Of a stretch of 64,000 nucleotides of DNA, positions 1 to 64,000 are shown piece by piece. The notes under the pieces were generated by a model. That model had not been told where the DNA came from and did no database searches. It saw only the letters and a list, made by a program, of their open reading frames with translations. Numbering within the stretch: position 1 is the first letter of the stretch; every line of letters begins with the position of its first letter. Where the stretch lies: the NCBI RefSeq assembly GCF_030440365.1, contig NZ_CP124050.1, forward strand, positions 62,001 to 126,000. Direction: 5' to 3'. The position numbers were made by a program, and so were the translations under genes. The DNA is from [Borrelia] lusitaniae. GTDB lineage: Bacteria > Spirochaetota > Spirochaetia > Borreliales > Borreliaceae.

Positions 1-62
1 AAAGAAAACAAGTCTGAAACTCCTTGATTTAAAATCATTAAAAATGCAATTATAAATCTCAT
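1..62 (-). CDS. Start of an exported protein gene (partial)
   Basis: Only the first 20 codons are in the window. The ATG at 62-60 overlaps the TGA stop of the upstream peptidase as ATGA, which indicates translational coupling. The visible protein start, MRFIIAFLMILNQGVSDLFS, has one basic residue followed by a hydrophobic stretch, as in a signal peptide. No function can be assigned from so short a piece. The gene runs off the left edge of the window. Confidence 0.6.
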   Translation of the reverse strand, partial: MRFIIAFLMILNQGVSDLFS

Positions 63-1837
63 ATTTTACTTGTCAGCTTTGCTAAAAATTCCAACTCCCC
101 TTCATCATCAAAATGCTCTTTTAAAGTTAAAAACACAAATTCATGATAATTATTAATATAATTCAACTCATCTTCTGAGAGCATTTCTTTTACTATTAAT
201 TCTTTTTCAAAAGGAACAAGAGTTAGATTCTCAAACTCTAAAAAAGCTCCAAAGTTATTTGTAAAAGCTTGCTTTACAAAAACTAAATTTTCAATCCTTA
301 TCCCATGACTAAATGTTCTATAAAGACCGGGCTCAATTGAAACTACCTCAGATCCTTTAAAAGAGTAACTAGAGCTAGGACTAATAGAAACTGGAAGTTC
401 ATGAACATTAAGAAAAAATCCAACACCATGCCCGGTTCCATGAATAAAATTTAATTCATTTTTTAAAAGAGGCAATCTACAAATTCCATCAAGAAAAGCC
501 CCCGAAGATCCGTGTGGAAACTTTAAAGAAGCAAGGCTAATGAAAGCTTTAAGAACTAAAGTATAATCATGCTTTTCTTGACTAGAAGCATCTCTTATTA
601 GAAAAACTCTTGTAACATCTGTTGTACCAAGTCCAAAATACGAACCTCCAGAATCAATCAAAAGAAGCCCGTTGGTATTTATTTTTTTTCCTCTTTTAGG
701 CTTATAGTGCGGAAGAGCGCCATTTTCTTTGAAGCCAACTATTGAATCAAAACTAGAACTAAAAAAATCTTTATTTGATTTTCTAAAATACAAAAGCATA
801 TCAGCGATGTCTATTTCATCTAATTTGGCCAATTCAACATTACTTAGGCTTTTAAATTTATGCAAAAATTTAATCAAGCTAGTAGCATCAATAACATGAG
901 CCTCTTTCATCTTGAGAAGTTCATAATCGGTTTTTATTGCCTTAAGATCGCTTATAATACTCTCTCCAAAAATAATATTGGTCTCACCGAGAACTTTTAA
1001 AATTCTAACATTAGTATAAAATGAAACAAAAAATTTACCTTTATGCTTTATTCGATCCAAAAAACAGTAAAAATTACTATAAGGCTCTATTTCAAAATTC
1101 TCCATTTCAAGTGCTTCTTTAACACTTGAATCAAGTTTGTTTGTATCAATAAAGAGAACATTTTTTGAATCTTTATTCCTAGATATTAAAAGAAACGAAT
1201 AAAACAATGCTGAATTTTTAACATCTGATCCTCTTAAATTCAATGTCCAAGCAATCTCATCAAGAGCAGCAATAACGTAAAAATCTGCCAAATTCTTTTC
1301 CAAAGTTAAATAAATAGATTTGATTTTGTCAGCTCTTTTATTATTTTTCTCTAAATCAATCAATTCAAATATATGACTAAACTCAATCTGAGGTCTAGAT
1401 TTCCAAATTAAATCAATTAGATCTTGATCTAAAACCTTGATATGCGTATTTTTACATTTTTCAGACAACTCTTTATAAAACTTTATACTAATCTCATCAG
1501 AGCAAATTCCAAGCTTTGATTCTTGTAAATTTGAATTTATATACGTAAAAATGTCAGGAGAACCTTTTACTCCAAGCTTTATCAATTCAACCTCAGTTCC
1601 CTTAAGTTCTTGATCGGCTTGTAAAAAATACCTACCATCAGTGAAAAGAACAGCTTTGGACAATGTTACAATTACCGTGCCAAAGCTACCAGAAAAACCT
1701 GTAATAAACTTACGAGCGCTATACTTTTCATGAGAATATTCACTAAAATGAGGATCATAACCTGTCACCAGATAAGCATCAACTCCATTTTCTCTCATAC
1801 GATCTCTAAGTAAAGCTAATCTTTTATTAATATTCAA
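59..1837 (-). CDS. M24B family Xaa-Pro aminopeptidase
   Basis: This 592-residue cytoplasmic metallopeptidase should remove N-terminal residues that precede proline. That fits an organism that lives on imported host peptides. Two creatinase-type N-terminal domains fill about residues 1-310, and the pita-bread catalytic domain follows. All five metal ligands are visible in order: Asp in LLIDSGG, Asp in TTDVTRV, His in GTGHGVG, Glu in SIEPGLY and Glu in RIENL. The start is TTG at 1837, chosen because AAAGGGGAT lies about 6 bases upstream; no ATG fits. A promoter on the same strand lies at 1862-1890. The length matches long bacterial and eukaryotic M24B enzymes rather than short PepP. Confidence 0.92.
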   Translation of the reverse strand: MNINKRLALLRDRMRENGVDAYLVTGYDPHFSEYSHEKYSARKFITGFSGSFGTVIVTLSKAVLFTDGRYFLQADQELKGTEVELIKLGVKGSPDIFTYINSNLQESKLGICSDEISIKFYKELSEKCKNTHIKVLDQDLIDLIWKSRPQIEFSHIFELIDLEKNNKRADKIKSIYLTLEKNLADFYVIAALDEIAWTLNLRGSDVKNSALFYSFLLISRNKDSKNVLFIDTNKLDSSVKEALEMENFEIEPYSNFYCFLDRIKHKGKFFVSFYTNVRILKVLGETNIIFGESIISDLKAIKTDYELLKMKEAHVIDATSLIKFLHKFKSLSNVELAKLDEIDIADMLLYFRKSNKDFFSSSFDSIVGFKENGALPHYKPKRGKKINTNGLLLIDSGGSYFGLGTTDVTRVFLIRDASSQEKHDYTLVLKAFISLASLKFPHGSSGAFLDGICRLPLLKNELNFIHGTGHGVGFFLNVHELPVSISPSSSYSFKGSEVVSIEPGLYRTFSHGIRIENLVFVKQAFTNNFGAFLEFENLTLVPFEKELIVKEMLSEDELNYINNYHEFVFLTLKEHFDDEGELEFLAKLTSKI

Positions 1838-1861
1838 AAAAAATCCCCTTTATAAACCCTA

Positions 1862-1890
1862 ATAATACCAGTATACCAAATAATTATCAA
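1862..1890 (-). promoter_or_regulatory. Sigma-70-type promoter for the M24B peptidase
   Basis: On the minus strand TTGATA (1890-1885) and TATTAT (1867-1862) are separated by exactly 17 bases. Transcription would start near 1855, just upstream of the SD and the TTG start at 1837. The region is AT-rich, so chance matches are possible. Confidence 0.5.
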
Positions 1891-1910
1891 TTTAAAAAAA
1901 AAAAATTATT

Positions 1911-1919
1911 TGATATAAT
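1911..1919 (+). promoter_or_regulatory. Extended -10 box for the 1952-16512 gene run
   Basis: TGATATAAT is a perfect extended -10 (TG-N-TATAAT). It lies 32 bases before the ATG at 1952. No good -35 is present at 16-18 bases, which is usual for extended -10 promoters. It faces the long plus-strand gene run. Confidence 0.5.
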
Positions 1920-1951
1920 TTAGCTTGAAATTAACTCCTAAAGGATAAAAT

Positions 1952-2842
1952 ATGAAAAATATTAAAGCGGTTGCTTCTGATCTTGATGGTACTCTTTTAT
2001 TATCAAAAAGCTATATTGGAGCCTTTACAGAACTTGTAATTAAAAAACTAACAAAAGAAAAAAAGAAATTCATAATAGCAACAGGAAGAAGTAAAAATGA
2101 AATCATTCAAATTACACAAAAAATAGATCAATTGCAAGTTTCATTTTTTATTACATTAAACGGAGCAAAAGTTTACAACCAAGAATGGAAATTAATAAAA
2201 AGTCATAATTTATCTCCTGAAGTGGTAAAAAAGATTTTAAACTTAAGAGACGAGAAGTTTAGTCAAATACCTCATTTTTTACATAAAGCAGATCAATACG
2301 ACGACCAATTAAATATTGACATCAAAACTAAAATTGCAATTGATCAATGCCAAAAATCTAAAAACGAATCTAATGTCTTTAGACATGAAATAGTAAGCCC
2401 AGTTAGTAAAATTAAAGAAATTAAAGACTTTGGGGAGCTTGAAGATTTTGAAAATGTTGCAAAAATAATATTAGCTGGTAGAGAAGAAAGCCTAATAGAA
2501 TACGAAGCAATGATTTTAGAAAAATACAAAGGAGAAATAAATGCATACCTTTCTACTCCAAATTCACTAGAAATTGTAGATCATAAAGTCTCAAAAGGAA
2601 ATGCATTAAAAGAAGTTCTTAAAACTATCAATATTGATTTAAGCGAAACCATAGCTTTTGGCGATGGATTTAATGATACTGACATGCTAGAAAATGTAAA
2701 AAAGGGATTACTAATGGGAAATGCAAATTACAGATTAAAAGCGATGCTTCCTTACTTAGAAGTAATAGGAACAAATGATGAAGAAGCTGTTGCAAATTAC
2801 ATTAACGAAAATGTTTTAGAAGAACCTATTCAGGAGGAATAA
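1952..2842 (+). CDS. Cof-type HAD superfamily hydrolase
   Basis: This 296-residue cytoplasmic phosphatase belongs to the HAD superfamily, Cof subfamily, which typically acts on sugar phosphates or flavin and pyridoxal phosphates. Motif I, DLDGTLL, is at about residues 10-16 with both nucleophile-region Asp residues present. Motif II is the Thr in IIATGRS. Motif IV is GDGFNDTDML near residue 238. The cap domain lies between about residues 85 and 205. The SD AAAGGATA precedes the ATG. The stop abuts the next start at 2843, so the genes are probably cotranscribed. The substrate cannot be told from sequence. Confidence 0.9.
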   Translation: MKNIKAVASDLDGTLLLSKSYIGAFTELVIKKLTKEKKKFIIATGRSKNEIIQITQKIDQLQVSFFITLNGAKVYNQEWKLIKSHNLSPEVVKKILNLRDEKFSQIPHFLHKADQYDDQLNIDIKTKIAIDQCQKSKNESNVFRHEIVSPVSKIKEIKDFGELEDFENVAKIILAGREESLIEYEAMILEKYKGEINAYLSTPNSLEIVDHKVSKGNALKEVLKTINIDLSETIAFGDGFNDTDMLENVKKGLLMGNANYRLKAMLPYLEVIGTNDEEAVANYINENVLEEPIQEE

Positions 2843-4081
2843 ATGGAGAAAGATTTAATAAAATATGCAGAACTTATAATTTTAAAGGGAATTAATTTAC
2901 AAAAAAATCAATGCGTTTTCATTCAAGGTTCAATAGAAAATTACAATTTTTTAAAAATATTAGCAAAAAAAGCTTATGAACATGGGGCTAAGTATGTAAA
3001 GCTAAATATTAAAGACATTGATATTTTAAAATCAAGATTAAAATTCTCACAAGAGGAAAGCTTGGAATTTATTCCAAAAGCTGAAAAAAGCTTTTTAGAA
3101 GAAATGATTCAAGATAAATGGGCAAGAATAAACGTCGATGATACAGAAAATTTTGAAGACTTAAAAGGAAGCATTGGTCAAAAAATGTCAATTTATCAAA
3201 AAGCTTTAAATCTGGCAAGCAAAACCTTATCACAAGCAATAATGAGCAATCAAATAGCTTGGTGCGTTGTTTGTGCACCAGGTCCAAAATGGGCTTCTAA
3301 AGTTTTAAATAAAAAAGAAGGAGATAAAACTTTAGAAGAATTTTTCAAAATACAAAAAAAAATATTACTGCTTGATAGAGAAAATCCAATAAAAGAATGG
3401 GAATCCCATGGAGAAAAACTTCACAAGAGATGTAAAATATTAAATGAACTTAACCTAGAAAAGGTAATTTTTAAAAACGAAAAAACAAACTTAGAAGTAT
3501 ATCTGCTTGAAACTTCCCTATGGACAGGTGGAAGCGAAAAAATCAAAGGAACAGAAATAGAATTCAATGCCAATATGCCAACAGAAGAAGTTTTTACAAC
3601 TCCAAACTATAAAAAAACAAAAGGAATTGTGTATGCTACTCGCCCTGTCATGGTACTTGAAACACTAATATCTGGAATATGGTTAAAATTTGAAAACGGA
3701 AAAGTTGTTGACTTTGGATGCAATGATGAGAAAGAAAAAGAAATACTAAAGGCATGCATCGAAACAGACATTCAAGCAAAATATATAGGAGAAGTAGCAC
3801 TAGTTGACAGCAGTTCCCCTATTTATCAAAGCAATCTTATTTTCTACAGCACATTATACGATGAGAACGCAAGTTGCCACATAGCACTAGGAGCCGCATA
3901 TCCATCTTGTTTAAGCAACGAAAAAGATTTAAAAACCGACACCGATAAACTAACTTACGGATGCAACGTTTCATTAATACATACAGATTTAATGATTGGA
4001 AGCGATGACTTGAATGTCATTGGTGTAGGCAAAAATGGCAAAGAATACACAATAATAAAAGATGGCAAATTCGCAATATAA
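2843..4081 (+). CDS. M29 family aminopeptidase (AmpS/aminopeptidase T type)
   Basis: This 412-residue metallo-aminopeptidase should release N-terminal amino acids in the cytoplasm. It resembles the M29 family of Thermus aminopeptidase T and Bacillus aminopeptidase II. Recognisable family stretches include NANMPTEEVFTTPN (about residue 242), GEVALVDSSSPI with a metal-ligand Glu, NASCHIALGAAYP with a His, and SLIHTDLMIGSDDLNV with the HTD metal ligands. The SD AGGAGGA lies inside the end of the upstream phosphatase gene, and the ATG directly follows that stop. With the M24 enzyme at 59-1837 it adds to the peptide-scavenging capacity. Confidence 0.9.
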   Translation: MEKDLIKYAELIILKGINLQKNQCVFIQGSIENYNFLKILAKKAYEHGAKYVKLNIKDIDILKSRLKFSQEESLEFIPKAEKSFLEEMIQDKWARINVDDTENFEDLKGSIGQKMSIYQKALNLASKTLSQAIMSNQIAWCVVCAPGPKWASKVLNKKEGDKTLEEFFKIQKKILLLDRENPIKEWESHGEKLHKRCKILNELNLEKVIFKNEKTNLEVYLLETSLWTGGSEKIKGTEIEFNANMPTEEVFTTPNYKKTKGIVYATRPVMVLETLISGIWLKFENGKVVDFGCNDEKEKEILKACIETDIQAKYIGEVALVDSSSPIYQSNLIFYSTLYDENASCHIALGAAYPSCLSNEKDLKTDTDKLTYGCNVSLIHTDLMIGSDDLNVIGVGKNGKEYTIIKDGKFAI

Positions 4082-4096
4082 AGAGGGGGTTTAATA

Positions 4097-4558
4097 ATGA
4101 TAAAGGCATTGCTTACCAATGAGCTTTTTTTATCTTGTCTTATATCAGGAATTTCTGCTCAAGTAATTAAATATGGTATCCAAACCGTAAAAACAAGAAA
4201 GCTAAAACTAACTCCGGCACATCTTTTAAAAAAAATTTTTCTAGAAACAGGAGGCATGCCAAGCAGTCATTCATCAACAGTTACTGCTCTTTCAACCTCA
4301 ATTGCACTAACTGAAGGAATAGGCACAAATTTTATAATAGCTCTTGCCTTTGCCCTTATTACAATAAGAGATTCTTTCGGGGTAAGATATATGTCTGGGG
4401 TTCAAGCAGAATATTTAAATGCATTATCAGAAAAATTGAAAAAAGAAATAAAAATTGACACAACAACAATAAAAGTAGTCAAAGGACACAAAAAGAAAGA
4501 GGTTCTAACAGGCATAATAATAGGAATAGCCTCTGCATACATTGTGTGCTATTTATAA
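4097..4558 (+). CDS. DUF212 (divergent PAP2 family) membrane protein
   Basis: This small 153-residue membrane protein of the YuiD/DUF212 type is distantly related to PAP2 phosphatases. The family motif GGMPSSHSS is at about residues 52-60, followed by a hydrophobic segment, then IRDSFGVRYMSGVQAE and a GHKKKEV motif before a last membrane segment. PAP2-like SSH and GH motifs suggest a lipid-phosphate or phosphate-ester site, but the reaction is unknown for this family. The SD GAGGGGG precedes the ATG by about 7 bases. It sits in the plus-strand run, 15 bases after the M29 gene. Confidence 0.85.
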   Translation: MIKALLTNELFLSCLISGISAQVIKYGIQTVKTRKLKLTPAHLLKKIFLETGGMPSSHSSTVTALSTSIALTEGIGTNFIIALAFALITIRDSFGVRYMSGVQAEYLNALSEKLKKEIKIDTTTIKVVKGHKKKEVLTGIIIGIASAYIVCYL

Positions 4559-4578
4559 ATAAACATAGGAAAAAATAA

Positions 4579-6051
4579 ATGGTACGATTTTTAAGTTTTT
4601 TATGTTTAATTACAGCAATGCCAATTATCAATTCCTGCGATTTGGCTCAATTTGGAGATTACAAACCATTATACTTTACAAATGAAGCCGATCTAAAAAC
4701 TGCTAATGAATATATAAATTCACTAGGATACAAAACAATCTCAGAGCACACAACAAAAATTGACATTTTAGACTTTCCCGAAAATAAAAAAATCACAATA
4801 AATGAAGCAAAAAGACTTAACAATCTTGACTTGAGAAAAAATATATTTTTAAAAAATCTTCCCAATCTTTTTAACATAGAAGATAAAAAAATTCTTTATG
4901 TTGAAAACAGATTTAAAGCTATAGATTTTAAAAAACTAAAAAAAGACCTCAATATTAATGCTGACATACATTCTATTGACTACAAAACAAGAATTAATTT
5001 TATTTCAAGCATAATATTTCTAATCATAATAATTTTATTAATTTTTTCAGACCCAGCAAACTCTATATTTACTTTAATTTTTCTATTAATTTCATCCTTT
5101 GCTTTTATAATAAGTAAAGAAATAATGTATTTTTATCCATTTACAGTTCTATCTTATTTACTATTTTCAATAATCAATAATTTTAACAAAAATTACAATA
5201 AAATATATTTAAAAGAAATAAATTTTTTAACACTAATAGCAAAAATAAAACACTTATTACTGTTTTTTATATTCACAACTCTATATTTCATTACAATCAC
5301 AACCTTTTTTACTACCAATATTGATCCTACTTTGATTGTATTTGTTGCAATACCAGCCCTTTGCATTTTTTTAATTTTCAGCTGGATCAAAACAGAAAGC
5401 AATTTGAAAGATACATTCTTATTCCCGATCGAAATTAAAGAGAAAAAAAAAGTAGAAAAAAAAGCTTTAAAATCAAAAATAGCAATACATATACTGCTAT
5501 TTACACTCTCATTAATTCCATTTGCTTATTCAAGCTATATTCTAAATTCTTATAAAAACATTAACTACCTTTACAGTAAAAAATTAAATTATTTTGACTA
5601 TTTAAATCCTAACAATATTTATATAATGCTAGGATATAATAAAAACATGCCCAACATTGTAGGGTACTTATCCCATATTCTTTATCAAAACGAACTAAAA
5701 TACAATAGTGATGCTAAATATGGAAAAATTCCCAAAAATATAAAAGAAAATTACTTTGAAATCAAAAACGACAAAATAAAAATTAATTCTAAAACTGTTT
5801 ACGAAATAGACAAATCATTTATTGATGAAAATCTTAAAAAAGATCTTGCAAGTCTGTTTTTAAAAAATAAAAACCCAATCCTAATATATAAAGAAAACAA
5901 GAATAATATAAACATAGATAAAAAAAATTACAAAATGCTCTTCTTATTTTCTCTGCCTTTCTTTATATTACTATTCCTATTTAAAGCAATAAGATTTACA
6001 ATTCTTTTAAAAATAAATGAAAAAACCTATAAAAAATATATTCAAGGATAA
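4579..6051 (+). CDS. Unknown multi-span membrane protein with possible lipobox
   Basis: I do not recognise a family for this 490-residue protein. The N-terminus (MVRFLSFLCLITAMPIINSC) looks like a signal peptide ending in a lipobox-like IINSC with Cys20. A polar extracytoplasmic part covers residues 21-135. Hydrophobic segments follow near residues 140-175, 178-200, 222-272 and 300-322, then a second polar part (about 325-450) and a final membrane segment near 453-475. It ends 7 bases before the RnfCD-like gene and is probably cotranscribed with it, so it may be a partner subunit of that complex. That is inference from position. The isoleucine, lysine and asparagine content is extreme even for this genome. 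Confidence 0.75.
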   Translation: MVRFLSFLCLITAMPIINSCDLAQFGDYKPLYFTNEADLKTANEYINSLGYKTISEHTTKIDILDFPENKKITINEAKRLNNLDLRKNIFLKNLPNLFNIEDKKILYVENRFKAIDFKKLKKDLNINADIHSIDYKTRINFISSIIFLIIIILLIFSDPANSIFTLIFLLISSFAFIISKEIMYFYPFTVLSYLLFSIINNFNKNYNKIYLKEINFLTLIAKIKHLLLFFIFTTLYFITITTFFTTNIDPTLIVFVAIPALCIFLIFSWIKTESNLKDTFLFPIEIKEKKKVEKKALKSKIAIHILLFTLSLIPFAYSSYILNSYKNINYLYSKKLNYFDYLNPNNIYIMLGYNKNMPNIVGYLSHILYQNELKYNSDAKYGKIPKNIKENYFEIKNDKIKINSKTVYEIDKSFIDENLKKDLASLFLKNKNPILIYKENKNNINIDKKNYKMLFLFSLPFFILLFLFKAIRFTILLKINEKTYKKYIQG

Positions 6052-6058
6052 ATAGCTA

Positions 6059-8374
6059 ATGCTAGACTTAGAAAAAGTAAAAACAGTTCTTAAAAAATAT
6101 AATAAATATGAAGTAAGTATCGATGAGATTCAAATACCTGAGTATGCCCTAATACCCCTTGAAACAGAAAATTCAAAATCTATAATATACATAATTGAAA
6201 AACAAAAAGTAGAAGAAAATCAAATTTTATCTAAAAATTCAAACCTAGAACTATACACATATTCTCCAATATCTGGAATAGTAGAAAAAATATATACAGC
6301 CAACTTTCCAGACGGAAAAAAATTAAAATCAGCATTAATCAAATTTCAAGGAAAAATAAAAACTGAAAACAATCCCAGTGAAGACGAAATTTCAAGAGAA
6401 AAAACCCTGGCAAAATTAATTCAACTAGGAATTCCCTGGTTTAATGAAAATTCTTTATTTCAATTCATAAGCAAATGTAAAAAAATAGACAAAATGATTT
6501 TGTTAACAAACGGAAAAGATGTATTGACAAATACTTCAGAAGCACTGATGGCAGAAAAATTAGAAGAGATTCTTTCAGGATTCCAAATAATCGACAAAAT
6601 ATTTAAATTCAAAGAAATAATAATAATATCAGACAAAGACAAAATAAAAAAAGAACTTGAAAAATTGAGTATTTTTAAAAACAGAAAAATAAAAATTAAG
6701 TCTTTAGAAAATGCATATCCTTATACAAATCACGAAATGATAATGCACTTTTTATACAATAACAAAAATACAAAAGATGATATAAACCCCCACAACAATA
6801 TTTTATTAGCAAATATTGAAGATTTATACAATGCAAATCTTGTTACACAAAATAACAATCCTTATAAAGAAAAATTTGTAGCTATAAATGGAAATAAAAA
6901 AATCAAAAGTAGAATACTGAAAGTAAAAATTGGAACTTCTTTTAGCCAAATAATAAGTGAAAAAATTGATACAAAAAAATATGAAATTTTTTTAAACAAC
7001 CCAGCTAACAAAATAAAAATTGAAACATTAAACATACCAATAACAAGAGATATTTATAGCCTTACTATATTAAAGAAAAAATCAATATATGACAAAATTA
7101 AGGAATTATTTGTATCCAGTTTTTCGCCATTGCAAATGGAAAATATTATTTTTTCATACCTAAAGAAGGAAAAAAATGATAACAGCAAGTTAAAAATATT
7201 CAAATATACAAACAAAGAAGTAGAAGAAGAAATACATAAAGTTCAAAAAGAAATTAAAGGCAAAATTCTAAATGAAAGCCTAATAAATGAGGTAATATAC
7301 ACTGAAAATAATTTAAAAGATATATATCTTACTATCATACTATCATTATTGCCTAGCTTAATCTTTGCTTTCTTAAATAACACAAAATTTATGACAGATA
7401 CTTTGCTTTTAATATTTATTAGTGTAGCAATCTATATACCAATAATGCTAAAAATTAATTATAAATGTTTATCTTTTTTTGTTTATAATGCCTTAATGAC
7501 AAGCATTATACTGCCTTTAAATTTAGAAATTACGCTAAAAATAACCTCTTTATTATTTACTTTTTTAGTATTCTTTTACTTTTTCAGACTATCAGCATTT
7601 TTAGCAAATCCTATATTAATTTCTTTTATGTTTCTTGTATTAAATTTTCCAGTAAGTTTTAAGCAAACCTATCAAGAAGGTATTAAAAATTCAATATCAA
7701 TGATTCCAACTTGGAATGAAATAATTAACACAAATCCAAACATAAAAAATTTGAAAAGTTTGAATACCTTCACAAGATATGAAAACAAAAAAATCGATGC
7801 AATTGAAAACTTTGTAAATAAAAATATTTTTTCCGTTTTCAATATAATTGTCACAAGATTTTACATTGAAAGTCTTTTAGGGGTTAACAATGAAAAGAAA
7901 ATATCTCCGATCTTGCTTTATTTTGGATTCTTATTAATAGTTGGCAAATATATAATTAACAAATTAATACCATTGTCATTTTATATAAGCTTAATGACAA
8001 TCTCATACATAGCCCATAATATAGGAATGCTAAAGCACATCAGCTCAGATATGTTAACATTACTTATTTCTCCAATACCAATGCTTTTAATATTTACAAT
8101 GGCAACAGAAGTGCAAATAGCGCCTCACTTTAAATTTGAGCAAATAATCTACGGATCACTATTGGCATTGATATACCTTTTAACATTAAGCTATATTCCT
8201 TTTGAAACTTTATCGGTCATAATATCTATTTTTATCTTACAAGTAAGCTCAAACTTAATAAAAAAATATAGTTTAACCTTTAAAATTAAAAAAATAATGC
8301 ATTTTTTGAAAACAAATAAAGAAAAAGCGCTCAAAATCCCCTTAGATAATGAAAAGGATATAATAAAATTATGA
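6059..8374 (+). CDS. RnfC-like/RnfD-like fused membrane protein lacking redox motifs
   Basis: This 771-residue protein is probably two Rnf subunits in one chain. Residues 25-100 resemble the RnfC N-terminal barrel (ALIPLE, then YSPISGIVEKI). Residues 115-235 resemble the 51K-like domain (LLTNGKDVLTNTSEALMAEK against the family INGAECEP...RLM). Residues 272-345 resemble the SLBB part (VAINGNKK, KIGTSFSQII, FLNNPAN, LNIPITRDIYSL). Where RnfC carries its 4Fe-4S cysteines, residues 351-360 read FVSSFSPLQM with no Cys. From about residue 420 on there are many membrane segments and an RnfD-like end (FTMATEVQIAP near 679-689). No SGAT flavin-threonine motif is visible. The assignment is by eye from family memory and the function is unknown. 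Electron transfer by the usual route is unlikely. Confidence 0.7.
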   Translation: MLDLEKVKTVLKKYNKYEVSIDEIQIPEYALIPLETENSKSIIYIIEKQKVEENQILSKNSNLELYTYSPISGIVEKIYTANFPDGKKLKSALIKFQGKIKTENNPSEDEISREKTLAKLIQLGIPWFNENSLFQFISKCKKIDKMILLTNGKDVLTNTSEALMAEKLEEILSGFQIIDKIFKFKEIIIISDKDKIKKELEKLSIFKNRKIKIKSLENAYPYTNHEMIMHFLYNNKNTKDDINPHNNILLANIEDLYNANLVTQNNNPYKEKFVAINGNKKIKSRILKVKIGTSFSQIISEKIDTKKYEIFLNNPANKIKIETLNIPITRDIYSLTILKKKSIYDKIKELFVSSFSPLQMENIIFSYLKKEKNDNSKLKIFKYTNKEVEEEIHKVQKEIKGKILNESLINEVIYTENNLKDIYLTIILSLLPSLIFAFLNNTKFMTDTLLLIFISVAIYIPIMLKINYKCLSFFVYNALMTSIILPLNLEITLKITSLLFTFLVFFYFFRLSAFLANPILISFMFLVLNFPVSFKQTYQEGIKNSISMIPTWNEIINTNPNIKNLKSLNTFTRYENKKIDAIENFVNKNIFSVFNIIVTRFYIESLLGVNNEKKISPILLYFGFLLIVGKYIINKLIPLSFYISLMTISYIAHNIGMLKHISSDMLTLLISPIPMLLIFTMATEVQIAPHFKFEQIIYGSLLALIYLLTLSYIPFETLSVIISIFILQVSSNLIKKYSLTFKIKKIMHFLKTNKEKALKIPLDNEKDIIKL

Positions 8375-8931
8375 CTAATAATTTGATTACATGCTTGATT
8401 ATTAACAATTTAACTTTAATACACTTTGTTGGATTTGAAGACATAAAAATAAAAAATAACACAATCTTAATAAAAAAATACGTCATAATAACAATTACTT
8501 CTTTATTAATATATTCAATATCATTTTATCTTTATAAGCTATTTGCAAATAATAATTTATTGTTTTTAATGCCAATTTTTTATGTAATTTTAATTTACAT
8601 GTTGATATTATTATTTAAAGTATTAAATGATATATTTATTGTTTATAACAAGAAATCAAATTATTCAAACGATTTTATGCTTTCAAATAGCAGCTTAATT
8701 GCAATAACGTTTTTTGCACTTGATAAAAACAACGGATTTTTTGAAGGATTAGAAATACTTATTCTGTCTGCATTTGGCATACTAATAGCTTTAATGTTAA
8801 TAACATCAATAAAAAAATATTTTGATAAAAACCCTAAAATCAAAATATTGGAAAACGAACCAATATATTTTTTTATAATGTTTATTTTATCTTTAATTCC
8901 AAATATAATTATATTAATATACAATCAATAA
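8371..8931 (+). CDS. RnfA-like membrane protein lacking the family cysteines
   Basis: This 186-residue protein has about six membrane segments, the length and layout of RnfA/RnfE/NqrD/NqrE. IINNLTLIHFVGFED (residues 10-24) matches the family start VNNFVLSRFLGICPF, but GFED replaces the GICPF Cys. SNSSLIAITFFAL (105-117) stands where TTNCAVLGVAL is expected, so the second Cys is also gone. These two cysteines bind the membrane 2Fe-2S cluster in Rnf/Nqr. LEILILSAFGILIALMLI corresponds to the next membrane span. The start ATG overlaps the stop of the RnfCD-like gene as ATGA, so the two are translationally coupled. An intact frame argues against a pseudogene. Confidence 0.65.
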   Translation: MTNNLITCLIINNLTLIHFVGFEDIKIKNNTILIKKYVIITITSLLIYSISFYLYKLFANNNLLFLMPIFYVILIYMLILLFKVLNDIFIVYNKKSNYSNDFMLSNSSLIAITFFALDKNNGFFEGLEILILSAFGILIALMLITSIKKYFDKNPKIKILENEPIYFFIMFILSLIPNIIILIYNQ

Positions 8932-8947
8932 TAGCGAGAAATGAGAA

Positions 8948-10025
8948 ATGAAAGAAAAAATAAATACACTGTTTCAACAAGCCAAAGACATTTGGAGGAA
9001 GCTTTGACAAAAAAGAAATCCAAGCTAAAATCGAAAAATACGAAAAAGAAATAAACCAGAAAAACTTTTGGAATGATCCTAAAAGAGCCCAAGAAGTCAT
9101 TAAAGCTCAAAGCATCTTAAAAAATAAAATTGATCCGTGGGAAGAGCTAATCAACAAAATCAAAGACTTAAGCGATCTGTGCGAAATTATTGAAAATGAA
9201 AAAGATATTAGCAGCTTAGAAATCGAATTTAATGCACTTGAAAAACAGTACAAAGATTTACTCACAATTTCTTACTTTAAAGAAGAGCTTGACGCAAACG
9301 GTGCTTTTTTGACTATCCATTCTGGTGCTGGGGGAACTGAAGCATGCGACTGGGTTGCAATGCTTTACAGAATGTACTCAAGATATGCTGAGAGAAAAAA
9401 ATACAAAACAGAACTTATTGATTTGCTTGAAGCAGAAGGTGGAATCAAATCTGTTACAATAGAAATCAAGGGTGATTATGCTTATGGACTGTTAAAAAGT
9501 GAAGTTGGAATACATCGTCTTATAAGAATTTCTCCCTTTGATGCTGCTAAAAAAAGACATACCTCTTTTGCATCAGTATTTGTTGACCCTGTTATTGATG
9601 AAAAAATAGAAATAATAATCAAACCAGAAGATATAAGAATTGATACATACAGAGCATCGGGAGCCGGAGGACAACACGTTAATAAAACATCTTCTGCTGT
9701 AAGAATAACTCACATTAAAACAGGAATAGTAACTCAATCGCAAAGCGACCGAAGTCAGCACAAAAACAAAGAAATGGCAATGAAAGTTTTAAAATCAAGA
9801 CTTTACGAATATTACAAAAATAAAGAAGATGAAAAAAACAAATCTAAGCAAGACACAAAAAAAGAAATTTCTTGGGGCAACCAAATAAGATCTTACGTAT
9901 TTCAACCTTACAATCTAGTAAAAGATCACAGAACAAAATTTGAAAATTCAAACACCACTTCGGTTATGGACGGCAATATAGACAATTTCATAGAAGAGTA
10001 TCTAAAATGGAAAAGCTTAAACTAA
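8948..10025 (+). CDS. prfB: Peptide chain release factor 2 with programmed +1 frameshift
   Basis: RF2 terminates translation at UGA and UAA. The first 19 codons start at ATG 8948 and run to CTT 9002-9004, followed by in-frame TGA 9005-9007. A +1 slip on CTT-T resumes at GAC 9006 and gives about 358 residues in all. The classical shift elements are present: GGAGG, three bases, CTT TGA C. When RF2 is scarce the UGA is read slowly and the shift makes more RF2. The body shows the SPF stop-recognition motif (RISPFDAAKKRH) and the GGQ catalytic motif (GAGGQHVNKT). The end overlaps the next gene by 19 bases. Confidence 0.96.
8993..9008 (+). promoter_or_regulatory. RF2 +1 frameshift site (internal SD plus CTT-TGA-C)
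   Basis: TGGAGGAAGCTTTGAC contains an SD-like GGAGG placed three bases 5' of the slippery CTT, then the TGA stop in its poor C context. This is the arrangement known from E. coli prfB. The protein coded after the shift is continuous with the conserved RF2 body. Confidence 0.93.
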
Positions 10026-11416
10026 AGCTAATAATACTTCTACTAATATTTACAATATACAAAATACATTCTCAAAGTAATATCGAGTATAACTTTTCCT
10101 ACATCATTAATGCAAAAAAAGAAACGGTTGACCTTAAAAAAGGAATTGAAAAACAGTTGGACAAAATCTACGGTAAAATAACAGAACATATTGTAAATAA
10201 TGATGACAAAAATATCATTGAAGATATTTATATAAATCAAGATATAATAAAAACAGAGCTTGAAATTAGTAAATTAAAAGAAGAAATGGATCAAAAAAAA
10301 CTTCAAAACATAATAAACTCAAAAGAAAAGCACGAAATCAAAACCAAAATTGATGAGCTTAAAAAAAATATTAAAAATATTAACAGCAAAAAAAAAATAT
10401 TTGCAAAATATTTTAACAATTTAAAGAAACTAAAAGCAAAATATAAAAAAATCGAAGAACAAGTAAACATTTCAAATTTAAATAAAGAATTTTTCATAAG
10501 AGAAGAATTGTTTTTTATTAGCTATATTGACCTGAAAAAAATAGAAAATTATTATTTGCTAGAAATTAGCAACATCACTCCTGAAAAAATTGAGACTAAA
10601 AAAGAAGTATTTAAAACATCATCTTCTATTAATGAAATAGTAGATAAAATAACAAAACACGGTTTCAAAGAAATATTGGGTAGAGAATTTTTAATAATCA
10701 ACATTAATGTCAAAAACAACCCAGATGCAAAAATCTATATAAATGAAAAATTTGTTTCAAAAGGAATCTATTACGACAATATTTTTGACATTTCTAAAAT
10801 CCCAAACAAAGAAATTGAAATACAAATCACAAGTACAAATTTCGAAAACTACTCTACTAAAATGAAAGTAAAAAATGCAGATTCAATAATATTAAATATT
10901 GACTTAAAAAGAACAATCTCTGAAAAAATATCAATTACAAGCAATGTACAATCTAAAGTTTTTAAAAAAGGCATATTTATGGGAGAAACTCCAATTGAAA
11001 TTGAAAAACCAGAAAATCAAGACATCATTTTACTTAAATCTGAGGGATACAAAGATAAATTTAAGTTAATAAATAAAGAAGAAGATCAAGTAGAAATAGA
11101 AATGATAAAAACTAGCAAAAATAGACTCAGCAATGCAAGAGATAAATTTTATGTTAATCTGGCTGTTTTTACATTAAGCACAATAGGAACCATTTTTGCA
11201 GGAACATTACTTAACAATGCAGAAGCACTCTATAAAATAACTGGCAATCACTTTATCAACCAAAGATTAACAGCTGAAGATGTTTATATGACAAAAGCAG
11301 AACAAATGAGTGCAACATTTTTATTTGGAGCAGGCATCACTTTAACTATTGGTAGCTTTATTTCATTAATAACTCATTTAGTAGAATATATTAAAGAAGC
11401 AAATCTGGGAGAATAA
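10007..11416 (+). CDS. Exported PEGA-domain protein with coiled coil and C-terminal membrane spans
   Basis: This 469-residue protein has a signal-like N-terminus (residues 1-22, ending HSQS). A long charged helical or coiled-coil part covers about 55-150. Two PEGA-like repeats follow: one near 236-285 (NPDAKIYINEKFVSKGIY...ISKIPNKEIEIQ) and one near 305-350 (SKVFKKGIFMGETPIEIEKPEN...LKSEGYKDKF). Two hydrophobic spans lie near 380-400 and 437-455. PEGA repeats are small extracytoplasmic beta-sandwich modules often found on surface and envelope proteins. The function is unknown. The start overlaps the prfB end by 19 bases, so expression is tied to the prfB-ftsY run. Confidence 0.75.
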   Translation: MEKLKLKLIILLLIFTIYKIHSQSNIEYNFSYIINAKKETVDLKKGIEKQLDKIYGKITEHIVNNDDKNIIEDIYINQDIIKTELEISKLKEEMDQKKLQNIINSKEKHEIKTKIDELKKNIKNINSKKKIFAKYFNNLKKLKAKYKKIEEQVNISNLNKEFFIREELFFISYIDLKKIENYYLLEISNITPEKIETKKEVFKTSSSINEIVDKITKHGFKEILGREFLIININVKNNPDAKIYINEKFVSKGIYYDNIFDISKIPNKEIEIQITSTNFENYSTKMKVKNADSIILNIDLKRTISEKISITSNVQSKVFKKGIFMGETPIEIEKPENQDIILLKSEGYKDKFKLINKEEDQVEIEMIKTSKNRLSNARDKFYVNLAVFTLSTIGTIFAGTLLNNAEALYKITGNHFINQRLTAEDVYMTKAEQMSATFLFGAGITLTIGSFISLITHLVEYIKEANLGE

Positions 11417-11452
11417 ATTTAATAATTAGCAATAAAATAGGAGAACAAACTT

Positions 11453-12298
11453 TTGGGCATTTTAGAAAAAATAAAAAATTTATTTAAAAGCAAAAAGCAA
11501 GAAAATATTATTGAAAACTTAGAAGACATTCTATTAGAAGCAGACATTAATAATGAAATTGTAATAGAAATAATAAACAAATTAACAAAAGAAAAAAATA
11601 AAAATGAAGAAACTATGATTGAAAAACTAAAAGAACTTTTAAGTGATTATATTAATACAAAAAAATTTACTCTAGAAAATAATACATTAAACATTTTGTT
11701 AATAGTTGGCATAAATGGAATTGGAAAAACATCAAGCATAGCAAAACTTGCAAATAAATTAAAAAATGAAGGCAAAAATATATTAATATCGGCTGCTGAT
11801 ACATTCAGAGCAGCTGCAATTGAACAAATGAAAATTTATGGCAAACAAATCGGAATTAAAATAATATCTCAAAAACAAGGAAGCGATCCATCAGCTGTAA
11901 TATTCGACAGCATCTCAAGCGCTAAGCTTAAAAATTACGATACATTAATTATTGACACAGCCGGAAGATTGCAAAATAAAGAAAATTTAATAAAAGAGCT
12001 TCAAAAAATAAACAATGTAATATTAAAGCAAATAAAAAATACTAACATCAATTATCAAAAAATACTTGTAATCGATTCTACTATTGGAAAAAATACAAAT
12101 AGCCAAGCAGAAATTTTTAATAAAGCAATAGAAATAGACGGAATAATAATAACAAAACTTGATTCATCTTCTAGAGCAGGTGCAATAATAAATATTTCAA
12201 AAATTCTTAAAAAGCCTATATACTTTACTACATTCGGGGAAAAACTAGAAAACATTAAAGAATTTGATATTAATGAATATCTTAATAAATTGTTATGA
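11453..12298 (+). CDS. ftsY: Signal recognition particle receptor FtsY
   Basis: FtsY docks the SRP-ribosome complex at the membrane. This 281-residue protein is the NG core only; the long acidic A domain of E. coli FtsY is absent. Motifs seen: G1 GINGIGKTSS (residues 86-95), DTFRAAAIEQ (116-125), G3 DTAGR (168-172), G4 TKLD (234-237). The G5 region reads SSSRAGAI where FtsY and Ffh usually have GTAKGG, and the DATTGQNA element reads DSTIGKNT. The start is TTG at 11453 with AGGAG 9 bases upstream. The stop overlaps the next ATG by 4 bases. Confidence 0.93.
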   Translation: MGILEKIKNLFKSKKQENIIENLEDILLEADINNEIVIEIINKLTKEKNKNEETMIEKLKELLSDYINTKKFTLENNTLNILLIVGINGIGKTSSIAKLANKLKNEGKNILISAADTFRAAAIEQMKIYGKQIGIKIISQKQGSDPSAVIFDSISSAKLKNYDTLIIDTAGRLQNKENLIKELQKINNVILKQIKNTNINYQKILVIDSTIGKNTNSQAEIFNKAIEIDGIIITKLDSSSRAGAIINISKILKKPIYFTTFGEKLENIKEFDINEYLNKLL

Positions 12299-13323
12299 AA
12301 AAAAACCAATTAATACTTCTTCTATTTATACCACAAATTATTTATGCAAAAAGCTATTTTGCATCTGATGTATTTTTCAATAAATACCAAAAATTAAACG
12401 AAAAACCAAAAACGGGGTTTTACATTGAGTATCATTTTATTGATGATACCGAAAAACTCTACTTATATAAAGAAACTAATTTAATAAAATACAAGACAAT
12501 TCAAATCATAGAAAACACAAGAAAAATAACATTTTATGATACAAAAGATACAAAAAGAAAAGAAGAAATTTACGACGATTTAAATAACAAAATACAAGAA
12601 ATTGAATATGACAACAAAGGAAAAATTCTTGAAACAGTAAATTACTTTTATGAAAACGGCAACTTAATATCCAAAAATTTAACAACAATGAACCAAAAAC
12701 CAAAATTAATATATTACTCTAAAGACGAAAATGGTAAATTACTAAAAATAACAGGATCAAATTTTCAAATTTGGAACTATGGAATTAATGGCGACATAAA
12801 ATCTACATATTTTGACATCAAAAAATCAACATCAAAAGTGATAACATATGATGACAAAAAAAGAAATTTAAACAGTACAATAATTGCTAACAATAAAATA
12901 AAATCCAAAGAAAAAAACCAATATCTAGATGAACAAAAAACAGTAAATACCTTTGAAGAAGGAAATGAAAAAATCATATCTACTTATCAAGGAAACAACC
13001 TAATAAAAGAAGAAACATATAAAAATAATGAACTTATAAAAATAAATGATTTTCAGTACAACTCATCTGATATGATAATTTTTCAAAACACCAAAGAAAA
13101 GGATAAAGACCAATATACCAATACTAGAATCGAATACGAATATAACCAAAACAATCAATTAAAAAGCAAAAAAATTTATGAAAACGATATAATTTATCTA
13201 AAAACCGAATACCACAATGATAATGAATATGAAGAAGAAATATACCACAACAAAAAACCTGCTCTTAGAGTAAAACACAAGAATGGAAAAATCACGGAAG
13301 AAAAACCAATAGGAATAAATTAA
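12295..13323 (+). CDS. Exported protein with YD/MORN-like repeats, unknown function
   Basis: This 342-residue protein has a clear signal peptide (MKKNQLILLLFIPQIIYAKS). The rest is rich in Lys, Asn, Tyr and Glu. It shows short repeats in which a tyrosine-rich strand alternates with polar turns (IEYDNKGKILETVNYFYENGNLI, VITYDDKKRN, IEYEYNQNNQLKSKKIYEN), resembling YD, RHS or YwqK-type repeats. It overlaps ftsY by ATGA and directly precedes the Lol-like permease. It could therefore be a periplasmic or surface lipoprotein-pathway partner, but only its position supports that. No lipobox is seen. Confidence 0.7.
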   Translation: MKKNQLILLLFIPQIIYAKSYFASDVFFNKYQKLNEKPKTGFYIEYHFIDDTEKLYLYKETNLIKYKTIQIIENTRKITFYDTKDTKRKEEIYDDLNNKIQEIEYDNKGKILETVNYFYENGNLISKNLTTMNQKPKLIYYSKDENGKLLKITGSNFQIWNYGINGDIKSTYFDIKKSTSKVITYDDKKRNLNSTIIANNKIKSKEKNQYLDEQKTVNTFEEGNEKIISTYQGNNLIKEETYKNNELIKINDFQYNSSDMIIFQNTKEKDKDQYTNTRIEYEYNQNNQLKSKKIYENDIIYLKTEYHNDNEYEEEIYHNKKPALRVKHKNGKITEEKPIGIN

Positions 13324-14577
13324 ATGGGTATAAGAAATTTTTTACTTAAAAGATTAATACTAGAAGAAAAAAATAGCCTAACCCTCACAATTGTAATAAT
13401 ATTAAGCATTGCCTTAGGTGAAATAATAATTATCCTAACAATATCAATCATGAATGGTTTCCAAAACGATTTTTTCCTTAGCATTACAAATGTAGAAAGT
13501 GGAAATTTAAAAATAGAAAATGAACTTACTCAAGAAGAAATCAAAAAAATAAAAAATATTGATGGAATAACACATATAAATAAAATGTATGAAACACAAG
13601 GCATTGGAATTCAAAATTACTATTATCCAACTATCTTAAATATCATTGCAGTTGATATTCAAGATCTCAAAAAAGACCAAAATTTTATTTCATTTACAGG
13701 ACTTAGAAAAGCTGAAATGGATCTTAGAGACAATGAAATTGTTATTGGAAATGCACTCTCCTACAATTTCAACTTATTTGAAAATGACACTCTAGAATTA
13801 ATAATCACCGATGAGATAAAAAATTTTATCTCATTAGAAAATGATATAAAAAAATTTAAAATAAAATCAATTTTCAAAAGCAATTATGAAAAAACAAATG
13901 AAACTTTAATTTTTATGAATATAGACTATTTCATTAAAAATAAAATTTTAGATAATTCTAGCATTAATTACCAAGTAAAAACAAAAAATTTAAATCCAAG
14001 TAGCAAATTAATTGAAAAAATCAAAGATATTAATCCAAAAATTAAAGTAAAAACTTGGAACGAATACAATAAAGAATTTTACAAAGCATTAAAAATAGAA
14101 CGAAATACAATGTTAATTATTTTAACAAGCATTTTTATTGTTATTGCCGTTAATGCCTATTATCTACAAAAAAGAATAATAATAAACAAAAATAAAGCTA
14201 TTTTAATATTATTAGCCATGGGACTTAGAATCAAAAAAATAAAGCAAATTTTTTTGATTCACTCAATAATAATCTGCACTATAGGGGGACTTATTGGCTT
14301 GATACTTGGAATTTTAATTTCCTTAAATATAAATGAAATTTTAAAAATAATTGACGATCTAGTAAACACTTTAATAAATTTTCTAAATCAAATATTTGCC
14401 TTAGAAATAGATAACATTAAAATACAAATAGTAAAAAATATAATTACTCCTAAATTATTTTTAAGCGATTTGGCATTTACTTTCTGCTTTGCATGCTTTT
14501 CTACAATATATGCAAGCACTAAAGCAACAAAAAAGATTGGAAATCAAAAAAACACTGAAAATATAAATGGGTCGTAA
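13324..14577 (+). CDS. LolC/LolE-like ABC transporter permease
   Basis: This 417-residue permease has the FtsX/MacB layout: one membrane span near residues 20-45, a large extracytoplasmic domain (about 45-260), then three spans near 265-285, 310-340 and 380-400. The starting stretch LTIVIILSIALGEIIIILTISIMNGFQNDF is typical of the LolC/E family. Lol transporters release mature lipoproteins from the inner membrane, an important job in a spirochaete with many surface lipoproteins. The ATG follows the previous stop directly. The matching ATPase and a second permease follow. Confidence 0.85.
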   Translation: MGIRNFLLKRLILEEKNSLTLTIVIILSIALGEIIIILTISIMNGFQNDFFLSITNVESGNLKIENELTQEEIKKIKNIDGITHINKMYETQGIGIQNYYYPTILNIIAVDIQDLKKDQNFISFTGLRKAEMDLRDNEIVIGNALSYNFNLFENDTLELIITDEIKNFISLENDIKKFKIKSIFKSNYEKTNETLIFMNIDYFIKNKILDNSSINYQVKTKNLNPSSKLIEKIKDINPKIKVKTWNEYNKEFYKALKIERNTMLIILTSIFIVIAVNAYYLQKRIIINKNKAILILLAMGLRIKKIKQIFLIHSIIICTIGGLIGLILGILISLNINEILKIIDDLVNTLINFLNQIFALEIDNIKIQIVKNIITPKLFLSDLAFTFCFACFSTIYASTKATKKIGNQKNTENINGS

Positions 14578-14578
14578 A

Positions 14579-15262
14579 ATGGAAAATATATTAATTATAA
14601 AAAATCTTTGCAAAGCATACAAAAAAAATAAAACAACAATTCAAGTAATAGAAAATTTAAACTTAACTGTAAAAAAGGGTGAATTTATCTCAATTCAAGG
14701 AAAAAGTGGCTGTGGAAAATCAACTCTTTTTAATATGATTTCAGGAATAGATAAAATAGATTCTGGAGAGATAATATCTTGTGGAATATTTTTAAAAAAT
14801 GCAAATGAAAAAACATTAAGTTTATATAAAAACAGACAAATAGGTTTAGTATTCCAAAATTATAATTTAATAAATGAGTTTAATGTAATTGAAAATATAA
14901 TTTTACCCAAAATTATCTCAGGGCAAGAAACAAAAGAAACAATAAATAAAAAAGCTCTAGATCTAATGAAAATACTAAAAATAGAAAACAGAGCAAAACA
15001 TTACCCTTCAGAACTCTCAGGAGGCGAATCCCAAAGGGTTGCTATTGCTAGAGCATTAATCAATGAACCTAATATAATTTTGTGTGATGAGCCTACAGGA
15101 AATTTAGACTTAAATACAGCTAAAACTGTAGAAAATCTACTTATCAATACAGCAAAGAATTTTAAAAAAACCTTAATACTAGTTAGTCATAACCCGCAAT
15201 TTGCAAACAAAGCAGATTCAAAATATGAATTTAAAGATAGGACATTATTAAAAAAACTATGA
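14579..15262 (+). CDS. lolD: LolD-like ABC transporter ATPase
   Basis: This ATPase of about 227 residues belongs to the LolD/MacB family and powers the two flanking permeases. Walker A is GKSGCGKST, the Q-loop is in LVFQNYNLI, the signature is LSGGESQRVAIARAL, Walker B is IILCDEPTGNLD, and the H-loop is LVSHNPQF. The N-terminus MENILIIKNLCKAYKK is normal. I chose the ATG at 14579, one base after the permease stop. An in-frame ATG at 14567 inside the permease end would add four residues, and neither has a strong SD, so translational coupling is likely. Confidence 0.9.
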   Translation: MENILIIKNLCKAYKKNKTTIQVIENLNLTVKKGEFISIQGKSGCGKSTLFNMISGIDKIDSGEIISCGIFLKNANEKTLSLYKNRQIGLVFQNYNLINEFNVIENIILPKIISGQETKETINKKALDLMKILKIENRAKHYPSELSGGESQRVAIARALINEPNIILCDEPTGNLDLNTAKTVENLLINTAKNFKKTLILVSHNPQFANKADSKYEFKDRTLLKKL

Positions 15263-16512
15263 TGCTTTTAAAGTTAACAGAAATTATAAAAATTGCATAT
15301 ATAATTTTTAAAAATTCAACAAATAAAATAGCTTTAATAGGTTCTGGAATATCATTAAGTTTAGTAATGATCCCATTAATTATTGTCTACTATATGTCTA
15401 GCAATATTATGACTTCTACTATTAATAAATATATTGAAAGTGAAGGATTTTCCATACAAATAGAATATAACGACACAAATAGAACTGATTACCTAAAAGA
15501 CAAATTAAGCTCATTTAAAAAAAAGTATAATTACAAAAATTTAAATTATTTCTTTGAGAAAAGAACTTATGGAATTATTGGAAATAACAAAAAAAAAGGT
15601 GTATTAATAAGAGCAATAGAAAATGAATTCATATTGAAAAACAAATCAATAAAATTAATAAAAGGTACTAAAAATTTAGAAAAGGATTCTATACTCATTT
15701 CAAATCAAATAAAAAATAAACTTAATTTAAATCTCAATGAAAAAATTGACATTTTGATTCCAAATACAAAAAACAATAAAATAATACCCAGAATAAAAAA
15801 GTTTAATATCTCAGGAATAATTGAAACCGGACTAAAAGATATTGATAATAATTTGGTGTTAATTTCTTTTAAAAACGAAAATTTAATGTCAAAAACGTTT
15901 TCTAAAAGCATAATTGGACTTGAAATAAATTCCAATTCCTTAAAAAACAATGAATTCTTGAAACAAAACTTAGAAACTGAATTTCAAGAATTCCAAATAA
16001 AAACATTCTATGAACTTTACTTAAATAAATATAATAATCTAGATATAAGTAAAAAACTTTTAATATTCATTATGGCTTTGATTATAATATTTGCAAGCAT
16101 CAATATATCTTCGTCTCTTTCAATGCTTATTTTTGAAAATAAAAAGAAAATCGCAATACTAAAATCAATTGGAATGAATAATTTAAACATAAAAATAATA
16201 TTTCTTTTGATATCGCTTACATTAAGCACCACCTTTTGTGGAATTGGAATACTAATTGGAAATTATTTAACACTCAAAATATCTTATTTAATAAACTTTG
16301 TTGATAATATTTTAAACTTTTTTTTAAAAATATTTGGAGAAGAAAATTCTGAAATATTAAACCCAGAATATTACGTATCTGAATTTCAAATACATTTAAG
16401 CTTGAACTTTAGCTTAACACTTCTTGGCTTATATATGTTAATAAACATTTTAACTACACTAATTCCGCTTAATATTGTCTCAAATCTTAAAGAAAAAGAA
16501 ATTTTAAAATAG
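15259..16512 (+). CDS. Second LolC/LolE-like ABC transporter permease
   Basis: This 417-residue protein, the same length as the first permease, has the same FtsX-type plan: a membrane span near residues 23-45, an extracytoplasmic domain, and three spans near 258-285, 305-335 and 375-405. It overlaps lolD by ATGA. Two different permeases around one ATPase make a LolCDE-type heterodimeric exporter rather than a LolFD homodimer. It ends only 9 bases from the stop of the converging gene at 16522. Confidence 0.83.
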   Translation: MMLLKLTEIIKIAYIIFKNSTNKIALIGSGISLSLVMIPLIIVYYMSSNIMTSTINKYIESEGFSIQIEYNDTNRTDYLKDKLSSFKKKYNYKNLNYFFEKRTYGIIGNNKKKGVLIRAIENEFILKNKSIKLIKGTKNLEKDSILISNQIKNKLNLNLNEKIDILIPNTKNNKIIPRIKKFNISGIIETGLKDIDNNLVLISFKNENLMSKTFSKSIIGLEINSNSLKNNEFLKQNLETEFQEFQIKTFYELYLNKYNNLDISKKLLIFIMALIIIFASINISSSLSMLIFENKKKIAILKSIGMNNLNIKIIFLLISLTLSTTFCGIGILIGNYLTLKISYLINFVDNILNFFLKIFGEENSEILNPEYYVSEFQIHLSLNFSLTLLGLYMLINILTTLIPLNIVSNLKEKEILK

Positions 16513-16521
16513 TTTAAAGCT

Positions 16522-17817
16522 CTATTTAATAATTACATTATAAATTTTAATAGATGAAAAATCCTTTTCAATTGTAGGATAAATCTCATTTGGGAAAATA
16601 GTACTAATTGTGAAGTTCTGTTTAGATTTAGATTTCAAAAAAGAATTAGCAGAAGAGATTAACTTGCGTCTTAAAGACCTAATGATTCCACCTTCCTTAT
16701 CAATATAACCAATCTCAATCTCCAAATTTTTAACAACATCTTTTGAAGAATTGAAAACTTCTATCACGATATTTGACTTACAAATCCCAAAAGACTTTGT
16801 AAAATAATTTCCAAGATATTTAAATTTTAATATAAAAGAATCTGAGTCAAGATTTACACCAATTTGATCATCAACATTTTTAAAAAAATCAACCTCAATA
16901 ATATCTAATACTATTTTTTTAGGATTAACATCAATGGCTCTTGGTATACTTGATATAACATCAATTGGAATATAAACATTTTTGCCCCATTTTGCATAGA
17001 AATCACTTTCTTTGTCAAAAACCTGATTAAACACAGATTTGCCAAGATCATCGTAAACTGAAACTCTGTAGGAAATCTTTTTAACAGGATGCGTTGTTGA
17101 GACAACCCCCGCTTTAAGCTGATATAAATGAGCATCTTCAAAAACTAAAACTTTAGCATCCTCTATTTCTATGTAATATGAGTTTTTGGGATGTGAAATA
17201 AGATTAACAGCTTCAACTGCTAAATCCTTAGCCATAGTAATAGAAGGAAGGCCTTGAGATGTAAAAGGAGAAGCAAATTTTTCTTTTGAGGACATTTTAT
17301 TATTCTTATTTACACCCATGAAACTCTGAAAAGATCTATAAGTAAGCAAAGAAATAAAAAATATCAAGATAGAACTCAAAATTAATATCAACATTCTGCT
17401 CTTGGATTTCTTAGCTTCATAATAGTCAATTAAATCTAAATCATTTCTTATTCCAAATTCTTTTGCTTGTAAACTTACGTGAAGCATTTTGTTTTTAGAT
17501 TCTTTAGTATTTACCCTATCAGCAATCTCTTTGAAAAGAAAAAAAAATGAATTAAACATTGATTTGTCATGAAGAGAATAAAAATAGATAGATTCAAGCT
17601 CTCTAAAAGCAACATCTATCTTTCCCATATCAAACAATCTTTTGACTCTCGCATAAGATCTTCTAAAATGAAGTTCCATATTTTCAATATCATTATCAGA
17701 AATATCTGATATTTCAATAATATTTTTAATATTCTTTTTACTTAAAATTTTACTTCTATACTTCCTAAGTTTTGATAAATAAATCTTAATTCGATCTTCA
17801 GATGTTTTACTATTCAT
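16522..17817 (-). CDS. Unknown single-span membrane protein
   Basis: I do not recognise this 431-residue protein. An N-terminal soluble part (1-140) is basic and helical and has a TPR-like stretch near 58-120 (RLFDMGKIDVAFRELESIYFYSL). One strong membrane span (MLILILSSILIFFISLLTYR, about 141-160) follows. A C-terminal extracytoplasmic domain of about 265 residues is rich in beta-like strands (ISYRVSVYDDLGKSVFNQVF, KKIVLDIIEVDFF). The layout suggests an envelope protein with an internal helical and an external beta domain. The start overlaps the end of the next gene upstream by 8 bases, so the two are coupled. Confidence 0.72.
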   Translation of the reverse strand: MNSKTSEDRIKIYLSKLRKYRSKILSKKNIKNIIEISDISDNDIENMELHFRRSYARVKRLFDMGKIDVAFRELESIYFYSLHDKSMFNSFFFLFKEIADRVNTKESKNKMLHVSLQAKEFGIRNDLDLIDYYEAKKSKSRMLILILSSILIFFISLLTYRSFQSFMGVNKNNKMSSKEKFASPFTSQGLPSITMAKDLAVEAVNLISHPKNSYYIEIEDAKVLVFEDAHLYQLKAGVVSTTHPVKKISYRVSVYDDLGKSVFNQVFDKESDFYAKWGKNVYIPIDVISSIPRAIDVNPKKIVLDIIEVDFFKNVDDQIGVNLDSDSFILKFKYLGNYFTKSFGICKSNIVIEVFNSSKDVVKNLEIEIGYIDKEGGIIRSLRRKLISSANSFLKSKSKQNFTISTIFPNEIYPTIEKDFSSIKIYNVIIK

Positions 17818-18130
17818 TATCTTCTAATTCATCAACTTTTTTTAAAAGCCAATAAGCAATATTTCTAGCAGTAGCCTTTGTAATAGAAATTCCTATAAAA
17901 GAGTTGATTAATACTATTTTGCCTTCTTCTCCACGTTTTAATTCTTTTGAAACCTCTTCTAAAACACCTTCTTTGGTTTTTGTGTAAGCAATCTCTTCTG
18001 AAATCTCTGTAGACTCGAAAACAAGATCACAAAAAATCTCTCCCGTATTAGTTACATTCCCATAAATATTATTAACAGGAACCAATTTATAATCTTCAGC
18101 TTTTTCAAACCTATAAATTACTTCTTTCAT
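17810..18130 (-). CDS. Unknown 106-residue cytoplasmic protein
   Basis: No family is recognised. The protein (MKEVIYRFEKAEDYKLVPVN...) is small, acidic to neutral and has no membrane span. I place the start at ATG 18130 rather than the longer frame to 18199. The extra 23 residues are unlike the rest, and a good promoter (TTGGCT-17-TATACT) overlaps them, with its -10 box only 7 bases before this ATG. No SD fits between, so the mRNA may be leaderless. It precedes and overlaps the membrane protein at 16522-17817. Confidence 0.7.
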   Translation of the reverse strand: MKEVIYRFEKAEDYKLVPVNNIYGNVTNTGEIFCDLVFESTEISEEIAYTKTKEGVLEEVSKELKRGEEGKIVLINSFIGISITKATARNIAYWLLKKVDELEDNE

Positions 18131-18137
18131 ATAAACG

Positions 18138-18166
18138 AGTATATCATAATCAAAAAACATAGCCAA
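18138..18166 (-). promoter_or_regulatory. Promoter of the 106-residue gene, possibly giving a leaderless mRNA
   Basis: On the minus strand TTGGCT (18166-18161) and TATACT (18143-18138) are 17 bases apart. Seven bases separate the -10 from the ATG at 18130. Transcription would therefore begin at or next to the start codon. Confidence 0.55.
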
Positions 18167-18204
18167 TAAACAAAATTTATACAAAAAAATAGATTTCAAT
18201 TTAA

Positions 18205-18232
18205 AAAATGATTATTAATTAATAATCATTTT
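18205..18232. repeat. 28-base perfect palindrome between divergent genes
   Basis: The two 14-base halves AAAATGATTATTAA and TTAATAATCATTTT are exact reverse complements with no spacer. The element lies between the divergent promoters of the 106-residue gene and sufS, ending 5 bases before the sufS -35. An operator for a dimeric regulator is the simplest reading. A cruciform or an end-to-end terminator remnant is possible. Confidence 0.7.
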
Positions 18233-18237
18233 AAATT

Positions 18238-18267
18238 TTGTTTGTGCAATACAAATAATGCTATAAT
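18238..18267 (+). promoter_or_regulatory. Promoter of sufS
   Basis: TTGTTT (18238-18243), an 18-base spacer and a consensus TATAAT (18262-18267) precede sufS. The start would be near 18274, leaving a leader of about 36 bases with AAAGGA at 18291. Confidence 0.6.
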
Positions 18268-18309
18268 AATGAAAAGCTAAAAATCAAAACAAAGGAACTT
18301 GTAAGAGGT

Positions 18310-19578
18310 ATGGATTTCAAACAAATAAAAAGCAATGCCGAAAAGGTAAGGTTTTTAAGAAACGATTTTCCTATTTTAAATAAACAGCTTGACAATAAAC
18401 ATATAATTTATTTTGACAATGCAGCAACCTCTCAAAAACCCAAAAAGGTAATTTATTCTAGCATTGAATATTATGAAAATTATAACGCAAATGTATATAG
18501 AAGCGGTCACAAATTTGCAATTCAATCTAGCATAAAAATAGAAAAAACAAGAGAGCTTGTAAAAAATTTCATTAATGCAGAGTCTACAAAAAATATAATA
18601 TTTAACTCTGGAACTACGGATGGAATTAATACTATCGCAAACTCATTTTTTTACTCAAAATACTTTAAAAAAAAAGATGAAATTATTCTTACGACTCTTG
18701 AACATAATAGTAATTTGCTACCATGGGCAAATCTTGCAAATTTAGCTAACCTAACAATTAAGTTTGCTAAATTTAATGAAATGGGAATTATTACCCCTGA
18801 AGAAATTGAAAAACTTATTACAGAAAAAACAAAACTCATCAGTATTTCAGGAATAAATAATACCTTAGGAACCATTAATGATTTGGAATCTATTGGAAAA
18901 ATCGCAAAAAAATACAATATAAGTCTTTTTGTAGATGCTGCACAAATGGCACCTCATATAAAAATAGATGTTAAAAAAATTGGCTGTGACTTTTTGGTAT
19001 TTTCTGGACATAAAATGCTTGCTCCAACAGGAATAGGAATTTTATACATTTCAAATAATATAGCTGAAAAGCTTAATAGCTCAAAATTAGGAGGAAATAC
19101 TGTAGAAGAAATATACATAGAAAAGAAAAAAATTAAATTTAAATTACTTGATGCTCCCAATAAATTTGAATCAGGAACCCCAAATATTGCAGGAATTATC
19201 GGGCTTGAAGAGGCCATAAAATATATCAATAATATTTCTATGGATTTTATTTTAGAACATGATCAGCAATTAATCGAATATGGGGTAAAAAAATTGCAAG
19301 AACTTGATGAAGTCGAATTTTTACTAAATACAAATCTTAAAAGAAATTCAATAATATCATTTACGGTAAAAAATATTCACTCACACGATATTGAAACCTA
19401 TCTAGATGCAATAGGAATAGCAACTAGAGCCGGAAAAATTTGTTCATATGTAGCATTTTTACCAGAAAATTTAAATAAAAACCATCTTTTAAGAATTAGC
19501 TTTTATTTTTATAATACACAAGAAGAAATTGATACTTTCATATTAGGATTAAAAAAAGTAATAAAAGAGCTTTCATAA
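18310..19578 (+). CDS. sufS: Group II cysteine desulfurase (SufS/NifS family)
   Basis: This 422-residue PLP enzyme turns cysteine into alanine and a persulfide used for Fe-S clusters and thiolated tRNA. The N-terminus RNDFPILNKQL...IYFDNAATSQKP is typical of SufS/CsdA. DAAQMAPHIKIDV carries the PLP-binding Asp, and FSGHKMLAPTGIGILY carries the PLP-lysine (about residue 237). RAGKICSYVAF holds the catalytic Cys near 379, where group II enzymes have RxGHHCA; here HH is replaced by KI. A SufU-like scaffold gene follows after a 187-base gap full of inverted repeats. Confidence 0.93.
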   Translation: MDFKQIKSNAEKVRFLRNDFPILNKQLDNKHIIYFDNAATSQKPKKVIYSSIEYYENYNANVYRSGHKFAIQSSIKIEKTRELVKNFINAESTKNIIFNSGTTDGINTIANSFFYSKYFKKKDEIILTTLEHNSNLLPWANLANLANLTIKFAKFNEMGIITPEEIEKLITEKTKLISISGINNTLGTINDLESIGKIAKKYNISLFVDAAQMAPHIKIDVKKIGCDFLVFSGHKMLAPTGIGILYISNNIAEKLNSSKLGGNTVEEIYIEKKKIKFKLLDAPNKFESGTPNIAGIIGLEEAIKYINNISMDFILEHDQQLIEYGVKKLQELDEVEFLLNTNLKRNSIISFTVKNIHSHDIETYLDAIGIATRAGKICSYVAFLPENLNKNHLLRISFYFYNTQEEIDTFILGLKKVIKELS

Positions 19579-19602
19579 AAATTTAGAAAAAAAAATCATA
19601 AC

Positions 19603-19747
19603 AAAGTTAATCAAAAATCTTTCTTTTTGACTAACTTTAATTTTAGGCTTAACAAGCCTAAAATTAATCTTTAAAAATTTCAAAACAATTTCAACTGTAT
19701 TTTGAAAAATTTTTATATTGCCTTTTATTATTGATTTAATAAATCAA
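19603..19747. repeat. Four consecutive inverted repeats between sufS and sufU
   Basis: IR1: 19603-19617 with 19624-19638 (15 bases, one mismatch). IR2: 19637-19650 with 19654-19667 (14 bases, perfect, 3-base loop). IR3: TTTCAAAA 19678-19685 with TTTTGAAA 19700-19707 (8 bases perfect, extendable with a bulge). IR4: TTGATTT 19731-19737 with AAATCAA 19741-19747 (7 bases, 3-base loop). IR1 and IR2 overlap by two bases. No canonical terminator T-run follows IR2. They could terminate, process or regulate the transcript between the two genes. Confidence 0.75.
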
Positions 19748-19765
19748 AGAAAATAAAATTAAATC

Positions 19766-20191
19766 ATGCTCACTGAAAAAACTAAAAAAAAACTAATAAA
19801 GCTTAGTAAAGTAAATACTTACATAATAAATAAAGTAGAAACAAATAAAAATTTCAAATATCAATCTAAATGTGGAGACCAAATTTTATTCCAAATAATA
19901 GAAGCAAATAACGGAAAATTTAACTTAAAACACCACGCATCTGGATGTATTATTTTACTTGCAAGCGCTAATGCTTTAAATAAATTGTGCAATAACAAAC
20001 CAAAACACGAAATCCTAAACTTAGTACAAAAAGTAATAAACGGTGATTTTACAAATCTAGACGAAATTGACGCAAGTTTAGAAATTTTCAACATATTTAC
20101 AAATACAAATAGAAAAGACTGTTTTTTACTGCCATACAAATCATTAAAAGATAATTTAGAAAACTACAAGCCCTTAAAGGAGAGCTATTAA
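19766..20191 (+). CDS. sufU: SufU/IscU-type Fe-S cluster scaffold
   Basis: This 141-residue scaffold or sulfur-acceptor protein partners the cysteine desulfurase. All three family cysteines are visible: KCGDQI (about residue 36, with Asp two residues on), HASGCIILLASANAL (about residue 57), and RKDCFLLPYKSL (about residue 119). The C-terminal CxLLP motif is diagnostic of SufU/NifU_N. Its ATG lies 187 bases after sufS, behind four inverted repeats, and comM begins immediately after its stop. SufBCD genes are not in this window. The choice between SufU and IscU by eye is uncertain. Confidence 0.85.
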   Translation: MLTEKTKKKLIKLSKVNTYIINKVETNKNFKYQSKCGDQILFQIIEANNGKFNLKHHASGCIILLASANALNKLCNNKPKHEILNLVQKVINGDFTNLDEIDASLEIFNIFTNTNRKDCFLLPYKSLKDNLENYKPLKESY

Positions 20192-21727
20192 ATGAAAATC
20201 TATTCACACTCATCAGTCGGATATGAAGGAGAACTAATTGAAATCGAAATAGACATTAAAAAAGGAATTTCTGGAATTGATATTGTAGGACTTGCTGGAA
20301 GCGAAATTAAAGAATCAAGAGAAAGAGTAAAATCGGCTATCAAAAATTCAAATTTTCATTTCCCTAAAGATAGAATATTAATAAATCTTGCACCAGCAGG
20401 AATTAAAAAACTTGGAACAGCTCTTGATCTCTCGATTGCTATTAGCATCATTAAAATCCAAGAAAACACAAATAATAAAAATTTAGAAATATTAATATTA
20501 GGAGAATTGCAATTAGATGGCAAAATAAGATCAATAAAAGCAGTTTTACCAGCCATTGCTCTTGCCAAAGAAAAGGAAATAAAATTTGCAATAGTTCCTT
20601 TTGAAAATTTAGAAGAAGCTCACCTAATAGATGGCTTGAATATTTGGGGAGTTAAAGATTTAAAAGAAACTATAAAAATAATAGAACAATTAAACAATAA
20701 TATACTTCCTCCAAGAACAAATATTAAATCACAAACAACAATTGAACAAGATTGTATTTTAGATTATGACTTTAAAAATATAAAAGGACAACAAAGAGCA
20801 AAAAGAGCAATTGAAATAGCAATTGCTGGTGGACATAACATTATGTTATTTGGTCCACCCGGAAGCGGAAAAACACTTAGTATTAAGTGCGCTCAATCCA
20901 TTCTTCCTCCACTTACAAACAAAGAGCTTATAGAAACAAATAGAATATGGTCAATATCAGGGAAATTAATAGACAGAAAAATAATAAAACAAAGGCCTTT
21001 TAGAAATCCTCACCATACTGCTAGTAAAGAAGGAATAATTGGGGGGGGTCCTAATCCTTTGCCAGGAGAAGTGTCTCTTGCCCACAATGGAATATTATTT
21101 TTAGATGAAGCTTTAGAATTTAAAAAATCTATCCTACAATCTTTACGTGAACCTATTGAAGACAAATCAATTTCAATCTCAAGAGCAAGTTCCAAATTAT
21201 TCAAATACCCCGCCAATTTCCAACTAATGCTTGCAATGAATCTTTGCCCTTGTGGAAATCTTGGCAAAAAAAACACAGATTGTTTTTGCTCACAACAAGA
21301 AATTTCAAATTATTGGAAAAAACTTGGAGCTGCAATGCTTGACAGAATTGATATTAGAGTCCCAACAAGAGCAATTAATAATGAAAAATTACTCAGCGAA
21401 ACAAGCGAAAGTTCAAGCAAAATAAAACAAAGAATAATAAAAGCAAGAAACATTCAAAATATAAGATACGAAAATTTTGCAAATATAAATAAAAATTCTG
21501 ATCTTAATTCAAATTACATTGAAAAATTTTGCGAATTAAGTGCAATCTTAAAAAATGATTTGATTTACATTCTAAACAAACTCAACATATCTTCAAGAGC
21601 AACGCATTCAATACTAAAAATTGCAAGAACAATCTCCGATTTAAAGGAAGAAAAAAATATTTCAAGAGAAGCCCTACTTGAGGCAATCGAACATAGAAAA
21701 AACGGGGAAAATATGCTTGAAAAATAA
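20192..21727 (+). CDS. comM: ComM/YifB family AAA+ ATPase
   Basis: This 511-residue member of the Mg-chelatase-like YifB/ComM family is a helicase linked in other bacteria to branch migration during transformation. The N-terminal ChlI-like domain (SVGYEGELIEIEIDIKKGISGIDIVGLAGSEIKESRERVKSAI) is typical. Walker A is GPPGSGKT near residue 228, Walker B is LFLDEAL near residue 306, and the CPCG...C zinc-finger-like cysteines follow at about 349-365. The ATG follows the sufU stop directly, with SD GGAGA. Its 3' end overlaps the T-tract of the ldh terminator on the other strand. Confidence 0.92.
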   Translation: MKIYSHSSVGYEGELIEIEIDIKKGISGIDIVGLAGSEIKESRERVKSAIKNSNFHFPKDRILINLAPAGIKKLGTALDLSIAISIIKIQENTNNKNLEILILGELQLDGKIRSIKAVLPAIALAKEKEIKFAIVPFENLEEAHLIDGLNIWGVKDLKETIKIIEQLNNNILPPRTNIKSQTTIEQDCILDYDFKNIKGQQRAKRAIEIAIAGGHNIMLFGPPGSGKTLSIKCAQSILPPLTNKELIETNRIWSISGKLIDRKIIKQRPFRNPHHTASKEGIIGGGPNPLPGEVSLAHNGILFLDEALEFKKSILQSLREPIEDKSISISRASSKLFKYPANFQLMLAMNLCPCGNLGKKNTDCFCSQQEISNYWKKLGAAMLDRIDIRVPTRAINNEKLLSETSESSSKIKQRIIKARNIQNIRYENFANINKNSDLNSNYIEKFCELSAILKNDLIYILNKLNISSRATHSILKIARTISDLKEEKNISREALLEAIEHRKNGENMLEK

Positions 21728-21729
21728 AA

Positions 21730-21748
21730 ACCCCAAAAAATTTGGGGT
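21730..21748 (-). terminator. Rho-independent terminator of ldh
   Basis: The stem ACCCCAAA/TTTGGGGT (8 base pairs, AAA/TTT loop) is followed on the minus strand by TTTTATTTT. It lies 9 bases after the ldh stop. On the plus strand no T-run follows, so it suits ldh better than comM. Confidence 0.85.
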
Positions 21749-21756
21749 CTTCAAAA

Positions 21757-22710
<954 letters not shown>

Positions 22711-22826
22711 TTACTCCATATAAATTTAAACTGCATACAACCAATTTTAAATAAATAATGATAAAAATATTTTATCGCATTTCTAAGGGCTTTGCCAATC
22801 AGATACTTTTAAAAATTAATTACATA

Positions 22827-24632
22827 TTAATTATCATTGGATTTAAGAACTGCAAGAAAAACACTTTGTGGAATCTCAACATTTCCTACCATCTTCATTC
22901 GCTTTTTACCTTCTTTTTGCTTTTCTAAAAGTTTTCTCTTACGAGTAATGTCACCACCATAACACTTGGCAGTAACATCTTTTCTAACAGGAGAAATTGT
23001 CTCTCGAGCAATAACGTTAGAGCCAATAGCGCCTTGAATAGCTATTTTAAACTGTTGCCTTGCTATTTCATCTTTCAATTTTTTACAAATCCCAATAGCC
23101 TTAGTTCTTGCACCATCTTTAAAAACTAATTGAGACAGTGCATCAACCCTATCCCCATTGATTAATATATCTAATCTTACTAAATCTGTATATTCATAAT
23201 CTAAAAGTTCATAATCAAAAGAAGCATATCCACGACTCACAGATTTAATCTTGTCATAAAAATCAAAAAGGATTTCAGAAAGAGGCATTTTATAAATAAG
23301 CTCAACGCGCTTAGTATCAAGATAAATTAAATTTGTCTGCACTCCTCTTTTCAACAAGCATACACTCATAATATTTCCTAAAAATTCTACAGGAACAATA
23401 ATATTAGCTCTAATATAAGGCTCAAGAACACTTTCAATAGCTTCATTTCCAGGAAATTGTTCAGGGCTTTCAATAAAATAAGGTTCTCCCTTTTTAGGAA
23501 TTATTTTGTATCTAACAGAAGGAGAAGTTAATATTACATTTAAATTAAATTCACGCTCAATACGTTCTTGAATAACCTCTAAATGCAAAAGACCGAGAAA
23601 TCCACACTTAAAACCATGCCCAAGAGCCGATGATGAATCTTTTTCAAATGTTAACGAAGCATCATTAAGCTTTAATCTATCCATTGCCTTTAAAAGATCA
23701 TCATATTGATTGGAATCAACAGGATACACCGAAGAAAACACTACGGGCTTAATTTCTTTAAATCCCTCAAGAGGAGTTAATGTAGGACAATCACAAAGAG
23801 TTATTGTATCTCCAATCTTAACATCTGATATATTTTTTATTCCTGCAATAAAATATCCAACATTTCCTGCTTCTAAACTATCTTTTCTTTCAAGTGATAT
23901 TTTAAAAACTCCAATCTCTTCGATTAAATATTCACTATTAGTATGCATTAACCTAATCTTATCACCTGTCTTGATTTGTCCTTCGAAAATCCTGAAGTGA
24001 ACAATAACTCCTCTATAAGAATCATAATGTGAATCAAAAATTAATGCTCTTAATGGATCCTTAACACTTCCTCTAGGAGATGGCACATACTTGCAAATAG
24101 CTTCAAGCAAATCATCAATCCCTATTCCATTCTTAGCAGAAATCAAAATAGCAATTTCTTCATTTAATCCTAAATCATTTTTTATTTGCTTTTTTACAAA
24201 ATCAACATTAGCATTTGGAAGATCTATCTTATTAATAACAGGAATAATTTCTAAATCATGCTCAAAAGCCATATAAAAATTGGAAACTGTCTGAGCTTGT
24301 ATTCCTTGACTTGCATCAATTAATAAAAGAGCACCCTCACAAGACGAAATTGCTCTTGAGACCTCATAAGAAAAATCAACATGACCTGGAGTATCTACAA
24401 AATTTAGCTCATAAAAATCACCATCATTGCTTTTATAATTAATTGTTACTGCCTGACTTTTTATTGTGATTCCTCTCTCGCGCTCAATCTCCATATTGTC
24501 AAGCATTTGACTTTTAAAATCGCGATCAGATATTATTTTGGCCTTTTGAATAAATCGATCGGCCAATGTCGATTTACCATGATCAATGTGTGCAATAATG
24601 CAAAAATTTTTCTTACGAATACTAATACTCAC
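22827..24632 (-). CDS. lepA: Elongation factor 4 (LepA)
   Basis: This 601-residue ribosome-associated GTPase back-translocates or rescues stalled ribosomes. G1 AHIDHGKST, G2-region RERGIT, G3 DTPGH and G4 NKID are all present. The LepA-specific C-terminal domain (KDVTAKCYGGDITRKRKLLEKQKEGKKRMK) is complete. I place the start at GTG 24632 (MSISIRKKNF), which agrees with the B31 protein as I remember it. A longer frame from TTG 24653 would contain the AGGGGGA that acts as SD. That SD lies unusually close to the GTG. Confidence 0.95.
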   Translation of the reverse strand: MSISIRKKNFCIIAHIDHGKSTLADRFIQKAKIISDRDFKSQMLDNMEIERERGITIKSQAVTINYKSNDGDFYELNFVDTPGHVDFSYEVSRAISSCEGALLLIDASQGIQAQTVSNFYMAFEHDLEIIPVINKIDLPNANVDFVKKQIKNDLGLNEEIAILISAKNGIGIDDLLEAICKYVPSPRGSVKDPLRALIFDSHYDSYRGVIVHFRIFEGQIKTGDKIRLMHTNSEYLIEEIGVFKISLERKDSLEAGNVGYFIAGIKNISDVKIGDTITLCDCPTLTPLEGFKEIKPVVFSSVYPVDSNQYDDLLKAMDRLKLNDASLTFEKDSSSALGHGFKCGFLGLLHLEVIQERIEREFNLNVILTSPSVRYKIIPKKGEPYFIESPEQFPGNEAIESVLEPYIRANIIVPVEFLGNIMSVCLLKRGVQTNLIYLDTKRVELIYKMPLSEILFDFYDKIKSVSRGYASFDYELLDYEYTDLVRLDILINGDRVDALSQLVFKDGARTKAIGICKKLKDEIARQQFKIAIQGAIGSNVIARETISPVRKDVTAKCYGGDITRKRKLLEKQKEGKKRMKMVGNVEIPQSVFLAVLKSNDN

Positions 24633-24664
24633 TCCCCCTGAACTACAAATCAAGATTTAAAAAT

Positions 24665-25636
24665 TTACCTCTTTTTAAATACAGAATTTTTAATTTGACT
24701 TCTTGATTTCGCAATATAAGGAGAAAATCTTGGTGCAAGATCCACTATTAATTTCCAAGTATCTATTGCTCTAAATCTATAATTACCATTAGAATATGCA
24801 TAAGTAGCAACAGCAATGTTATAAACTATTTCCCAAAAATCTGTAGATTCAAAAGCATTTTTTATTGCCTTATACTCATTAATTTTTTGAACAAAAGACC
24901 TTAAATTTCTAAACTGATATACAGGTTCATGATAATAGACATAATCATACATCCTTGTTAGAATCCCTACTACAGCTACAAGTCCATGAGTAATTGAAAG
25001 TTCATAAGCTTTTAAGCGCAAATAAACTTTTGACAACAATTGATGAGTATCAATAACATTGTAGTTCTTAAATCTGTAAAGATTAAAAGTAAAATCAATA
25101 CCAAAAGCTCCTCTTACTTGCTTTAAATAAGAAGTTAGATAAAATGAAACATTAAATTTATCGTTTGGCATGCTATTCTCTCTTTGAGAATAATCATGAT
25201 AACTATAATAATCTTTTTTAGTTGAAAACTTATTTAATATATCATTTAAATAATCAATCGTATCAACATAATTATTCTCAAGTTCGGCCATTTTGGCTAA
25301 AGAAAAAAGTATTTTTTTTTCAAAAGATTCATCTAGTAAATAATCTTTGTCTTCAAAAGACTTATAAAGGTTTAACTTTTCAAGAACAGCATTTCCAGAC
25401 ATGCCATAAGCCACTGATAAATAATAACTTGCTTCAGGATAAACACCTTTTCTAAGCAAAGCTTCCTGCAAATAATTAATAGCATGTGTAATATTAGACT
25501 TACTAAATTCAGATTTAGAATAAAGAAATTGCCTACCTTTTTCAAGTAAAATCCAATACGGAAAATTTTTATTACTTGAAGAATTCAAAGAAACAGACAA
25601 AGGCAAAGCAAAAAAAAGTAAAAACAAATTTCTCAT
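24665..25636 (-). CDS. Exported TPR-like protein, unknown function
   Basis: This 323-residue protein has a signal peptide-like start (MRNLFLLFFALPLSVSLNSSS) and no lipobox Cys. The body is helical with TPR-like repeats: ITHAINYLQEALLRKGVYPEASYYLSVAYGMSG near residues 48-80, ENNYVDTIDYLNDILNKF near 114-132 and others. Such repeats usually mediate protein contacts in the periplasm. It lies 32 bases upstream of lepA on the same strand and 70 bases from the V-ATPase K gene. The function is unknown. Confidence 0.75.
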   Translation of the reverse strand: MRNLFLLFFALPLSVSLNSSSNKNFPYWILLEKGRQFLYSKSEFSKSNITHAINYLQEALLRKGVYPEASYYLSVAYGMSGNAVLEKLNLYKSFEDKDYLLDESFEKKILFSLAKMAELENNYVDTIDYLNDILNKFSTKKDYYSYHDYSQRENSMPNDKFNVSFYLTSYLKQVRGAFGIDFTFNLYRFKNYNVIDTHQLLSKVYLRLKAYELSITHGLVAVVGILTRMYDYVYYHEPVYQFRNLRSFVQKINEYKAIKNAFESTDFWEIVYNIAVATYAYSNGNYRFRAIDTWKLIVDLAPRFSPYIAKSRSQIKNSVFKKR

Positions 25637-25706
25637 AATAATAAATATATTAAATTAACTCATAAATTACGAGAAAATTTAATATTAAAAGAAATATAAA
25701 TCAAAA

Positions 25707-26141
25707 TTAAACAAACTTAAATATCATTAAAAATACCATTACAAAAAGAGCAACAGATTCTATTAATCCCAAAACTAATAGGTATGTAGCAAATCCTTTT
25801 CCAGTCTCAGAAAAAGCATCACAAGCGCCTGCTGCCGCTTTCCCTTGAGCAAATCCAGAAACAGCAATTGCAAACCCACCGCCAAGACCTGCTCCAAGCA
25901 ACAGCCATGGATTTGTTTGCATCATTACCTCATATAATGTATTCATTAAAATATATCCATATATTATTTGAGTCAATGGTGCTGAGACAAAAACAATCAA
26001 TAAAAATGGTGCAGGCTTTCCTTGCATATAGCACCTTTTCCATGCTCCAATAGCAGCACTACCCGCTGCTCCCATACCCAGCGCAGAACCTATTGCTGAG
26101 ATTGTCAAAGCTGAATTAACTCCTATTAAACCTATATCCAT
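25707..26141 (-). CDS. atpK: V-type ATPase subunit K (proteolipid)
   Basis: This 144-residue proteolipid forms the rotor ring of the membrane sector. Four hydrophobic segments arise from an internal duplication (GLIGVNSALTISAIGSALGMGAAGSAAIGAWKR and LLLGAGLGGGFAIAVSGFAQGKAAAGACDAF). A single ion-binding Glu is visible, in the last span (VLGLIESVALFVMV), where V-type double hairpins have one per monomer. It is the last gene of the V-ATPase operon, 21 bases after subunit I. Confidence 0.94.
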   Translation of the reverse strand: MDIGLIGVNSALTISAIGSALGMGAAGSAAIGAWKRCYMQGKPAPFLLIVFVSAPLTQIIYGYILMNTLYEVMMQTNPWLLLGAGLGGGFAIAVSGFAQGKAAAGACDAFSETGKGFATYLLVLGLIESVALFVMVFLMIFKFV

Positions 26142-26162
26142 AAGTACTCCTTTTTTATTTTT

Positions 26163-27995
26163 TTATTTATTTATATTTATTTTTTTAAAAGGCTTATAAG
26201 CATATCCACTCCATTCTTGACCTAAATGATTTGAAAATTCAAGCATATTAAGCCTTACTCCATGAACAATTACTGAAAGTAAAGATAACATTATATTTAA
26301 AACATGCCCAAAAAGTATAACAATAATTCCAACTACTATAAGACCAATATTGGAAGATTTTAACAAAGGCATTGACATAGCATTAAAACTTGCTGAGATT
26401 GAAAGTCCTGCAAGTCCAACTGCAAAAAGTCTAATATAAGATATTATGTCTGCAAACCCAGACACAGTGGTTAAGAATTGTTCTATAATGCCTCCAAAAC
26501 TTTTTAATATACACTTGAAAAAATTTGAACCATCTTGCTTACCAAAAATAAATACAAGTGCAATGCCAAAATATATTATATTATAAACAGCATTATACAT
26601 GGGAAAGCGAGATTGACTGAGTATTAAATTCAAAACAAGATAATAAAGACCAGCTATACCTATAAGCCAACCAATCTGTGCTATTGAATGAATATGGGGC
26701 TTTTCTTTTACTTGTCTTAAAAAATTCCAAGCGTGAGCTAATGAAATTTGTAAAATACCTATTGAAAAACAGATAAAGATAATATTTTGCACACTATTTT
26801 TCTCTGTCAAATAACTAACTTTAAATGAATTCAAAATAGGAAACATTTCAAGAATTAAAGGACTGCCAAACCAAGTTCCAGTCATAGAACCATAAAGTAT
26901 CGACGATACACTAAGATAAAATATTAACCCATGAACTGAAGTTAAGGGTTTCCCTTTAAGAATAAAACTCAAGCTAAGCAAAATTCCTATCAAAAAAAAT
27001 ATAACTCCATAAGCCGCATCACCTACTATCATACCAAAAAACACAAAGAAAAATAACATAAAAATAAAACTTATATCCCTTTCTTTATACCCAGGAATTG
27101 TCTCTAAAATATTAAAAATAGGTGCAGCTAAATTAGCAATTCCTTTTCTTTTTATATAGGTTGGAATAATATCATTTTCTTCAGGGTCTGCAAATTGAAC
27201 TGCAAAACCTGCTTTTAAAACTGAGCTTTTAAGAGATTCTTGACTTTCAGCTGGAACAAATCCCGTAATATACGAAAAATCCTCAAAATCACTTTGCATA
27301 TCAGCTAAAACTTGCTCAAACTCTACTATTTGATCGTATTTTTTTATTTCATCTCTTAAAATATCAATGTATTTATTAAAAAGAGAAATTTGGGTCAATT
27401 TTTGATCTAAAATCTCATCAACAACCTTTAATTTATTATTAATATAATCAAGATCAAAATTAAACTTAAACTCATCAGCAATTTCAATTTTTTGATCAAA
27501 CTCACCAACACTCACAAAATAAGAAATGTTTTTTACATTTTTAATCAACAATACATGAACATTAGGATCTCTTAATAAATTTTTATATTCACTTTTTTGG
27601 ATTTTAAAAAAGCGAATATAAATTTTAGATTCTTTCAATTTGTCAATATGCTCTAAAGAAAAATTTCCCCAAACAGAAATTAAATTCTTTTCATTTAATA
27701 AAGATCGTTTAATATCTTGAAATTCTTTAATCTCATTACCTAAATTGACTATGCTTTTTGCAATATCTAAAAAATTTCCATTAGAAGATTTTAAAGCCTT
27801 TACCCCTCCATCTTCTCTAAGTAGAGAAAAAGCTTGTATTAAAATTCGCCTATTATCAATGCTTTTTTTCAAAGAATCTGAATTTTTATTGCAAAAATTA
27901 ATATGAACCGCTCCAAAATCTCTTAAAATCTCTAATGATTCTTTCTTATATTTCGATAAAGTCAAAAGTAAAACTTTTTTCATTTTTACAATCAT
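26163..27995 (-). CDS. atpI: V-type ATPase subunit I (a subunit)
   Basis: This subunit of about 610 residues forms the stator and ion half-channels. The first 310 residues are the soluble, coiled-coil-rich arm. From about residue 315 there are seven or so membrane spans, including FGMIVGDAAYGVIFF, and near the end YIRLFAVGLAGLSISASFN with the essential channel Arg. The start is ATG 27995, because AGGAA lies 7 bases upstream; a longer frame to 28022 has no SD. The operon neighbours are D upstream and K downstream. Confidence 0.92.
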   Translation of the reverse strand: MIVKMKKVLLLTLSKYKKESLEILRDFGAVHINFCNKNSDSLKKSIDNRRILIQAFSLLREDGGVKALKSSNGNFLDIAKSIVNLGNEIKEFQDIKRSLLNEKNLISVWGNFSLEHIDKLKESKIYIRFFKIQKSEYKNLLRDPNVHVLLIKNVKNISYFVSVGEFDQKIEIADEFKFNFDLDYINNKLKVVDEILDQKLTQISLFNKYIDILRDEIKKYDQIVEFEQVLADMQSDFEDFSYITGFVPAESQESLKSSVLKAGFAVQFADPEENDIIPTYIKRKGIANLAAPIFNILETIPGYKERDISFIFMLFFFVFFGMIVGDAAYGVIFFLIGILLSLSFILKGKPLTSVHGLIFYLSVSSILYGSMTGTWFGSPLILEMFPILNSFKVSYLTEKNSVQNIIFICFSIGILQISLAHAWNFLRQVKEKPHIHSIAQIGWLIGIAGLYYLVLNLILSQSRFPMYNAVYNIIYFGIALVFIFGKQDGSNFFKCILKSFGGIIEQFLTTVSGFADIISYIRLFAVGLAGLSISASFNAMSMPLLKSSNIGLIVVGIIVILFGHVLNIMLSLLSVIVHGVRLNMLEFSNHLGQEWSGYAYKPFKKININK

Positions 27996-28005
27996 AAACT
28001 TGTTC

Positions 28006-28605
28006 CTATTTTTTTTTACCAATCAAATTAGATTTAGCAATCTTACCCCTAACAACAGCTGCAGTTTGCTGATCTCCAAGATATATATTAATTTTTTTTA
28101 TATTAGCCTTAGCTGTTGGTATCATAACTTTCTCAAATAAATTAACTCTCTGAGATGTTACTCGAAACTCTTTTAAAAGTAAATCAATCTGTTTTTTCAA
28201 AATTTTAAGCTCTACGTCAATTTGAATCACAATTTTAAGAATTTCAATCCCCTTATCTACCCAATAAGGGGTAAAAAGTAAATCGTGCCTTATATCTTCA
28301 TATTCAATAGAATCGAATATAGGAATTGCAACCCCCGCAATATTTAAAGACTTTTTTACCACTGTTTTGACTTGAATCCAACTCTCAAAAGGAAATTTTT
28401 CACTAAAAAGAGAAATCCAATTAGAAATACTATCCTTAAGTTTTTGTTGCTCAAGATTTTTCATTCTGCAAGAATTCTCAATTTTAACAATTTCCATATA
28501 AAGCTGTTGTTTCTTAAGCTGCAAAGTAGGCAAATATCTCTTAAACATTTTAAGTTCATCTTTTTGCTTTTTGAGATCATTTTTAGTCAATTTAATTTTA
28601 GGCAT
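28006..28605 (-). CDS. atpD: V-type ATPase subunit D
   Basis: This 199-residue subunit is the central rotor shaft. It is almost all helical, with long N- and C-terminal coiled-coil helices (KLTKNDLKKQKDELKMFKRYLPTLQLKKQQLYMEI and LLLKEFRVTSQRVNLFEKVMIPTAKANIKKI). The latter carries the family signature RVNxFExxxIPxxxxNIxxI. The ATG at 28605 lies two bases after the subunit B stop. The usual order B-D is kept. Confidence 0.92.
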   Translation of the reverse strand: MPKIKLTKNDLKKQKDELKMFKRYLPTLQLKKQQLYMEIVKIENSCRMKNLEQQKLKDSISNWISLFSEKFPFESWIQVKTVVKKSLNIAGVAIPIFDSIEYEDIRHDLLFTPYWVDKGIEILKIVIQIDVELKILKKQIDLLLKEFRVTSQRVNLFEKVMIPTAKANIKKINIYLGDQQTAAVVRGKIAKSNLIGKKK

Positions 28606-28607
28606 AA

Positions 28608-29912
28608 TCAAAAAGTCTCTTTTTTAGGCCAATATTTTTCAATAAGGTCTGTTTTTATTCCTGTTTCTTTTGGACTAAAACAACTAGCAAGAATGTCCCA
28701 ACCCAAATCTAAAGCCTCTTCTAAGGGAATATTAACAGATAAATCCATCATTTTACTTTCAAACATATTGCTATACTTGAGCAATTTTTCATCCCATTTG
28801 GTCATATTAAATCCCATGGCTTTCTTTTCTACAGACTCTTTTGAAGATGCATAAAGTTTAATCATTGAGTCCATTATAGTCCTGTGATCGTCTCTAGTTT
28901 TGCCATTTACCATTTGCTTAAGTCTTGAAAGCGATCCAAAAGGCTCTATTCTGCCACCTTTTAAATAATACTGACCTTCTGTAATATACCCAGTATTATC
29001 AGGAACAGGATGAGTAACATCATCACCTGGCATAGTTGTAACTGCAAGTATTGTAATCGAGCCTGCGCCCTCAAAATCAATAGCTTTCTCATAGCGATAT
29101 GCAAGCTGAGAATATAAATCTCCAGGATAACCTCTATTAGAAGGTACTTGTTCCATTGTAATAGATATTTCTTTCATTGCATCAGCAAAATTTGTCATAT
29201 CTGTAAGAAGCACTAAAACTTTTTTACCTCTCAGAGCAAACTTTTCAGCAACAGAAAGCGAAATATCAGGAACAGTTAAAGATTCAACAACAGAATCATT
29301 AGCGGTATGAACAAAAAAAATTGTTCTACTTAAAGCGCCTCCTTTTTCTAAAGAATCTTTAAAAGTCAAATAATCATCATGCTTAAGTCCCATTCCACCA
29401 AGAATTATCAAATCAACCTCTGCTTGAAGTGCAATTCTCATAAGCAGCTCATTATAAGGCTCACCAGAAACAGAAAATATTGGTAATTTTTGAGATTCAA
29501 CAAGAGTATTAAAAATATCTATCATTGGAAGTCCTGTTCTTATCATATTTCTGGGAACAATGCGTTTTGTAGGATTTGCAGAAGGACCTCCAATTTCAAT
29601 CAAATTATCATCAAGAGAAGGGCCTCCATCCCTAGGATTTCCAGAACCATCAAAAATTCTACCCAACAAATTATCAGAAAATGAAACTTGCATTGAATGC
29701 CCCAAAAACTTTATTTCATCTGATGTGGAAACACCTCTTGTGCCACCATAAACCTGAAGAGAAACTTTTTCTCGATCAAGTTTAATTACTTCGGCTAGAG
29801 AACTTGTATCTTTTGCTTTCACAATAGCAAGCTCACCATACTTAATACCTTGAGCTGTAACAGTTATTACATTGCCTGCTATAGACTCTATTTTACTATA
29901 GACTCTTTTCAT
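28608..29912 (-). CDS. atpB: V-type ATPase subunit B
   Basis: This 434-residue non-catalytic nucleotide-binding subunit of the V1 head lacks a full Walker [23 protein letters not shown] stands where subunit A has GPFGAGKTV. It keeps [38 protein letters not shown], the [13 protein letters not shown] motif and [11 protein letters not shown]. It follows subunit A by 21 bases and overlaps the region of the D start. The length is a little short of typical (about 460) but shows no missing block. Confidence 0.95.
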
Positions 29913-29933
29913 ATATGTATTTCTCCAAACCTC

Positions 29934-31661
29934 CTAAATTGTCTTTTTAAAATTTACCAATTCATTCAAAGTTTGCTCCAATTTATTAAACTTATAATCT
30001 TTAAAAGTAGAAAGATTCATGTCTAAAAGATTTTGTCTTAATTCATTTATAAAATCTCTTGCTTGAAGCTTATCAGAAAACTCAAAATTGGTTTTAAGAA
30101 TGTTATAAACTATATCAAACATATAATTTTGACGTTCTGAATTAACAGCAGCATCAACAGAATCAAATGAATTTTGTTGTAAATAGCATGAATCAAGAAG
30201 TTCAGATTTTAAATAAATTAAAAAATCCTCGTTGCTTATACCCTCTTCCCCAACAACTTTCATCATTTGATTAATTTCGCTACCCTTTACCAAGAAAGAT
30301 CTTGCATATTCTGTCTTTTTAGAATCAATAACACCTTTATATTTACTCCAAGATTCAAGAGGGCTAATAGCTGGAAATTTCCTAGCATCAGACCTTTCTC
30401 TTGTAAGTCCATGAAATGCTCCTACAACCTTTAAAGTTGCTTGAGTAACAGGCTCTTCAAAATTACCACCAGCAGGACTTACAGAACCACCAACTGTTAC
30501 AGATCCAATATCACCATTATTAAGAACTACAATGCCTGCTCTTTCGTAAAAGGAAGCAATAACAGACTCAAGATAAGCTGGAAAAGCCTCCTCACCAGGA
30601 ATTTCTTCAAGACGACCAGACATTTCTCTCATAGCTTGAGCCCATCTTGAAGTTGAATCTGCCAAAAGAAGAATATCAAGACCCATCTGCCTATAATACT
30701 CACCAATAGTAATAGCAGTATAAACAGAAGCCTCTCTAGCTGCAACTGGCATTGAAGATGTATTACAAATAATACAAGTCCTATCTATTAAAGATTTGCC
30801 GGTTTTTGGATCTATCAACTCGGGAAACTCCTTAAGAGTTTCTACCACCTCTCCTGCTCGTTCACCACAAGCTGCAATAATCACTATATCAACATCAGCA
30901 TTTCGACTTGTAACCTGTTGAAGAACTGTTTTTCCAGCTCCAAAAGGACCTGGAATGCAAAAGGTTCCTCCTTTGGCAACTGGAAAAAATGTATCTATAA
31001 TTCTAGTTTGAGTCAACATAGGCTCACTAGGAATAAGTCTTTGCTTATAATTAGTAATAGGAATTTTAACAGGCCAATGAAAAGACATTGTAATATTATG
31101 TCTCATGCCAGAATCATCTTCAATTACAGCAATTTGATCATCAATCGAATAGTCACCATCATTTACAATCTCCACAATTTTATAAAAATCTCTTTTATAA
31201 AATGGAATCATTATTTGATGATGGACAGTTCCTTCAATTACAAAACCCAAAAAATCTCCTGCAATAACACTGTCGCCAACTTTGGAAGTTTTTTTAAAAT
31301 TCCATTTTTTATTTTTATTCAAGGGATTTAAATAAACTCCTCTTTCTAAAAAAAATCCACACTGAATAGCCAGTTCGGGCAAAGGATTTTGAAGCCCATC
31401 GTACACTTGAGTTAAAAGACCCGGTCCCAATTCAACTGCCAAAAGCTTACCTGTAAATTCAACTACATCCCCAACAGATATCCCCTTTGTCAATTCAAAA
31501 ACTTGCGCATCAACTTCATTTCCTCTAACACGAATTACTTCTGCTTTTAAATTTCTGCCAGCGGTCTTTATAAATAAAACTTCATTCATAGAAACTGAAC
31601 CTTCTACCTCAATAGTAACTAAGTTTCCATTCACTCCAACGACTTTTCCTTTTGTATCCAT
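29934..31661 (-). CDS. atpA: V-type ATPase subunit A (catalytic)
   Basis: This 575-residue catalytic subunit has Walker A in GPFGAGKTVLQQ, the catalytic Glu in the GERAGE motif, LADSTSRWAQAMREMSGRLEEIPGEEAFPAYL, and the long non-homologous insertion near residues 110-190 that separates V-type A from F-type beta. The start is ATG 31661 (MDTKGKVVGVNG), with SD AGGA six bases upstream. An in-frame ATG at 31688 lies inside the previous gene and has no SD. In Borrelia, which ferments, the enzyme probably hydrolyses ATP to energise the membrane. Confidence 0.95.
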   Translation of the reverse strand: MDTKGKVVGVNGNLVTIEVEGSVSMNEVLFIKTAGRNLKAEVIRVRGNEVDAQVFELTKGISVGDVVEFTGKLLAVELGPGLLTQVYDGLQNPLPELAIQCGFFLERGVYLNPLNKNKKWNFKKTSKVGDSVIAGDFLGFVIEGTVHHQIMIPFYKRDFYKIVEIVNDGDYSIDDQIAVIEDDSGMRHNITMSFHWPVKIPITNYKQRLIPSEPMLTQTRIIDTFFPVAKGGTFCIPGPFGAGKTVLQQVTSRNADVDIVIIAACGERAGEVVETLKEFPELIDPKTGKSLIDRTCIICNTSSMPVAAREASVYTAITIGEYYRQMGLDILLLADSTSRWAQAMREMSGRLEEIPGEEAFPAYLESVIASFYERAGIVVLNNGDIGSVTVGGSVSPAGGNFEEPVTQATLKVVGAFHGLTRERSDARKFPAISPLESWSKYKGVIDSKKTEYARSFLVKGSEINQMMKVVGEEGISNEDFLIYLKSELLDSCYLQQNSFDSVDAAVNSERQNYMFDIVYNILKTNFEFSDKLQARDFINELRQNLLDMNLSTFKDYKFNKLEQTLNELVNFKKTI

Positions 31662-31674
31662 TAAAATTCCTTTT

Positions 31675-32220
31675 CTAAACTTTTTCATTAGTTTTACAAA
31701 TTAAATTCTGACAAATATTATCAAAATTTTGAATACCTAATTTTTCTTTAAATAAATTATGCCTTAAAAATAACCGTAACTTTAAAAAATAAATTATTAC
31801 TTTCTCAAAATCAAATTCATGTCCAACCTCAAGATCAGTCAAAAATTGCCACTTAAGAAGGTCAAAACCCAATTCTATTTCAAAAAAATTTTCTTTCAAA
31901 CAAATATTTTTCAAAATATTTAGATAATAACTCGAGAAATAAGTAGATTCTAAATAAAAATCCTTGGACAATCCCAATTTTTCTGCTCTTAAAACCGCAA
32001 GCGTATATCTTAATGTATCTTCAAAATCAAGAAAAAGATCAACAATTCTTGATTTGCCCCTATCCACATTAAATTCTAGTAGTCCTTTTAAAAAATTGAA
32101 GTCCTTTTTACTTAAAGAAATTTCGACATTATTGAGAAAATCCGAAACACTATAATCTTTTAAAGATTTTAAATCAATATAAGGCAAAGAAGATAAAACA
32201 TAATAATATGAATCCAACAC
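31675..32220 (-). CDS. DUF2764 protein of the V-ATPase operon (putative subunit C analogue)
   Basis: This 181-residue protein lies between subunits E and A. The start [20 protein letters not shown]...SVSDFL and the end [46 protein letters not shown] resemble the DUF2764 family, which is found in V-ATPase clusters of spirochaetes and Bacteroidetes. Its place in the operon is where subunit C (AC39) would be expected, so it may link rotor and membrane ring. That role is inference. It overlaps the long reading of atpA but ends 13 bases upstream of the atpA start chosen here. Confidence 0.78.
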
Positions 32221-32229
32221 AAAAGTCTC

Positions 32230-32829
32230 CTAGACCACTTTTACAACTTCCTTAAATCTTGGATTAAGATAATCAAAAAGAATGTCTGCAATAGTTTCTA
32301 CTGAAAAATCATAATGCAAACCAATATTCTTTTTTTGAATCTTAAAACCTTTGCTTATACCTTTGAAAGGTTTAATTTCTATTCCTTCCTTAAGCTTATT
32401 TCCAAGTTTTAGTCTTAATATCTGCTCTAAGCTAGAAAAATCAGATTCATTTAACTGAATAACTAATTTTTCTTCTTTGGCCCAAGAATCCGTTATTTTA
32501 ATTATAAGCTCTGCTAAGAAATTATTATCACTAAAAACTTCCACCACATTATCTTTTAAAGTATTTTCAAAAATAGACTTAAGACCATTCTCAACACCAA
32601 TAATTAAATCTCTTATTGCCTGACGAGAAGCTTCAATGGCATGGGATTTATAATCATTGACTTCTTTTTCTGATTTTGTCTTTAATGCTCTAGCAGTTTC
32701 TTCTGCTCTAGAGACTATTTCTTCTGCCTGTTTTTTAGCCTTCAAAATAATATCATTAGATAATCTCTCAGCTTCTTCAAGCCCATCTTTTTTAATTTTA
32801 TTTATCAGATCCTTTACTTCAAATTGCAT
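32230..32829 (-). CDS. atpE: V-type ATPase subunit E
   Basis: This 199-residue peripheral-stalk subunit is the first gene of the operon. Residues 1-95 form a long charged helix rich in Ala, Glu and Lys (LSNDIILKAKKQAEEIVSRAEETARALKTKSEKEV), as in E subunits. The C-terminal globular part (VEVFSDNNFLAELIIKITDSWAKEEKLVIQL) fits the family. The SD AAGGAG lies 5 bases before the ATG. No subunit G/H partner for the stalk is present in the cluster. Confidence 0.87.
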   Translation of the reverse strand: MQFEVKDLINKIKKDGLEEAERLSNDIILKAKKQAEEIVSRAEETARALKTKSEKEVNDYKSHAIEASRQAIRDLIIGVENGLKSIFENTLKDNVVEVFSDNNFLAELIIKITDSWAKEEKLVIQLNESDFSSLEQILRLKLGNKLKEGIEIKPFKGISKGFKIQKKNIGLHYDFSVETIADILFDYLNPRFKEVVKVV

Positions 32830-33030
32830 TAAAACTCCTTATTATACAACATAAAAACAATAACTTAACTTAGCAAACAAAACTTTAAAAAAGCATACAA
32901 TAAATTCTTAATATCAAAAATCTTATAATATTAATAACATTAATAATATTATTAAGGCATATCAAATTAGCACAATAATACTTCTTCAAAGAATATATTT
33001 ATTCTCAATTATTAGAAATAATACAATTCA
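32830..33030. other. Upstream region of the V-ATPase operon, AT-rich, with a 16-base palindrome
   Basis: These 201 bases contain no open frame of note. A perfect palindrome, TTAATAATATTATTAA, lies at 32941-32956. The V-ATPase promoter should be here on the minus strand, but several TATAAT-like boxes compete and none has a convincing -35, so I do not pick one. Confidence 0.5.
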
Positions 33031-33417
33031 TTAAAAAAATTGCCCAATAATTTTATAAACATTGCCATCAAGAACTATATCGAGATTTTTGTTTGGAAAT
33101 TTATTTTTAAGTCCTTCTTTAAAGATTTCAATACCCCTTCTATTTATCTTATCCCAAAATTCATCATCAACAAAATTTAAAGTTAATATCTCAATAATAA
33201 TCAAATAGCCTCTTCCAAATTTAGATCCATAGCCTGATGTAAAAGTTGTTGTGACGCTAAAAAGACCATCCAAAAGACCGTTTGCAGCCTTGCCCCTAAA
33301 AGGCCTATTGGGATGAATATCATAAGAATTACCAAATTCAGCTTCAAGCACAAAATCAACATCAAGACAAATGTGAAACAATATATTTTCAAATTCATTA
33401 AATTTTGCTATGTTCAC
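33031..33417 (-). CDS. Unknown 128-residue cytoplasmic protein
   Basis: No family is recognised. The protein starts with GTG at 33417 (MNIAKFNEFENILF), 5 bases after the mutS2 stop, so it is probably made from the mutS2 mRNA. It has no membrane span or signal. The middle is glycine-rich (NRPFRGKAANGLLDGLFSVTTTFTSGYGSKFGRGYLIIIEIL) and the C-terminal half is helical and basic. It could be a small enzyme or nucleic-acid protein; nothing decisive is seen. Confidence 0.7.
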   Translation of the reverse strand: MNIAKFNEFENILFHICLDVDFVLEAEFGNSYDIHPNRPFRGKAANGLLDGLFSVTTTFTSGYGSKFGRGYLIIIEILTLNFVDDEFWDKINRRGIEIFKEGLKNKFPNKNLDIVLDGNVYKIIGQFF

Positions 33418-33422
33418 TTAAA

Positions 33423-35759
33423 TTAAATCTCAACTATAGTTTTTCCAGCCCCTCCATCACTAGGATGAGCAAAATAATATTTTTTAACAAACTTCAACTC
33501 TTTTAATAAATTGCGAACTTCCCTCATAAGAAGACCCTCTCCTTTTCCATGAATGATCTCAAATTTATTAATGCCATTTAATATAATATTATCTATTTTC
33601 TTATTCAAAAAGTCTAGAGCATCAGCAGACCTCATTCCCCTAATATCAAGAGTAAAACTTGACAAGTTTTCCCTATTATAATCAATTGAAAAGCTGAAAT
33701 TTTTACTGCCTTCTTTTTTCTGCTCTCTAAAGTTTTCCAAAGATATCTCTGAGCTAGAAACACTAAGATTAAAAGGACCTACATTAACAACAATCTTCTT
33801 TTTTGAAATCCCAACTATTTTTCCTATTGCATTAGAATTAATTATTCTAACTTTGTCTCCTATTTTAAAATCTGCTGCTATATTTCCCTTATTATTAAGA
33901 GAATTTACTTTATTTAACTTGAAATCTATATTTTTTTCCAAATCTGATATAAAAGCTTTATTTTTTGCAGCATTAATATTACCCTCTTTTATTTCTCTAA
34001 CTAAATTTTCCAAAACTTTTCTTGAATTTTTTAAAAATTCATTCTGCTCATTTAAAAGCTTTCTCTCAATATTTTTTTCTTTTAATAAAAGATCTTGATA
34101 AATATTTTCTACTTCTTTTTCTTGCAATTCTATTTGAATTAATTTATTACTTATGCTTTTTTTCATTAAAAGCAAATCTTTCTCTTTTTCTATTAATCTT
34201 TCTAAAATTTTATTAACTTCTGTTCTTTGAGATGAATAAATTTCATTGGCACGAATTACTATGCTACTCTCAATCAAAGCCCTACTAGCAACATTAAAAG
34301 CATAACTTTCACCAGGAATGGAAAAAATTAAATCATAATTGGGTTGCATTGTCTCTAAATTCATCCGCATAGAAGCATTAATAACACCCCCATGAGTATA
34401 TGCAAAATATTTAAGAGCATTATAATGAGTTGATATTAAAACATAAGAATTAATACCAATTAAATATTCAAGAATGGAAATAGCAAGCGCCTGGCCTTGA
34501 TCAATGTCTGTTCCTGAGCAAAATTCATCAAATATTATAAGACTATTTTTTGTAGCATGTTTTAAAATACAAGAAATATTACTCATATGGCTTGAAAAAG
34601 TAGAAAGAGAATTAGAAATTGACTGCTCATCGCCAATATCAATAAAAATGTTATCAAAAATTTTAAAAGTGCTAGACTTGCTAACAGTAATAGGAATTCC
34701 AAATTGGAACATTGCACTAAGCAGTCCAATTGTCTTTAAAGTTACCGTTTTTCCACCAGCATTAGGACCGGTAATAATTACAACACGATTCTCAACAGGA
34801 TTAAAAGTTATTGCCTTTGAATCCTTTAACAAAGGATGATGCGCATCAATAATATTTAATACATCTGAAATCTCAGGAAATACCCCTTTAGTTTCAATTC
34901 CATAAATCGCTCGTGCTTTTAAAGAATCATAATACAAAAAATTATTATAAAGATTATCTAAAAGAATAATATTGCTATGAACTTTATCAGAAAGATTCTT
35001 TAAAATTTTTAAAATTATTCTTTGTTTTTCCAAACTCAAATAATTTAACCTACTGCTATCATTTACAATATCATCCGGTTCAATATAAAAGGTTTCACCT
35101 GATGACGAAATAGAAATAATATTACCTTTAATTCTACCTTTAAAATTAGACTTAAGAGCAATAGCATACTTGTTCGATTTATAATAAACAAAACTAGAAG
35201 CCAAATATTCTAAATTCAAGCTAATTATTCTTTTTACCTGCTTTTCAATTCGTCTATTTAAATTTTTAATTTCAAATTCAACCGAATCATATTCTTTTAC
35301 AACACCACTTTTCAATTCAAGAGCATCAACATCTATGTATTCTTTCAATTCGCTAAGCAAATTTTTTAACTCTGGACTTAAAAATAATAAATCAGACAAA
35401 ATCTGAGCATTAAGATGCTTAATATTAATATTTTTATTCAAAAATAAATTTATTCTCAAAACCTCATCTAAAAACCCCATAATATCTCTCAAATTTTCAA
35501 TAGAAACTCTTGAATTTTCTTTTGATAATAATGAAATGGGATCTTTTAAGCTATTTATAAAAGAGTTTGGATATCCTTTAAAACTCTCCAAAAGCATTCT
35601 AATGAGATTAACAAAGAAAAACATTTTCTCTAAACTTTCTTTTGTTTTTAATATTTTTTGATCATTTAACAAATTAACGGTGTCTGGATTAGAAACATAT
35701 TTAGATACTAAAGATAAAATTTCATAAAAATCAATATTTTTTAAATATTTATCTTGCAT
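33423..35759 (-). CDS. mutS2: Endonuclease MutS2
   Basis: This 778-residue MutS paralogue acts on branched DNA, recombination intermediates or collided ribosomes. The core clamp is at about residues 150-300. Walker A is [13 protein letters not shown] near 331, Walker B is [16 protein letters not shown] near 406, and a composite motif STHYNALK follows. A long coiled coil covers about 510-620. The C-terminal Smr nuclease domain ([15 protein letters not shown]...[11 protein letters not shown]) completes it. The first 11 bases overlap the rsgA end. Borrelia also has canonical MutS and MutL elsewhere, so mismatch repair is not its expected job. Confidence 0.94.
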
Positions 35760-36672
35760 AATTTTTATATTTTTTAAGCTCTGATAAAATCTTTAAATAG
35801 CTTTCGTACCTAAGCTTAGAAATACCATTGCCCAAAGCACTCCTAACAGAACAAAAAGGTTCGCTAACATGCAAACAGGATTTATATTTGCAAAAACTAG
35901 AAAAATTTTCAAACTCTTTAAAATAATACTTAAGATTTTCAAAAGGCAATGTTTCAATTCCAAACTCCTTTATTCCGGGAGTATCAACTATTATCCCGCT
36001 TTCAGAATGAAATGATATTGAATAAACAGTAGTATGCTTCCCTCTAGAATACTTATGTGAAATTTCATTTACTGATTGAGAAGCTTTTGAATCAATTAAA
36101 TTTATTAAAGAAGATTTACCAACACCAGACTGCCCAATAAAAGAAGTTCTTGAATTTCTCAAAACCTCTTTTACTTCTTTAATACCCTCAAAAGTTTTAA
36201 CAGAAGTTTTTAAAACCTTGTATCCTAGATTTTTATAAATTTCTACAAATTCTTCAACCTTTTCGCTTATTCCTTTATCAATTTTATTAATGACAATAAC
36301 AGGAACAATATTTTGCTCTTCTGCAACAACAAGAACTCTGTCAATAAAAAAATTTTTCATCTCAGGAAAGTTAGCAGAATTTACAATCAAAACATTATTA
36401 AGATTAGAAACAATAGTCTGTCTAAGATCTGCTTTCCTGTTATAACGCCAAAGAATATTTTTTCTACTTACTCGCTTATCAATATACACCTTACGAGAAC
36501 TATAAATATACCCCAAGACTATATCTCCTGGAACTAAAGGACTGTACTCCTTAAAACCTGTTTCTAATACCTTCCCCTTAAAAATTCCTTCATAAATTAA
36601 TTTACTGCTAAGTTCTAAAATAGAATATATATTATTAACTCCCCAAATAACTTCAAATTCAAGATAATTCAA
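35749..36672 (-). CDS. rsgA: Ribosome small subunit GTPase RsgA
   Basis: This 307-residue, circularly permuted GTPase helps 30S maturation. An N-terminal OB-fold region covers about 1-80. The motif order is G4 (VINKID), then G1 (GQSGVGKSS), G3 (DTPGI), as expected for the permuted domain. The C-terminal zinc site is complete: [14 protein letters not shown] (Cys, Cys, His, Cys). It overlaps murI by ATGA and mutS2 by 11 bases, so the three genes are coupled. Confidence 0.94.
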
Positions 36673-37451
36673 ACTATCATTCCTTTAAAGTGGAGATTAT
36701 ATTTTTTGCAAAAATTTTTATAAAAATTCAAATTTTCATTTCTAGTTAAATAAAACTCATCTACAAAATCAACATCATTTTTACAATAATTACCTTTATA
36801 TTCAGGAAAATTCATTAATTTAATAAGATCTTGTACCACTAATTCACGATTCTCATAAACAGGAATTTTTAAAAAATCTTCTATCATTGCCTTAAGATGC
36901 AAATAATGAGTGCATCCGAGAAAAACAATTTCTCTATTAGTGTTTATAACTTCAAATTTTAAAGCTTTCAAGCATCTAAGAGCATCTTTTCTGTACTTTT
37001 CTCCATATTCAACAAAATTAACAAGCTCTCCAGCGGCCCTTACAATCAAATCATCATGTATTTTTACTTGATCTTTAACAAATTTGCTCTCAATGGTAGT
37101 ATTTGTTGCAATCAAAAAAACTCTTTTCAAAGCAAGATCTGAAACTGAACTTATCTTTGGCAAAGTATAGATTACCGGAAAAACAAAATTTAATTTATTA
37201 TATACGCTAACAGAAAGCGTATTACAAGCCAAAATTAATGCACTAATATTATAGATTTTTTTAAGTTTGTCAATTAAAAACAAAACTGCTTCTAAAAGAT
37301 ATTCTGAACTCTTCTCCCCATAAGGAAAATTGTTATTATCAGCAACATAAACATATTGACATCCTACTATTTTGCTTTTAATATACTTAAAATAAGAAAG
37401 CCCCCCTATTCCTGAATCAAAAACAATTATTACTTCTTTGAAATTTTCCAT
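36669..37451 (-). CDS. murI: Glutamate racemase
   Basis: This 260-residue enzyme makes D-glutamate for peptidoglycan. The catalytic cysteines are in [10 protein letters not shown] (about residue 78) and [10 protein letters not shown] (about residue 182). The N-terminal [13 protein letters not shown] with catalytic Asp and the SSEYLLE region are typical. It is the first gene of the murI-rsgA-mutS2-unknown group on the minus strand and is transcribed away from asnS. No clear SD is seen close to the ATG. Confidence 0.94.
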
Positions 37452-37615
37452 TACAAAATAATAATCACCTCTAAAAAATAAAGTATAAATATTAACAAGG
37501 TTAATTTCAAGAATTAAAATAATAAAAATTGCTAAATGTTTTTTTTAAAAAAAGTTTTAAGTTATAATAAAATTGATTTAACAATATCAATAAGTAATTT
37601 AAGGTGATAAATAAA

Positions 37616-39004
37616 ATGTTTGCAAGCATTAAAGATATTTTAGAAAATCCAATTTTAAACAGTAATGTTACAATAAACGGCTGGATTAGAACTAAGAGAA
37701 GTAATGGTAAGATAGGATTTATAGAAATTAATGATGGCTCAACACTTAAAGGAATTCAAGCTGTAATAAACGAAGAAGAAAATCAATTTAGTGAAAAAGA
37801 TCTAAAAAAGATAACAACAGGAGCAAGTATATCTTTAACAGGTCTATTAGTAGAAAGCCCTGCAAAAGGGCAAAATTATGAAATAAAAACATATAGTTTT
37901 AATGTAATAGGAGAAGCGGATCCAAAAACTTACCCATTGCAAAAAAAAAGACATACTTTTGAATTTTTAAGAGAAATACCTCATTTAAGAATACGAACAA
38001 ATACATTTGGGGCTATTGCTAGGGTAAGAAATAAAATTTCATACAAAATTCATGAATATTTCCAAAAAAACGGGTTTTTTTATATTAATACACCAATAAT
38101 TACATCAAATGATGGGGAAGGTGCAGGAGAAATGTTTAGAGTTTCCACACTAAAATTAAATACCCCAAACAATACACTTAACAATATTGATTTTAAAGAC
38201 GATTTTTTTGGAAAAGAAGCTTTTCTCTCTGTCACCGGTCAATTGCACGGGGAAGCATATGCAATGGCTTTATCTAAAATATATACATTCGGCCCAACAT
38301 TTCGAGCAGAAAATTCTAACACCACACGCCACGCTTCAGAATTTTGGATGATAGAACCAGAAATGGCTTTTTACAAGCTTGAAGACAATATTGTCCTAGC
38401 CGAAAATCTATTAAAATATCTTTTAGGCTCAATTTTAAACGAATGCTCCCAAGATATGGAATTTTTAGAAAATTACATTGAAAAAGGTTTAATTAAAAAA
38501 CTAGAAAACGTAATAAATTCAAATTTTGAGGTTATTACCTATACTAAAGCAATTGAAATTCTTGAAAACTCAAAAAAAAAATTTGAAATAAAGCCTTACT
38601 GGGGAATAGATTTACAAACAGATCACGAGAGATACCTAACAGAAGAGACTTTTAAAAAACCAGTAGTAGTAATTGATTATCCAAAAAATTTCAAAGCATT
38701 TTACATGAAAATCAACAAAGACAATAAAACCGTCAAAGGAATGGATATACTTGTTCCAAAAATTGGAGAAATTATTGGGGGAAGCGAAAGAGAGGATAAC
38801 TTACAAAAATTAGAAAATAGAATAAAAGAATTAAACCTAAACATTGAACACCTAAACTGGTATCTTGATCTAAGAAAATTTGGCTCCACCCCTCATTCTG
38901 GTTTTGGACTTGGACTTGAAAGATTAGTGCAATACTCAACAGGAATATCCAACATAAGAGATTCAATACCATTCCCAAGGACTCCTAAAAATCTTTATTT
39001 TTAA
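37616..39004 (+). CDS. asnS: Asparaginyl-tRNA synthetase
   Basis: This class IIb synthetase of about 462 residues charges tRNA-Asn. It has an N-terminal OB-fold anticodon domain (VTINGWIRTKRSNGKIGFIEINDGS), class II motif 2 FRAENSNTTRHASEFWMIEPEMAF and motif 3 GFGLGLERLVQY. The start is ATG 37616: AGGTGAT, a strong match to the 16S tail, lies 7 bases before it, and the in-frame GTG at 37604 falls inside that SD. A TATAAT box at 37563-37568 is a likely -10. The SPOR-like gene follows after 22 bases. Confidence 0.95.
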   Translation: MFASIKDILENPILNSNVTINGWIRTKRSNGKIGFIEINDGSTLKGIQAVINEEENQFSEKDLKKITTGASISLTGLLVESPAKGQNYEIKTYSFNVIGEADPKTYPLQKKRHTFEFLREIPHLRIRTNTFGAIARVRNKISYKIHEYFQKNGFFYINTPIITSNDGEGAGEMFRVSTLKLNTPNNTLNNIDFKDDFFGKEAFLSVTGQLHGEAYAMALSKIYTFGPTFRAENSNTTRHASEFWMIEPEMAFYKLEDNIVLAENLLKYLLGSILNECSQDMEFLENYIEKGLIKKLENVINSNFEVITYTKAIEILENSKKKFEIKPYWGIDLQTDHERYLTEETFKKPVVVIDYPKNFKAFYMKINKDNKTVKGMDILVPKIGEIIGGSEREDNLQKLENRIKELNLNIEHLNWYLDLRKFGSTPHSGFGLGLERLVQYSTGISNIRDSIPFPRTPKNLYF

Positions 39005-39026
39005 TCAAACGAAAGGAAACAAGAAA

Positions 39027-39548
39027 ATGGGATTAACAAAATTCTACAAATTAATACTAATATTTCTTTTTGCAACAAGATTATTTCCAATAAAAGATGA
39101 AAAATTAAACAATAAACTTGAATTATTTTCAAACGTAGAAACAAAAATAAAAGAAAAATCTAAGACTTACGATTCAAACTCAAACTTTAAAAAGACTAAA
39201 AAAGAATCAATTTTAAAAAAAGATACAAACGGTGAAAAAAATACAAATTCCAATATATACATACAAAAATCAAAAAAAATTAATTACCCTAAAAGAGATT
39301 TAAGCAATAAAATCAATCAAAAAACCGCAAATGCTGAAAATTTTACAACAAATCATTATGTTAAAGTTTATCCTAGCTATAAAAATGATAACTTTGAAAC
39401 AATTAAAAATACTAATAAATTTCCAGTTAAAACCGAAAAAACTCATGTGCTAATTGGCCCAATATTAAAAGATAACCTGGGGATAATAATTAAAATGTTA
39501 AAAACAAAAGGGTACACTTTAATAGAATATATAGAGGATAATAATTAA
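39027..39548 (+). CDS. Exported basic protein with a SPOR-like C-terminus
   Basis: This 173-residue protein has a signal-like or anchor start (MGLTKFYKLILIFLFATRLFPIKD). A long low-complexity Lys, Asn and Ser linker covers about 30-125. The short end, THVLIGPILKDNLGIIIKMLKTKGYTLIEYI, looks like the second half of a SPOR domain (usual pattern VxVGPf...A...L...GY). SPOR domains bind denuded septal peptidoglycan. Only half the domain is recognisable, so the assignment is tentative. Its TAA overlaps the stop of the converging phosphoribosyltransferase gene. Confidence 0.7.
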   Translation: MGLTKFYKLILIFLFATRLFPIKDEKLNNKLELFSNVETKIKEKSKTYDSNSNFKKTKKESILKKDTNGEKNTNSNIYIQKSKKINYPKRDLSNKINQKTANAENFTTNHYVKVYPSYKNDNFETIKNTNKFPVKTEKTHVLIGPILKDNLGIIIKMLKTKGYTLIEYIEDNN

Positions 39549-40138
39549 GATTTATTTTTTGACAAAAATTTTAAAATCTCATTAAGCTCATCATCTATAT
39601 ATTTAAAACTATTTTCATATTCACCTTCATTTAATCCTGTTAGCTCATGATTTCCATAATGAATCCAAGTATTTAATTCTTCTTGGCTAGAATATTTATT
39701 AACATAATAATCAGGAATATAATCTACAAATCCATGATCTTTATAATCATAAACTGCTATTTTAACATTTTTATTCTCTATACCCTTTTTTAAAACTTCA
39801 CCTTTCAAATAAACAATAGTACGACCAGTATCAAAAATATCGTCAACAAATAAAACTTTATCGCCTGCTCTTAAATATTTGGGATCATAAGTCCAACCAT
39901 CTATCATTATCTTTTTTTGCTCATTTAAAATATCATAAGATCTAGCAACAACAGCAGCATATAAAAGAGGTTTATCTACTTTTACAAATTTAAAAAATTC
40001 GCTAATAATATTACCAAGATAAGCGCCCCCTCTCAAAGAGACATACATAATATCTGGAATAAATCCATCTTTATAAATTTTATAAGCAAGCTTAAAACCA
40101 TTAATTCTTATCTCTTCATAAGAAATATATTTTTTCAT
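39545..40138 (-). CDS. Purine phosphoribosyltransferase-like protein
   Basis: This 197-residue type I phosphoribosyltransferase has the PRPP loop KVLFVDDIFDTGRTIVYL at about residues 92-109 and an upstream PDIMYVSLRGGAYLG loop. The family uses PRPP to salvage a purine base (hypoxanthine, guanine or xanthine), which matters in an organism lacking de novo purine synthesis. The base-specificity hood cannot be read from sequence. HYGNHELTG and WIHYGN near the C-terminus resemble xanthine/hypoxanthine-type enzymes of archaeal kind. It ends 4 bases inside the SPOR-like gene on the other strand. Confidence 0.8.
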   Translation of the reverse strand: MKKYISYEEIRINGFKLAYKIYKDGFIPDIMYVSLRGGAYLGNIISEFFKFVKVDKPLLYAAVVARSYDILNEQKKIMIDGWTYDPKYLRAGDKVLFVDDIFDTGRTIVYLKGEVLKKGIENKNVKIAVYDYKDHGFVDYIPDYYVNKYSSQEELNTWIHYGNHELTGLNEGEYENSFKYIDDELNEILKFLSKNKS

Positions 40139-40277
40139 AATTTAAACTTATTCCTTCCTAATAATAAATTCATTTAAGCAAAATATTTTATTTACAAAGT
40201 CCCACATAAATATTTACATAAAATAAAAACATTACAATTTAAAACAAAGTTTAACAAATTATAAACAAAACAAAAAA

Positions 40278-40300
40278 GGGTTAAGATCAACTCTTAACCC
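40278..40300 (-). terminator. Rho-independent terminator of htrA
   Basis: The 9-base-pair stem GGGTTAAGA/TCTTAACCC with a 5-base loop is followed on the minus strand by TTTTTTG. It lies 14 bases past the htrA stop codon. Confidence 0.88.
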
Positions 40301-40314
40301 AAAACTAAAATTTA

Positions 40315-41739
40315 CTAAAACGAAATGTTAAAAGAATCGTTTCCTCTTAAAATTTTATAAGTATTTTTTCCAGTAGTAAGAGCATCATAAAATTCTCTTA
40401 AATTAGAAACACTTTTTGAATTTACAGAAAGAATTACATCTCCTGATTTCATTTTAATGCTTGATGCTAAATTTTTATCAATATAATCAACAACAACACC
40501 TTTAATCCAATTTCTTAAATTAAGCTGAGCTTTAATATCTTCAACTAATGGATACACAATAAACCCCGGAAGCATTCTAGAAGAAGAAAGTTCTTTATCC
40601 TTAGGTCTAACAGCAAGAATAATCTCAATAGTTTTTTTGACACTACCTCTTAAAATCTCTACATTTACTTTCTCACCAGCATAAAAATCACTAATATAGG
40701 ATGTAACGTCTTGAAAAGCGCTCATAGAAATCCCATTAACCTTTACAATAATGTCACCTGCTCTAAGTCCTGATTTAATAGCAGGTGAACCTGGATAAAG
40801 CGATGCAATAATTGCAGCTGAAACATCATTATCTTCAACTCCCAAGCTTTTTAGCACCTCAGAATCTCTTGTCTTTAAAGGATAAAAAGAAATTCCAAGC
40901 CATGCTGATTCTATTTTTTTACCTTTAAGGAAAAAATCTACAGTACTTTTAATATTATTAACAGGAATTGCAAAACCTAACCCAATATTTCCACCAGAAT
41001 TTGAAGCTATCCAAGCATTAATTCCAACAACCTCACCTTTTATATTTACAAGAGGCCCGCCTGAATTACCTCTGTTGATTGCAGCATCAGTTTGAATAAA
41101 TAAATTCCTTGATTGCAAATTAGGGTTTGCAGAGCGTTGCAATCCACTTACAATACCTGCTGTAACTGTAAAACTAAATTGAAAAGGACTGCCTACTGCC
41201 ATAACCCAATCACCTATTTCAAGCTTATCACTATCTCCAAGATCAGCTACTTTAATAGTTGAGTCATCACTTTCAAAGCTAATAAGAGCAATGTCTTTTT
41301 TTTCATCTTTGCCAATTAACTTAGCCTTATGCTTTTTTTTATCATAAGATACAACTTCAAGTTCAGTTGCCTTATCTACTACATGGCTATTTGTAACTAC
41401 ATAAAATAATGATTTTTTTTGAGAATCTCTACCAATTATTACCCCAGACCCTGCCCAATTACTTTTTCTCTCAGAATTAAATTCTGGCATATCAAAAAAG
41501 AAAAATGGAATCTGAAAACTCTGCTTAATTACCCCTGTTGCATGAACTTCTACAGATGAGGGTAAAATTTTCTTGGAAACTTCCCTAAAAGAATCTTGTA
41601 AAGCTTGTACTGTATTGTCCTTTTCTTCAGCAAAAACAATGTTGCTTCTATTATAATCTAGATAATGCATTCCAATAAAAAACCCAATACCCAAAGTCAA
41701 AAAACTGAGAATAAATCCAGAAAAAAATTTTTTTTCCAC
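40315..41739 (-). CDS. htrA: Periplasmic serine protease HtrA (DegP family)
   Basis: This protein of about 474 residues has an N-terminal membrane anchor or signal ([22 protein letters not shown]), a trypsin-like domain and two PDZ domains (about residues 265-360 and 385-470). The catalytic triad is visible: His in VTNSHVV, Asp in KDIALISF, Ser in NRGNSGGPL. It degrades misfolded envelope proteins; the Borrelia HtrA is also known to cleave host matrix proteins. The start is GTG 41739 with GGAGG 8 bases upstream. A GTG at 41754 would place the SD inside the gene. A strong hairpin terminator follows. Confidence 0.95.
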
Positions 41740-41805
41740 TTTAATAACCTCCACATAATTACTTAATTTTATAAAAAATATTTTAATAATTGATTAATTT
41801 GAAAT

Positions 41806-42561
41806 TTAAACTTCACTTAAAATTAAAGGCAATCCATCAACAACGGCAACAGTGTGTTCAAAATGTGCAGAATAACTAAGATCAGATGCAAAAACGGTCC
41901 AACCGTCACTTTTTATTGAAACCTCATGCCCCTTTAAGTTTACCATAGGCTCAATAGCCAAAACCATACCTTCTTGAATTCTAATATTTTTAAAAAAAGG
42001 AGCATAATAATTTGGAACACTTGGTTCTTCGTGAAGTTGAAATCCAACACCGTGACCTGTATATTCTCTAACTATTCCAAACCCAAATGGTTTTATATAC
42101 TCCTCTATTGCTTTTGATATATTTAAAATTCTATTTCCCACTTTCATCTCAGCAATGCCTTTGTAAAGAGAAGCATTTGTAACTTCTAAGAGTTTATCGA
42201 TACTAGAATCTACAATTCCTACTTTAAAAGTTTTTGCCATATCGCTATAAAACCCATCAAGAATAACTCCACAATCAATACTAATAATATCCCCATCAGC
42301 TAATTTTCTTTTTCCAGGAATACCGTGAATAACTTCTTCATTAACAGATGCACAAATAGTGCCCTTAAACCCATGATATCCTTTAAAAGCAGGCTTGGCT
42401 TTATTCTTAATAATAAAATCGTAGGCTATCAAATCAAGCTCTTTGGTACTAATACCAGGAACAATATTCCTTTCAACTTCTAACAAAGTAAGCGCTAACA
42501 AACTTGCTGAAGCTTTAATTTTTTGAATCTCATCTTTAGATTTCAATCTTAGTTTAGTCAA
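41806..42561 (-). CDS. map: Type I methionine aminopeptidase
   Basis: This 251-residue enzyme removes the initiator Met. The metal ligands are visible: Asp in SIDCG, Asp in GFYSDMAKTF, His in YTGHGVGFQLHEEP, Glu in AIEPMVNL and Glu in FEHTVAVV. A second His is present in LHEEP. The start overlaps the end of the TPR gene upstream by 8 bases, so the nusB, TPR and map genes look like one unit. Confidence 0.96.
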   Translation of the reverse strand: MTKLRLKSKDEIQKIKASASLLALTLLEVERNIVPGISTKELDLIAYDFIIKNKAKPAFKGYHGFKGTICASVNEEVIHGIPGKRKLADGDIISIDCGVILDGFYSDMAKTFKVGIVDSSIDKLLEVTNASLYKGIAEMKVGNRILNISKAIEEYIKPFGFGIVREYTGHGVGFQLHEEPSVPNYYAPFFKNIRIQEGMVLAIEPMVNLKGHEVSIKSDGWTVFASDLSYSAHFEHTVAVVDGLPLILSEV

Positions 42562-44218
42562 AATTAAACTTCCTTTCTTTGAGTGTATCTATCATATTTT
42601 TATAAAGCCTTCCTTCATCAGTTTTATAAAAAGAATAAGAAGTTAAAATAGATTCTCTGCCTTTTTCCATTTTTCCCAAATAAAGATAATTAATTCCTTG
42701 TTTTAAATAGATTTTTGATAAAAGCTCACGCTCATATTGATTAGCATCTTTATCATAAAAACTGCTAGGCAATAAAGATATTCCTTTATTAAAATAACTT
42801 TCTGCTTCCTCATAATCCTTCTCAGAAAAGCTCAAAACTCCAAGGTTATAATAAACTCCAAACATGTATTTTTGATATTTATTGTCAAAAATTATCCTTT
42901 TTGAACTAATAAAATCTCTTTTAAGAAAATAATAATAAAATTTATAAAAATCATACCAATCTTGTTTATTTTCAGAAAAATTATAAATTTTAAAAAATAA
43001 ATCCAAGTCTTTTAAATCTGAATAAAGCAGCAAATTCCAAGCCAAAAATTGAGCAATGCTAGAATTGTACTCTGTTTTGTAAAATAGTCGCCATAAATAA
43101 GATTTTTTTGCTTCATACTCAGAATTTTCATAATTTAATGCAAAATAAATTTTAAAAAATAAAGGGTCTTCCTTGTAATTAGCTATAATCTCATTGGCTT
43201 TAGAATAATTTTTAATTCTAAAATATATGCTTGCTAAATAATAATTTATTATCTTATTGCCTTCAAATACTTCATTAGCCTTATTTAAATAAGAAACTGC
43301 TCTTTTAAAATCATTCTCATTATCGGCTATTAGTGCAAGGTTTAAATAAACAAGAACATTATAATCAGGAAATTTTGTATAAAGCTTTAAATATTCATTC
43401 TTGGCATTCTTAAAATCTCCTTTTTTAAAATAAGCATCAGCAAGCAAAAAAAGTAAAGTAGGATCATCTCCATTTTCAATGAACTTAAGATTAGAAATTG
43501 TAAAATCAAAATCATTAAGATTGTATGAAATATATGCAAGCTCTTTGAAAAAGTTTTTATCTTCTTTAATTTTAAAAAGTATACGCTTAGCAGCATTTAT
43601 GTTTTTTTTATCTATATACAAAAGCATTGCATTTACTAAAAATGCATTATTTTTAAGATTTAAGCCCATCTCTTCAAAAACACGAGCATCCTTTTCTCTG
43701 TAGATTTTATCAATAAATTTGTTAAAATCCAAAACTCCATTATCTGCACTTAAATTTTTAATAAAAACTTCATCATAAAGACTTTGATACTCTTCACTAT
43801 TTAAAAGATATTGATTTGCAATTCTATAAGCATCTTTTAAAAACCCAATTTTAAGCTTAGAATAAACTTCTAAAGCTCTTAGTTTCAAATTACCAGGCAA
43901 AGCTTTAACACTAAGGGTTACTATCTCCCCCATAAGATGATAATCGCCTGTATTTAAAGCCAAAACTTTAGCTCTTTTAATAAGAGTTAGCCATTTAAAT
44001 TCGGTATTAGCATAATATGATGAAAATTGTATTGCTTTTTTAGCATCAGTAAATTTTTCATTACTGATATAAAAATCAACTCCTACAATAAGCTTGCTAA
44101 AATCTTTCTCGCCTTTCAAAAAATATAAAATATTGGGATTAGAATAGAAATAAAAACCACCCAAAAAAACCGATAATAAGAATAATAAAATGAATACTAA
44201 AGTTTTATTTTTTTTCAA
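42554..44218 (-). CDS. Membrane-anchored TPR protein
   Basis: This 554-residue protein has an N-terminal membrane anchor or uncleaved signal (LVFILLFLLSVFLGGFYFY, residues 6-24). Several TPR repeats follow over residues 240-340 (LLADAYFKKGDFKNAKNEYLKLYTKFPDYNVLVYLNLALI, DFKRAVSYLNKANEVF) and again near 455-530 (YNLGVLSFSEKDYEEAESYFNKGISLLPSS). Such repeats hold protein complexes together. The partner is unknown. It overlaps nusB by 14 bases and map by 8 bases. Confidence 0.78.
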   Translation of the reverse strand: MKKNKTLVFILLFLLSVFLGGFYFYSNPNILYFLKGEKDFSKLIVGVDFYISNEKFTDAKKAIQFSSYYANTEFKWLTLIKRAKVLALNTGDYHLMGEIVTLSVKALPGNLKLRALEVYSKLKIGFLKDAYRIANQYLLNSEEYQSLYDEVFIKNLSADNGVLDFNKFIDKIYREKDARVFEEMGLNLKNNAFLVNAMLLYIDKKNINAAKRILFKIKEDKNFFKELAYISYNLNDFDFTISNLKFIENGDDPTLLFLLADAYFKKGDFKNAKNEYLKLYTKFPDYNVLVYLNLALIADNENDFKRAVSYLNKANEVFEGNKIINYYLASIYFRIKNYSKANEIIANYKEDPLFFKIYFALNYENSEYEAKKSYLWRLFYKTEYNSSIAQFLAWNLLLYSDLKDLDLFFKIYNFSENKQDWYDFYKFYYYFLKRDFISSKRIIFDNKYQKYMFGVYYNLGVLSFSEKDYEEAESYFNKGISLLPSSFYDKDANQYERELLSKIYLKQGINYLYLGKMEKGRESILTSYSFYKTDEGRLYKNMIDTLKERKFNFD

Positions 44219-44633
44219 TACAACTCTCCATATTTTTCAATAAAGCATCAAGTATACCATTTATAAATTTGTCAGAGTTTTTACTGCCATATTTCTTGGC
44301 AATCAAAATTGCCTCATCAATTACAGCACGCTTTGAAGTTCCAAAATTTTGGAACTTCAAAGAATAAACACCCATTCTAAGTATTGCAAGATCAACCTTA
44401 TCCATTCGATCTAAGGACCAATTCCAAGAAATATCCCTAATCAAACTATCAATATGCTCTAAATTATTAAAAGTACCATTTACCAAAGAAGAATAAAACG
44501 ACTTAATAGATTCATTTTCTATATCTAATCCTTTATCTTCAATATTAAAAATATCAAAAATATCGTCCATTGCGCTTTGATTAATATCAATACTATAAAT
44601 CTTTTGAAAAGCCAAAACTCTAACTTCATGCAT
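44205..44633 (-). CDS. nusB: Transcription antitermination factor NusB
   Basis: This all-helical factor of about 142 residues works in rRNA antitermination with S10. HEVRVLAFQKIYSID at the start and the C-terminal RAVIDEAILIAKKYGSKNSDKFINGILDALL are the NusB hallmarks. Three in-frame starts are possible (44657, 44642 and 44633). I chose 44633 because the family begins just before the R-x-L-A-F-Q helix. No SD decides the matter, and a TATAAT box lies over the longest version. Confidence 0.87.
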   Translation of the reverse strand: MHEVRVLAFQKIYSIDINQSAMDDIFDIFNIEDKGLDIENESIKSFYSSLVNGTFNNLEHIDSLIRDISWNWSLDRMDKVDLAILRMGVYSLKFQNFGTSKRAVIDEAILIAKKYGSKNSDKFINGILDALLKNMESCIEKK

Positions 44634-44670
44634 TAAATTCATACCAAAATTATACAAATAAAAATATGTT

Positions 44671-45681
44671 TTATTTTAGACTAGAATCCAAGATTTGTAT
44701 ATTAGCAGACTTGCTAAGCTTGCCATACATATCTTGCTGAGCTTTAACAACAATTTGCTGTTGTTGAATATTAACCATATTATTTCTTATTGCATCTTTG
44801 ACAATCAAGTCCGTAGTAGGCGATATTTTATCATTCAAACCTAAAAATCTTTGGGCATATTTTTCTGTAACTTTAACAATATGAAACCCTTCCTTTGAAG
44901 CAATAGGCGAAGATATATCACCCTTATTAAAATTAAAAACTTCTTTTACAAAATCAGCTCCAAGAAGATTTTGAGCATTTTGATCACCCCTTGACAAAAA
45001 GCCAAGATCGCCATTTTTGGCTTTAGAAGATTCATCATTTGAATATTTTCTTACAGCTTCTTCAAAAGTAATTTTTTTTGATCTTATTTGGCCTAAAATA
45101 TCTTTTGCTTGATCTAAAACATCTGATCTTTTTTTATCCTTAGTAGAAAAAAATACATGACTAACTCTTGAAATATCGGGATTTACAAATCTGGTTTTAT
45201 TAGCCTCATAATACTCAACAATCTCTTTCTCACTTGGGGTTTTCACTTCGGAAAACTTAGGCTGAGCTTGTTTTAAAACAAGTTTTTGGGAAGACAAAGA
45301 TCTTTTCATTGAAGACAAAAGCTCGGCCCAATTTGTACCTTGTTTTTCTATCATCTGTTTTATTTGTTCATCAGTAAGATTTACAAGTCCAAATTGAGTT
45401 CTAATTGTTTGCATAACCTCGTCATCTGAAATTTTAATTCCTTGTTTTGAAGCTTCTTGACTAAAAAGAACATCTGCTATTAAAACTTGCAAAACTTGCT
45501 TTTTTTCAGCAGCAGTCAAATCTCGACCTTGAGTCTTTTTAAATATATCAACCTTAGAATCAAAACTGGTTTTAGTAATAATTTCATTATTATATAAATT
45601 AATAATAGCAACAGGAGTATTTTGAGCAAAAGAGTTAATCCCAACGATTCCCAATATTACTAAAAATAAAAAACTCTTCAT
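44671..45681 (-). CDS. Periplasmic parvulin-type peptidyl-prolyl isomerase (SurA/PrsA-like)
   Basis: This 336-residue protein has a signal peptide (MKSFLFLVILGIVGINSFAQ), a SurA-type N-terminal chaperone domain (about 25-160) and one parvulin domain near 165-270 (SRVSHVFFSTKDKKRSDVLDQAKDILGQIRSK...YSNDESSKAKNGDLGFLSRGDQ...PIASKEGFHIVKV). It should assist folding of outer-membrane proteins. The HTD-type histidine near the start and the GFHIVKV end are typical of the fold. It is 13 bases upstream of the nusB region. Confidence 0.9.
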   Translation of the reverse strand: MKSFLFLVILGIVGINSFAQNTPVAIINLYNNEIITKTSFDSKVDIFKKTQGRDLTAAEKKQVLQVLIADVLFSQEASKQGIKISDDEVMQTIRTQFGLVNLTDEQIKQMIEKQGTNWAELLSSMKRSLSSQKLVLKQAQPKFSEVKTPSEKEIVEYYEANKTRFVNPDISRVSHVFFSTKDKKRSDVLDQAKDILGQIRSKKITFEEAVRKYSNDESSKAKNGDLGFLSRGDQNAQNLLGADFVKEVFNFNKGDISSPIASKEGFHIVKVTEKYAQRFLGLNDKISPTTDLIVKDAIRNNMVNIQQQQIVVKAQQDMYGKLSKSANIQILDSSLK

Positions 45682-45760
45682 AACATAACCTCTAATTAAA
45701 TAATCACTTACCCACTAATTTAGCAAAATTTTACATTTAAATCTAGTTAATAGAATATTT

Positions 45761-46957
45761 TCATCTATACAAAAAACTAGAAATTCCTTGGCCACCGCCA
45801 ACACAAAGAGATACTATTCCTTTTGTTTTATTCTTCATTTTCATAAAACGAGAAAGTGTTAATAAAATTCTTGAACCACTAACTGAAAATGGATGCCCCA
45901 AAGCAATAGCACCACCATTTACATTAATAATATCACTAGTTATATTATATTTTTTAAACAAGGCCTTTTCAATGCTTAATGCTTGAACGGCAAACGCTTC
46001 GTTTACCTCAATCAAATCTATTTCGCCAGGATTTAAACTTAATTTATTAATAATACCTTCAATAGCTATATAAGCTCCAAAACCCATATAAAGAGGATCA
46101 AGTCCTACACTTTTAAATCCACCAATATAAGCTAATGGACTTACCCCTAAGCTTTTTACTTTTTGCTCACTTGCTAAAATTAAAAAACAAGCCCCGTCAT
46201 TTAAACTAGAAGAATTTCCAGCAGTTACTGTGCCCGACTCTTTAAAAACAGGCTTAAGAGATGCCAACTTATTTAGAGTTAAATTATCTCTTATTTCCTC
46301 ATCACTTGAGACAACCCTACTAGAATTGGTCTTTTTATCAAAAAAAGTCAAAGGATAAATTTCATCTTCAAAATATCCAAGCTCTCTTGCCTTTAATGCC
46401 TTTTTATGAGAATTAAATGCAAATTCATCTTGCATCTCTCTTGTTATTTTATATTTTTCTGAAAGATTTTCAGCTGTAAGTCCCATTGAAATAAAATTTA
46501 GAGGATCTATTAAAGCATCTTTTTGAATTGAATCTTCGAGTCCAAAATTACCAAATTTAAGACCGTCAAATCTAATCTTTCTGGGTAATAAATAAGGAGA
46601 ATTGGTTAAATCTTCCACCCCTCCGGCTAAAACAATATCATTGTCCCCAAGAGCAATAGAATTAAATGCAAGCTCCAAAGCCTTAAGACCAGAACCACAA
46701 ACTTTATTAACGCTAAATGCAGGCACAGAATCGTCTAAATTAGATTTTAAAGCAATTTGCCTTGCAATGTTTTGACCAAGTCCCGCAGATATTACATTCC
46801 CAACGATGACCTCATCCACTTTGCATAAATTATTTCTTCCAAGCAAAGCTTTAACAACTTTTGAAGATTCATCAATAATATCTAAACCTTTAAAAAAACC
46901 TCCAAACTTGGTATTGGGAGTTCTAAGTCCATCAATAATAGCTACCTTTTTTATCAC
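45761..46957 (-). CDS. fadA: Acetyl-CoA acetyltransferase (thiolase)
   Basis: This enzyme of about 398 residues has the acylating Cys in NKVCGSGLKALEL, the His in GGAIALGHPFSVSG and the second Cys in SLCVGGGQG. In Borrelia, which has no beta-oxidation, it most likely condenses acetyl-CoA to acetoacetyl-CoA for the mevalonate route to isoprenoids; that route is coded elsewhere. The start is GTG 46957 (MIKKVAIIDGLRTP), with AGGAG 5 bases upstream. The longer frame to 47008 adds residues that do not fit thiolases. Confidence 0.93.
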   Translation of the reverse strand: MIKKVAIIDGLRTPNTKFGGFFKGLDIIDESSKVVKALLGRNNLCKVDEVIVGNVISAGLGQNIARQIALKSNLDDSVPAFSVNKVCGSGLKALELAFNSIALGDNDIVLAGGVEDLTNSPYLLPRKIRFDGLKFGNFGLEDSIQKDALIDPLNFISMGLTAENLSEKYKITREMQDEFAFNSHKKALKARELGYFEDEIYPLTFFDKKTNSSRVVSSDEEIRDNLTLNKLASLKPVFKESGTVTAGNSSSLNDGACFLILASEQKVKSLGVSPLAYIGGFKSVGLDPLYMGFGAYIAIEGIINKLSLNPGEIDLIEVNEAFAVQALSIEKALFKKYNITSDIINVNGGAIALGHPFSVSGSRILLTLSRFMKMKNKTKGIVSLCVGGGQGISSFLYR

Positions 46958-47078
46958 AATTACTCCTAAAGTCTTAAGTAAACTCCATTGAATTATACAA
47001 TAGCTCAATATAAAAACTAAGTTTATTTAATAAAAAAATAAACTATTTAGCCTAAATTTTCTAATAAACAAACTAAAG

Positions 47079-47087
47079 TGTTATACT
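47079..47087 (+). promoter_or_regulatory. Extended -10 box giving a possible leaderless mRNA
   Basis: TGTTATACT is a TG-N-TATACT extended -10. Only six bases lie between it and the GTG start at 47094, and no SD is present there. Transcription would begin at about the start codon. Confidence 0.5.
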
Positions 47088-47093
47088 TTTAAA

Positions 47094-48464
47094 GTGGGGT
47101 TAAAAAAAAGAATTTTCATAATCTTTATAATTTCTATTTCTACCTTAAAAGCTTATTCTTATAATTATGCCATCCAATACAAAAATGAAGGTATTGACAA
47201 ATATTATTTTGAAATACTAAATGATGGATTTGGATTTTCATTAAGCGATTTTTTTGATGATTTAAGAAGTGGATCTCTAATTTTCACATATGCTTCAAAA
47301 TACAATTTTATAATAAATTTAGAAGCACACATGTTAACTTTTAGAGGCTATAAAGACTCACCAAAATCTTTAATTAGTAGAACAGACTTAATTGAAATAG
47401 GTTTCATGTATTACTTTCCAATTTTATTAATAATTAATGGAAAAAATTTTGGAGAAATAGACTTGGGAATTGGAATTAAAAACTTATTATTTGGAGATTG
47501 GGGGGGACACTTAATGCAAAACATAATACACCTCGTTTTAAATCAACATCGCCCAATTCCAAGTATAAAAAGCTACGATAACTACAATTACAGAGGATTT
47601 TTAAGCTTTGCTTTAAATTACTCTTACATGAATTTCTTAAATTTAGAAAATTATATAGATTTGTCTTATTTTGCAGATTTTTTTATAAAAAACAGCATTG
47701 GAATTACCTTAAAAAATGAAAATATTGGATTTGATATAAAACTTTACGCACAAATGCAAAATCAAATTAAAAGCCTTAAAACATATTCAAAAATACAAAT
47801 GGCAGAAACGGGAATTGGAATAAATTATCAATTTTACTCTAAAAATTTTTTCATAACAAACAATTTAAACATTAAAAATTTTTCAAACAAAGAGAATTTC
47901 TTAAGCGTTGGGGGATTTGGAATAATCATTACACCTGAAGAATATACGAAAACATCAGAATTAATAAATGAATTTAATATTTTAAGTAATAATTTTTACT
48001 TTGGATTTGATATTATGATCCCATTTAAAATAAGAAATTTAATATTTTATAAAATAAACGAAAACATCAACCATTACTCCTTAATCTCAACAAATTATTA
48101 CACCAATTATAATGAAACTAATAGCTTTACAAATAGATTATCGTCAGGCATCATGTATGAATTTTTACCCCAATCAACATTCAATCCTTACATCATTTCG
48201 GGATTATTTTTTGCCTATAATCAAAATAACGAAAATATTAAAAGCATCTTTAGACCAATAAGAATAAAAAACGCTCTTCAAGTTGGAATTGAAAATGAAT
48301 TGGGATTTTTGTTCAAAATGCTAAAATACCACAACACGGAGTATATTTTCAAAATATATTCAAAAGTCAGTTATGTTCCTTTAGCTTATAACCTAGATAA
48401 AAAAAAATTAGAAGAGCATTCTATTAACTTTAATTATTTAGGAATTGGAATAGTCATCAAATAA
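47094..48464 (+). CDS. Exported protein, possible outer-membrane beta-barrel
   Basis: This 456-residue protein has a signal peptide (MGLKKRIFIIFIISISTLKAYSYN). The mature part has many short alternating strands rich in Tyr, Phe, Asn and Gly (YRGFLSFALNYSYMNF, MAETGIGINYQFYSKNFFI, ENINHYSLISTNYYTNY, KISYVPLAYN-type ends) and no long hydrophobic helix. The last strand, SINFNYLGIGIVIK, resembles barrel C-termini. I infer an outer-membrane barrel; no family is recognised. The start is GTG with no SD, directly after an extended -10. It is a single gene between two minus-strand blocks. Confidence 0.7.
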   Translation: MGLKKRIFIIFIISISTLKAYSYNYAIQYKNEGIDKYYFEILNDGFGFSLSDFFDDLRSGSLIFTYASKYNFIINLEAHMLTFRGYKDSPKSLISRTDLIEIGFMYYFPILLIINGKNFGEIDLGIGIKNLLFGDWGGHLMQNIIHLVLNQHRPIPSIKSYDNYNYRGFLSFALNYSYMNFLNLENYIDLSYFADFFIKNSIGITLKNENIGFDIKLYAQMQNQIKSLKTYSKIQMAETGIGINYQFYSKNFFITNNLNIKNFSNKENFLSVGGFGIIITPEEYTKTSELINEFNILSNNFYFGFDIMIPFKIRNLIFYKINENINHYSLISTNYYTNYNETNSFTNRLSSGIMYEFLPQSTFNPYIISGLFFAYNQNNENIKSIFRPIRIKNALQVGIENELGFLFKMLKYHNTEYIFKIYSKVSYVPLAYNLDKKKLEEHSINFNYLGIGIVIK

Positions 48465-48483
48465 CAATATTAAATTAATTAAA

Positions 48484-49851
48484 TTAATACTGATGGTCTT
48501 TGTTAACAAACTTAGTAATGTGGGGTAAAAATAATATATCTGCTCTACCTGTAGGCCCATTTCTATGTTTTGCTATAATAACCTTAGTTTCTATTGGTTC
48601 TATCTCAGCAGAAGATTCGAATTTAAAATCCTTATCTCTATGAAGTAAAATTACAATATCAGCGTCTTGCTCTAATGCTCCCGATTCCCTTAGACTAGCA
48701 AGATTAGGTTCTCGCCCTTCTGTATCTCTTGTAAGTTGAGATAATGCAATAATAGGAATCTCAAGCTCTCTAGCAAGCTCTTTAAGAGATTTGCTAATCG
48801 AAGCAACTTGTTCATGCCTTGGAAGATTTTTTGTTTCAAAAGAAATAAGACTTATATAATCCACAAATATTATATCTATACCATAAAATCGCTTAAGCTT
48901 TCTGGCTTGAGTTGCTAAAGTTAGCAAACTAATATTGGGAGTGTCTTCAATATAAAGCTCAGAATCACTAATTTCATTTACAATGTCATTTAATGATTTT
49001 ATCTCTTGTCCAGACAAAATGCTATTTTGAACTTTAAAGCTATCAATACAAGATTGAGATGATATTATTCTTTTTATTAAAGCATCTGCTGTCATTTCAA
49101 GAGAAAAAAATCCTACTTTTTTCTTTCCTTCTTTTCTCAATGCTATAGCAGATGCAATATTTAAAGCAAATGCCGTTTTACCTATACTGGGACGAGCACC
49201 AACTATAATAAAATCACTGTTTCTAAAACCCCCAATAAGAGAATCAACCTTTCTAAAACCACTTGGAATGCCAAAATTTGCTTCCTTTTTCTTCATACTA
49301 CGTTCATATATCTCATTGTGAACACGTTCTGCAATAACTTTAGCATGATAAAGGTTCTTACTAGAATAATCTAACTCAATTGAAAGAATCTTTTGTTGAG
49401 ATTCTTCAACAATTTCATTAATAGTTTTTGTAGAATCATTTATATAGTCATTAAGTTCTTTGGAAACATTTAAAATACTTCTACGAACACTCTGTTCTTT
49501 TACAATTTTTGCATAAACATTTATAGTTCTATCTGTTGGCAAATAAACTGAAAGTGAATCTAAATAATCTGGCAAATTAATTAAATCTTTTTTAATCAAA
49601 AGTTGTGTTTTTGAAACATGCTTAGATACTTCTTCAAAAACGGTAATGGGGTCAATATTTTCTCTTTTTTCATAAAGCGAAACCATTGCTTTGAAAATCA
49701 ACTTGTGAGTTTCATTGTAAAAATCATCACACCTTACATGAAAAGCAATTTGCTCCAACTTATCTGAATTATAAAATATACTAGAAATTACCGCTTTTTC
49801 TGCACCATCATTAAAAAGGAGTGCAGAATTTGAAAAAGCTGCTAAAGCCAC
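48484..49851 (-). CDS. dnaB: Replicative DNA helicase DnaB
   Basis: This 455-residue hexameric helicase unwinds the fork. The N-terminal collar domain (NDGAEKAVISSIFYNSD) covers about 1-110. The RecA-like domain holds Walker A GARPSIGKTAFALN, FFSLEMTADALIKR, Walker B IIFVDYISLI, ALSQLTRDTEGREPNLASLRESGALEQDADIVILLHRD and the Arg finger region KHRNGPTG. It ends the rpsF-ssb-rpsR-rplI-dnaB run, an order shared by many bacteria. Its end lies 19 bases from that of the exported-protein gene opposite. Confidence 0.96.
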   Translation of the reverse strand: MALAAFSNSALLFNDGAEKAVISSIFYNSDKLEQIAFHVRCDDFYNETHKLIFKAMVSLYEKRENIDPITVFEEVSKHVSKTQLLIKKDLINLPDYLDSLSVYLPTDRTINVYAKIVKEQSVRRSILNVSKELNDYINDSTKTINEIVEESQQKILSIELDYSSKNLYHAKVIAERVHNEIYERSMKKKEANFGIPSGFRKVDSLIGGFRNSDFIIVGARPSIGKTAFALNIASAIALRKEGKKKVGFFSLEMTADALIKRIISSQSCIDSFKVQNSILSGQEIKSLNDIVNEISDSELYIEDTPNISLLTLATQARKLKRFYGIDIIFVDYISLISFETKNLPRHEQVASISKSLKELARELEIPIIALSQLTRDTEGREPNLASLRESGALEQDADIVILLHRDKDFKFESSAEIEPIETKVIIAKHRNGPTGRADILFLPHITKFVNKDHQY

Positions 49852-49869
49852 AAACTACACCCTTTCTCT

Positions 49870-50376
49870 TTAAGCTTGCTCATCTACTTTATTTAACTTT
49901 TTATTTAAAGGCTTTTTATCTTCCTGCTTTTCTTCTTTTTTTATCTCTACTTTAATAATAGAACTAATGCCTTCATAAAGCTTAATTGTCACATCGTAAG
50001 TTCCAAAAGCCTTTAAAGTTCCATGATGTATGTCTATTTTTTTTCTCTCTACATCAAAACCCAGTTTAAAAAGTTCATCAGCAATGTTCAAACTATTAAC
50101 GCTATGAAACAATTTGCCAGAATCATTGGATTTCATAAAAAATTCTAATTTAACAAGATCAAGCTTAGATTTCAAATCTCTAGCAATTTGTTTTTTTGTT
50201 TCTTGCTTTTTTAATATTGATCTTCTTTTTTGATTAAAAATCTCAACATTATGTTTATTTGAAAAAACTGCAAAACCTTTGGGCAACAAATAATTTCTTG
50301 CAAATCCATCTCTTACCTCTACAGTATCTCCTTCTTTTCCAAGATTAATAAAATCTTCCTTTAAAATCACTTTCAT
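49870..50376 (-). CDS. rplI: 50S ribosomal protein L9
   Basis: This 168-residue large-subunit protein has the N-terminal domain [37 protein letters not shown], which is the L9 signature. A connecting helix and a C-terminal RNA-binding domain follow. The tail [23 protein letters not shown] is a charged extension of about 20 residues beyond the usual 148-150. The SD GGGG precedes the ATG. Confidence 0.96.
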
Positions 50377-50392
50377 AATTACCCCTAAATAA

Positions 50393-50683
50393 CTATTTTT
50401 TTACAAAAGGCAACAAAGCCATATATCTTGCCCGTTTAATTTCTAATGCCAAACGTCTTTGATGCTTAGCAGAAGTTCCAGTAATTCTTTTGGGTAAAAT
50501 TTTGCCTTGCTCGGTAATAAACTTTTTAAGAAAATCAAAATCTTTATAGTCAGGATGTTTACCAGAATCACAAAACCTACATGACTTTCTCTTAAAAAAT
50601 CTGAAATTTGGATTTTTTTTAAAACCATCCTGCTGATTTTCAAATCTTGAATCTCTTTGATTTGTATCTCTATCTTTATACAT
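50393..50683 (-). CDS. rpsR: 30S ribosomal protein S18
   Basis: This protein of about 96 residues has the conserved core [50 protein letters not shown]. The N-terminal [10 protein letters not shown] carries a C-x-x-C pair and a nearby His, so it resembles zinc-type S18. I start at ATG 50683, as GGAG lies about 10 bases upstream. The ATG at 50698, which overlaps the ssb stop as TAATG, would add five residues and put the SD in the coding part. S6 and S18 bind each other on the ribosome, and their genes share this operon. Confidence 0.93.
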
Positions 50684-50697
50684 AAACTTAAACTCCA

Positions 50698-51147
50698 TTA
50701 AAAAGGTATATCTTCGCTAAATTTATCATCAACAATATCAATATCCTTAATTGCATCTTCTTTTTTATGATTTGTCAAATTATTAATATTTGAATCTTGC
50801 ATTTGAAGAACATTAGAACCTGAACTAAACATTTGCAAATTATCTACAAATATATTTACCTTACTCCTCTTATCACCCGTATTCTTATCCTGCCAGCTTT
50901 CATATTTAAGAGATCCACTCACCACAACTTGTTTGCCCTTTTTCAAATACTCATTGAGACTTTCAGCTCTTTTTGAAAAAATAACACAATCAAAATATTG
51001 TGGATAATCAACCCATTCATCATTCTTCTTCATTCTTCTATTATTAGCTAAAGAAAACCTAAGAATAGCCATGCCGCTTTCTGCATAAGAAAGCTCAGAA
51101 TCTCTTGTAAGTCTACCAGACAATACTAATGAATTAATATCAGCCAT
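50698..51147 (-). CDS. ssb: Single-stranded DNA-binding protein
   Basis: This 149-residue protein has an N-terminal OB-fold ([36 protein letters not shown]...[40 protein letters not shown]). A flexible linker follows, then the acidic tip [10 protein letters not shown] that recruits partner proteins. It is complete. It lies 12 bases after rpsF and its stop touches the rpsR start region. Confidence 0.96.
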
Positions 51148-51159
51148 TCCAAAACCCTC

Positions 51160-51579
51160 TTATTTTTCCTTAATATCAGCACTTTCAGAGCCTGTTGGTG
51201 TTTCTATTTTAGAACTGCCTTTAAGGCTCTCTTTGTCAACATTGTCTCTAAATTCTCTAAAGTTTCTTCTTTTAATTTTTTTAGTATTGATCTTTCTAAC
51301 TATTTTGACCAAAATCATATACCTAAGCAAGTTTTTAATAAGCTTAAGGCTTGATTCAAGTTCTTTTAAATTATTCCCGTCCATACTAAATTCTATTATT
51401 TCATAACGACCTCTGGCTTGCTTTTTGATAGGATATTCTAAGGCTCTCTCCCCAATAAAATTGCTAACAATATCAGTTGCACCAAACGATTCTAAAGATT
51501 TTTTAACCTCTTCTAAAGAACCTTTATACTCAAGTTCTTCACTTTTAAACAAAAAACATGCCTCATACTTTTTAATCAT
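51160..51579 (-). CDS. rpsF: 30S ribosomal protein S6
   Basis: This 139-residue protein has the S6 fold in residues 1-95 (KKYEACFLFKSEE...IGERALEYPIKKQARGRYEIIEFSMDG...NLLRYMILVKI). A basic then acidic C-terminal extension of about 40 residues (KIKRRNFREFRDNVDKESLKGSSKIETPTGS) is longer than usual. The SD AAGGAG precedes the ATG by 8 bases. Its leader has features of an S6:S18 autoregulatory site. It opens the rpsF-ssb-rpsR-rplI-dnaB operon. Confidence 0.94.
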   Translation of the reverse strand: MIKKYEACFLFKSEELEYKGSLEEVKKSLESFGATDIVSNFIGERALEYPIKKQARGRYEIIEFSMDGNNLKELESSLKLIKNLLRYMILVKIVRKINTKKIKRRNFREFRDNVDKESLKGSSKIETPTGSESADIKEK

Positions 51580-51587
51580 TACTAAAA

Positions 51588-51638
51588 CTCCTTACGGTCT
51601 AATCGCATTGCAAAATATGCAACAAAGGCTACTTAGTT
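51588..51638 (-). promoter_or_regulatory. rpsF leader, candidate S6:S18 autoregulatory element
   Basis: On the minus strand a TTGCA/TGCAA hairpin (51622-51608) lies inside a possible outer pair of CCTT (51628-51625) with AAGG (51593-51590). The CCG (51597-51595) sits next to the outer stem on its 3' side, where the known S6:S18 motif has a CCG bulge. The AAGG is part of the SD AAGGAG (51593-51588), so the fold would hide it. The outer stem has only 4 base pairs. Confidence 0.35.
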
Positions 51639-51667
51639 AGTATATAAAAGAGATTAATTTTTTTCAA
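51639..51667 (-). promoter_or_regulatory. Promoter of the rpsF operon
   Basis: On the minus strand TTGAAA (51667-51662) and TATACT (51644-51639) are 17 bases apart, close to consensus. The start would be near 51632, giving a leader of about 53 bases. Confidence 0.68.
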
Positions 51668-51727
51668 CAATAAAAACTTTATTCATAAACACCAAAAAAT
51701 AAGCCAACTAAACATAATCTCTGCTCT

Positions 51728-53422
51728 TTAATCTTCTTCTAATTCACTAAGCTTATAAATTTTTCCCGATTTGCCTTGCTTTTCAAGTTTTTTGTCTTCT
51801 TTCATTTCAATATAAGTCTTAAAGCCTTTTTTTACATTATCAACTGCAACCATAACACTAGTTTCAAAAAGACTTTTTGGAGAATAAGTATCAATAGCCT
51901 TTTTAATATAATATACATTAGATCCATAAAATAGCTGCACCTTGCCATTAATAAATCCCACCTTAAGAACTCCAGCCTCTTTAAGTAAATCATTATCAAC
52001 AAGCTCAGCATTAATAATATCTACATGCAATCTTGTAGAACAAACACCAAGCTTTTTAATATTATCAAATCCACCAAGACCTTGAATTAAAAGATGCGCA
52101 ATACCAAGACTTTCTAGTTTGCCTTCTTGGCCTTCAAAAAATGGATCGTCTGCAACAAATATCTGAAAATCAAAATATTTATAAAGCCAACTAAAAGTAA
52201 AATAATAAAGAATAAAAAAGATTATTCCTAAAGGTACTACACTAATCCAATTTGTCTTAGAGTTCCCTTGAAGTATTCCAAACATAAAAAAATCCAAAAA
52301 TCCAGTAGAAAAAGTATTGCCAATCGTAACATCAAAAAAATTAGCAAGCAATAATGCAAACCCCGAATAAACAGCATGAACAAAATAAAGCAAAGGAGCT
52401 GTGAAAATAAATAAAAATTCTAAAGGTTCAGTTATTCCTGTCAAAAAAGCCGTCAAAGCACCAGAAAAAAGAAGAGCTGCAACCTTGCTTTTATTTTCAT
52501 GAACAATGCCCTTGTAAACCCCCAATGCTGCTCCGGGCAGCCCAAACATAATAGAAAGATAAAATCCACTACCAATCTTAGCAAAGCCTGATGAAAATTT
52601 ACCAAGTGATGGATCTAATAACTGAGCTTGAAATATATTCTTAAGACCTCTAAAAGTATTGCCATTAATTGTATCCACTCCCCCTAAAGAAGTAAAATCA
52701 AAAGGAAAAGATAAAATAGAATGCAGCCCCAAAGGCAATAACAACCTATTTAAAAATCCATAAAGAAAACTGCCAAAATATTCAAATCTAAAAACAAACA
52801 AACCTAAAGATGTAATTAAATTGTCAAAAGTTGACCAAATTAAACAAAAAATTATAGCTAAAATAACACAAAAAGGCAAAATTATCACTATAGGCACAAA
52901 ATGACACTCTGAAAAAAAAATAAAAGGCTTTGGCAACTTCATATTATAAAATTTGTTATGCAAATAACCAACTACAAGCCCAACCGCTAAAGAACCTGCA
53001 ATTCCCGTATTTAAAGTTTGAACTCCAAGAAAATTTATACGCCCCAGAGAAGACATTGTCTCTTCTTCAGCAAGTCCTAAGAAAGCCTCAATAAAATAAT
53101 TTTCAGTAATATTAAATGTTAGATAGCCAATAAGACTTGCTAAAGCGGCTGTTCCCTGCCCCATTCTTGCAACTCCAATAGAAATTCCAATAGAAAAAAT
53201 TAAAGGCATATTAAGAAGAATAGCATTGCCCATAGCCTTCATCAAACCTAAAACATTTTGAAAAAAAATTTGATCAACATAAACAATATTAGAAGAATTT
53301 GAAAATACAGATCCAATACCAATCAATAAACATGAAACTGGCAAAATAGAAATAGGCACTCGTAGTGCTTTAGAAAATTTTTGCAAACTTGAAAAGTTAA
53401 TTATTTTAATAAAATTAATCAT
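51728..53422 (-). CDS. malX: PTS glucose/maltose-type transporter, fused EIICB (MalX)
   Basis: This permease of about 564 residues imports and phosphorylates a sugar. The EIIC domain (about 1-430) has some ten membrane spans, with GLPGAALGVYKG and FLTGITEPLEFLFIF near the sugar site. The EIIB domain is C-terminal and its phosphorylated Cys is in NIKKLGVCSTRLHVDI. No EIIA is attached. The start is ATG 53422, with GGAGAGG 6 bases upstream; a frame to 53452 would include the SD. The likely substrate class is glucose, glucosamine or maltose; the exact sugar is not readable. Confidence 0.9.
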   Translation of the reverse strand: MINFIKIINFSSLQKFSKALRVPISILPVSCLLIGIGSVFSNSSNIVYVDQIFFQNVLGLMKAMGNAILLNMPLIFSIGISIGVARMGQGTAALASLIGYLTFNITENYFIEAFLGLAEEETMSSLGRINFLGVQTLNTGIAGSLAVGLVVGYLHNKFYNMKLPKPFIFFSECHFVPIVIILPFCVILAIIFCLIWSTFDNLITSLGLFVFRFEYFGSFLYGFLNRLLLPLGLHSILSFPFDFTSLGGVDTINGNTFRGLKNIFQAQLLDPSLGKFSSGFAKIGSGFYLSIMFGLPGAALGVYKGIVHENKSKVAALLFSGALTAFLTGITEPLEFLFIFTAPLLYFVHAVYSGFALLLANFFDVTIGNTFSTGFLDFFMFGILQGNSKTNWISVVPLGIIFFILYYFTFSWLYKYFDFQIFVADDPFFEGQEGKLESLGIAHLLIQGLGGFDNIKKLGVCSTRLHVDIINAELVDNDLLKEAGVLKVGFINGKVQLFYGSNVYYIKKAIDTYSPKSLFETSVMVAVDNVKKGFKTYIEMKEDKKLEKQGKSGKIYKLSELEED

Positions 53423-53475
53423 GCTAAGCCTCTCCAATGCTAATTTCAGCAAACACTATTTATTATAAATCTTTT

Positions 53476-53502
53476 TTGACAAAAAAAAATTCTACTTATA
53501 AA
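53476..53502 (+). promoter_or_regulatory. Possible promoter of the hemolysin III gene
   Basis: A consensus TTGACA (53476-53481) and TATAAA (53497-53502) are present but only 15 bases apart, shorter than ideal. If used, the transcript leader would contain the inverted repeat at 53518-53553. Confidence 0.3.
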
Positions 53503-53517
53503 ACAAGCCAAATAATA

Positions 53518-53553
53518 AAGATTAGACAAATCAAGCAAGATTTATCTAATCTT
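53518..53553. repeat. 15-base inverted repeat between malX and the hemolysin III gene
   Basis: AAGATTAGACAAATC and GATTTATCTAATCTT are separated by 6 bases and match at 14 of 15 positions. On the minus strand the one mismatch becomes a G-U pair. It lies in the divergent promoter region, so it may be an operator or a leader hairpin. Confidence 0.65.
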
Positions 53554-53622
53554 GAGAAAAAATTACAATTAAGGTAATGTATTATATATTTTTGTAAATA
53601 AATGATAAAAGGAGGCAAATTT

Positions 53623-54324
53623 GTGCTTACAAAAAACAAACTTAAAAATTTATTAAGTGATGTTAATACGGACAAAATACCAAAAAATGAACTTTTTAGC
53701 TCTATATCTCATCTTTTTGGAATTGTTTTGTCTATAATTGGAACAACAATTCTTATTACAATATCTGCTCTTAAGAAAAAAGATTTGCACATGCTTTTAT
53801 TCTTTATTTACGGATTTTCAATGACTCTAGTATATACAATGAGCACTCTTTACCACATGTTTTCAAAAGGAAGCAAAATAAAAAAAATCTTTAGAAAACT
53901 TGATCATATTTCAATATTTCTTCTAATAGCAGGAACATACACTCCTGCATGCGCAATACTTGTACCAAACAAATCAGGACTAATAATATTATGCATAGTG
54001 TGGGGCCTGGCTATAGTAGGAATCATTTTCAAAGCAATATTTACAAATAGCCCTGGGTGGTTTAATGGATCTATATTTATAATCATGGGGTGGATCATCC
54101 TTTTTAAAATTAAGCCCATTTACAAAGCACTTAACGAAAAAGGATTTTTTTGGCTAGTTTTTGGTGGAATCGTATATACAATAGGGGGAATAGTATATAT
54201 ATTGAGTAAAAAATTCAATCCAATAATTAACATGAAAATGCATGATATATTTCATATATTAACATTAATCGCATCAGTATCTCACTTTTGGCTTATGCTA
54301 AAATACATTTCTAATTTTAATTAA
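53623..54324 (+). CDS. Hemolysin III (YqfA/PAQR-like) family membrane protein
   Basis: This protein of about 233 residues has seven membrane spans and belongs to the HlyIII family. Motifs seen are [14 protein letters not shown] near the start, the S...H cluster [32 protein letters not shown], and a C-terminal [17 protein letters not shown] with the metal-binding histidines. The family is related to PAQR receptors, probably hydrolases. 'Hemolysin' is historical and does not prove a toxin. The start is GTG 53623, with AAAGGAGG 7 bases before it; an ATG at 53602 would include the SD. It overlaps the rseP end by 8 bases. Confidence 0.9.
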
Positions 54325-55618
54325 ATACATGTAAAAGACCCTTCAAATCATTAAAAAGGCCTAAACCAAAAAGAAACAGCGCTAAAAAAATACCAAAGCT
54401 ATAAAAATAATAAATGGTTTTAGCCTTAAATCTTTTTCCACGTAAAAGCTCAATAAAGCTTATAAAAATTTGTCCCCCATCAAAAACAGGTATTACAATA
54501 AAAAACAGATTCATACCAGCAAGAATTAAACTCAAAACAGAAACGCTATTAATCCAATACAATACTCCTAAAGAATAAGATGAAGAGAGAATGCCTACAA
54601 TTCCAACAGGGCCTGATACGCTCTTAGAAGTATTTAAAAAATTTGTTATCAATAAAAAAATTGAATTCAAAATGTCTTGCAAAGCATTTGCAATCTTAAA
54701 AAAAGAGCTTTTAAAAGCACTTGAAATATTTTCTGCTTTAATGATCCTTTTTAAAGGTGGTGAAAAATATATGCCAATCATTTTATTTTTATCCTGAAAT
54801 ACTAATTTTGAAGAAAAAATTTCTCCATTTCTAGCAAATTTAATCTCCACAACATCCGAATTTGAATTCTTAAGCAAATCATCTAAATCTCTTTTATTTT
54901 TCAAAAGAATATTATCAATACTAATTATTTCATCACCGGATTTCATTCCTGCAATCTGAGCAGGCGAATTTAAAACTACATCTGCTATTATAAGATCAAC
55001 CCAAGGGCCAATTTCTTTTAAAAAATCTTGCAAACTGAAAGTCTCTTCAAAAATAATATTTTCATTTTCTCTTAAAACATCAAATTTAACTATGGATTTT
55101 TCGTCTGGAATAATATTTCTAAAATCAGAGAAATATTCAATTTTTTTATTATTAACCTTTAATATAACATCACCATCTCTAAATTTCTCTTTTAAAAAAG
55201 AATTTTTATTTAAAATATTGACCTTTGAAGAATGATCAAAATATATAACACCCATCATACTTATAAAAATGAAAACAATAAATGAAAAAATTAAATTAAA
55301 TAAAGGGCCTGCAAAATATATTAAAATTTTTTTAAAATGTGAAATTCCAAACAAAGAATCTTTATCTGCTTCTAATTCTTTATTTGCCTTAAGCTCCTTT
55401 TCTAAATGATCAAATCCTTTAAGCTTGCAATATCCTCCCAAAAGAATTGGAGAAAGTCTATACTCAGTATTATTAATTTTAAACTTTAATATGCTAGGCC
55501 CTATGCCCACAGAAAAAACTTCAACCTTAACTTTAAAAAGTTTGGCAAATAAAAAGTGCCCTAACTCATGAATAAATATTATAAAACTAAGAGCCAGTAC
55601 ACTAAAAAGAATATACAT
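54317..55618 (-). CDS. rseP: Site-2 zinc metalloprotease RseP
   Basis: This membrane protease of about 433 residues cuts transmembrane helices. The zinc motif [12 protein letters not shown] is at about residues 17-28. A PDZ-like region lies near 180-260 ([30 protein letters not shown]). The second catalytic motif is [14 protein letters not shown] near 380, where most have NLLPIPxLDGG. The start is ATG 55618, with GGAGG 5 bases upstream; the frame from TTG 55630 contains that SD. No RseA-like anti-sigma factor is in the window, so the substrate is open. Confidence 0.93.
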
Positions 55619-55636
55619 AATTTCCTCCAAAAACCA

Positions 55637-56479
55637 CTAAGATAAGTACAAATAAAATATCGGGCCTGTTAAAAGAAAAGAATCAATCGAGTCAAGAGCT
55701 CCACCTCTACCAGGGATGATTTTCCCAGAATCCTTTACCCCAGCACTTCGTTTTAATCCAGATTCAAACAAATCACCAATAATGGTAAAAATTCCAATCA
55801 AAATACCCAAAATAATAGATTCTCCATAGCTTAAATTTATTAATTTAAAAACTACCGCAAATATAGCAGTAAAAATAGAAAACAAAATGCCTCCAAAAAA
55901 ACCCATTAATGTTTTATTTGGACTAATAATAGTAGGACGATAGCTATTTTTTCCTAAAAAATAGCCAAAAAGATATGCAAAAGTATCGTTTCCACTTACC
56001 ATAGCAAAAAGTATTAACATTAAAAATGGGGCCTTGGGCAAAGTTGTAATAGAAACTATAAAAGACATTAATACCCCAGGATATATAAGTATAAAAAGTA
56101 TTGACGTTGCTTGAGACAAAAAGTTTCCGATCTCATGTTCTTTAATAAACACCAAATTAACAATCCAATTACTAAACACTAACGCTACAACCAAATAATA
56201 TACTACATTCATGCCTAAATAAAAAACATTAAAATGAATGTACGTTAAAATTGGAGGAACAAGTCCTAAAAAAAAAGATAATATACCTGAAAATCCTGAA
56301 GATTTAAATTTTAGTAAATCATTAACTTCTTTTGCCGCAAAACCACTAAACATAAAAATTAAAATATTAAGAAATAAATAATTTTTAAACTCTAGAAATA
56401 TTAAAAATAAAATCAAAGGAACAAAAAATACAAATGTTCCCAATCTTGCAAAAAAAGCGAATCTATTAACTTTGCTCAA
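55637..56479 (-). CDS. cdsA: Phosphatidate cytidylyltransferase
   Basis: This 280-residue membrane enzyme makes CDP-diacylglycerol for phospholipids. There are about eight membrane spans. The signature region is complete: SGNDTFAYLFGYFLGKNSYRPTIISPNKTLMG followed by GDLFESGLKRSAGVKDSGKIIPGRGGALDSIDS. The start is TTG 56479, with GGGAG about 9 bases upstream inside the uppS end. Its order uppS-cdsA-rseP is common in bacteria. Confidence 0.95.
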   Translation of the reverse strand: MSKVNRFAFFARLGTFVFFVPLILFLIFLEFKNYLFLNILIFMFSGFAAKEVNDLLKFKSSGFSGILSFFLGLVPPILTYIHFNVFYLGMNVVYYLVVALVFSNWIVNLVFIKEHEIGNFLSQATSILFILIYPGVLMSFIVSITTLPKAPFLMLILFAMVSGNDTFAYLFGYFLGKNSYRPTIISPNKTLMGFFGGILFSIFTAIFAVVFKLINLSYGESIILGILIGIFTIIGDLFESGLKRSAGVKDSGKIIPGRGGALDSIDSFLLTGPIFYLYLS

Positions 56480-56484
56480 TAAAT

Positions 56485-57177
56485 TTATCTCCCAAAATTT
56501 CTTCCTCTAAATTGAAAACATTCCAAATCCTTACTATACCTATTCTCATAATATTCAGGCCACAAAACATTTGAAAAAATTAATTCAGAATAAGCAATTC
56601 TCCATAAAAAAAAATTACTTATTCTAATATTTCCACCTGTACGTATTAAAAGATCAATATCGGGCAACTCTGGATTGTCCAAAAAATTGGAAAAAGTATT
56701 CTCATCTAAAGACTCTAAATCAAAATCACTTGAAACAAATTTTCTAACAGCTCGAAGTATTTCATTGCGACCCCCATAATTGATTGCTAAATTTAAAATA
56801 AGATTGTTAAAATTTTTAGAAAAATTAGAAGAATCTTTTATTGAACTTTTTACTTCTTCACTTAAAGACTCAACATCACCTGAAACCATTATTTTTATTC
56901 CATTTTTTTTGTAAAAATCAAATTCAGCTCGCAAATAGTTAGCAATTAAAAACATTAAACTTTCTATCTCACAATCATCCCTTTTCCAATTCTCAGTAGA
57001 GAATACATAAAAGGATAAATACTTAATACCTACCTTTAAAGAATACTTAACTATTTCTTTTGCTCTTTTAAGGCCTTCTTTATAACCTTCCAAAGAAGAC
57101 AATCCTTTGCCCAAAGCCCATCTTCTATTGCCATCCATGATAATTCCAACATGACTTGGAAGAGAACTTTTATTCAT
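56485..57177 (-). CDS. uppS: Undecaprenyl (isoprenyl) diphosphate synthase
   Basis: This 230-residue cis-prenyltransferase makes the lipid carrier for peptidoglycan. [13 protein letters not shown] at residues 9-21 carries the catalytic Asp. [24 protein letters not shown] and the C-terminal [27 protein letters not shown] are typical. The usual GExRLSNFLxWQ is here [12 protein letters not shown]. The start lies 4 bases after the frr stop. Confidence 0.95.
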
Positions 57178-57181
57178 GGAT

Positions 57182-57736
57182 TTAAACTTCCATTATTTCT
57201 TGAATTTTAGATTCTAAAATTGTATCTATCCTTTTAATATAAATATCTGTGGATTTCTGAATATCATCTAAAATTCTTTTTAAACTGTCTTCTGTAATTT
57301 CTGATTCTTTTTCTTGCTTTTTAACCTTATTCTTTAAATCCTGTCTTATATTTCTAGTTGAAATTTTATGTTCTTCTGCTATCTTTTTAGCATGCTTTAC
57401 AATATCTTGCCGCCTTTCACTAGTTAAAGCTGGAACCTTAATTCTAATAACCGAACCATCACTTGAGGGGTTCATAGAAAGATCAGAATTAAGTATGGCT
57501 TGTTCTATCTTATTCAAGATGGTTTTATCCCAAGGCTGAATAACAACAAGCCTTGCTTCAGGGATTCTAATACTTGACACTTGAGTTATAGGTGTCTTTT
57601 GGCCATGGTATTGAATCAAAATTTTATCAAAAACATTACTACTAATTCTACCTGTTCTTAATGTTTTATATTCATTATCAAGTGATAAAAGAACCTTGCT
57701 CATCTTTTCATCTAGAAAAGCCTTATAATCTTCCAT
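57182..57736 (-). CDS. frr: Ribosome recycling factor
   Basis: This 184-residue factor splits ribosomes after termination. [19 protein letters not shown]...[29 protein letters not shown] is the diagnostic stretch. The C-terminal helix region RKDxxKxxKK-type reads [32 protein letters not shown]. The length is normal. The SD GGAGGAG precedes the ATG. It lies 37 bases after tsf. Confidence 0.96.
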
Positions 57737-57773
57737 ATAAACTCCTCCTTGCTGATAAAAAGCAGTACGCTGT

Positions 57774-58613
57774 CTACCCTATTCTTAAATACTTAAACTC
57801 AGCTATTTCTATCTTGCTTGAAATTGCTTTTGAAATTTGTTCAAGCATTTCTCTAACAGTGATTTTATCATTTTTTACAAAACTTTGTTCAAGAAGAGAA
57901 ATTTCTGCAAGATGTTTTTTTATTTTTCCTGCAACTATACCTTTGACTATGTTTTCTGGCTTGCCACTAAGTTCTAATTGTTTGGCAAATATCTCTTCTT
58001 GCTCTTTAATATAATTTGGACAAACATCATCATTTCTCAAATAAATAGGAGCAAACGCGGCTACATGCAAAGCTAAATCCATAGCAAAATTTTGCAACAT
58101 TTTATCTTCAATTTTAGAAAAATCATCTACTTTTAATTTAACTAAAACACCTATCTTAGATTGTTCACCATGCAAATAAATCTTTACAAATTCATTAGAT
58201 TGAATTTCAGTAATAATAATTTTTTTAACCTGAATATTTTCTTTTATTGTAGCTGCTAAATTTTTAAGCTCTGATTCTTGAGAGGCATTTAAATGATTTC
58301 TTCCGCTCTCTACCAATTCCTTAATTAAAGAATTGCCCAAATTAACAAAATTGTGATTTAAAGCAACAAAATCTGTTTCACAAGAAACAAGCAAAAGTCC
58401 GGCATGAATATTGTTTGAATACGAAAATACTCTACCCTCTTTTGCATCTCGATCAAGTCTTTTCTCAGCAGATGCAATCCCCATTTCTCTAAGTTTTTTT
58501 TTAGCCAATTCAAAGTCTCCACCAGCAGCAGACAAAGCTTTTTTACAATCTCCAAAACCAGCATTGGTTTCTTCTCGAAGCTTTTTTACATCTTGAGGAC
58601 TAATAATGCTCAT
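57774..58613 (-). CDS. tsf: Elongation factor Ts
   Basis: This 279-residue factor exchanges GDP for GTP on EF-Tu. The N-terminal UBA-like domain ([37 protein letters not shown]) and the core stretch [16 protein letters not shown] ([21 protein letters not shown]) are clear. The ATG lies 3 bases after the rpsB stop, and the SD GGGGGG is formed by the last codons of rpsB. rpsB-tsf is the usual order. Confidence 0.96.
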
Positions 58614-58616
58614 AAA

Positions 58617-59399
58617 TTATTCCCCCCTCTCTTCAATAGAATCACTTTTATCATTTTTAATTTCAATTTCTTTCATCAAATCTTCTTCATTCAAATTTTC
58701 AATTATTTGAATACCAACCTCTTTATCACTTTCTAAAATAGCATCAGATATTATTTTGGTAAACAAAGCAACAGAACGAATTGCATCATCATTGCCAGGA
58801 ATTGGGCAATCAATAACATCAGGATTACAATTTGTATCAACCACAGAAATAATCGGAATTTTTAATTTTCTAGCTTCATTAATAGCTATTTGTTCTCGCT
58901 TAGGATCAATGATAAAAATAGCACCGGGAAGCATTTCCATGTCTTTGATACCTGTTAAATTTTTAGCTAATTTTAATTTTTCACGATTAAGCTGTGAAAT
59001 CTCTTTCTTGCTTATCATATCAAAAGTTCCATCAACTTCCATCTTTTCTAACTTTTTCAATTTTTGAACAGATTTTCTAATCGTATTAAAATTAGAAAGC
59101 ATACCCCCAAGCCATCTATTGTTCACATATGGCATATCACTTCTTCTTGCTTCTTGTTCGATTATCTCACTAGCTTGCTTTTTGGTTCCAACAAAAAGCA
59201 CCTTTTTACCATCTTTTATCACACTTTGAACAAGCTCATAAGAATCTTTAATACCCTGCAAAGTCTTTTGAAGATCTAAAATATGTATTTCATTTCTTTC
59301 AGAAAAAATAAATCTTTTCATTCTCGGATCAAGCCTTTTTACCTGATGACCAAAATGAACTCCGGCTTCCAACAAGCTCTTCATTGTAATAATTGCCAA
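58617..59399 (-). CDS. rpsB: 30S ribosomal protein S2
   Basis: This 260-residue small-subunit protein has conserved stretches: [66 protein letters not shown] and [53 protein letters not shown]. An acidic tail follows. The start is TTG 59399, with AGGAGG 5 bases upstream. A promoter on this strand lies at 59467-59494. Confidence 0.96.
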
Positions 59400-59466
59400 A
59401 TCAACCTCCTATTATCCTTCTCTTTTACTCACCATGAAAACACATAGCGGAAATTAATCCTCTCCT

Positions 59467-59494
59467 TTTATAAGAATATAATAAAACAATCCAA
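59467..59494 (-). promoter_or_regulatory. Candidate promoter of rpsB-tsf-frr
   Basis: On the minus strand TTGGAT (59494-59489), a 16-base spacer and TATAAA (59472-59467) would start transcription near 59459. The leader of about 60 bases includes a tiny frame, ATG TGT TTT CAT GGT GAG TAA, at 59436-59416, whose use is doubtful. Confidence 0.45.
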
Positions 59495-59614
59495 TTAATA
59501 AGTCCACTGCACTAAAAATAAACATTATTTTTTTAATATTTTTTATTAACAAATTATATTAATGAAAAATATTAAAAGCTAAACTAATATCTAACATTTT
59601 TAGAAATCATTTTT

Positions 59615-59893
59615 TTATAAATCGTTCTTATTTCTTTCAGAGAATTTAATCAAGCCTATTAAAAAAACTGAACCCAAAATAGGAAATAAATAAAGAATAA
59701 AATCTATTTGCCTTTCATAATAATCAGAATAGAAAAAAGGAATAAAAAACAGAAATACAATGCCACCTAAAAAACTTATTAAATAAACTACTAAAAACTT
59801 AAAATTCAATATGTTTAAAAACACAACAAAAAAGCTTACAAAAAAAGAAATAACAATGTTTGTTAAAATCAAATGAGAAAAAAATACTATCAT
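59615..59893 (-). CDS. Small membrane protein, unknown function
   Basis: This 92-residue protein is mostly hydrophobic, with three membrane spans near residues 3-28, 30-55 and 68-86. A short charged tail (KFSERNKNDL) follows. No family is recognised. It lies 19 bases downstream of the lipoprotein gene and is probably cotranscribed with it. Confidence 0.65.
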   Translation of the reverse strand: MIVFFSHLILTNIVISFFVSFFVVFLNILNFKFLVVYLISFLGGIVFLFFIPFFYSDYYERQIDFILYLFPILGSVFLIGLIKFSERNKNDL

Positions 59894-59912
59894 ACTCTCC
59901 CCTTAAAAACAA

Positions 59913-60668
59913 TTAGTCAGACAAACTAAATCCTGACAAATCCCCAATATCAACAAGAACACTATAAGCATCATCAATAATGCTGCCCACACCCATAATA
60001 AAAATTGCCAAATTATATTTAGGAGCAATATCTTTTGTAAAAAAATCGTCATTTATATGTTTTAGATCAATTGGTCTTTTCTCTTTATCTAAAAGATCAG
60101 ACTTTTTAATAGATTTTGAAAAACCCATATATTCCCCTTTCTCAATATAAGACCTATATATATTTTTCCTCTCAAGAAGAGGAGACGAAGAAGTATTTCC
60201 ATTTCTTACAATAATAAAAGCCTCACCGGGAACATCTTTTCTTAATTCTCCAAAATTTATTTCAAAATATAAAGGCAATTTGCTATCAACCCATTCTTTA
60301 TTTAATTTAAAAACAGGTTTACCCGAATAAACAGTAGAACTCAAATTTATTTTATAAAACCCTCTATTATTAAATTCACTAATATTGTCAAAAACGCCCT
60401 TTAAGGCTTCAAAATCTCTCTCTACGCTTTTCCGAAAACTACTTATATGATAATTAGCACCTTCTGGATAAAACTTATAATATATATCAAAACCCTTTAA
60501 TTTTTCAGCTTCTTGATTAGAAAAATAACCTGCTGGCAAAAAAAAGGCTACAGAATCTCTTGAAATTCGATTATCAATCTTTTTTGGAGAAGGAAGTATT
60601 AAAATATTATCAAGACCACATCCAAGAAAACCCAGACAAAGTACAAAATATAAGATGAAAAAATTTAT
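59913..60668 (-). CDS. Probable lipoprotein, unknown function; start codon uncertain (ATA?)
   Basis: This protein of about 251 residues has a hydrophobic N-terminus ending in a lipobox-like GFLGC, so it is probably lipid-modified. The mature part is soluble with no recognised family. It contains a long DFEALKGVFDNI...INFGELRKDVPGEAFIIVRNG region. A perfect AGGAGG lies at 60678-60673 and the first codon after it is ATA (60668-60666). No ATG, GTG or TTG stands at a normal distance. A frame from TTG 60692 exists but has no SD of its own and would contain the AGGAGG. An ATG-to-ATA change at the start is possible. Confidence 0.65.
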   Translation of the reverse strand: MNFFILYFVLCLGFLGCGLDNILILPSPKKIDNRISRDSVAFFLPAGYFSNQEAEKLKGFDIYYKFYPEGANYHISSFRKSVERDFEALKGVFDNISEFNNRGFYKINLSSTVYSGKPVFKLNKEWVDSKLPLYFEINFGELRKDVPGEAFIIVRNGNTSSSPLLERKNIYRSYIEKGEYMGFSKSIKKSDLLDKEKRPIDLKHINDDFFTKDIAPKYNLAIFIMGVGSIIDDAYSVLVDIGDLSGFSLSD

Positions 60669-60693
60669 AAAACCTCCTACCAAAAAATACAAA

Positions 60694-61305
60694 TTAATTT
60701 TGCTTAAGTTCTAAAATTTTATTATTTGCTATATTTATATATAAATTATTTTCATACGGAAACTTAACAATCTCTTCATATACTCTCAAAGCAAGATCTT
60801 TATCTTTTTCCTCAATCAATATTGCCTTGCTCAAAAGAGCTCTTACCTTTAAAAAGTCTAAACTAGTACTATTAATAAGATCCTCATAAACCAATAAAGC
60901 ATCTTCTTTTAATCCCATTTTTTCATAAACTGAAGCTTTATTAATAAAAGCAATTTCGCTTTCAATACCTTTTGCCTTAATAACAATATCTAAATCCTTA
61001 ATAGCCTCATCATACTGTGCTTGACTTTGCAAATAAAAAGCTCTGGCCAAATAAAACCTTGAAATAAAGTAAGATGAAATTTCTTTTTCCTTTGAAATAA
61101 GTTCATTTATCTTAAGAGATATTGTTTCCCTCTCTTTGACATCATTTTCTTTTAAATAATCATTTAAATTCTTTTCAAGATTTTCTACTATTTCTCCACC
61201 ACTTTTTACATAATCTTTGCCTAAAGAATTATAAAAAACAACAATAACAGATACAAACACAAAAATAATAGCAATAAAGAAAACTAAAAGATTATTCTTA
61301 GCCAT
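60694..61305 (-). CDS. Membrane-anchored TPR protein
   Basis: This 203-residue protein has an N-terminal span (LLVFFIAIIFVFVSVIVVFYN, residues 5-25) and an extracytoplasmic helical domain with TPR-like repeats (SRFYLARAFYLQSQAQYDEAIKDLDIVIKAKGIESEIAFINKASVYEKMGLKEDALLVYEDLI). It resembles small bacterial YfgM-type TPR proteins in layout. Its ATG overlaps the rpsA stop as TAATG. The partner is unknown. Confidence 0.75.
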   Translation of the reverse strand: MAKNNLLVFFIAIIFVFVSVIVVFYNSLGKDYVKSGGEIVENLEKNLNDYLKENDVKERETISLKINELISKEKEISSYFISRFYLARAFYLQSQAQYDEAIKDLDIVIKAKGIESEIAFINKASVYEKMGLKEDALLVYEDLINSTSLDFLKVRALLSKAILIEEKDKDLALRVYEEIVKFPYENNLYINIANNKILELKQN

Positions 61306-62960
61306 TATTCACCCCTCTTTAGCAAATTTTCAAATGGCTTATAAGATTCCTCATCATTGCCCTTAAATAGATAAGAAGAAATCTCTTCTCTTGATCTTTG
61401 ATTTTCATACTCCCTATAAGAGAGCAACACCGATCTATCTTTAGGATCAATGCCTGTTATTACAACTTTAAGCTTGTCTCCAATGTTTAATTTTTCAAAA
61501 GTTTCTAAACTAGATTCTTTTGTATCTCCTAGTTGAATTTTACTAATAAATCCCATTATTTTATTATAAACTCTTACTTGAAAGCCTTTTGACTTTTTCT
61601 CTACAATCTCAACCTCAATAGTATCGCCTTTTTTATAACTTTTAGAAAAATCTTCCCAAGGACTCTCTTCTAACTGCTTGATTCCCAATCTAACATTTCT
61701 CTTTCGTCTGTCAACTTCAAGCACTTTGCCATTCACTAAATCGCCTATCTTGAAATATTCTTCAGGATCAATCTCTTCAAGCCAAGAAATATCAAACTTA
61801 CTCACATAGGCATCTATACCTTCTTCAATATTTACAAAAGCACCTGTTTTTGTAATATTAGTAACAACTCCTTGAACAACCCTTCCAATAGGATATTTCT
61901 CATTTAATCTCTCCCAAGGATTCTCATTGATCTGCTTAATGCCTAGCGATATTTTTTGATTTTCTTTATCTATTTCTAAAATCTTAACTTCTACCATTTG
62001 ACCAAGTTTTATTAATTCTTGAGGACTCTTTATTACTCTTATCCAAGAAAAATTACTTATATGTAAAAACCCGGACAATTCGCTGTCAAGCTCAATAACA
62101 GCTCCAAAAGGCAAGATTTTTACAACTTTTCCTTTTACAATGCTATCAATTTTATATTTAACATCTACAAAGTCCCAAGGATTTGCTTTTAAAGCCTTAA
62201 GGGATAATTCCATTTTGCCTGTTTGTGGATTTATTTTAATAATTTTCAACTTTAACTTATCGCCAACTCTAACAAAATCTTCAATATTTTCAACTTGATT
62301 AAAGGCAATATTTCTTTTATGTAAAATTCCTGTAACAAAATTTTTGATTTTTACAATCGCACCATATTCTGTAATACGATCAACTACACCGTCAATTACA
62401 TCTCCCTCATTGTAAGAGCCTACCATCTCTATTCTCTTAGCAAGATCTCTTTCTTTTTCCAAAGTTCGCCTATCAAGAATAAGTCTCAAACCACCCACTT
62501 CGCTTGCTTCAAGGATATAAAATTCAACAATAGAGCCTCTTTTTAATTTCTCGTCCTTAGATTTAGAGCTCAAATAAAAAGGCATAAATCCAGAAACATT
62601 TTCATTAATTTGAATCTTATAACCATTTGGAAGCTCAACTAACACTTTGCCTTTAATTACTTTTTTATTTTGAATATATTCATTTACTTTATCTTGAAAA
62701 TTTAAAGAATCGAGTTTTTCAACACTTAAAATCAAACCCAATTCTCCACCTATTCTTACAACGATTGCTTCAAGTCTATCACCAATTTTAGGAACATTTT
62801 CAAATTCTTCAATCTTTATAAAGCCCTCGGATTTGTAACCAATATCTACTAGAACATAATCCTTCATAATATTAACAATCGTCCCAGAAACACGACTTCC
62901 AAGTTCTACTCTTTCAAGCACTTTCAAATAATTTTCTTGTAAATCTTTTTGATTTTCCAT
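61305..62960 (-). CDS. rpsA: 30S ribosomal protein S1
   Basis: This protein of about 551 residues unfolds and delivers mRNA to the 30S subunit. I count six S1/OB repeats, for example GSRVSGTIVNIMKDYVLVDIGYKSEGFIKIEEF, GDVIDGVVDRITEYGAIVKIKNFVTGILHKRNI and GRVVQGVVTNITKTGAFVNIEEGIDAYVSKFDIS. The start is ATG 62960, since AGAGG lies 5 bases upstream. The GTG at 62966 overlaps the cmk stop and sits inside the SD region. cmk-rpsA is the common order. Confidence 0.94.
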   Translation of the reverse strand: MENQKDLQENYLKVLERVELGSRVSGTIVNIMKDYVLVDIGYKSEGFIKIEEFENVPKIGDRLEAIVVRIGGELGLILSVEKLDSLNFQDKVNEYIQNKKVIKGKVLVELPNGYKIQINENVSGFMPFYLSSKSKDEKLKRGSIVEFYILEASEVGGLRLILDRRTLEKERDLAKRIEMVGSYNEGDVIDGVVDRITEYGAIVKIKNFVTGILHKRNIAFNQVENIEDFVRVGDKLKLKIIKINPQTGKMELSLKALKANPWDFVDVKYKIDSIVKGKVVKILPFGAVIELDSELSGFLHISNFSWIRVIKSPQELIKLGQMVEVKILEIDKENQKISLGIKQINENPWERLNEKYPIGRVVQGVVTNITKTGAFVNIEEGIDAYVSKFDISWLEEIDPEEYFKIGDLVNGKVLEVDRRKRNVRLGIKQLEESPWEDFSKSYKKGDTIEVEIVEKKSKGFQVRVYNKIMGFISKIQLGDTKESSLETFEKLNIGDKLKVVITGIDPKDRSVLLSYREYENQRSREEISSYLFKGNDEESYKPFENLLKRGE

Positions 62961-62962
62961 TC

Positions 62963-63628
62963 TCACCTCTCTCTTACTTTTTTCAAATTAAACTTTTCTA
63001 TTATAATATTACATACATCGTCTAATCCTTTGTAGCTTGTATCAAGGTAAAAAACCCCTTTTGATAATTTTAACCTACCATATTGTTTTTTCTTGTCAAC
63101 ATCATCTCTTATTTTAAGAGTTCGCTCTAATTCTTCTAAAGTCTCATTCCCATTTCTTTGCTTATATCGCCTCAAAGCTCGAACTTTAACAGAAGCATCA
63201 AGATATATTTTGAATTCAGATTCTGGAAAAACAATAGTAGTAATATCTCTACCTTCTATTATATAATTACCATCACTAAATTTAACAACATCTCTTAATT
63301 TTTTATTCACAATGTTTCTTATTCCAAGATAAGAAGAATAAAAAGAAACTTGAAAATCAATCTTATCGTTTAAAATTTGATTTTCAACATTCTCTCCATT
63401 AAGCAAAAACTTGGAATCAGTAAAACTTATATCATTCTCAAGAATTAAATTTAAAAGTTTGCTCTCACTAATAAAATCGCAGCTACTCATAAGAGATCTT
63501 TGGGCAATTAAAGTTATTATCCTATAAAGATATCCAGAACTGATAAATTTATAATCCAGTTTTATACCAAGCTCTCTTGCAATTGAACTTTTTCCTGATG
63601 CTGAAGGTCCATCAATTGCTATTATCAT
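62963..63628 (-). CDS. cmk: Cytidylate kinase
   Basis: This 221-residue kinase phosphorylates CMP and dCMP. The P-loop AIDGPSASGKSSIAREL is at residues 4-20. RITTIVFPESE-type motif is seen as YIIEGRDITTIVFPESEFKIYLDASVKVRALRRYKQ, followed by the lid R-rich region and YLDTSYKGLDDV near the end. It overlaps the pseudouridine synthase gene by 17 bases upstream and leads into rpsA. Confidence 0.95.
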   Translation of the reverse strand: MIIAIDGPSASGKSSIARELGIKLDYKFISSGYLYRIITLIAQRSLMSSCDFISESKLLNLILENDISFTDSKFLLNGENVENQILNDKIDFQVSFYSSYLGIRNIVNKKLRDVVKFSDGNYIIEGRDITTIVFPESEFKIYLDASVKVRALRRYKQRNGNETLEELERTLKIRDDVDKKKQYGRLKLSKGVFYLDTSYKGLDDVCNIIIEKFNLKKVRER

Positions 63629-64000
63629 TTAACTTCTCCAGCATAGATTTCAACCTATTTATCTTAACCAAAGGAACAATTTTTACTTGACCTTCCTTTA
63701 AACTATCCAAACTAATATTGCCAATTCTAATTCTATGAATTCTTTTTAAAAAAATATTTTTACTTAAAAACACTTTTCTTATTTCCCTATTTTTTCCTTC
63801 TTCTAAAATCAATCTAGCAGAATTTTTATTTAAAATTTCATAAAATTTTAATTTAAAAAAATCTTTTTCTACCTTTATACCCGATTTAAAAGAAATAAGC
63901 AAATTCTCATCAATATCTTTTTTTGATTCAATAATATATTCTCTTTCAACTTTTTGCCTTGGATGAATAATATCATTTGCAAATTGCCCATCATTAGTGA
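63612..64000 (-). CDS. rRNA pseudouridine synthase, RsuA/RluB family (partial)
   Basis: The frame is open to the right window edge, so the 5' part is missing. The visible 129 residues include TNDGQFANDIIHPRQKVEREYIIE, the RsuA/RluB/RluE family stretch after the catalytic Asp region, and LILEEGKNREIRKVF, the conserved family R-E-I-R motif. It should isomerise a uridine in 16S or 23S rRNA. Which one cannot be told without the N-terminus. The S4-like domain and catalytic motif lie outside the window. Confidence 0.88.
   Translation of the reverse strand, partial: TNDGQFANDIIHPRQKVEREYIIESKKDIDENLLISFKSGIKVEKDFFKLKFYEILNKNSARLILEEGKNREIRKVFLSKNIFLKRIHRIRIGNISLDSLKEGQVKIVPLVKINRLKSMLEKLNDNSN

Follow-up and report, generated by a model that had tools for sequence, protein, structure and literature searches.

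A probable Rnf descendant without the known redox-site motifs is kept under purifying selection in Borreliaceae

Borreliaceae encode a membrane complex that most probably (probability about 0.9) descends from Rnf, with a reduced operon, RnfE encoded elsewhere, the known redox-site motifs gone and its genes under purifying selection. As to its role, we tentatively favour a conduit or valve for cations (Na+ or H+) that works independently of redox (about 0.4). The locus was analysed in a stretch of 64,000 nucleotides from Borrelia lusitaniae (contig NZ_CP124050.1, positions 62,001 to 126,000), here called the window, to which all coordinates refer:

4097..4558, forward strand: 153-aa membrane protein of the DUF212 (divergent PAP2) family, whose gene opens the spirochaetal rnf locus (PF02681, 122.4 bits, cut-off 26.5)
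4579..6051, forward strand: P71, membrane protein of 490 aa from a family without a name that precedes rnfC in spirochaetes (profile comparison and position)
6059..8374, forward strand: fused RnfC-RnfD (RnfCD), 771 aa, without known redox-site motifs (Pfam and NCBIfam matches; 36/36 Borreliaceae genomes)
6095..6349, forward strand: RnfC N-terminal barrel-sandwich domain, residues 13-97 (PF13375, 25.7 bits, barely over the cut-off of 25.6)
6488..6832, forward strand: Complex1_51K-like domain, residues 144-258 (PF01512, 33.7 bits, cut-off 31.2)
7094..7294, forward strand: shrunken region replacing the two-cluster ferredoxin domain, residues 346-412 (eight Cys columns lost, 30/30 Borreliaceae)
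7109..7138, forward strand: FVSSFSPLQM, residues 351-360 of RnfCD, inside the shrunken region
7295..8272, forward strand: RnfD part, residues 413-738, without flavin Ser/Thr motif (PF03116, 41.8 bits, cut-off 27.7)
8371..8931, forward strand: RnfA, 186 aa (hhalign 88.9% to treponemal and 71.7% to canonical RnfA; 36/36 Borreliaceae)
8437..8442, forward strand: codons of RnfA Glu23-Asp24, replacing the first cluster Cys and its Pro (both invariant, 30/30 Borreliaceae aligned)
8683..8694, forward strand: SNSS, RnfA residues 105-108, replacing the second cysteine motif TTNC (alignment columns)
8948..10025, forward strand: prfB, apparently conserved neighbour that would anchor the locus, outside the complex (58% identical to its counterpart in locus L077)

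A sequence-only reading had recognised RnfC, RnfD and RnfA in two coupled genes. Both open reading frames are indeed intact and overlap by ATGA (6059-8374, 771 aa; 8371-8931, 186 aa), and PF13375, PF01512 and PF03116 all scored above cut-off in the first, which upholds its identity as RnfC plus RnfD. In NCBIfam the RnfCD frame fitted the rnfC model (TIGR01945, 3.9e-25) better than nqrA (TIGR01936, 5.9e-9), and hhalign gave 91.4% for its RnfD part to treponemal RnfD and 58.8% to canonical RnfD. Internal stops flagged in three RnfCD matches turned out to be the natural ends of frames of 761-762 aa. The identity of RnfA is supported by profile-profile comparison (RnfE and RnfD profiles as negative controls, 0.1%) and by its best matches outside the family, which are RnfA genes, but hmmscan found no PF02508 match for it; the only Pfam match listed was 8xMP, far under cut-off. 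Its nearest relative of solved structure was the RnfA of 9eri (E 0.22).

The loss of redox sites was scored in 30 of the 36 Borreliaceae. None of the 30 keeps any of the eight cysteine columns of the two RnfC 4Fe-4S clusters; the window carries FVSSFSPLQM where the cluster motif is expected, as had been noted before, and the whole RnfCD protein holds two cysteines (positions 140 and 470). The FMN loop of RnfC is a further lost site, missing from the earlier list: ahead of the Complex1_51K-like domain the expected GxGGAxxP is replaced by GIPWFNE, and the three scored Gly columns are W, N/D and E/D in 30/30. Regarding RnfD, the reported lack of an SGAT-type flavin motif holds, with a motif-like string in 0/30 Borreliaceae; three of them have Ser in the site column, where the motif is absent. 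This claim has to be refined, as the site is variable in canonical spirochaetal operons and often reads A[ST]PL instead of a strict SGAT. A motif-like string was present in 13/17 further canonical or partial RnfD. Given this variability, the missing RnfD motif is the weakest loss among those listed. In RnfA, GFED (residues 21-24) and SNSS indeed take the place of the cysteine motifs; the first-Cys column is E in 30/30 Borreliaceae, and the one cysteine of the protein is at position 8. Moreover, each of the four 2Fe-2S cluster cysteine columns of RnfA and RnfE was kept in 0/30, and no CxxC occurred among the 30 RnfCD, 30 RnfA and 30 RnfE proteins. The proposed parallel loss of redox sites in proteins of Rnf descent was thus seen in 30/30 Borreliaceae.

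The idea of a complex made from two genes stood in so far as both are Rnf genes, but the complex is probably larger, with RnfE elsewhere in the genome and P71 and DUF212 upstream. RnfE is encoded in 36/36 Borreliaceae and lies beside argS, outside the operon, in the source genome. This RnfE-like protein reached 95.9% to canonical and 76.2% to treponemal RnfE in hhalign, with at most 5.3% to RnfA, RnfD and P71 as negative controls; PF02508 was above cut-off for RnfE in 2 of the 36 Borreliaceae. Glu110, Arg143 and Glu144 are invariant in 30/30. Internal stops flagged in two RnfE matches were the ends of frames of 197 and 199 aa. No RnfG with its [ST]GA[ST] flavin site was recovered: FMN_bind was found in 0/36 Borreliaceae, and a treponemal RnfG' profile gave no convincing match in 8/8 Borreliaceae tested (best E 0.04). 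ApbE (PF02424) was absent from the source genome (G000), the sole Borreliaceae genome searched for it, and present in 3/3 treponemes. At the locus itself the operon holds no RnfB, and prfB directly follows RnfA.

We infer that no electrons would pass through the Borreliaceae complex. Electrons might still be moved via cofactors bound without a motif, for example non-covalent riboflavin in RnfD. Such sites are invisible to sequence, the RnfD flavin site is variable in canonical spirochaetal operons as well, and the related Na+-NQR uses riboflavin as a cofactor, for which evidence in RNF has been reported as well, according to the available part of one source (PMC4014512). Nevertheless, hidden electron transfer seems improbable, as no RnfG was found, the FMN loop, the clusters and their cysteines are missing as onward carriers of electrons, and the source genome yielded neither ApbE nor FMN_bind proteins.

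RnfCD, RnfA and RnfE were found in 36/36 Borreliaceae genomes from two genera and were full-length in the 30 read out per gene. Median dN/dS values were 0.14-0.24 for RnfCD and RnfA compared to 0.05-0.07 for a part of prfB, and the highest single pairs, 0.87 in the 70-residue linker and 0.68 in RnfA, stayed below 1 like all others. These results argue that the genes are retained under purifying selection and are not decaying, as had been proposed earlier. Strong divergence, the fusion and the missing genes would suit a decaying relic without function; the occurrence in both genera, the full-length frames and the selection data run counter to this, and we consider such a relic very improbable.

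The gene order DUF212-P71-RnfC-D was found in the open reading frames of the window, in the treponemal locus L076, whose DUF212 protein at the same place is 38% identical to that of the window, and in further P71-selected loci. P71 matched no Pfam family, and BLAST of the window protein against treponemal P71, likewise between two outer P71s, gave nothing useful. A homologue search bounded by a word filter gave only Borreliaceae-like or unnamed proteins for P71 and for RnfCD, which does not prove absence elsewhere. The homology of P71 across spirochaetes comes from profiles and position: hhalign scored it at 97.8% against its counterparts in other spirochaetes, at 94.2% against the treponemal ones and at 0.5% against treponemal RnfD, and profile A1 (22 rows, the P71-place protein of G049 among them) matched 206/297 Spirochaetia genomes including 36/36 Borreliaceae. 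As a single sequence, the G049 protein matched neither Borrelia nor treponemal P71 and was placed by position and size. A 208-aa frame of the same genome (L077:4151-4774) was considered as RnfA on its position, showed no similarity to RnfA or RnfE and is disregarded.

P71 lies immediately upstream of rnfC in 20/20 loci L109-L128 and 19/20 loci L244-L263, all of which were selected by a P71 match. In G195 and G292 the loci as read hold only RnfC and RnfD after P71. In the T. pallidum-sized genome the operon lacks P71, and the class-wide profile search did not find one either. The stretch read in G061 contains DUF212-P71 but no rnf genes, so the link between P71 and rnf is not strict. Downstream, the start of prfB and its frameshift site CTTTGAC at 9002 were read from the sequence, and prfB is also present in L077, L122 and L254. 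The PEGA protein beyond it has a similar protein in L254 (6e-11). The frame after prfB in L077 showed no BLAST similarity to it (E 0.31), so that only DUF212, RnfC, RnfD and prfB link L077 to the window. The Borreliaceae locus is the rnf operon inherited among spirochaetes, DUF212 - P71 - RnfC-D-G-E-A(-B), reduced to DUF212, P71, the fused RnfC-RnfD and RnfA.

Compared to the Rnf complex (RnfABCDGE, ferredoxin:NAD+ oxidoreductase; PDB 7zc6, 9eri), Borrelia shares the RnfC N-terminal and Complex1_51K domains, RnfD, RnfA and RnfE, with genes at the same locus as canonical spirochaetal rnf operons. However, it lacks the FMN loop, the 4Fe-4S clusters, the flavin Ser/Thr motif and the RnfA/E cysteines, has no detected RnfG and no RnfB in the operon, and differs by the RnfC-RnfD fusion and the displaced RnfE. 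In Na+-NQR the membrane subunits NqrB, NqrD and NqrE are homologous to the Borrelia ones, whereas the flavin motif and cysteines are missing in Borrelia; NqrA also lacks the cofactors of RnfC, as stated in part of a published account (PMC4014512). Operons of Treponema and of a further spirochaete family, both already without the FMN loop and most membrane cysteines, show that redox-site loss is not confined to Borrelia. The divergent treponemal operon follows the common order DUF212-P71-RnfC-D-G-E-A and shares the loss of the FMN loop, of the RnfA cysteines and of nearly all RnfE cysteines. Unlike Borrelia, it encodes RnfC and RnfD separately, has lost none of the eight RnfC cysteines and retains RnfG, though with the flavin motif missing.

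The treponemal RnfD site column held Ser/Thr in 1/64 rows or 6/59 distinct rows, depending on the alignment; the 64-row count had five loci twice. Motif-like strings occurred in 4/48 named treponemal RnfD, at residues 199, 303 and 307 and, for L217, at residue 146, which lies 13 positions ahead of the flavin site. The RnfG of G124 has VTGATVTF in a full frame. Four named treponemal loci (L191, L197, L201, L203) contain a gene split in two frames. In the T. pallidum-sized genome, the sole RnfD found sits in a divergent operon with C, D, G, E and A that has no FMN loop, flavin motifs or membrane cysteines. Redox-site loss is graded, from canonical operons over a treponemal intermediate to Borrelia. 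In the tree, treponemal copies formed one group (97/90), and the canonical copies grouped with the partial ones (100/99). The long branches of Borrelia, family f8 and G049 did not resolve in order, and the tree does not discriminate between single and several losses.

RnfD, RnfA and RnfE are the ion-translocating membrane half of a working Rnf. The parts remaining in Borrelia would be this half and the cytoplasmic, cluster-free N-terminal part of RnfC. In the suggested conduit the RnfA/RnfE pair, with its invariant Glu-Asp at the former cluster site, would be gated by the ion or protonation state and not by cluster reduction, and P71 would act as the extracytoplasmic partner. An iron-independent metabolism would be the likely setting of the last loss step; iron independence of B. 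burgdorferi is described in the accessible part of one report (PMC3828560). In Bacteroides, as far as the available text of another study goes, mutations stopped electron flow via RnfB or RnfC and the membrane subunits still served the entry of a toxin (PMC12718326), and hence the membrane part of Rnf can stand without electron flow. Borreliaceae keep 9/74 canonical columns of RnfA, 11/73 of RnfE, 23/101 of RnfD and 17/112 of RnfC. Here a canonical column is one that at least 90% of the 16 canonical spirochaetal sequences taken for each subunit share, and a kept one is found in at least 80% of the 30 Borreliaceae. With such low retention an ion path cannot be assumed. The loci of G195 and G292, as read, would fit a role without RnfA and RnfE, and to that extent would speak against a conduit.

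The remnant might instead conduct no ions and serve as a structural platform, holding or positioning P71 and perhaps also the DUF212 protein. We regard this as rather unlikely in itself, though nearly as likely as the conduit. It would agree with the few conserved canonical columns, with P71 adjoining rnfC in nearly all of the P71-selected loci and being found in 36/36 Borreliaceae, and with P71, RnfC and RnfD alone standing together in G195 and G292. By its place and lipoprotein label, bb0071 is presumably P71. In a Tn-seq screen, bb0071 was among the mutants not recovered from larval ticks, according to the part of the report at hand (PMC6516651), which would suit a platform for P71. On the other hand, RnfE is kept in 36/36 genomes despite lying outside the operon, the invariant charged residues in RnfA and RnfE exceed the needs of a mere anchor, and C, D, G, E and A persist in the T. 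pallidum-sized genome, where P71 was not found. Returning to the conduit, a joint reading, somewhat less likely than not, would make the spirochaetal Rnf a redox-free machine, with an RnfD-A-E conduit in Borreliaceae comprising P71 and the carboxylate pair and a Treponema intermediate, that of the T. pallidum-sized genome included, lacking the flavin chain, so that the T. pallidum RNF could not be a flavin-based pump.

The T. pallidum RNF has been termed atypical or noncanonical, yet a flavin-based pump was proposed, as given in the available portions of two papers (PMC7512555, PMC11717252). The operon with the only RnfD found in a T. pallidum-sized genome is without flavin sites, which bears on these models and runs against the proposal. 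Annotation pipelines label the Borrelia protein 'RnfABCDGE type electron transport complex subunit D', which invites wrong metabolic inference. The graded series of canonical, treponemal and Borrelia operons shows intermediate states. Judging by their genes, Lyme and relapsing-fever spirochaetes keep a selected, Rnf-descended membrane complex without the electron-carrying sequence sites. Rnf and Nqr have been studied as redox-driven ion pumps; a selected descendant free of redox sites would set the core that handles ions apart from the chain that carries electrons, and the Borreliaceae complex would be a natural test of RnfD, RnfA and RnfE acting alone.

The sequence-only reading had proposed two coupled genes with intact frames and an ATGA overlap, and both were confirmed:

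6059-8374, plus strand: ORF A, 771 aa, intact
8371-8931, plus strand: ORF B, 186 aa, intact

ORF A exceeded the Pfam cut-offs of PF13375 (barely), PF01512 and PF03116 and matched both RnfC and RnfD of 7zc6 in the search of solved structures, which supports the proposed RnfC+RnfD assignment. TIGR01945 (rnfC) matched it at 3.9e-25, yet under the model's own cut-off. The assignment of ORF B to RnfA held by profile comparison but not by hmmscan, which gave no match to PF02508. Its closest solved relative was RnfA of 9eri (E 0.22). The top matches outside Borreliaceae were RnfA genes (in rnf operons, the PF02508 gene that comes second), such as the one of the treponeme G058 at 1.3e-9, and part of the weaker ones were other frames. 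Moreover, hhalign gave 88.9% and 71.7% against treponemal and canonical RnfA, respectively, versus 0.1% against RnfE.

Judged from its sequence, the window locus is a spirochaetal rnf operon. DUF212 (4097) and P71 (4579), a membrane protein that matched no Pfam family, precede RnfC-D (6059) and RnfA (8371), followed by prfB and a PEGA protein. The treponeme G058 harbors a canonical rnf operon (L075) and a second, divergent operon (L076) with the order DUF212, P71, RnfC, RnfD, RnfG, RnfE and RnfA. The DUF212 proteins of the window and L076 share 38% identity, and ORF A matched RnfC of L076 over 336 aa (7e-20). For the window P71, hhalign gave 97.8% against P71 of other spirochaetes and 94.2% against treponemal P71. 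This P71 also shares 98% identity with a protein listed under B. lusitaniae, placing the window in a Borreliella genome. In the reduced genome G049, DUF212, a P71-sized protein, RnfC, RnfD, an unassigned membrane ORF and prfB follow each other (L077); this prfB is 58% identical to that of the window, and the ORF after it showed no similarity to the window PEGA protein. The window prfB carries a classical CTT-TGA-C programmed frameshift site (9002-9008), and its start at 8948 lies in a frame different from that of the main ORF.

P71 was detected by profile search in 206 of 297 Spirochaetia genomes. Among loci picked through P71 matches, RnfC directly follows it in 20/20 (L109-L128) and 19/20 (L244-L263). 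In L254 of genome G061 (989-5107), DUF212 and P71 precede prfB and a PEGA-like protein (6e-11 against the window PEGA protein), and none of the rnf genes was found in this 11.7-kb stretch. Therefore, P71 may act in a role of its own. In L122 and L124 (G195, G292) P71 is followed by RnfC and RnfD only, the next gene being a large ORF; this type, perhaps a glycoside hydrolase by eye, was also noted behind rnf in L125-L127, L238, L239 and L254.

The PF02508 search revealed a second weak match in Borreliaceae, over the cut-off in 2/36 genomes, located beyond the window:

L069:2055-2678 (own genome, G000:C1:616554-617177): RnfE-like ORF, 207 aa, between argS and an mcp gene (neighbours named by eye)

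This ORF is present in 36/36 Borreliaceae genomes, and its top matches outside the family were RnfE genes. It reached 95.9% (5.7e-9) against canonical and 76.2% against treponemal RnfE in hhalign, versus at most 5.3% against RnfA, RnfD and P71. This presence and the reciprocal specificity of the RnfE and RnfA profiles argue that the RnfA/RnfE pair is retained in Borreliaceae, although RnfE lies outside the operon. PF02508-type membrane domains were also seen in ORFs of 407 aa (L073:5874-7094) and 472 aa (L074:6194-7609) with extra C-terminal domains, one of which resembles a methyltransferase by eye; no rnf genes adjoin them within the stretches read.

Residue by residue, the loss of redox sites is graded from canonical operons through treponemal divergent operons and family f8 to Borreliaceae. 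Canonical spirochaetal operons retain the sites, with exceptions. Across 20 further spirochaetal loci the FMN loop was kept in 15 and lost in four (G067, G085, G180, G210), one locus being without RnfC, while all eight RnfC cysteines were kept in 19/19. A flavin motif-like string was found in 13/17 RnfD and 13/14 RnfG of the canonical or partial copies among these loci, RnfE found outside family f8 had both cysteines, and one RnfA (G180) had lost the first. In the treponemal divergent operons (distinct rows only) the FMN loop was lost in the 59 RnfC rows, two of them gapped there, and the cysteines were kept in 59/59, one position being X in one row. The RnfD site residue was not conserved (Ser/Thr in 6/59, varying with the alignment), [ST]GA[ST] occurred in 0/54 RnfG, the first and second RnfE cysteines in 3/54 and 0/54, and the RnfA cysteines in 0/53. 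Family f8 (G042, G067, G085) likewise lost the FMN loop and the RnfE/RnfA cysteines and kept the eight of RnfC. In Borreliaceae every scored site was lost in 30/30 aligned genomes, as was the RnfC cluster domain, which bears out the parallel loss in RnfC, RnfD and RnfA noticed earlier. An invariant Glu-Asp (30/30) replaces Cys-Pro in RnfA, and few conserved columns of the canonical subunits are retained. FMN_bind proteins were absent from all 36 Borreliaceae genomes searched, and ApbE from the own genome by a search positive in three treponemes. The treponemal RnfG' profile, which recovers three treponemal genes, gave an unconvincing best E of 0.04 in eight Borreliaceae. In a tree, the two copies of G058 separate: the canonical one nests among canonical copies from other spirochaete families, and the divergent one falls outside them. 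This hints at a later acquisition of the canonical copy.

The earlier suggestion of retention rather than decay was borne out by pairwise Nei-Gojobori dN/dS. Medians for the own and the sister genus (18 and 12 of 36 Borreliaceae genomes) were 0.14/0.16 for the RnfC part, 0.17/0.18 for the RnfD part, 0.24/0.17 for the linker, 0.21/0.20 for RnfA, 0.18/0.19 for RnfE and 0.21/0.15 for P71. The rnf genes and P71 evolve faster than the prfB part used for comparison (0.05/0.07), still under purifying selection.

With the treponemal profile, RnfD of either kind was found in 191/195 Treponemataceae genomes; in 13 of these 191 the best E was just 1e-31 to 1e-11, closer to the range of canonical copies. 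The T. pallidum-sized genome G108 yielded one RnfD match at E <=0.01 (3.9e-49), and the identical search recovered both copies in its congener G315. The sole RnfD found in G108 lies in:

L238 (G108:C1:168000-181000), 4290-9013: divergent rnf operon, no P71

Here the eight RnfC cysteines are present, and the FMN loop, the RnfD/RnfG flavin motif and the RnfE/RnfA site cysteines are all absent. Since G108 encodes ApbE and two FMN_bind proteins outside this operon, it probably flavinylates something other than its rnf products. Two studies propose that T. pallidum has a flavin-dependent RNF pump, described as atypical or noncanonical (PMC7512555, PMC11717252).

The fold family is already known, and the RnfCD protein is annotated by NCBI as an Rnf subunit. 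A loss of Rnf redox sites in Borrelia, spirochaetes or T. pallidum was undescribed in the open-licence literature searched, which is weak evidence of absence. The features that appear to be new are the redox-free state under selection, an RnfE encoded away from the operon, P71 as a neighbour and the graded series of losses.

In Borreliaceae the electron chain is predicted to be gone; the membrane core remains, together with P71 and half of RnfC. We favour that this stripped complex would serve as a redox-independent cation conduit; a scaffold role would be nearly as likely. bb0071, probably P71, is listed among the mutants not recovered from larval ticks (PMC6516651). B. burgdorferi is described as iron-independent (PMC3828560), and this independence would explain the loss of the last clusters in the Borrelia lineage.
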